Positions 1 to 28,645 of a stretch of DNA of 28,645 nt are shown in pieces. Positions within the stretch are counted from its first letter, which is position 1, and each line of letters starts with the position of its first letter. The DNA is from Rhizophlyctis rosea (Eukaryota > Chytridiomycota > Chytridiomycetes > Rhizophlyctidales > Rhizophlyctidaceae), in the NCBI GenBank assembly GCA_027596075.1, contig JADGJC010000426.1, positions 1 to 28,645 of the forward strand, written 5' to 3'. Under the pieces are notes generated by a model, which searched no databases, was not told the DNA's origin, and saw nothing but the letters and a program-made list of their open reading frames with translations. A program made the position numbers and the translations under genes.

Positions 1-540
1 CCGCCAAGCTTCCTTTTTGTTTTTTATTTCTTTTTTTTGGTGGTCTTTCGTCAATTGCTGGTTGTGTCGCGGCCCCCCCCCCCCCCCCCATCCCTCTCAC
101 CTTCTCTTCCCAAGCACCCCACAATCTCATCTTTATCTCCCTACAAGGAAGTCTTTCGTAACTGACGCGTCCCAGCTTGTCTCCTTCTCGCATTAGCAAA
201 ACTGACGGAGTCTGCCGAGTATGAGATTTACAGACGTTGTCTCGCAATACCAAGAGGGAGACCTATCGTTTCATAGGACTGTTCCACCACTCAGGTACAC
301 CTATCGACGCTCTGGAGTTGCTGTGCCGGGAAAGGGCTCTCACGGGACGCGTTGGGCGGGCCGGCATTCAGAGCATTTTCAGCAGAATGGCGCAGACGAC
401 CTCTTCTTGTGTACTTGCTTGTTTACTAATAAATGCGTTTCAATACCTTCTTAGTTATATGTCCCCGCTTCTCTGAACACATTCTCCTTCGCTTTGGTTT
501 GGAGTTGGAAAGCGTATTCACAGCAAACCGAACCACCCTC
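1..540. other. No recognised gene; poly-C tract
   Basis: This stretch begins with a T-rich run and a 17-base C homopolymer at 73-89. No reading frame in it has a recognisable family signature. Its last part may include 5' exons of the methionine aminopeptidase 2 remnant that follows, but I could not align them with confidence. Confidence 0.5.
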
Positions 541-1352
541 CATTCCAGTCTCGACATTCTTACCGAGGCTGGTATGTAGTTGTACGCTAGGGATCTTGTC
601 TTTTGCCTTGCCATCAATGGTGATGAGCTCATTGTTCCTTTGTTTATCAGGCATTGGGCTCCCAACGGGTCTGTCGCTGAACCGTGTTGCTGCACATCAT
701 CGTCATCCGCGTCTTTTGTGATTCAGTCTCAAACGATGGTACCTTCAAGGTTTGTGCTTCAACCATTGCATGCTTCGAAATTCCTTTCACAATCATGTCA
801 ATTCATGCATGCGCAGATATGCTTGGATGTTGTGAGGATGAATCTGACATACATGTCAGCTTCCATCGACCCGGTCACCAGCTTCATTTAAATAATCGGT
901 TCCGCCTTCACACATACTGCCGATCCCATGTATGACGACCTCAAGGCGGCAGTAAAGGATGCGACGAACACTGATGTCAGAGTGAGTTGCCGACTCATGC
1001 ATCACTCTTTTTCCATCATTTGACTGATGCTGAAAACCATCAATCAGGAAGCGGGTATTCATGTGAGTTTGGCTGACATTGGCGTAATCATTCAAGAAGT
1101 CATGGAGTCATACGAAGTGGAAATCAATGGCAAGTCGCTAAATGAAGCTGTTTTGAACATTGGTATGAATTAGGCCAACCAATTCGCAACGGAAACGGTC
1201 ACACAATCCATGAATACTCAATGCGCGGCCTAAAATCTGTCCCAATTTATTTCAAATAGTGGAGTGACAGTTAAGATGGAGGAAGGAGAGCTTTACGCCG
1301 TTGAGACGTTCGAGAGCACCGGGAAAGGTGAAGCAGTGGTCGTAAGAAGGTA
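540..1352 (+). pseudogene. Methionine aminopeptidase 2 (MetAP2) remnant
   Basis: MetAP2 removes the initiator methionine from nascent cytosolic proteins using a two-metal site. Recognisable exon pieces lie in the family's order. One intron at about 572-650 (GGTATGT to TTTATCAG) splits EAG and IGLPTGLSLNRVAAH, which contains the His of the family motif. A piece at 892-981 encodes IIGSAFTHTADPMYDDLKAA and ends at a GTGAGT donor. After CAATCAG at 1047 comes [20 protein letters not shown]. Then PIRNGNGHTI appears at about 1181 in a shifted frame, and METAP2-like KMEEGELYAVETFESTGKG at about 1273-1335. Between pieces the frame changes, stops occur, and the segment that should carry the metal-binding Asp residues is scrambled. 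The amino end and the C-terminal third are missing. Family identity is secure; it is almost certainly non-functional. Confidence 0.92.
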
Positions 1353-1511
1353 TTCCTGAGATCAAACAGTTGATTTTTGATCCTGACCCATGCTCAACGC
1401 ATGTCCAAAAACGTATTATCTTCTCCAAGTAGTATTACTGAGAAAGCATAACGTTAGAATTCCAAAAGCCTATATCCTCCGCAAGTATCTCCACTGAACA
1501 CCCGCGACTCT

Positions 1512-2748
1512 ATGAACAATTGGAGCGACAACCAACCGCTCATGGTTCTCGTCTGCATCATTCTGACCCTCATCTTCGCTCACAGACGATCAATATCGAA
1601 TGGTATGTATCCTATCTCATGACATGATTCGGTCGTGATACTGATCGACTTGCATTGAATGTGTCCATAAAAGCAAACTTGCATTCCCACCTCCGCCGCC
1701 CGCGCATCAACAAAGATTACGCACATCCCATTTTCGGTCCGCGCGACGCTCTTCTCACCTCTCTTTGCAAACAAGGGTAGTTAGAGATAGTCAAATATGC
1801 CACCAATGAGATCAATACGAATGATATGGATTTGGAGGGGTGTGAATACGAGTGGGGCCCAAGAGCGAAAGTGGAGCCCTCGGAGGAGAGCGTGGTTGGA
1901 TTCGTTCCTGATGTTAGGGATGGGATGTACCCCGCCGAACTCGCGCCCATTGATCGTCCCTCTCCCTGATCTTTCGCACCGAAATCGACACCCCCTGACC
2001 CTCTACCAAACCCTCAAAGAACTCCGAAGGAACTTACGCAAATCCTACACGAAACCCGCCGTCGAAACGAAGCGCTCGAAATCGAGGTGGAGACAGTACG
2101 AGGCGCATTAGTGGAGAGGGTCGAGAGATGCGGGGAGTTGGAACGGGAATGAAGAAGGAGCAAAACATCCAGTGGACCTGGTATTGTTGATGGCTTACGT
2201 CTAGATCCCAATCTCACCGATCCAGACACCCCTAACTTACCAACAACCCTCACATCGCCCCTCACATCCTCCCCCTCGCTGACATCCTTCCCGCCCTTCT
2301 CACCTTCAACATCCACAACAATCCCCCAAACCCAACTCCACACCACCCAGACCCAAATCACCCACCTCGCCTCCCTCTCCACCCTAACAACCTTCCACAC
2401 AACCCTCGAATTCCACCATTCTGACCTTCAAGCTGCCTAACCAAACACGTCGAAGAGATCGAACGCCTTATCGAAGAGGAACGCACGTGGCACGCTCATG
2501 ATGGGAGACATCATCGGGGCGGGTTGGTTGGTGGTGGTGTGAGGACGCCGGCGGGGAGAGTGAAGGGTGAGAAACGGAAACGGGGAATTAGTCTTTTCAG
2601 TCCTACTGTTCATTTACGGACTGGTGGTGGTGGGGATTTGACGGCGGGGATTTCCGATCCGTTCTTGGACATTGTCAGGGATTTACGGAATGCTGATTTT
2701 AGTGTCCCTCACTCTCAGGGTTTAGCAAAACAAAACGATAGAAGGTGA
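1512..2748 (+). pseudogene. Coiled-coil protein gene with nonsense codons and a frameshift
   Basis: Not assigned to a family. A possible first exon (1512-1602) encodes MNNWSDNQPLMVLVCIILTL, a hydrophobic anchor-like segment, and ends at a GTATGT donor. From about 1787 one frame stays coherent for roughly 650 nt: an acidic part (NDMDLEGCEYEWGPRAKVEP), a Pro-rich linker, a heptad-like segment (ILHETRRRNEALEIEVETVR), a Ser/Thr/Pro-rich linker, and a second helix. It is broken by in-frame TGA at 1967-1969 and 2150-2152. A one-base shift near 2440 moves the continuation (LTKHVEEIERLIEEERTWHA and a Gly-rich tail) to another frame, which runs to 2748. Both TGA codons could derive from CGA by C-to-T change. 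It lies just 3' of the MetAP2 remnant on the same strand. Sequencing error is the main alternative to decay. Confidence 0.55.
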
Positions 2749-3245
2749 TTGGAAATAGATCACAGTTTGCAAACAACACCGGGCTCGTCAATCTCATCGT
2801 TTTGTACAAAACATGATCTTTGAATCATGTATGAAATTTCATCCCAGAATCCACCAACTGTTCATCGCGACCATTGGCAGAAGGTATTAGATCACTGCTA
2901 TCCTCCCGAAGTGCCGGTGCCCATCCTTCCGTATGGACTTAGGAATCTATCGCACAGAAACGTGATGATGAGGGTCGGCAGGTCAGGCATCATGATTGCT
3001 GGCAAGGGGCGGTTCGACGCTGCTTGGTGCGAAGCGCTCCATTGATCCCTTTCACAGCGTCATCCGCAAGTCTAATTTAAACTATGGTGGTGTGACATGG
3101 GAATGTTGGTCGAATTTCAGCACCGCAGAGCAACTACACTTTACAAGTGTAGTGAAGGCGCCATTACTTGCCGCACCTAGTGCTTGAAGGTATTGAAACA
3201 TATTATATTGGCTACCACCACGCCCAGCGTGCAGTAACAGCAAAC
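2749..3245. other. Intergenic stretch, nothing recognised
   Basis: This spans the interval between the coiled-coil pseudogene (plus strand) and the transporter stop codon (minus strand), so it is a 3'-to-3' spacer. Short open frames here show no family motif. Confidence 0.5.
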
Positions 3246-5181
3246 CTATTTTACATGAGGTTTCTCCACATCTAACTTCTCAACGGTAACTTCAGAAACC
3301 AAGCCACCCTCAACTCCAAAGTCCCTCCTCGTCTTCTGCCACCCAGCACTCTGCCTGGCACTAACTCCACTCTCAAACATCTCGTCAACATCCTCCAACA
3401 TCAAACCCTTGGTTTCAGGCACGAAGAAATACACATAGGCAGCTCCCAAGAAGGTGCAACAAGCCCAGAGGAATGCGATCTTGGTTCCGAGATTTGCGTA
3501 GTCAGAGTCGGTGAGGTAGGGAGTGATGAAACCGAGGATGAAGTTCCAGAGCCAGTTGGAGGCGGTTGACATGGAGATGCCTTTGGCGCGGACGGGGAGG
3601 GGGAAGATTTCGGAGGGGACGACCCAGGCGCCGGGACCCCATGCGGCGGCGAACTATGGGTTGGTTGAGATGAGTTTTGTTCAATATCCAGCGAAATGCA
3701 AATGACACCGAGTTCTACGTACCCCAGCAATGAAGATGCAGGAGAATACAGTGATGATAATACCCGCGGTAGGGCTGGAAGCGATCACCACACCGGCGGC
3801 ATCCTTGGTGGCGGGGAGGGCTTCGCCAGTGATTCCGACTACCATCTGGTGATTGATTGGGGTATTGGTGAGTGCAAGTAGGAACCAGGAAGAATCGAAC
3901 CCAATCCTTACCATTCCCGAAAACATAACCCCACATCCAATAATCATCAAAAGCCGTCGACCCCATCTGTCAATCATCCACATGCCCGGGACTGTGAACA
4001 AAACCATGACAACGCCAGTAATGGTCTGGGTCATGAAACCTTCCAAACCAGCAGACTTGAAGAACGTGGTGCCGTAGTACATGATGAAGTTTATACCGGT
4101 GAGTTGTTGGAACATTTGGAGGAGGACGCCGATGAGAGTACGGCGGAGGAGGGGTTGTTTCCAGAGGGTCGCATAGCCAGTGTCGGTGAGGATTTCGGAT
4201 TCGTGAATGAGACCCGCCTGGTGGACAAAGTGCGGAAATTGTCAGCCAAAAAAGACCAAGTAAGTTGTGCATGATATGTATAGTGCAACAAACCTTAATT
4301 TCAGCAATCTCCTCTTGCACTCTCTCCTCTCCATGAACGTCACCGTTTTTGACTCCGTATAGGGTTCTGAGCGCAGCAACAGCGTCATCGTGGCGTCCTT
4401 CTCTCATCAGTCCGCGGGGTGAGTCGGGACAGAAGTAACATCCTCCACCGAGGACGAGAGCCCAAAGAAGCTGCAGACCGATTGGGATGCGGTAAGATGC
4501 GGAGTTGGCGATTCCTTGGGTGATTTGGTTGACGACGAAGGCTAGCAAGAGACCGATGGTGATTGTGAGTTGGTAAGTTGCGACGAGGGAGCCACTGAGA
4601 TGGAGAGAGATGGGTGTCAGCCTTGTGGGGAGTGAGAAAGGGGTGATCGCCGCTCACAAACTCACCGAATTTCTTTCGGAGCAACTTCAGAGTGGTAGAG
4701 AGGAACAAGGTCCGACAACAACCCGACACCCATGCCCGCGATGACGCGTCCAAATGTGAGAACTGGAACCGTTGCCGCTCCGGTCTGGATCGCCACCCCG
4801 ACTCTGGGAGAAAATCAAATTTCAGCATACCCCATTTCAAAACCAATCGACCGAATCTCAGAAAACTCACGCAAAAACCATCGTACTATAAATCATAGCA
4901 AACTTCCTCCCAAACCGATCACCAGCCCATCCACTCGCAATAGCACCCAAAAAGGTTCCCACACTCAACAAACTAACAACCAAACTTTTGTTGGTTGTGT
5001 TGAGGGCGTATTTTTCACCGACGGGCTCGCCGAATTGTCGTTGGAACTCGCCCATTTCTAAAATGCCAGATATGAGGCCGGTATCGTAGCCGAAGAGGAA
5101 CCCGCCGAAGGCTACGAAGGTGGAGATGAGAATGACATTGAGGTTTTTGTGAGGGGGTTTTTGGGGGGCGTCGGTGGACAT
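3246..5181 (-). CDS. Hexose/sugar transporter of the major facilitator superfamily, six exons
   Basis: This is a plasma-membrane sugar:H+ symporter or facilitator of the sugar porter family (12 membrane helices). Exons on the minus strand, from the start, are 4871-5181, 4666-4803, 4294-4594, 4217-3912, 3845-3723 and 3653-3246; every intron is GT..AG. They sum to 1587 nt, exactly 529 codons including the stop, giving 528 aa, typical for the family. Signatures occur in order: GYDTG (31-35), GWAGDRFGRK (DRFGRK at 88-93), a diverged PDSPRGL (family PESPRWL), QQLTGINFIMYYG (from 287), DRWGRR, PSEIFPLPVRAKG and PETKG (472-476). The cytosolic tail is about 50 aa. The PESPRWL motif has Asp for Glu and Gly for Trp, an unusual change that may affect gating or specificity. 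The sugar carried cannot be read from sequence. It is the only recognised gene here with a complete, uninterrupted reading frame. Confidence 0.95.
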
Positions 5182-7021
5182 TTTGGAGGGAGGTGCTAAG
5201 GACGATGAGGGGATGAGGTGCGTTGAGGAAATTTCAGCGCTTTTGGGTCTCTGCACGCCTGGGGAAAGCGTGTCAGGGTTTGAAAGTGCTTTTCATTATA
5301 TATAACGATGATCCACGACTTCCGCACAATCATTTAGGCTCCGGATCGCAACATGATTTACTGAATGAAGGTAAGTCAGCCGGTGTGTTCATGTGCCTGC
5401 TGGTGGCGAGGTTGGCAGCCAGTCTCGCATCCTCCACCGCCAGACCAACACGGTCTGCACTCCGAAGCGTGAGATCCGGTTGAAGCCTTCAAGTTCGCCG
5501 TTGCGCATGACAGGTTCAGTATTTCCCTCCGTACGAGGCGCGCAAAGAAATGCGACGCCGTGGAAATGTAACGCCGCCCTGCACGAATCTTGTCCGGCTT
5601 TTCACCGGCGCGCAGACGCGTACGGAAAACACCGAATTTATGCAAGTCTGAGCCTCCATCAGGCAGGTGTTCCAAATGCGGAAGCCACTTCCTCCGTCTA
5701 TCAGTTTTTCAATCAAACAGTGGCGCGCCACCCCCTTCATAGGTAATCCCTTCAAATGGGGCGACCAAAGAACAAGGTGCATTGAACATTCGTTTCGGTC
5801 CCTTGACTCCCTTCCAAGTTTCCTTGATGGAAGAACAAGGGACCGCTGGCGGGCGGTCTGTCGGTCGAACGGTCAGGTTATTGCGGAGCTCTCCGGAGGC
5901 TGTCCACTCCATAAGGACAATCAGTTCCCCGAAGGCTTTACTTGCTCCTTTCGTTATAAGGTTATTGTTGGTGAGAGAGGAATCTTCGAGTTACGCCCTA
6001 TCATTTCTGATGGGGATCAGGCTGAACTCCAAAAAGACAGAAATGAGTCGCTCATTGGGAGATGTTGTTCAAATTGACAATTTCGATGAATCCAAATCGA
6101 GCTCGATTTGTATTTTTCTACTACAGTAATGCAAAGTTGTGGCACCTTCACTCGAATACCACAAGCGTCTCCATAAGACTTATCAATTTCACCACTGGTC
6201 CACTGCTCTACTCATCAGCAAAAGATAAATCCGCACCCCTTCCAGTGACTCCCAGTCTCCATTCGCGTCCAAATATTATCAACCAAGCGCTTGTATTGTG
6301 ACAGATAAGATGCACCTCTGCAAGTGTCAAGTTGTGGTTCCCCACCTTAGGAGATGGTTGTTTGAGCATTTTTAATCGAACCAGGGAACTCTTGTTATGT
6401 TGTCTTTTGCTTCGTGGAGTTATTAGGGGAGGGCTTATTGCTTGGGGCGGTCCTTACCCACATCTACCCACCTCCCACATCACCCAAACAATGCGTTCAA
6501 AATGTTTTTCCAGTCAAACCCATATCATAAACCCGATCCCTGAAAATTTCGATACCACATTGTTTTGCTTTATTCAGAATAATACACGTGCAAAATATAT
6601 CGCGCAATCCCCGCTCGGTAGTGTAGATGAGGACGTTAGGGAAGAACTCGTCATGCAAACCTCCCCTGGTGGCAGAGCGAACACTCGGCGTAGCATGACT
6701 GTGCCGCTAAGCAAATCGGTCGCGTTCGAACAGGCAGGTTGTTATTTTTAGCCTTCCCAATCTCCCAGTCTCGTCTTCGTCTCATCTTGGTTTCATCTTG
6801 CTTGGTCACATCGAACGTCCAGAGCTATTGAGTACGCCGCACAGGGCTCACCTCCAAATAGCATAGATAGACCTCGTCGCTGTGACTAGGACAAGATGGT
6901 GCAAGACGTGACGCGAAGGAAACGGGGAGAGGAGTCGGTTTTTTCAATAGTTGCGGAAGGTGGGTAATTTTCTCACCTGGGTCAAACCCGATGTCAAAGC
7001 AACAACGCGGACAACTGACTT
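5182..7021. other. Gene-poor interval with an 18-bp palindrome
   Basis: This 1.8-kb stretch contains the transporter promoter at its left edge. No open frame in it has recognisable motifs, although one plus-strand frame at 5667-6077 stays open for 136 codons. A perfect 18-bp palindrome (CAAATCGAGCTCGATTTG) lies at 6093-6110. Confidence 0.45.
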
Positions 7022-7930
7022 TTGTTCGTGACACAGTTAGACCTCCGACTAAAAGTAACTTGTTCACATATCCTTGCACCTAAGCATACCGAAAGCCGCT
7101 CCACTCACAACCTCGTACCTCTCACACGCCTTATTAACCTCCTTTCTAAACCCACCAAAGCCCCACCCTCCGGACACCACCCCTCCATCCCACATTTCCT
7201 TACCCCCACTCCAAAACAATGTCGGACCCCCCAAATCTCCGCCTCCTCCGCCGCAACTTCGTCAACAATATCGGCCGTCCTCGTCGTGCAAAACGACAAT
7301 GACCCGTAGAATCAGGTCAATTTGAGGTTGTTGCTTGTGTCTGGGAGGAAGAGCGATGTGTTGGTGTTGCCGATGGGGAGGAGGAAGGTGTTTGAGAGGT
7401 GGCCTAAGGGTGAGTTATCACCATGCGGGTGGGTTGTTATCTTTGAATGGGCTCGGGGGGAGGTTGCAAGCGTATGGGGGAGGAGGAGTTACGAAAGATG
7501 AATAGGTAGATGGGACAATGGAATTTCCAATTCTGTTCGTGAGCAACGCTACGGCAATTGACCCACAAAGGGTGGGCCATATTTTGCGGGAGCAGGCAGC
7601 CGGGAATCCTCCTTCTGATTGATGATGCACCACCTCCTTAAATTGACCCATTTCCCCATTTTACTCACACAGAATAGGCAGAAGAAGCCCCCGAATCCCC
7701 CGCCAACATCAGAAGCCTCTACGACGGCCGAATACTCGGGTCCGCAATCACAATACAAGGTAAATTTACCTCAACTCCATCTACAATGACGCCAAAACTC
7801 TCCACATCATCAACCTTCTCCGTACTCTTCTTTGTTCCATGAATTCGCCCTCACCGGCACAGGGAACAGAATTACAATAGGCCAAACAACCGTCGTGGCT
7901 TTTTCTCATAATACGATGAGATGTCAATAG
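7022..7930 (+). pseudogene. Ubiquitin-fold protein (MUB / Rad60-SLD_2-like), interrupted
   Basis: The exon ending at 7409 encodes NLRLLLVSGRKSDVLVLPMG and then FERWPK, matching the first strands of membrane-anchored ubiquitin-fold proteins. The next exon (7682-7759) gives EEAPESPANIRSLYDGRILG, the usual helix-to-strand segment. The third (7863-7930) gives NRITIGQTTVVAF and a stop, matching the closing PPGQTTVV strand. Phases agree across both introns (G|AA and G|GG), so the splicing pattern is real. Two problems argue for a pseudogene: an in-frame TAG at 7307-7309 just before the ubiquitin fold, and a 272-nt intron, long for this genome. The C-terminal CAAX-type end expected for prenylated MUBs is not visible. 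An alternative start downstream of the TAG is possible, but no in-frame ATG directly follows it before the conserved fold. Confidence 0.6.
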
Positions 7931-8870
7931 TACGGCTCCTAATGTTCACCCTCCGCAAATATATCCCTTCCTCCATCCGCCCCTACATAGCCTTCGACCT
8001 CCTCCCCCTCGACAAAGTCTGCTTCGACAACGCCTTCGCCGGCGCATTCATCACCACAAATCGGCTGGCTCATCTGGGACACATCCCTCGCAACCTTCCT
8101 AGTCTTCATTTCGCATTGTCTACGCGCTTCGTAACTTAGCCGAAACACCCGCAGCTGCATTCGACGTGTTGGGATTCTTACCGGCTGGATCCTCCACCAC
8201 GCTAGTCCCGTCTTGTTTGAGTTCTACATAGAACTTACCGTAACTCCAAAGCATTCATGATCTTCCTCCAAGCATTCGGCTGCCAAACCATCCTCGGCGT
8301 CGTAACACGAATCATCTTCCTCTCCGCTGCGCCGTGGTTTAACGATCTTTACGGATACGCACCACCAAGTTGCAACAGTGCCTGGCAACCCCGCCAGCCT
8401 AGCGTGCGTCAACAAACTCTTCGAAACACATCTGTATACATCGGCATTCAGCAAACCCCCACTAGTTTTTGGCGCTCTCCCGTCTGGCTCTGCAGTCCTG
8501 ATATTCCTCTTCGCGCAACCTGGAGGCCCCAGAGCAGGTATAGCGACAGGATGTAACGTGCTCTGGCAGTGGTGGGCGACGATGTACTCCCGTCATTACT
8601 ACATGGTCGATTTGTGCCGTTCGAGCAGCATGCTCTTCCACATTTTATCTATTTGACGATACCTCCCTTCATCTCCATCATCATCCTCCTATGACCTTAT
8701 TGGGATGAGATCCATGATATCGGAGCATGATGGGGAGAGGGGGAGGTGTTTGGGTTGAAGGAGGTTGTTGTTGAGGATGGGAGGAGGGGGGACGGGAGTG
8801 GGGAGACGATTCAGGAGAAGGGTGGTAGGGGAAGAAGATTTTGAAGAGTTAGTGGGGTGGGCCGGGTCCA
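7931..8870 (+). pseudogene. AUR1-like inositol phosphorylceramide synthase remnant
   Basis: AUR1 transfers phosphoinositol to ceramide in the Golgi membrane; it is a PAP2-type enzyme using a His-His-Asp triad. Recognisable pieces in order are: LRKYIPSSIRPYIAFDLLPL (from about 7950); FDVLGFLP then ILHHASPVLF; FLQAFGCQ (about 8263); RIIFLSAAPWFNDLYGYAPP; and, after a frameshift near 8365, VPGNPASLACVNKLFETHLY, SAFSKPPLVFGALPS, then VLWQWWATMYSRHYYMVD (about 8560-8615). The Asp-containing third motif survives. The second motif, family PSLHSG, reads PSGSAV, consistent with deletion of about three codons including the catalytic His. Several frame changes connect the pieces. The G-rich tail (8700-8850) still resembles an acidic AUR1 tail (VFGLKEVVVE). 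It starts right after the ubiquitin-fold gene on the same strand. Confidence 0.85.
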
Positions 8871-9309
8871 TCAGGCACCTTCAATGGTCGTATCACCATG
8901 CCGGAACAGAGCTTCATTATATGACGCATTCGCACCAAACCCGCCCCTTCACATTACCGAAACGTCCCCATCCCACTTTTCGTCAACGGTTCATCAAACG
9001 GGCTGAGAACGACGCGGACGGCTAGGTGGGAAAGGATCTATGTCATTGCTCCTGTCAGAGTCAGCTCGTTGGGTGATCCAGGGACGGTGGTGGCGGTAAC
9101 GTGTGGGGGAAGTGTCAATGGTGTAAATGGGAGGACGAGGGATGTAAGATTGAAGGGCCATGATAACGATTTGCTGCTGGGCGAAGGCACGGTCTCAGCT
9201 CACCGGATCTCACGTCGGAAAGCTGGACCACCGCCGTGGGCGTTCGTTACGACTTTGTGTAGCATATGGGGAGCAGGTCGGTTAGCCACAATGATTTTGT
9301 GTTGCATCG

Positions 9310-9677
9310 GAGCAGTGGATCAATGAGAGCCGTTCGCCAGTGATGGCGAGGAGATCAACAGACACGGTGGACGTCTGGCTAGGAGTGCGTATCCGTTTTC
9401 CTGTTTTGTATGCACTACTGGCTTCTCCTATTGACCACGTGCAAATCTGCAGGCAAACGTCATGCTTCAATACACAACATCTGAAGCCAAAGAACGCCTC
9501 ACCTCCAAACTCTCATCCGCAAAAGTCTCACTCTCGCAAGTTGACGAGTTCCTTAGGGAGCAGATCCCCACAATGGAAGTCAACGTTGCTAGGGTCTACA
9601 ATCTTGATGTGGAGTTGAGAAGGGCTATTAGGGCAGCACCTTCAGGGAAGGGTGGGAAGGTGGGGCAGGATTATTGA
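9310..9677 (+). pseudogene. Prefoldin subunit 3 (PAC10/VBP1) C-terminal fragment
   Basis: Prefoldin 3 is an alpha-type subunit of the hexameric co-chaperone that hands actin and tubulin to CCT. An exon ending at 9384 encodes TDTVDVWLG. After a GTGCGT..CAG intron (9385-9452) the next exon gives ANVMLQYTTSEAKERLTSKL, then SSAKVSLSQVDEFLREQI and PTMEVNVARVYNLDVELRR, ending with a stop at 9675-9677. Family members read DTV.LWLGANVMLEY and EDLEFLREQITTMEVNTARVYNWDV. Compared with that, a few residues are missing in the second coiled-coil helix (SLSQV-DEFLREQ). The N-terminal helix and the beginning of the beta hairpin are absent upstream. The surviving exons are open, so expression is conceivable, but without the first helix the subunit could not assemble normally. 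Confidence 0.85.
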
Positions 9678-10560
9678 TGTTGGCTTCGCGAGTGACGTCG
9701 TTTGCGGATGGATTGGCGTTGCCTCCTCAGAAGGTGGAAACGAATGCTGCGAATGAGATACCGCACCTTCCACGCCTGCCTCACGAGCTTCAAGTGTATC
9801 ATATCAGCAACATTCTCTACACTGACCACATCATAACCCAACAACCGTTCCCTCCCAACAACCACTCCTCTCGCCTCAAACGTCTCCACCTCCCTTTCGA
9901 ATCCTCTTCCCTCCCTTTACCCGCCTCTCATCCGTCAAAACCCACTTCCACATTTAAAACCCACCCCGACACAACCACTCGTGCTCCGCGCGGGCTCCGT
10001 ACACGAGTCTTAGCTCTTACCGGAGCGTGCATACGAAGCGGAAGCGGTGGCTTTGTGGGATGGGGTTTAGGAAGAGGGATACGTTGGAGAGGCATGGGGT
10101 GTGATCGTGAGGGAGGAATGTGTTGTTGCTTATGTTGTTGGTGGAAGGAGGACGAGGGGTGTGGGTGGGTGTTGGGACGAAGGGGAGAAAGGAGGAGAAG
10201 AGTGGGGGGAGTGCTTTTGGGTGGATGGGAGTGGGTGGGGGAGTACCTGTTGTCTTGTACGTTGTTGTCAGTTAATGAGTAGTAGTAGATAGACCGGATT
10301 GTTATGTTTCTGGCTGGTGGACCTTGACGGTTAGCATTGAGAAGGAAGCCTGTTCTGTTTCTGTTGGCTTGACGGCTTTGGATACTTTGGCAGTCTGGCG
10401 GAATGTTGGTAAGGGGCTGGCGAGTTTTTGGAAACCCCACCGACATTGCGAGGGTGGGAGCACAGGACCGAGCACTCAAACACACAAGACATGACGGTTG
10501 AAGGACATATGACAACCAGACCAACGCCATTTCCAAAGCAATGCTTTATTTACAACCACG
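9678..10560. other. Low-complexity interval between prefoldin 3 fragment and element A
   Basis: Long open frames run on both strands (9674-10282 plus and 9928-10536 minus), but they come from strongly strand-biased sequence (C/A-rich then G/T-rich) and I see no domain. One plus-strand segment, LPRLPHELQVYHISNILYTD at about 9765, faintly resembles the start of an F-box; I do not rely on it. A minus-strand AATAAA lies at 10545-10550, downstream of element A on that strand. Confidence 0.4.
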
Positions 10561-10697
10561 CATTTTGACACGTCCTTTCAGTCTTGGAACTTGACACGGG
10601 AATGTCTTTCACACGCCATGACCTCCTCACACATTTTGACACAACGCAATGCACTTGACAAAACTTTCAGACCACAGCACACAGAACACACAATAAT

Positions 10698-10759
10698 GCT
10701 TGTCGACGGGATCGAACCGTCGCGCCTTGTCAAAAGACAGTGGCGATACCAATCCAAGC
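10698..10759 (-). ncRNA. tRNA-like fold A (62 nt, no D-stem)
   Basis: On the minus strand it begins GCUUG and ends CAAGC (5-bp acceptor-like helix). Inside are AUUGGUAUC (a D-loop remnant), a hairpin CGCC..GGCG extended by UGUC-UUUU-GACA, one C, and a textbook T-arm GACGG-UUCGAUC-CCGUC. GGTTCGATCCC matches a polymerase III B box. The 5' half of the D-arm is missing, so it is too short for a normal tRNA, and the anticodon-like loop has only four bases. The length and layout resemble mascRNA-type tRNA-like RNAs that RNase P and RNase Z process. No CCA is encoded. Confidence 0.7.
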
Positions 10760-10939
10760 GATAAAAAAGGGCGGGAGTAGCCGACACACGGGCTTTCACC
10801 GGTATCCTCCCTATGAGAAGTCGTCCACCCCTGGGCTTGAGCTTAGACTTCTATGTTGGGTATCCTATCATCGGAGACTCTCCTCAAGGTGAGTATGACA
10901 CGACCATCGACTCCAAGACAGAAGGTTTTGCAGGTAACC

Positions 10940-11300
10940 ACCACCCGAAAGTAGATGATCCGTGCGCTGGCAGCACGCTGCCGTTGCAGTCGACTACCAC
11001 CCGAAAGTAGAAATAGCCAGTGCAACGCTCGCCCCTGACCCGTTCATTACAGTCAACCACCGCCCGAAAGCAGTTAGCCAGTGCAACTAATAGGATTCAG
11101 TGCAATATGATGCGTTCACCCATTCCCGCAATTTCTCAGTTAGCCGCCCGCCGAAACAGAATGACCAGTGAGAAATGCCCAAGTCGACAGACCCCCGAAA
11201 GAGTGTAGCCAGTTGGTAAGGAATGAGTGATGCCCCGCCTGGACCGGAGTCCAGTGGTTGTCCCCAGTTAATCACCACCCGAAAGTAAATGATCAGTGGG
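10940..11300 (-). repeat. Array A of six UUCG-capped hairpins
   Basis: Six copies of CCGAAA(G/C) (plus strand) start at about 10944, 11000, 11063, 11150, 11194 and 11278. On the minus strand each forms a hairpin closed by U.G around UUCG. Outer helices enclose several units: 10982-10988 with 11021-11027 (7 bp), 11046-11051 with 11082-11087 (6 bp counting G.U), 11131-11138 with 11169-11176 (8 bp), 11179-11182 with 11213-11216, and 11263-11266 with 11297-11300. Just inside the outer helix the minus strand repeats CUGGC or a close variant. Spacing is irregular (44-87 nt). Confidence 0.8.
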
Positions 11301-11305
11301 CTGTC

Positions 11306-11748
11306 TTGAAGAAGATGGAAGGTGAAGGAGAAAGCGAGAGTGGGAAGTGGGGAGGTCTGCTTTTATGTGTTTTGGAGGGTCGACCTCGAAATTGGGCTTG
11401 ATAGTGCGATTGCCTTTTTTGAACACGCGTTCTTGACTTCGCTTTCGGAGGGGGGTCCATTTGTGATTGCACCCTGGCAGGTCATGTGATTCAAGGACTC
11501 AGCAAATCAGTCCCGAAACGGGTTTGATTGGAGTCCAAAACGTGGCGCAATGAGCGCGCAGGCTGAGCATCTGTGCTACAAATTTTTGGGAGGGGAAGCA
11601 ATGCACTGACTAGACACCTCTGTCGTCACATGCAATGACGGATGGGCGCGCAAAGGTGATAGATCCGGACAAATTCACATAAAAGGCCGCGTATGATGGG
11701 AAACCCCCCCTCTTCTGTTGTTTCCCACACTCTTCTTCTTGACTGGTT
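11306..11748. other. Spacer between element A and the LRR1 gene
   Basis: This 440-nt stretch is not coding. It would hold the promoter of LRR1 on the plus strand (a weak TATA-like CATAAAAGG at about 11679) and, if element A is transcribed from its own start, the promoter of A on the minus strand. No other signal was recognised. Confidence 0.4.
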
Positions 11749-12199
11749 ATGCTCAACATGTCCAACAGTCAAAATATCCCTCCCGTCAACCATGGTCAGC
11801 GCGGCGTACAAACCCGGGGTATGATCCAGAGAGAAGTGTTAGGTGATATTACCCACCTCCCCGGGTTTGAGGCAACGCAGCACGTATTCAACACAGCTCA
11901 GAACACCGCTCCAGTGACACAGCATACCCACCACCCCACCCATACCCACCATCCACCCCACCACCATCCACACCACCACCATCCACACCACCACCAACAA
12001 CAACAACAAGCACCACAACCCCTCCCCCACCTACACCACCAAAACCCGCTCCCAAATCTCCCTAATCCAGGACCTCAGCCAAACCTCCTACCCACACTTC
12101 ACCACCACCACCCACATCCTCCAAACCCTCCTAATATCCCTCTCCCACTCCCACATACCCTCAACCCCACCCGCAACGCTTCTACCACCACCCCCAACC

Positions 12200-13168
12200 C
12201 CTCACCAAACATCCAACACCGTAACAGAGACGGAGTCTGGATCGGAGGACGACGAAGCACCAGCTATGCGGGAGGTAGAACGGGTTCTCCGCGCGCGGCT
12301 TGTCATATCGTCAACTGAAGATTACTTGGTTCTCAACGTATACGGCGACGATGACGTAACAAGTTGGACGGCGCCTGAGGGTTTTGCTGGCAAGTGTCTG
12401 TTTGGCGCTATTGGTCTTCTGGACCGCGAGAGGTGAGTAACGTGTATCGTGGTCATTATGTTGAACAAAAACACAAAAGAGTTTTACTCATTATCAATCT
12501 TAACTTCCAGGCCATTAGCAGCTGCTACAACAGATGCTTTCATGTGCGTTGATTTGACGATGATGAAGTTACAAGACGTTTCCGTTCCCGAAGCCTTCCT
12601 TTCATACCATCTCGCCCACACGCTACAACGGCTGACGCTCATTGACGTCAATGTTAGCAGTGTAGATTGGAATGTAGTTGGGTTGAGGTGCGGTGTGTTG
12701 CAGTACTTGGTTATTGACATGAATACGTTTGATGAGTATAAGGTGAGTTTGATAATCTGTACAGTTTATGGCGCGGGATTGGAAACATTTCGCCATCATC
12801 AACCTTCTCACACTGTCTTTCTAAATGCCATACAGACCGACGGCCTTCTTAAATGCATCCGCAAATCCCAAGAACAATCCCCCGCCCTACGCGAACTAAC
12901 ACTCTTCAATGCCACCTCCACCGCGCATCGAACCCTCATCACGATCCGGAAACTCCGGTCATTGCGCCGCGTTCTTTTGACATATTCTCCCAGTCTGCGC
13001 GTAACGGAGTAGCGCCAATTCATCTCCACCTTGCAAACACCATATCGGTTCGTTGCCCTGGCCGTGCGTCATTGCCCAATGGGTGCAGGACTCCGTGGTG
13101 TTTTGGGTGTTGATTTTGTGGATGTGGAGATGGATCGGATGACGGAGGAGGAGGTTGGGGAGATTTAG
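12200..13168 (+). pseudogene. LRR-like gene 1, one premature stop
   Basis: Resembles the C-terminal leucine-rich repeat part of fungal F-box/LRR proteins; exact family not recognised. Exons: one ending at 12432 (acidic TETESGSEDDEAP, then YLVLNVYGDDDVTSWTAPEG), 12511-12742 (LAHTLQRLTLIDVNVSSVDW), and 12836 onward (SPALRELTLFNATSTAHRTL). Introns 12433-12510 and 12743-12835 are GT..AG, and the frame runs through. The third exon meets TAG at 13010-13012, but the same frame then stays open for 51 codons to TAG at 13166-13168 (FVDVEMDRMTEEEVGEI). That tail aligns with the end of LRR2, so 13010 is probably a premature stop. Upstream of 12200 the sequence is C/A-rich low complexity, and the true start is unclear. 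Alternatively the protein is functional but 52 residues shorter. Confidence 0.6.
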
Positions 13169-13765
13169 TAAGGGGATTGGTTTCGCGGGTGTTATTAGGA
13201 GGTGAGGAATCAAAGTATTTTCGGCAGGGGAAGTTGGGGTATAAATGGCATGTACTGTCTTTTCTGATGGAGGAGAGTAGCTTGTGACTGTGGTTTCGGA
13301 GGATAGGGGACGATTGCAGTTCCTCTGTTTGGTAAAGTTCTGTATGTGGTTGGGTGTTTGTATGTATATATGTTTGTGATTCGAAAAACGGAATTCTGAG
13401 TTGTCGACAATCATGTGGTGCTTTCGACTTTGATTCTGGCTGATAATATCATTTGAACAATTGGGGAGGGATATATCAACCCATTGTATGATGTACCAAC
13501 CGCACGGAGACACGTCATCGTCCAAGATGCCAGTTCCCTCCAGTTAACCGTCTCTTGTGCCTCTATTCCTTTCACGCTCGCCTCCTTGTATTGTCCCTCC
13601 AATACACCGCTCATCAAAGGTGCATTAACTGCAATGTAAGAAGTCGTCGTGTCTTGCGATTAAGGCAATCCCGAATTTCGAAACTGCAATAGGCCCCTAA
13701 GGCCCCAAGGGGCGGAGCCCACATTCGGTGCATTACATGACAGGCTATCCAAATAACCCGAAATA
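13169..13765. other. Intergenic stretch after LRR1
   Basis: No coding or RNA signature was found. It contains the 3' flank of LRR1 and a small C/G-rich inverted segment (GGCCCCAAGGGGC) near 13701. Confidence 0.4.
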
Positions 13766-13966
13766 CCTTCCCAAGCCTCAAAGCAGGGTATATTTACAGC
13801 CAGGTCTCCCTATTGCCCCTGTAAAAGATTCAGGGTCTCCACTATACTTTCGGGTTGATGTCGACTGCGCTAGGTCAGTACGCTGCACTCCGGTGTCCGG
13901 CGCCCTGCCATCTCTTGTCGTATTTCGGCAGGGTGGTACACTGGATTTTTTTTGGGTTTTTTTTTT
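13766..13966 (+). repeat. Dispersed TATA-containing repeat, copy 1
   Basis: This aligns end to end with the copy at 22824-23017. Shared landmarks in order are CTTCCCAAGCC, GCAGGGTATA, GTAAAAGATTCAGGGTCTCC, CTGCACTCCGGTGT, GGCAGGGTGGTAC and GGATTTTTTTT. The spacing is nearly constant and the copies are clearly diverged between landmarks. The TATA element plus T-rich end would fit an LTR fragment, a non-autonomous element or a shared promoter. No terminal TG..CA or target duplication was seen. Confidence 0.7.
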
Positions 13967-14424
13967 GCAGATTGATGGTGACTCCATGCGGTTTTCTATG
14001 GTCCCCATCGTCAGTCCCTACGTCATCCATCCAGGGGAAAGTAAGCCCTTATCATGTTAATGATTGACAAATATACGTCGGCCTATATGCATCGTTTGCT
14101 TGACACGCAGAAACCCCGGTGAGGGGGAGGCTGGAGCGGATGAGAGCACGATCGGAGCTGTACCAAATCAACAGTGCCGCACATAGGATGGGTTTGGCGG
14201 GCTAAATCTACTTATAACTGCAACTAGTGTATTGCAGATTGGCCCGGTTCAACCCGTTTTCGGCCCGGCATCCTCCACATGTGGAGGTTTCTGACACCAA
14301 GAAGTGTGTGGCTTGGAAGCTGGTGACACGTCAAGTAGACAACATGAATGAGGGATGATTCACTGGCCTGAACATTCACTTTCACCCCATTCCAGATTCC
14401 CACCCCACTTTCTCACCATCGCGC
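13967..14424. other. No recognised gene
   Basis: This follows the T-rich end of repeat copy 1. I found no family motif, no repeat of other window sequence and no RNA fold worth reporting. Confidence 0.4.
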
Positions 14425-15218
14425 TTATCTTCCACTCTGTTCTTCAACTTTTTCACCACTCACGCGTCCCATCTTGCACCAGGACCACAAAAACGGTATG
14501 CAAAACCTGACGTGGACGAATTGTGGCTGGTCCGACAGATAGGACAAACTCATCTTCTCATCTTCTCTGAACGCGTAGACTTCATAATACTCTCCTGGCC
14601 GTACTACGGTGCTGTACTTTTGGCGGCATGTGCCGACCGAGCCTGGGTTCAGAGCGCCGATGTTTATTGAGAAGGTAGATTGCAAGTCATTTGTGGTTTA
14701 CCCTCTTTTTGTTTACTAACAAACGCTTCCCACACTTTGGACCCAATTCTGGCCCCACCTACTGTTCCAGTTCCATGGCGTATTTCCCACATATCCAAAC
14801 CGCTCGGTGTCAAAAAATAGTACCCACAACCAAAGATAGTACGATTGTGGTGAAATCGAGTCGTCGCGAGAAGTCCCTCAGCCGCACACCCGACGTGGTG
14901 CCCGTAGACCACGGGCAAAGGAAGAATAAATATTGAACAAGGCCTTGGAGCTACCGCGTGAAGGACATTTCGTGTTGCGCACGGCATCATTTGTACGTTG
15001 CACGGAGTCAAGTCGACCTGATCAGTTCTAAACGACTTATCAGGTGGAGAAAGACAAGAGCTTTGGTGGACGGAGCTCCAGAGCCAGTCGTCATCCGCGA
15101 AAACTCGGCTGGATGTAAGCTTCGATAAACTGTCCATTATTCCTCCGTCTCTCACCATTACCACAGCCGCCCGAAAATCGCAAGGTGCAAGAAGCCATCG
15201 CAGCCACTTTTCTGTCAA
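14425..15218 (-). CDS. Hypothetical protein fragments, minus strand
   Basis: Two minus-strand frames look more protein-like than their shadows. The upstream one (15218 to 14664) includes FHHNRTIFGCGYYFLTPSGL, then MWEIRHGTGTVGGARIGSKV. The downstream one (to about 14500) reads ALNPGSVGTCRQKYSTVVRP, GEYYEVYAFREDEKMSLSYL and QPQFVHVR, followed by a GTTTTG donor-like site. An intron with a GTAAAC donor near 14700 could join them, but no convincing acceptor was found. I recognise no family. They could be exons of one gene, a decayed gene or chance open frames. Confidence 0.3.
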
Positions 15219-15339
15219 AAACGGTGGAATCTTGCAGACAGCTCATATGCCGGGTCTTTGGGTTCGATCATTATGCGTCGGGATGATGCCTCATTGCGGT
15301 AAAGTCAGGCTTCAGTACTACGTGCAAAACGCACACTGA

Positions 15340-16720
15340 TGATCTTTCAGATGCGATACCTTTAACCCGATGGGCGACTTTGGCGAGTACGCCATTGAGT
15401 GTGACCCGTTGGTTCCCGAAATGGACGCAAGGCGCTACAGGCAGCATGAACTTGAGTGATGCGCCCGAGAGCTCGACTTCTTTGACGACCTGTTGGCGGA
15501 CCACGATCCATGCAGGACGCAAACTACTCGGAATGGTGGGCTTCACATCTATCAAGTTCGCAACATCATACGGCTGATCCCGCGCTATTAGGACGATGAC
15601 GCCGACGTTTTGGCGAACATGTCTGCGCTCGGCGAAGATCAATTTGACTTTCGTCCTATTGATGACCAACATGATATGGGCGACCCGCTCCAACCACATC
15701 CCCAGCTCGCACAAAAAGACCAAACCAACGCTGGGGCAGCCCCTCAAGCGCCAGCAAGGAAAAGACGTTGAATGAGACGCGGCGTTGTCGACACTGAGGT
15801 GCATGCATTTGCTGGATTCTAGTCCAAGCCTTCAAGCTCACGGGTGATGCTTTTTAAGATCCAATTGTCAAACGCGGAGATGGCCGGCATAAGAGAGGCG
15901 GCTATCGCATAGCTGGATCGAGCCGAGTGCTGATGAAGAAGAAGGTGTGTAATGTCGAGCTTCGTTTGGAGGATGACATATGAGACTTATTAACGCTTCA
16001 CTTTTTAAGGCAAAGGATAAGAAAGAAAGAGAATGGGTGACGAAACTGTTCGCAGAGCCGCCTTTCCGTAAGTTCGCAAATGCGCAACATCCTAAGTACA
16101 GCAAACTTATTTGAACTAGGGTTGGGGCATCAACTTACCGCCTTCTGGAACATCGCCACGAAGCGTCGAAAAGGTGGATACATCCAACACCTACTGCTCC
16201 TGATACCATGCATTTTCTCACGATCACCCATGTACGGAAAGAATGAATGGAACCGCGAACAAGCGGCGCAAGCGGGCTCGTACTGATCATTTTGAAGCTG
16301 TCGGCATCGGTATGTATATTGCTCGCGAACATATTTCAGGGATAGATTTGACGCTTTTGCTTACCAGATATGGATCTTGAAATGCCATTGAACTTTGACG
16401 ACGGTCACGACAAGCTGGGTCATGCGCCTGTATGTTTATCATATCGCCAATCATAACACATTATGCTGACCCAGCTTCCCACAGGGAGCCTCTTGTCGGT
16501 AGGATACCCAAGAGACCATACCAGAAGAGCAACCCACGGACACGGAACCCATAACCATCAATGTTTCCGCTACAAGTGAGCCAAGAACTGTCTTGCATAG
16601 CACGTACTTGTGATATTTATCTCGAAAGTCACGGACTCATTCTTACTTCATGACAGAACCGACAAAGTTGGAGGATATTCTCAATGAGGTTCCGGGAATA
16701 GAGGTAGAGGATACATACAC
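15340..16720 (+). pseudogene. Decayed acidic multi-exon gene, family uncertain
   Basis: Plus-strand segments have the composition of an acidic nuclear protein. One frame at about 15360-15772 reads MGDFGEYAIECDPLVPEMDA, then RELDFFDDLLADHDP, LANMSALGEDQFDFRPIDDQ and QAPARKRR, interrupted by in-frame stops (TGA after HELE, TAG after IPRY). Later pieces are NKRRKRARTDHFEAVGIG (about 16240), DMDLEMPLNFDDGHDKLGHA (about 16370), EEQPTDTEPITINVSATSEP (about 16528) and [20 protein letters not shown] (about 16661), separated by intron-like gaps. The acidic runs followed by ARKRR recall the middle of kleisin (Rad21/Rec8) proteins, but no diagnostic N- or C-terminal kleisin domain is present, so that is only a suggestion. 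Confidence 0.35.
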
Positions 16721-16749
16721 CTACAAGTTTGAATCGAATCTTGGTCCCA

Positions 16750-17590
16750 ACTGCGAAATTAAGACAAGTTCTATGGCCCAAGTACGTTCGCCTCCAGCGC
16801 CAGAGGGCTATCCTCAAGCAGCGTCTTAAGGTCCCCCCGGCCATCAACCAACAGCTGACTAAGACTTTGGACAAGAACACTGGTATGCAGTTGGATGGTC
16901 TTGGATTGTTTTGGAAACCCCTTGTAACCGATCTTTTTTGCAGCCGCTCAGGTGTTCAAGCTCTTGAACAAGTACCGCCTTGAGAGCAAGCAGGAGAAGA
17001 AGGCTCCTGTCACTGCTGCCGATGAGACCGTTGCCGCTGGTGGCAAGATCGACCAAGGCAAGAAGCCTGTCGTCGTCAAGTACTATATCAACCACATTAC
17101 CGCCTTGATCGAGGCCAAGAAAGCTCAATTGTCATCATCGCTGATGACGTTGACCCCGTTGAGGTATGACATATCAATGTGCGCTTTTCTGCGTGTTAGG
17201 TTCGGTGTTGACAATCAACATCACTGTAGATCGTCCTGTGGCTCCCTGCCCTTTGCCGCAAGATGGGTGCCCCATACGCCATTGTCAAGTCCAAGTTCCG
17301 TCCCGGTACCGTTGTCCACAAGAAGACCGCTACTGCTTTGCCTCTCGTTGACGTCAAGCCCGAGGACAAGCACGACCTTGCCGCCGATGTCTCCGCTGTC
17401 AAGGCTAACTGTAACTTTCCTGATGTGAATTCTCGTGGAGATCTTCGCAGGACTAAACGCATGTTATTCCTTATAGACAACCAAAAGTTCGACGAGATCC
17501 GGAGGAGCTGGGGAATGTGGTATCATGTCCAACAACGCTTTCACCAAGCGTGAGCCCGCTTTGAAGCAGTTGGGTCCACATGGTGAGTGT
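16750..17590 (+). pseudogene. Ribosomal protein eL8 (L7a/L8) fragment with introns and frameshifts
   Basis: eL8 is a 60S subunit protein of the L7Ae family. Exons: to 16882 ([36 protein letters not shown]), 16944-17163 ([40 protein letters not shown]), 17230-17411 (IVLWLPALCRKMGAPYAIVK, TVVHKKTATALPLVDVKPED) and from 17477 (NQKFDEIRRSWG). Introns are GT..AG and phases match across them. Two frameshifts break it: one base is missing in the Gln-Leu-Val-Ile-Ile segment near 17127, and one is inserted at the Trp-Gly-Gly-Gly segment near 17514. The first about 60 residues are replaced by unrelated sequence and the C-terminus is missing. Retained introns show a DNA-level copy rather than a retrotransposed mRNA. 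Confidence 0.94.
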
Positions 17591-17784
17591 TCCCCGCTTT
17601 GCCGTTTTACCCTTTTCTGTGTGGTCGGTATGGTTGGCGTGCTTGTTTAGCGGTCACATATCGGCATGATATCGTCAGTGATGGAAAGGCTCAAGCAAGA
17701 GTAGCGACGGTACCGAATGGCACTAACAGGCATTCGTCAGGCGCCTGCTCCCTTTTTCAAGCAGTAACCGACAAACGGAACGGA

Positions 17785-18316
17785 TGTCCATCCTTTGGGG
17801 AAGCCGTCGAAGCTCCCGGAACATCAAAAGGACAAGGATTCCGAGTGGCACATTTGCCTGCACTTTCTTATTGCCATCGCTACTCCGGGAGATGACACAT
17901 CATACTGGAACATGCGTGAGTGTATTGAGGCTGTGACGCACAAACAGATGGGGCAATTTTGTTAATTCGATGTCATACAGAGGCACAGCATCGCTTCAAA
18001 CCGAGGGAAACGGATTGGGGTTTCTATCATTTTATCCAATTCAACCAGCTGTAAATTCCGTTGCCGGACAACCAACGACGTCTTGTTGGAAACGACGGAA
18101 GAGACATCGTTCACATGAAACGGATGAAGGGTGCCACGGGAGTTTTGTGGCATAACTTTGCAGAGTGAGTATCTTCTCCAGGAATGTCGGAATGCATGTT
18201 GGCGCGATCGATTGTGATGCGGACGACTGACGGGGAGTATTTCCATAGCTACGATCTCAAAAAAGCAGATTGGATATGTGAACTGAAGATTTGGGGATAC
18301 ATCCAAAATGGCTATG
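17785..18316 (+). pseudogene. USP7/Ubp15-type deubiquitinase fragment (MATH domain to start of catalytic domain)
   Basis: USP7-like enzymes cleave ubiquitin from target proteins; their N-terminal MATH (TRAF-like) domain binds substrates. Exons: to 17914 (HICLHFLIAIATPGDDTSYW), 17981-18164 (AQHRFKPRETDWGFYHFIQF, then PLPDNQRRLVGNDGRDIVHM and GATGVLWHNF) and 18249-18316 (DYDLKKADWICELKIWGYIQ). Family members read HRF...E.DWGF..F and PTGVLWHNF.NYDSKKETG.VGL.NQGATCYMNSL. An in-frame TAA interrupts the second exon at 18052-18054. The part that should hold the Cys-box (GATCYMN) reads GYIQNGYG, with no catalytic Cys, and the rest of the peptidase is absent. It begins only about 200 nt after the eL8 fragment on the same strand. 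Confidence 0.86.
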
Positions 18317-18403
18317 GTACGTCTCTTTGTTCTTCGGTTCACATGAACTGTTGGTTATGTTGAACGGTGTCTGTAGTATATAACATTCCTGAATACTGAT
18401 CAC

Positions 18404-19462
18404 CCCTTACTCGCCCGTCCACAACCGCAGTCAGTCTCATCACACTTTCCCGTCGTCGGCTCCGAGCACTCACAGAGCCAACGCCGATCCCCCAAGAAGC
18501 CATTGAGCGCATACATCTTCGTCGGTCCCGATTATCGGTCGTCGGAACCGGGTTTGGCCGAGGGAGAGGTGACAAAAGCTGCTGGGATCATCGGACAAAG
18601 GTGGAAGGAATTGACTGATGGCGAGAAGAAGGTACCTACACAATTACGTTTTGTCGACAGTGCAGATGCTGATGCGATTGGTCAACATCAAGTTGATACA
18701 GGCCTTTTGGATGCGGCGAAAGCAAGGCGCAAGAGGGGAGCTGCTGCCAGCAAAGCGAATGCAGACGTAAGTTCTTTGTGATGATTATGTTCTACAATAT
18801 GTTTCAGAAGGCTAATGATGTCTCTAGTCTCATGATGACAAACGGACGAAGTTCGATCCTCCCAAAAAAGAGCAACTTCTCGGTGGGCCGAGCGCAACTA
18901 AAGGGCTCGTCGCCTGGACGGATATCGTGCGGAAGCGGTTCCCAAATTTCATTAGCAGCAAGCACACTCAGCTATCTCAATTCGCCAAAAACATCATCAA
19001 AGAACGTGGGCTTCCCGATATGCGAGTAATGTCCGCGTCCGCGACCCACATTGCCACATTGACGATACCGACACAACTGGCGGATGAGTTCATGGAGGCC
19101 GTGGAGCAGAACTATGGGTCGACTCTTGCGTCCAACCGGGGTAGTATGCCGGCGGCGCCCCCATCTCCATCAGTCGATGCCGGTGGGTCGTCTGGGGAGT
19201 AGGGATCACAAACTCTCCCACACCGAATCTCACCAGCCTTACGGTATGGACCGACCGCGTTCGTCTCGTTCGTCAAATATCTGGCACCTTCTATTGTAAC
19301 CGCAACGGAGTCGCATAATCCCATCGTGACAACGCCAGCCGAGTGGGACTGAAGGCGGAGGAGTGCATGGCTTCCGCCATGAAACGGGAACGGAAAACCT
19401 ATGCCATTTCTGATACATTGAAGGATGACTTCAAGGAATGGTTCGAACTCCATCGTCAGAAG
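18404..19462 (+). pseudogene. Gene fragment with two HMG-box-like segments
   Basis: HMG boxes bend DNA in chromatin proteins. Segment 1 (from about 18488) reads SPKKPLSAYIFVGPDYRSSE, then GEVTKAAGIIGQRWKELTDG and EKK, a good match to NHP6/HMGB helices. The exon continues to a GTAAGT donor at 18769. After TCTCTAG the next exon (18828-19202) gives WTDIVRKRFPNFISSKHTQL, FAKNIIKERGLPDMRVMSAS, an unassigned domain, ending at TAG (19200-19202). The same frame then reopens into segment 2: TAFVSFVKYLAPSIVTATES and TTPAEWD, with a shift at TGA 19350-19352, after which LKAEECMASAMKRERKTYAI finishes the box and runs to TAA near 19460. The N-terminus is missing: no ATG before the acceptor-like CCGCAG at 18430. 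The 18.4-19.2 kb part alone could still be a functional shorter gene. Confidence 0.6.
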
Positions 19463-19789
19463 GAAGACTGTTAAGGCTTGACGTGTTGGTTGCGGGAATG
19501 CGTCGGGATGTGTTATGTTGTTCTTGTTGTTGGTTCTTGAGTAGTGATAGGAATGTCATGTGTTTTATTGAAGGACCTTGTTGGTTGATGCTGCTGTGTG
19601 TGCCTGGCATGTTGGCAGAAAAGGAGGGGAGAGAATTGTTCTGCTTCGTTTGAGCGGAAGGGTTGGTGTCGCAATGCGGCTGGCGAGGACGAAGCAGCAT
19701 TGCGCGGTGAGAGCATCAACTCCAACCTCAGGCTGAGTGATAGTTGGAGGACGAACCCATTGACGCTGTCTTGAATGTAATGCACACTC
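19463..19789. other. Spacer between HMG-box fragment and element B
   Basis: No coding or RNA signature recognised. It is the region into which a minus-strand transcript of element B would run; no AATAAA was seen on that strand here. Confidence 0.4.
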
Positions 19790-19916
19790 AGTTCACTCGT
19801 CTCTTTGCCTAAATATCTTCCCACGAAATGACTTTTCACAACTGACGACGCAATGCACTTCAACGAGTTTCCAAACATTGCACACACAAAGCACACAGAA
19901 ACACACAGATAGTATA

Positions 19917-19968
19917 GCTTGCCAACGGGATCGAACCGCTGCACCTTGAAGGTGATGCCAATACAAGC
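19917..19968 (-). ncRNA. tRNA-like fold B (52 nt, no D-stem)
   Basis: On the minus strand it pairs GCUUG with CAAGC (AGCUUG with CAAGCU if extended). It then has UAUUGGCAU, a hairpin CACC-UUCAA-GGUG, one C, and a T-arm AGCGG-UUCGAUC-CCGUU. Compared with copy A, the hairpin pair G-C becomes A-U (CGCC/GGCG to CACC/GGUG) and the outer T-stem pair G-C becomes A-U: two compensatory changes. The B-box match GGTTCGATCCC is identical. If the hairpin is read with a seven-base loop the anticodon-like triplet is UCA, but the 52-nt length makes a decoding tRNA very unlikely. Confidence 0.72.
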
Positions 19969-20144
19969 TTAAAAAAAAAGGAGAGGAGCAGTCGGTGCAC
20001 GGGCTTACACCTATGCTCCCCTGACCCCATATAGCAATATAAGGTCTTTCCCACAGAACCCGGACCCCCACAACCCACGGGCTTGAGTTGCTTGATCTTG
20101 CACATATATCCCTCAGATGCCAACCCATCCACAGCAGACAGCAA

Positions 20145-20490
20145 TTTTGCCATTGATCATGAACCGAAGCGCATGACTGGGGCACCGCCAACAGAGGGTT
20201 ACCAGTCGCCATTAGCTACGAACCGAAGCGCATAGTTGGGGAGACCTTCACAGTGTCGACAGCATAGTTTTGCCAGTGATCACGAACCGAAGCGCATGAC
20301 TGGGGCACTGGTAGCAGAGGGTATCAAGTCGCCATTAGCTATGAACCGAAGCGCATAGTTGGGGTAGACCGTCAACCAATACCACTGGTCGCCATTGTGC
20401 TATGAACCGAAGCGCATAGTTGGGGCAACCTGCTTGCATAAATCGAATCACCATTGTGCAATGAATCGAAGCGCAAAGTTGGGGTAATAG
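20145..20490 (-). repeat. Array B of six UUCG-capped hairpins, about 60-nt period
   Basis: GAAYCGAAGCGC (plus strand) begins at 20161, 20220, 20284, 20343, 20404 and 20463, giving spacings of 59, 64, 59, 61 and 59. On the minus strand each gives a stem such as CUAUG/CAUAG around CGC-UUCG-GUU. Variants CATGA/TCATG keep pairing by compensation, and CUAUG/CGUAG keeps it by U.G. Outer helices: 20273-20278 with 20306-20311 (6 bp, perfect), 20387-20393 with 20424-20430 (GGUUGCC/GGCGACC), and 20447-20452 with 20483-20488 (AUUACC/GGUGAU). Minus-strand CCCCAA or CCCCAG lies between outer and inner helix in every unit. Confidence 0.85.
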
Positions 20491-20509
20491 TGATAGTGCA
20501 ATGTGATGA

Positions 20510-21205
20510 CCAGGTTTTCGCAATTTAGTCACTCCATTATGCTCAGCCGTAACTCTGGCGTTTCTTGCACTAAAAGTTACTCGTCTTTACCTTGGTTCCT
20601 GCACGGTTCCGGCGAAGTTCATCAGTTCTCAGCTCAAGTCCTGCCTGCGAGCGATTGCTTTATTTGATGTGCACTTGGCCTCGGTGGAATGGGGTGCGTT
20701 GGGTTGCAATGCCGTGCACCTGGAAGATCCAACAATTCGGGATGATACGTTGACTGAAGGCAATGTAGGATGATGCGTTCTCGCAAACTGTTTATGTAGG
20801 GTTTTTTTGTCTTTCATTTGGGTCATCCATTTGAAACTAACTACACATCCCGCTTCTCTCCACATCCAGCTTCACGCCTTCCTCTCCTCCCTCGTCAAAG
20901 CCCAAAACGAAGCACCACGTCTACGAAATGTGAGCTTGTTCAATCCCGTTTCTTCACACCACCGCATCCTCGCCAACCCCATCCAAAACCTTCCCCGCCT
21001 GCAATGCCTCCTCATAACCTGGGCACAAAATGGCGCTAGACAGAACGACGTGAAAAACATCATCTCCAGAGCCGCCACTGCCGGCCGCAACATCGAAATC
21101 ATCATCCGATGTTGCGCCGAGGGATCAAAGGCTAGGAAGGCGCTGCAGGCAGTGGTAAAGTTTGATAAGGTGGAGGCGCCGACGTTGAGTGCGGACGATT
21201 TGTAA
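20510..21205 (+). CDS. LRR-like gene 2, 5'-truncated at element B
   Basis: Paralogue of LRR1, aligned exon for exon. The first recognisable exon (20510-20764) reads ALKVTRLYLGSCTVPAKFIS, LKSCLRAIALFDVHLASVEW, and ends at AAT|GTAGGA. After CACATCCAG the second exon (20870-21205) reads LHAFLSSLVKAQNEAPRLRN, VSLFNPVSSHHRILANPIQN, and ends LEAPTLSADDL-like at TAA. The phase is 0 at the shared intron in both genes. No stop or frameshift occurs in these 591 coding nt. Upstream of 20510 the frame closes at TGA 20507-20509, where hairpin array B begins. Any N-terminal domain (an F-box would be usual) is absent. It may be a truncated relic, or be expressed from a start I cannot see. Confidence 0.55.
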
Positions 21206-21770
21206 AGGGATGTTGTTAGATGCGGGGGAGTGTGGGGGTTTTATGGTGCTGTTATCATGTATATTCTTTTCGCCAGTTTGCGGTTTCTCGCGATTTAAAG
21301 TGTGTTCATGAACGTACTTCATTAATAGCGGTGGGTGGGCATTTGGAGTGATTTTGGATGGTATTTGGTGGGGGAGAGGGCATATGGTAGGGAGGGTGTG
21401 TGAATGATTGGTTTGCGTCGAGCTTCGAGCCTGCTTTGTGGCGGGACATTCTTGTTTATATTTCTTGTTGTATGCATTCCCCTTTTATTTCCTGTCATTG
21501 ATTGATGTGAATGATGGTCGTGACTCATGGTCGCGAATAGTAGCATCGTCTTTTACGCCGGCGTGACGACCGACCCTGATGCTGACGCGACTTCATAGAT
21601 GTCAACCGCTGTCCAAGCGCCGTAGTATACTAAATCGCATCGAAACACAATCACAATTCGTCCCGACCCACATGCGCATCGCTTCTTTTGAAGAAAAGTG
21701 TACTAATCTCCCAAAGTGGAACATTGAAAATGAGCAGGCGCTGGCGTAAGTTTTCCTTGAGTTAAGGTTT
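21206..21770. other. 3' flank of LRR2, nothing recognised
   Basis: G/T-rich non-coding sequence with no motif I could assign. The end of the stretch (about 21590-21750) may be the 5' flank of the RGG/RRM remnant. Confidence 0.4.
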
Positions 21771-21789
21771 TCTTTGATGGGAAACGATA

Positions 21790-22200
21790 GATTTTGGATA
21801 AGGATAAGGAAAGGTGAGATCACTTCGCGTTATTTCCTGCGGAGGTGGAGCTTACAACAGTGGCGGTGCAAGAGGTGGTTACGGAAGACCCAAGTGGTTT
21901 TCTTACTTTCTTACAGTTACCACGATCGGTACGATGGTAGTTACAGTCGAGGGGGCTATAACAGAGGAGGATATGACAGGGGCTACGGTGGAGGTGGAGG
22001 AGGCGGCTACGGCAAATACCCTCGGTGCCCAGCGCCAAGGAGGTGGTACGAAGTCGTGAGGTGAATCTCTCATTTTGACCCCTCAACATAAAGCTTTGTA
22101 TTTCTCTGACACTATATGACAGCGGTGGCAAAGAAGAACGCAACAGAAGTAAACGCCTGTACGTTCGAAACTTTCCGCACGCGTTTTCCGACAATAGCGG
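21790..22200 (+). pseudogene. RGG-box / RRM-like RNA-binding protein remnant
   Basis: A segment at about 21837-21890 reads GGGAYNSGGARGGYGRPK. Another at about 21913-22015 reads YHDRYDGSYSRGGYNRGGYD, RGYGGGGGGGYGKY, the Gly/Arg/Tyr-rich tract typical of hnRNP- and SR-like proteins. Then, after a CAG at about 22122, GGKEERNRSKRLYVRNFPHA contains LYVRNFP, a good RNP2-type strand of an RRM, ending before a GTAAG donor at 22200. The pieces need at least two splice events, and I could not find a clean start or a complete RRM (no RNP1). The role would be binding RNA in the nucleus. It may be a short or broken gene. Confidence 0.45.
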
Positions 22201-22823
22201 TAAGTTCCTCAGGGCAGCGGGGTCGCATTGAGGCGTCATCTTGTTACACCGGAAGCGAGACTTGGTATGTTGTGCTCGACAAGGCTTGACATCCGAGCCG
22301 CTGATATTTGGCCGTCTCAGCTTCAAGGGCCGGGAAGACTGGCAACTTCATTGAATGGGTGCATCTTTTGTCCCGCAGAAGATGAAGCACGCGATTGCGC
22401 ATACTAGAAATCGGACTCATCACCTCCACCGTGACAACTTCACGTTGGTGGGATCACACTTGACGGGGAGCGCCATGACAGGGATCCTTATCAGACAGGT
22501 CCCAAAAGAATCTCAGTTGAACAATAGCCAGGGTCAGATGCGCATTAAGTGTGTAAATCATCGAAAATCTCAAGGTAATTGAGAGGTGGGCAAGCATGGA
22601 TCCCGATGCAGCCACCACTTGCAATGTATGGGAACTGACGTTCAATAGCTTAAATTTCAATCATAAATTGCCGAGCAAATTATAACCGTAATGTACAAAT
22701 CTCGATGGAAATCATCGCGATGTTGTTATTCAATTTCCACAGTGCGAATTTGACACTTTGGGGAGTGAAAAAGGGGGGCGTCTGGCCCGCCTTAGACGAC
22801 CAATTATCCAGCTTAGCCGCGAT
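22201..22823. other. No recognised gene
   Basis: No motif was recognised. Any continuation of the preceding RRM (RNP1 strand) should lie in the first 200 nt, but I did not find it. Confidence 0.4.
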
Positions 22824-23017
22824 AACTTCCCAAGCCCCATCGCAGGGTATAAAAACCGCCCTGTTCTGTTCTTTCCCCCGTAAAAGATTCAGGGTCTCCA
22901 CTTAACCCTCAGGTTGGTGCACAACTGCTCCCAGTACACTGCACTCCGGTGTTCGGTGCACTAGCACTTCGTGTCACTTTCTGGCAGGGTGGTACTCTGG
23001 ATTTTTTTTGCGTTTTT
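22824..23017 (+). repeat. Dispersed TATA-containing repeat, copy 2
   Basis: Second copy of the repeat at 13766-13966. Here the TATA element is a strong GGGTATAAAAACC at about 22844. The block GTAAAAGATTCAGGGTCTCC is identical in both copies, as are CTGCACTCCGGTGT and GGCAGGGTGGTAC. Flanking sequences do not match, which fits independent insertion or retained promoter modules of two genes. Confidence 0.7.
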
Positions 23018-25149
23018 GAGGTTCTTCATGAGTTGAGAAGGACTTGTCTGTGTGCTGATAAATCCTTACGGCCGGTAAGAAGTCCCCCATTCGCAAGTGC
23101 ATGTCCTTATCCCGTCTGATGTGACATGAGAGGAAGTGTCTCGTCTGGAATTTGGTTGTGATGCGGTCGTGTGCAATCCTCATCCCGAATGTAGCATGAG
23201 CATAACCACCCCTGAATTATCACACATTAACACGTGTGCAGGGGAATCAATACGCAGCACTGCTGGCGAAGCATTGAGCAAGGAGCAAATGACGACATCA
23301 TGGTGGGACTTTGGCATCGGTATGCCAAACCGTCCAAAATGCCTTAGAGAACATAGCGCGTCGTCGGGCGTCGTTGCAGGTAGACCAGGATGAATTGCGA
23401 CTGGGCGTGAAGGGGCTTGGGACAAGGGGATCCCATAACCAAACTTGCAAGCATGGGTTGCTTGCAGATGATGAAGCGAGATGCACCCCTTCGATATCCG
23501 CTCGCGTCGCGGCAGTCATTTATCTTCGGATTGCTGGAGATAAGTGGCACCCCGCTTCCTCATTTTATAAACCAAAAAGAGCCAGAACTCGATTATCTTA
23601 CTGTTCAACATTGGCCACCGCCCATCTTCCCACACCAATACTGATTGCCCCATCATTCATCAATTCCATAGACATACAGTTCTTCTCTACTATGATTTTG
23701 TCAACATTATGCTTGATCACTTCACGACCGCGATTGTTGCTTTATCTGGGCTGTTGTCTCACGAACCAGTTTTCAAAAAACACAAGATTCCCGCAAAATG
23801 ACATAGCAATTCTTCACCGGCGGGAGCCTTGTTGCTGCCAATGTTTCAACTGTGCCTTTCTTGGTGGCTGTACGGGGTGAAGATGATCATGCATGAAAAT
23901 ACAAAGAGCCAGGACAGGATTTAACCGTCGACTGGTTTCTGTCTGCCAAGTACACCACCTCACCGATTGGTATTAGGGCGTACTAGGCTAAGCTGCGGTC
24001 GCAAAAGTTGGAATTATGAACAATATATGGCATCGCTTGCAGACCATGCTGTTGCAAGCAAAACAGCTTTGCAGATTTCCGGTCAGACCTTTTTACTTTA
24101 CCATGAGGCGGCCCATGCCGTCAGATGCGTCCACGGCCACCTCCACTTTCATTTTCTGCAATGGAGGTTGGGGCTGTTCGGGAGTGTAACCGTCAGCCTT
24201 CAGTAGGCACAAATGGATTGAACGTCCAAGCTTTCATCAGTGGAGTGCTCATGCTCTGCATTCTCTTTATTGTAACGGCAGGTGCGGTAAATTGCCCATC
24301 ATTCATGACTTTCATGTGATGTACTGATTGGTGGCCCGAGTTAGCGCATGGTGCAACTCTGGTTAGCCAGCTGTTATCTGCGAAGCAGGATTTCATTGGT
24401 CGAGTGAGCTGGGATGACTCATTTCCAAGCCACATTGCAGGTATGTAAGGGTCCTGATTCCCATAGTTCCCATCAGCTCCTCGATCGAAGTCCAGTGTGA
24501 TTATTCGTTCTTCGGGATGGTCTCCACTGTATCCGACGTATAGAGAGCAATTGTCCATTGCCACTCTACTTACTGGATGCCCTAGCACCATGTCGTATTT
24601 CGGCATGATGGTCGGCTGGGCTTCATGTCTTTTCGTTGTTCACATTTTGGAGTGCCGATGTTCGACATGGGCGTTGAATTTTTTGGCTGTCTTTCAGCGG
24701 CCCCAGACGCACCATGTTGAGAGATGCCGAAGCCGACATCTACGAAACCGGCCGGCAAACTTGCCCATCATGAACACACTGGCCAGCAACATGCACCCAG
24801 ACTGTGTGGATTGCGTCTGTAACTTCTGTATTTGCTCATGAATCGAACTGATGGTATTGGTGACGCGCCGTCCACTCCGGTCTTCCAGTATTGCCCTGCC
24901 AAATGTCACCTCCGATACCCAGGGAGGGAGGTTACTGGCTCCAATCTAATGTCCATCATGTGACGGTGCTTATATGTTGTGGTTACTGCCGCAATGTCAA
25001 TCATACCATATGATTCCCATTAACAAACAAAGTGACTGCAAATCGGTGCAAAGCAGCAAAGTCCGATAACCATTTCCTCAGGTTGCATTATCATTTTCGA
25101 TGTACACGAGAATGAGAGGGAACAAGGCCACCTGGAACACTTCACAAGC
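23018..25149. other. Long interval without recognised protein genes
   Basis: Open frames here reach 189 codons (23311-23880, plus) and 137 codons (24606-24193, minus), but neither shows family motifs, and overlapping frames are of similar length. The minus-strand one reads MDNCSLYVGYSGDHPEERII and may be real; I cannot place it. A tRNA-like remnant lies at about 23905-23963. Confidence 0.35.
23905..23963 (-). other. tRNA-like remnant
   Basis: On the minus strand TGGTGTACTTGG fits an A box. It is followed about 20 nt later by GACGG-TTAAATC-CTGTC, a paired T-arm lacking the usual GGTTCGA. The acceptor ends do not pair and the total is only about 59 nt. This could be a decayed tRNA or a tRNA-derived element head, unrelated in detail to the folds in elements A and B. 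Confidence 0.3.
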
Positions 25150-25450
25150 GTTATGGGCCACCACTAAACATCAAGTCGTATAACGACTTCCCTCGAGCCT
25201 TATTCGTCATCAACTTCCCATACGCCCCCCGACACCCTTCCTCCGTGAAGTCTCAAACGCTATCTACATCAACTCTCAGCTTTCCTTCCTCAACCCACCG
25301 TTTCAGCTCCTTCATCGCCGGGGTAAGATCTCCCTTTGGCTGGAAACTGAAGAACTCATAATCGCGTGGCGTTCCGCCCAAGACGGTCGGCCAGAACATC
25401 CCGATAAAGGCAAAGGGTTCTTACTATGCTTCCGTTGTGACAATTGTAAT
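25150..25450 (-). pseudogene. Zinc-type alcohol dehydrogenase / quinone reductase C-terminal fragment
   Basis: Read on the minus strand: FAFIGMFWPTVLGGTPRDYE, FFSFQPKGDLTPAMKELKRW, VEEGKLRVDVDSV, then TGA (25253-25255), then DFTEEGCRGAYGKLMTNKAR and GK. This is the end of the medium-chain dehydrogenase fold: the W/L-E-G-K-L strand, the DSV.F segment and the final A...GKV of NADPH-dependent zinc alcohol dehydrogenases. These enzymes reduce aldehydes or quinones with NADPH in the cytosol. The TGA sits where Phe or Arg is usual, and the terminal strand (GKVV) is altered. The catalytic and Rossmann parts are not present upstream on this strand, so only the last 90 or so codons survive. Confidence 0.7.
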
Positions 25451-28400
25451 GGGAGGCTGCAGGTTCACATCAGAGTCAGTAGTAGAGTCTTCTCACCGGT
25501 TGGTTTGAAATCTTTTTATATCGGAACTGGGCAAACTCAGATGCAGCCGTCAACCATGTTATACAAAGTGGGATGGGAGGGCAAATCTTCAAATGCGCTT
25601 GCCGGGAAAAAAGCTAAAAAAAAAATAAGAGGCACGTCCCTCACACAGCAGAAAGGCTACACTCCCCACAAACGATATGCACGCCGATGCGATGTCGAAT
25701 TAACCGTTTAATTGACCCGGTAGCACGGAAATCTCCTACTACCGGAGGCCAACACCCCACTGTGATCATGACCCAGGATGAGTGGTCATAGAGCCAAGTC
25801 GTAAAATGAGAGAACAGAAAAAGGAACTCCTACCCTCCCGCTTGCAAAATTGACGCACGCAGTTATGCAACCGGTATCAGTGTCCCGTCTTTCTTAAGTC
25901 TACCGGCGATGAATACTTCTTATTTGCTGTACTAGTTTGCTTACCAAAGCATAATAGCTAACGTAAATCAAGAGGGATCCATCAAATATCGTTGTGCCAT
26001 GAGCCATTGAATTTCAATTCTACGACGTGAAGAATCCGATTATTAGGTGATCAAATCCACGTTGTCTGATCCGACATGAATGACTGAAAAAACGAAGGAG
26101 GTCACTTTTTGGGCAGGTTTGAAAATACCTAGGATTCACGGGCAATACCAACCATCTGGTGTTCGGGTTCGAATCCTTCGATGATTGAACGTTGCATGCG
26201 ATCAAATTTGCAACACTGATTCAGTGAAAAAGGAAACTTACCCTATTGGTAGCAAGATCTCACCGTTGGTGGTGACGGCGAGCATTCATCTTTCCCGAAT
26301 GATTCGCATTGCTGAAAGTAGGAGATTCCAACGATCGCAGCGGCTACTGGCCGGTAATACGACTTACATTTTTCAAACTCAAAGTGCATATGAAAGCGGA
26401 TTGATGTTGTGAAGTGATTTGCCTCAAGCCTTCTCGAAAAAATTGTCTCGATGAATGTCCAATTCACTCTTTGCACGAACCAATTCGGATCATTGAGAAT
26501 ATCGATGTTTCTTCCTTGTTTCAGTTGACTATTCGCCATGCAGATCCACTTGAGTTGCTTGATGGTCGTACAGGCCGAGGGCAGATAAGTCAATTTAGAC
26601 AACCCAACTCTGTGAACGAATACTAGACGATGCAAACCATATTCAGCTGTCCTCCCCCAAAAAAGACGCCAGGGAACAACGGAAGGAGATGGGATGCAGT
26701 TCTTCCCAGCTGTGTTTTTTTAGAGGATCCGATTTCTAACTTCTCTCCGCCCTATCAGCTGCTGTCGACTGGTGACTATCAACACACGATTCTTAGTCAG
26801 CTCATCAGCTCTCTTGAAGCCAAACAAGTTGAAGGGTTGATGCATACAAAGCTTGGCAGATGAAGATCGGTGTCACTTGTGTACCGTGTCTGCCATATCG
26901 TGTACGGCTGTCCAGATTCCTTTTTGCATGGTGACTTGTAATCACAGATTCAGCTGCACATTATGCAATGTCGAGTCGTCAAGGAGCCGTGCAGTGGCCC
27001 AAGGTACTTCCTCAGTGCCGTTCTAACTGTCATGTTACTTTCGCTCTCCCAGCCCATTGAAGGGCATGTTGAAGTTGTTGATGGATCGTCAGAGGAGCCG
27101 GACACTGTGACTTCTAAGCTTGAGAGGTTTGTCACGATTAAACGAGCGCAGCGGCGATTCATGCAAAGGGAGAGCGGAACAACAATTCAGCGCCAATTGC
27201 ATCGAGCGCAAAGCTTCAAACCCGATCACGGTGCCGGACGGAAGGTGATTTTGCTTCTGGGAACAGTTTCATAGCAGTTCAGACCATAACCTCCGTTATG
27301 CCCAATGGATTGGAAAAAAAGATTCTATGCCTCCGACAGCGATGCAGCCATCGTCGGTCGACAAGTAATCTCCGCAGGCATACAGAGCTTCCAGTTAATT
27401 TCGTCAAAGGCATTGAACACATGGAATAATGATGGGCGCTGACAACGGGAGTCAATGCAATGTCCTTTCTTGTGCACAACTCGCAAATCAAAATTCGGAC
27501 TCCACGGTTTATACAGACCTATGCACAAACGGTGGAGTTGGTATAATCCGTGGAGTATTTTCATTCACTCAAAGTACTTCACTGCCTTTTGTGACTAAGC
27601 GTCAAAGCCATTGACTTGGGTCCAGGATCGTCGCGGTTGAAACAACTTAGCAACTTCTAGCACCAGGGGCCGCTGTTTTCGGATTGAGAATGTACTATCC
27701 ACTGATGGCAATATGAACTTTCCTGGCTACTGACTGGCCTTGCGTATTTCATTACATTCTGAATGGAACTATGGCTTCTTGCGTAATGGCTGAAGGACAC
27801 TTTCATCACAGTTGAGGTGATCGCAATGATGGTGGATTCAATCGTGTCGGTTGAATGGTTCTTTTCCCCTTACGCTTTTATTCTTCCCTTCAATTATGTT
27901 GAGAGTCAACCGACGGACTCAGTGTGGACCAAAAGGAGCTCTCAAAGAGGCAGTGCTGAAACGGTCACCGAGTTTCAACATCGTTCTGGTGCATTGGGTG
28001 TGACATCTTTTTTTGTTGTGTTAAAGTTGCTGGTTAGCAGTGTTAGCGTCCTTTGCCTTTGCAGTCAGTGGACTGTAAGGGATTTCAGCTCCTTTGCGCT
28101 GCCAGACTGGATGACCAGTCTGCAGGAAAAAAGCAAAAATCAGGTCCATTGATTAATGCGACGACATGCAAGACCAACACCTCGCATGTGTTGATGATGT
28201 CTCGTCATGGTCGGGCAGAATACTTACGAATGATCGAAACTGTCTTCACTCATGGTAGATCAAGATGCGTCACAAACTGCGGGACCAGTTCTCAACAGTG
28301 GTCTCCAATTTTGTCCCTTACAACTGGCCATGTTATTCGGACTGGAAAAGTCGGTGCAGGTGAAATGACAAAAAAATCGTGAGCTGTACATTGACTAGCC

Positions 28401-28645
28401 GTACATGATTGAGGCATGAGGAGTGAAACGGTGTAGGTAGTGATGCCGTCATCAAGGACATACTGACGGGCATATGTAAGTGGGATCTGTCGGTAGAGAA
28501 AAACATACACTCCACCCCGAGACGGTATGGTTTTGGTGCACATGCTGGTGACATGAGAGTCATGAGTAATACAGTCCCCTTCAACGCAAAGGTGCACCCC
28601 CCACGTAGGGCGCCAACTTGTGGCTTATATATGGCCCACCACCAC
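25451..28645. other. Right end, no recognised gene
   Basis: Three kilobases without a recognisable protein. Short frames (for example 26963-27274 and 27817-28152, plus) have no motif. A lone exact B-box-like GGGTTCGAATCC lies at 26165-26176 on the plus strand, but the flanking bases do not fold into a tRNA. The window ends in a TATATATGG tract that could belong to a promoter beyond the edge. Confidence 0.4.

Follow-up and report, generated by a model that had tools for sequence, protein, structure and literature searches.

Type III toxin-antitoxin systems are bacterial and combine an endoribonuclease with pseudoknot repeats within one operon, and the RNA sponges of the CsrB/RsmZ type, equally bacterial, display GGA loops and are not known to have a linked target gene family. 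Within the literature searched, in which few subscription journals were covered, no eukaryotic hairpin-array RNA family with a co-inherited protein family was found. With respect to gene layout, the yeast SNR6 gene possesses a TATA box upstream and a box B downstream of its terminator, as described in the available excerpt of PMC9136082. The accessible text of PMC12941219 names MALAT1 and NEAT1 as the only lncRNAs known to employ tRNA-processing enzymes.

Array B, a tandem hairpin array in the window (the whole stretch of 28,645 nt of Rhizophlyctis rosea DNA that was analysed), is one member of a family of eight loci, A to H, in the genome of this soil chytrid. Every locus carries a paralogue of a linked orphan protein gene, here called X, together with one array of hairpins capped by UNCG loops (UUCG, UGCG or UACG). 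Locus B comprises the following features:

20145 to 20490, minus strand: array B, six tandem UUCG hairpin units, the first unit damaged
20079 to 20085, minus strand: CAAGCCC of locus B within CAAGCCCGTGGGTTG, conserved in C
19985 to 20021, minus strand: terminal hairpin of B, loop UAAGCCCGUG
19971 to 19979, minus strand: T9 run of B, predicted Pol III terminator
19917 to 19968, minus strand: tRNA-like structure of B, with the B box GGTTCGATCCC at 19927 to 19937
20510 to 21202, plus strand: X_B, linked protein gene of which only the C-terminal part is present; the array occupies the place of the front

The first-pass annotation had described a six-fold recurrence with a period near 60 nt, and this is borne out by a pattern search of the window, in which GAAYCGAAGCGC has six exact copies at 20161 to 20474 with start-to-start spacings of 59, 64, 59, 61 and 59 nt (period 59-64); with up to two mismatches it has 12 matches in the window, a number attained in 0 of 100 shuffles. 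The CUUCGG tetraloop hairpin claimed for each copy stands in five of the six units, which show the C(UUCG)G closure on the minus strand, and fails in the 5'-most unit (20459 to 20478), which reads CUUCGA and has lost the closing pair and two stem pairs. Folding confirms two of the claimed outer helices, GGUUGCC/GGCGACC and CCAGUG/CACUGG. A 97-nt block is present twice in the array, 123 nt apart and at 90% identity, and because of this the units do not amount to six independent pieces of evidence. The covariation that had been taken as the sign of selection is weak within array B, as its 91.4% of paired cells is reached in 15 of 500 shuffles and its two of seven pairs changed on both sides in 238 of 500. 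Folding of the array is in no excess over shuffles (z +1.23, or z -0.49 when pairs may span at most 70 nt).

Upstream of array B, the motif count returned none of CAAGCCC, AAAGCGRAGTC and TATAWA. The match to X_B starts adjoining the array; in X_A, more than 600 nt of coding sequence precede the corresponding point. The 3' module of B still pairs. The missing promoter motifs and the missing front of X suggest that array B is probably a decayed relic, and the locus is most simply explained by a deletion that removed the shared promoter region. A neutral minisatellite with hairpins formed by chance would fit the folding no better than shuffles, the recent 97-nt duplication and the lack of promoter motifs, but it does not account for a 3' module that is 70-75% identical to the modules of A and C with changes that keep the pairing, nor for seven other loci where arrays of other sequence present UNCG loops at the corresponding place; we consider this explanation very unlikely.

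Array A, the second array of the window, is real, with seven UNCG hairpins by the detector described below and a folding z of -2.76 without span limit. Its locus reads:

10931 to 11303, minus strand: array A, tandem hairpins with six UUCG loops and one UCCG loop
10773 to 10811, minus strand: terminal hairpin of A, loop AAAGCCCGUG
10763 to 10768, minus strand: T6 run of A, predicted Pol III terminator
10698 to 10759, minus strand: tRNA-like structure of A, with the B box GGTTCGATCCC at 10708 to 10718
11435 to 11445, minus strand: AAAGCGAAGTC, promoter element of A; C, D, E and G have it too when one mismatch is allowed
11394 to 11400, minus strand: promoter element CAAGCCC of A, also in C, E, F, G and one U6 gene
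11360 to 11367, minus strand: TATA-like CATAAAAG of A
11758 to 13144, plus strand: X_A, the linked protein gene HDV00_008250 (P0002), divergent from array A

Elsewhere in the window lie a sugar transporter gene with introns (Sugar_tr; 3246 to 5292, minus strand), a gene with a sub-threshold HMG-box match (18377 to 19202, plus strand) and two plus-strand ORF pieces, at 13701 to 14057 and 22853 to 23116, which are 60% identical over 50 residues and represent a duplicated piece.

The units of arrays A and B have little common sequence apart from the UUCG tip, and the covariance model of twelve A and B units that had been recommended would have mixed two such arrays. The 3' flanks of the two loci agree at 156 of 223 aligned positions, which include the hairpin, the T-run and the tRNA-like element, and the terminal hairpin loop is (A/U)AAGCCCGUG in A, B and C. 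Locus C, on contig C41, was found in a genome search with the element of B, to which it is 75% identical, and its array is longer than B, with nine hairpins. Since A, B and C are near paralogues, they are not independent. Protein searches provided an independent route to the arrays D to H, five of the eight, which were located through matches to X: the X_A exon has further copies on C125, C134 and C625 (two), and X_G revealed a third copy on C625. These loci are:

L058: locus D, UGCG loops
L057: locus E, UUCG loops
L056: locus F, UACG loops
L082: locus G, UUCG loops
L083: locus H, UGCG loops

A detector requiring at least four UNCG hairpins within 350 nt on one strand counts seven in A, five in B, eight in C, six each in D and E and four each in F, G and H; four hairpins are attained by 3 of 200 shuffled strands. 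Among 16 unrelated places the detector was positive in one, the tandem repeat on C618 (L044/L045), where L044 1480-1900 (C618:~122.8-123.3 kb) contains two blocks of tandem CUUGC(UUCG)GCGAG hairpins, which may be a further hairpin RNA or a satellite; neither X nor a tRNA-like element was seen in the part of L044 that was read. Weaker X-like matches on C190 (E 8.7e-4, with four stops), C323, C268 and C68 have no array within the ~3.2 kb examined at each. Several pattern matches for the tRNA-like element were not counted as members, namely C225 (sequence read), C68 (matched letters only) and the three-mismatch matches C11 and C603; the stretches of these last two, L010 and L011, were scanned with the model and the detector, and L011 gave two weak model matches at E 0.62 and 5.8. 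A search for CTTCGG triplets returned B and C and other places including C618 and C440, both of which were read, and C535, the remaining matches being judged by the matched letters. At C440, L041 1140-1420 shows alternating GCCTTCGGC and GCGCTTCGCGC palindromes, which are GC-cluster-like.

The strongest case for a functional RNA is made by the paralogous loci, C above all, the tRNA-like element, the U6-like promoter and the linked protein gene, on all of which the first-pass annotation was silent; its proposal of a selected, structured minus-strand RNA of a fungus was right as to class and organism, with the best evidence located outside array B. Five units of array C are built alike, with eight pairs, a 3-by-1 loop and CC(UUCG)GG. 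All 50 of 50 cells (100%) are paired, seven of the eight outer-helix pairs are changed on both sides and none of 500 shuffles attains any of the five measures, in a count for which five of nine units were chosen and the four with another plan dropped beforehand. Array C also folds far better than shuffles (z -5.28). When only local pairing is considered, z is below -2 on the sense strands of only three of the eight loci (C -5.47, E -3.31, H -2.07). Read by eye, units in A, C, D, E and G frequently follow a single architecture despite little common sequence: an outer helix, then a small internal loop with a single unpaired nucleotide 5' and one or two 3', then a middle helix and a tip capped by UNCG. 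The arrays very probably function at the RNA level.

Behind the T-run, A to D possess a tRNA-like structure. A model of the element from A, B and C has a match in D (E 0.0037) immediately after a T10 run, and the acceptor, central stem and T arm of D differ in letters yet pair. Over the terminal hairpin and the tRNA-like element of A to D, 96.9% of cells are paired and 11 of 24 pairs are changed on both sides (0 of 500 shuffles), seven of them among the 15 pairs of the tRNA-like part; this count excludes E to H and uses an alignment of D fitted to the model, and as the covariation from A to C alone is not significant (148 of 500 shuffles), the strong result comes with D. Folded freely and alone, the D element prefers another structure. 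No tRNA-like fold was recognised in E to H, where attempts by eye on E, G and H were not accepted, and a MAFFT alignment of the four elements, wrong on the 5' side, was left out. ARAGORN reported no tRNA gene with a complete cloverleaf in the window, L009 and L056-L058, and Rfam at the gathering threshold had no match for these sequences or for L082 and L083; at E up to 5, the Rfam matches for B, C and D were all far under the cut-off and none was MALAT1/NEAT1-like. The exact tRNA-like pattern is absent from viral and prokaryote contigs, collections that are not meant for fungi.

Further elements were observed beside the arrays. Hairpins with AGCCCG loops, like the AAGCCCGUG loop of A to C, adjoin arrays E (L057 4230-4350) and H (L083 5850-5785), and CAAGCCC occurs in both settings, promoter and hairpin. 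Behind the array, E, G and H all carry TTTTTGGAAA(A)C and, after it, a hairpin resembling a T arm:

L082 ~930-885: TTTTTGGAAA(A)C element of G
L083 ~5765-5730: the same element of H
L057 ~4352-4425: the same element of E

With respect to transcription, motifs were counted from anchors set by hand. A T-run of at least six (T6-T10) follows the last hairpin by 22-199 nt at all eight loci (background 6.9% per 250 nt), and an internal T5 occurs in four, C, D, G and H. Upstream of the array, CAAGCCC is present in five of eight loci (A, C, E, F, G; background 2.1% per 150 nt) and missing in D and H as in B, AAAGCGRAGTC with at most one mismatch in five (A, C, D, E, G; background 0.65% per 200 nt) and exact TATAWA again in five (D, E, F, G, H; background 4.1% per 150 nt), with CATAAAAG in A and no TATA upstream of the array in B and C. 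The B box behind the T-run is exact in A, B, C and E, has one mismatch in D and is matched only at two mismatches in G and H, with none in F; the background per 120 nt is 0.75% for exact matches, 2% for one mismatch and 13.75% for two. In the three U6 snRNA genes (L084-L086), TATATA is preceded at exactly 12 nt by CAAGCCC (one gene) or TCAGCCC (two genes); the distance from CAAGCCC to TATA is the same 12 nt in F, 13 nt in E and longer in A and G, and CTGCAGGGTATATA is common to F and one U6 gene. Around the U6 genes themselves, GGTTCGTATCC was noticed ~180 nt behind the U6 T-run in L086, and in L084 the 3' end of U6 recurs once more downstream.

The SNR6 layout and the CAAGCCC/TATA block that E and F have in common with the U6 genes of this genome argue that the hairpin arrays are likely to be transcribed by RNA polymerase III. 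A MALAT1-like lncRNA made by Pol II would instead pass through the T-run and the tRNA-like structure, with RNase P freeing the mature 3' end. MALAT1 and NEAT1 use 3' processing of this kind, according to the accessible text of PMC12941219, and the stems of the tRNA-like structure are kept in A to D through two-sided changes, which a B box acting only as DNA would not need. Against this, T-runs are found at all eight loci, the promoter block is common to U6, the tRNA-like fold is recognised in none of E to H and, on reading the sequence, no A-rich tract for a triple helix lies between hairpin and tRNA-like element, and we regard a Pol II transcript as improbable.

X_G is 100% identical to HDV00_012463 of Rhizophlyctis rosea, and X_A and X_G consist of a low-complexity front and a C-terminal part, which in X_A and X_E has a weak LRR-like match under the Pfam cut-off. 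A Pfam scan of X_G, the X_A exon and the X_E piece gave only weak sub-cut-off matches, LRR-like or low-complexity, and neither an RNA-binding domain nor a nuclease or ToxN match. The front end of X is alike in D, G and H; an interpretation of its motif as a D-box was dropped, as the spacing differs between copies, and the predicted structure (pLDDT 36) is unusable. Homologue searches with X_G and X_A matched only each gene itself and missed the same-genome paralogues too, so that they argue only weakly for an absence of X outside the species.

Paralogues of X range down to 22-41% identity, and X is divergent from the array in A, B, C, E and F and convergent with it in D, G and H. A comparison between loci of ORFs of at least 50 residues at the protein level returned X, the hairpin genes and, between G and H, one further match of 53 residues that lies upstream of X. 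Beyond X and the hairpin gene, the loci have almost nothing in common. The arrays group as A-B-C and as D-E, E-H and G-H, and the groupings of RNA and X concur in that A, B and C belong together by both, as do D, E, G and H, with F having an array that stands alone and an X nearest to A and C. The adjacency kept despite changed orientation argues for a functional bond, which is not proof of binding, and that the hairpin RNA physically binds the X of its own locus is a tentative proposal. The arrays might adjoin X merely through co-copying, the RNA acting alone, for example by sponging up a protein or by scaffolding a nuclear body. Co-duplication alone could account for the neighbourhood, and X is without a reported RNA-binding domain; the persistence of the adjacency at eight of eight loci, through differences in orientation and X identities down to 22-41%, speaks against such an unlinked RNA, which we think unlikely.

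For the family as a whole, we propose a model to which we attach about even confidence: a Pol III hairpin-string RNA from a U6-type promoter would provide a multivalent platform for the X of its own locus, with B probably a relic. RNA polymerase III would start at the U6-type promoter and stop at the T-run, and the resulting string of UNCG hairpins would offer the X protein of the same locus multiple binding sites. Behind the terminator, the tRNA-like element would offer TFIIIC a B box; in transcripts that read through, its fold could be a substrate of RNase P. By either route, the 3' end of the RNA would lie within the U-run or immediately after it. A more speculative extension, which we rate as rather doubtful, is a recognition code in which each X reads the hairpins of its own locus by a UUCG, UGCG or UACG loop and locus-specific stems, so that X/RNA pairs duplicate and co-diverge into eight distinct partnerships, possibly protein-plus-RNA-antidote modules. 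A eukaryotic counterpart of type III toxin-antitoxin, in which a harmful X is neutralised by the repeat RNA, would agree with a repeat RNA adjoining a fast-changing protein gene and with one hairpin type per protein copy; X has no nuclease or ToxN match in Pfam, however, and array and X are divergent or convergent rather than in one operon, which makes this reading a long shot.

If true, the platform model would add a new class of Pol III-type structured RNA, extend the tRNA-like 3' element beyond the animal lncRNAs MALAT1 and NEAT1 and provide, within a single genome, eight natural RNA-protein pairs with which to study how recognition specificity evolves; it would be an RNA-protein partnership of a previously undescribed kind. 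Like ToxIN and CptIN, as outlined in the available excerpts on type III toxin-antitoxin, the family places a tandem-repeat RNA gene beside one protein gene, and it is unlike them in its chytrid host and its UNCG hairpins. Many hairpins with one kept loop, as expected of a titrating RNA, recall the CsrB/RsmZ-type sponges. The predicted position of a tRNA-like structure with a short D arm on the 3' side of a noncoding transcript is shared with mascRNA and menRNA of MALAT1 and NEAT1, which are vertebrate Pol II transcripts with a triple helix upstream, whereas the family has a T-run at that position. The layout of A to H, with TATA and B box recognised at part of the loci, is like that of yeast SNR6 in the available excerpt, with an upstream TATA, a T-run terminator and a B box behind it, and differs from it in a predicted RNA of ~280-630 nt of tandem hairpins and in a B box that in A to D lies inside a tRNA-like fold, 33-44 nt behind the T-run.
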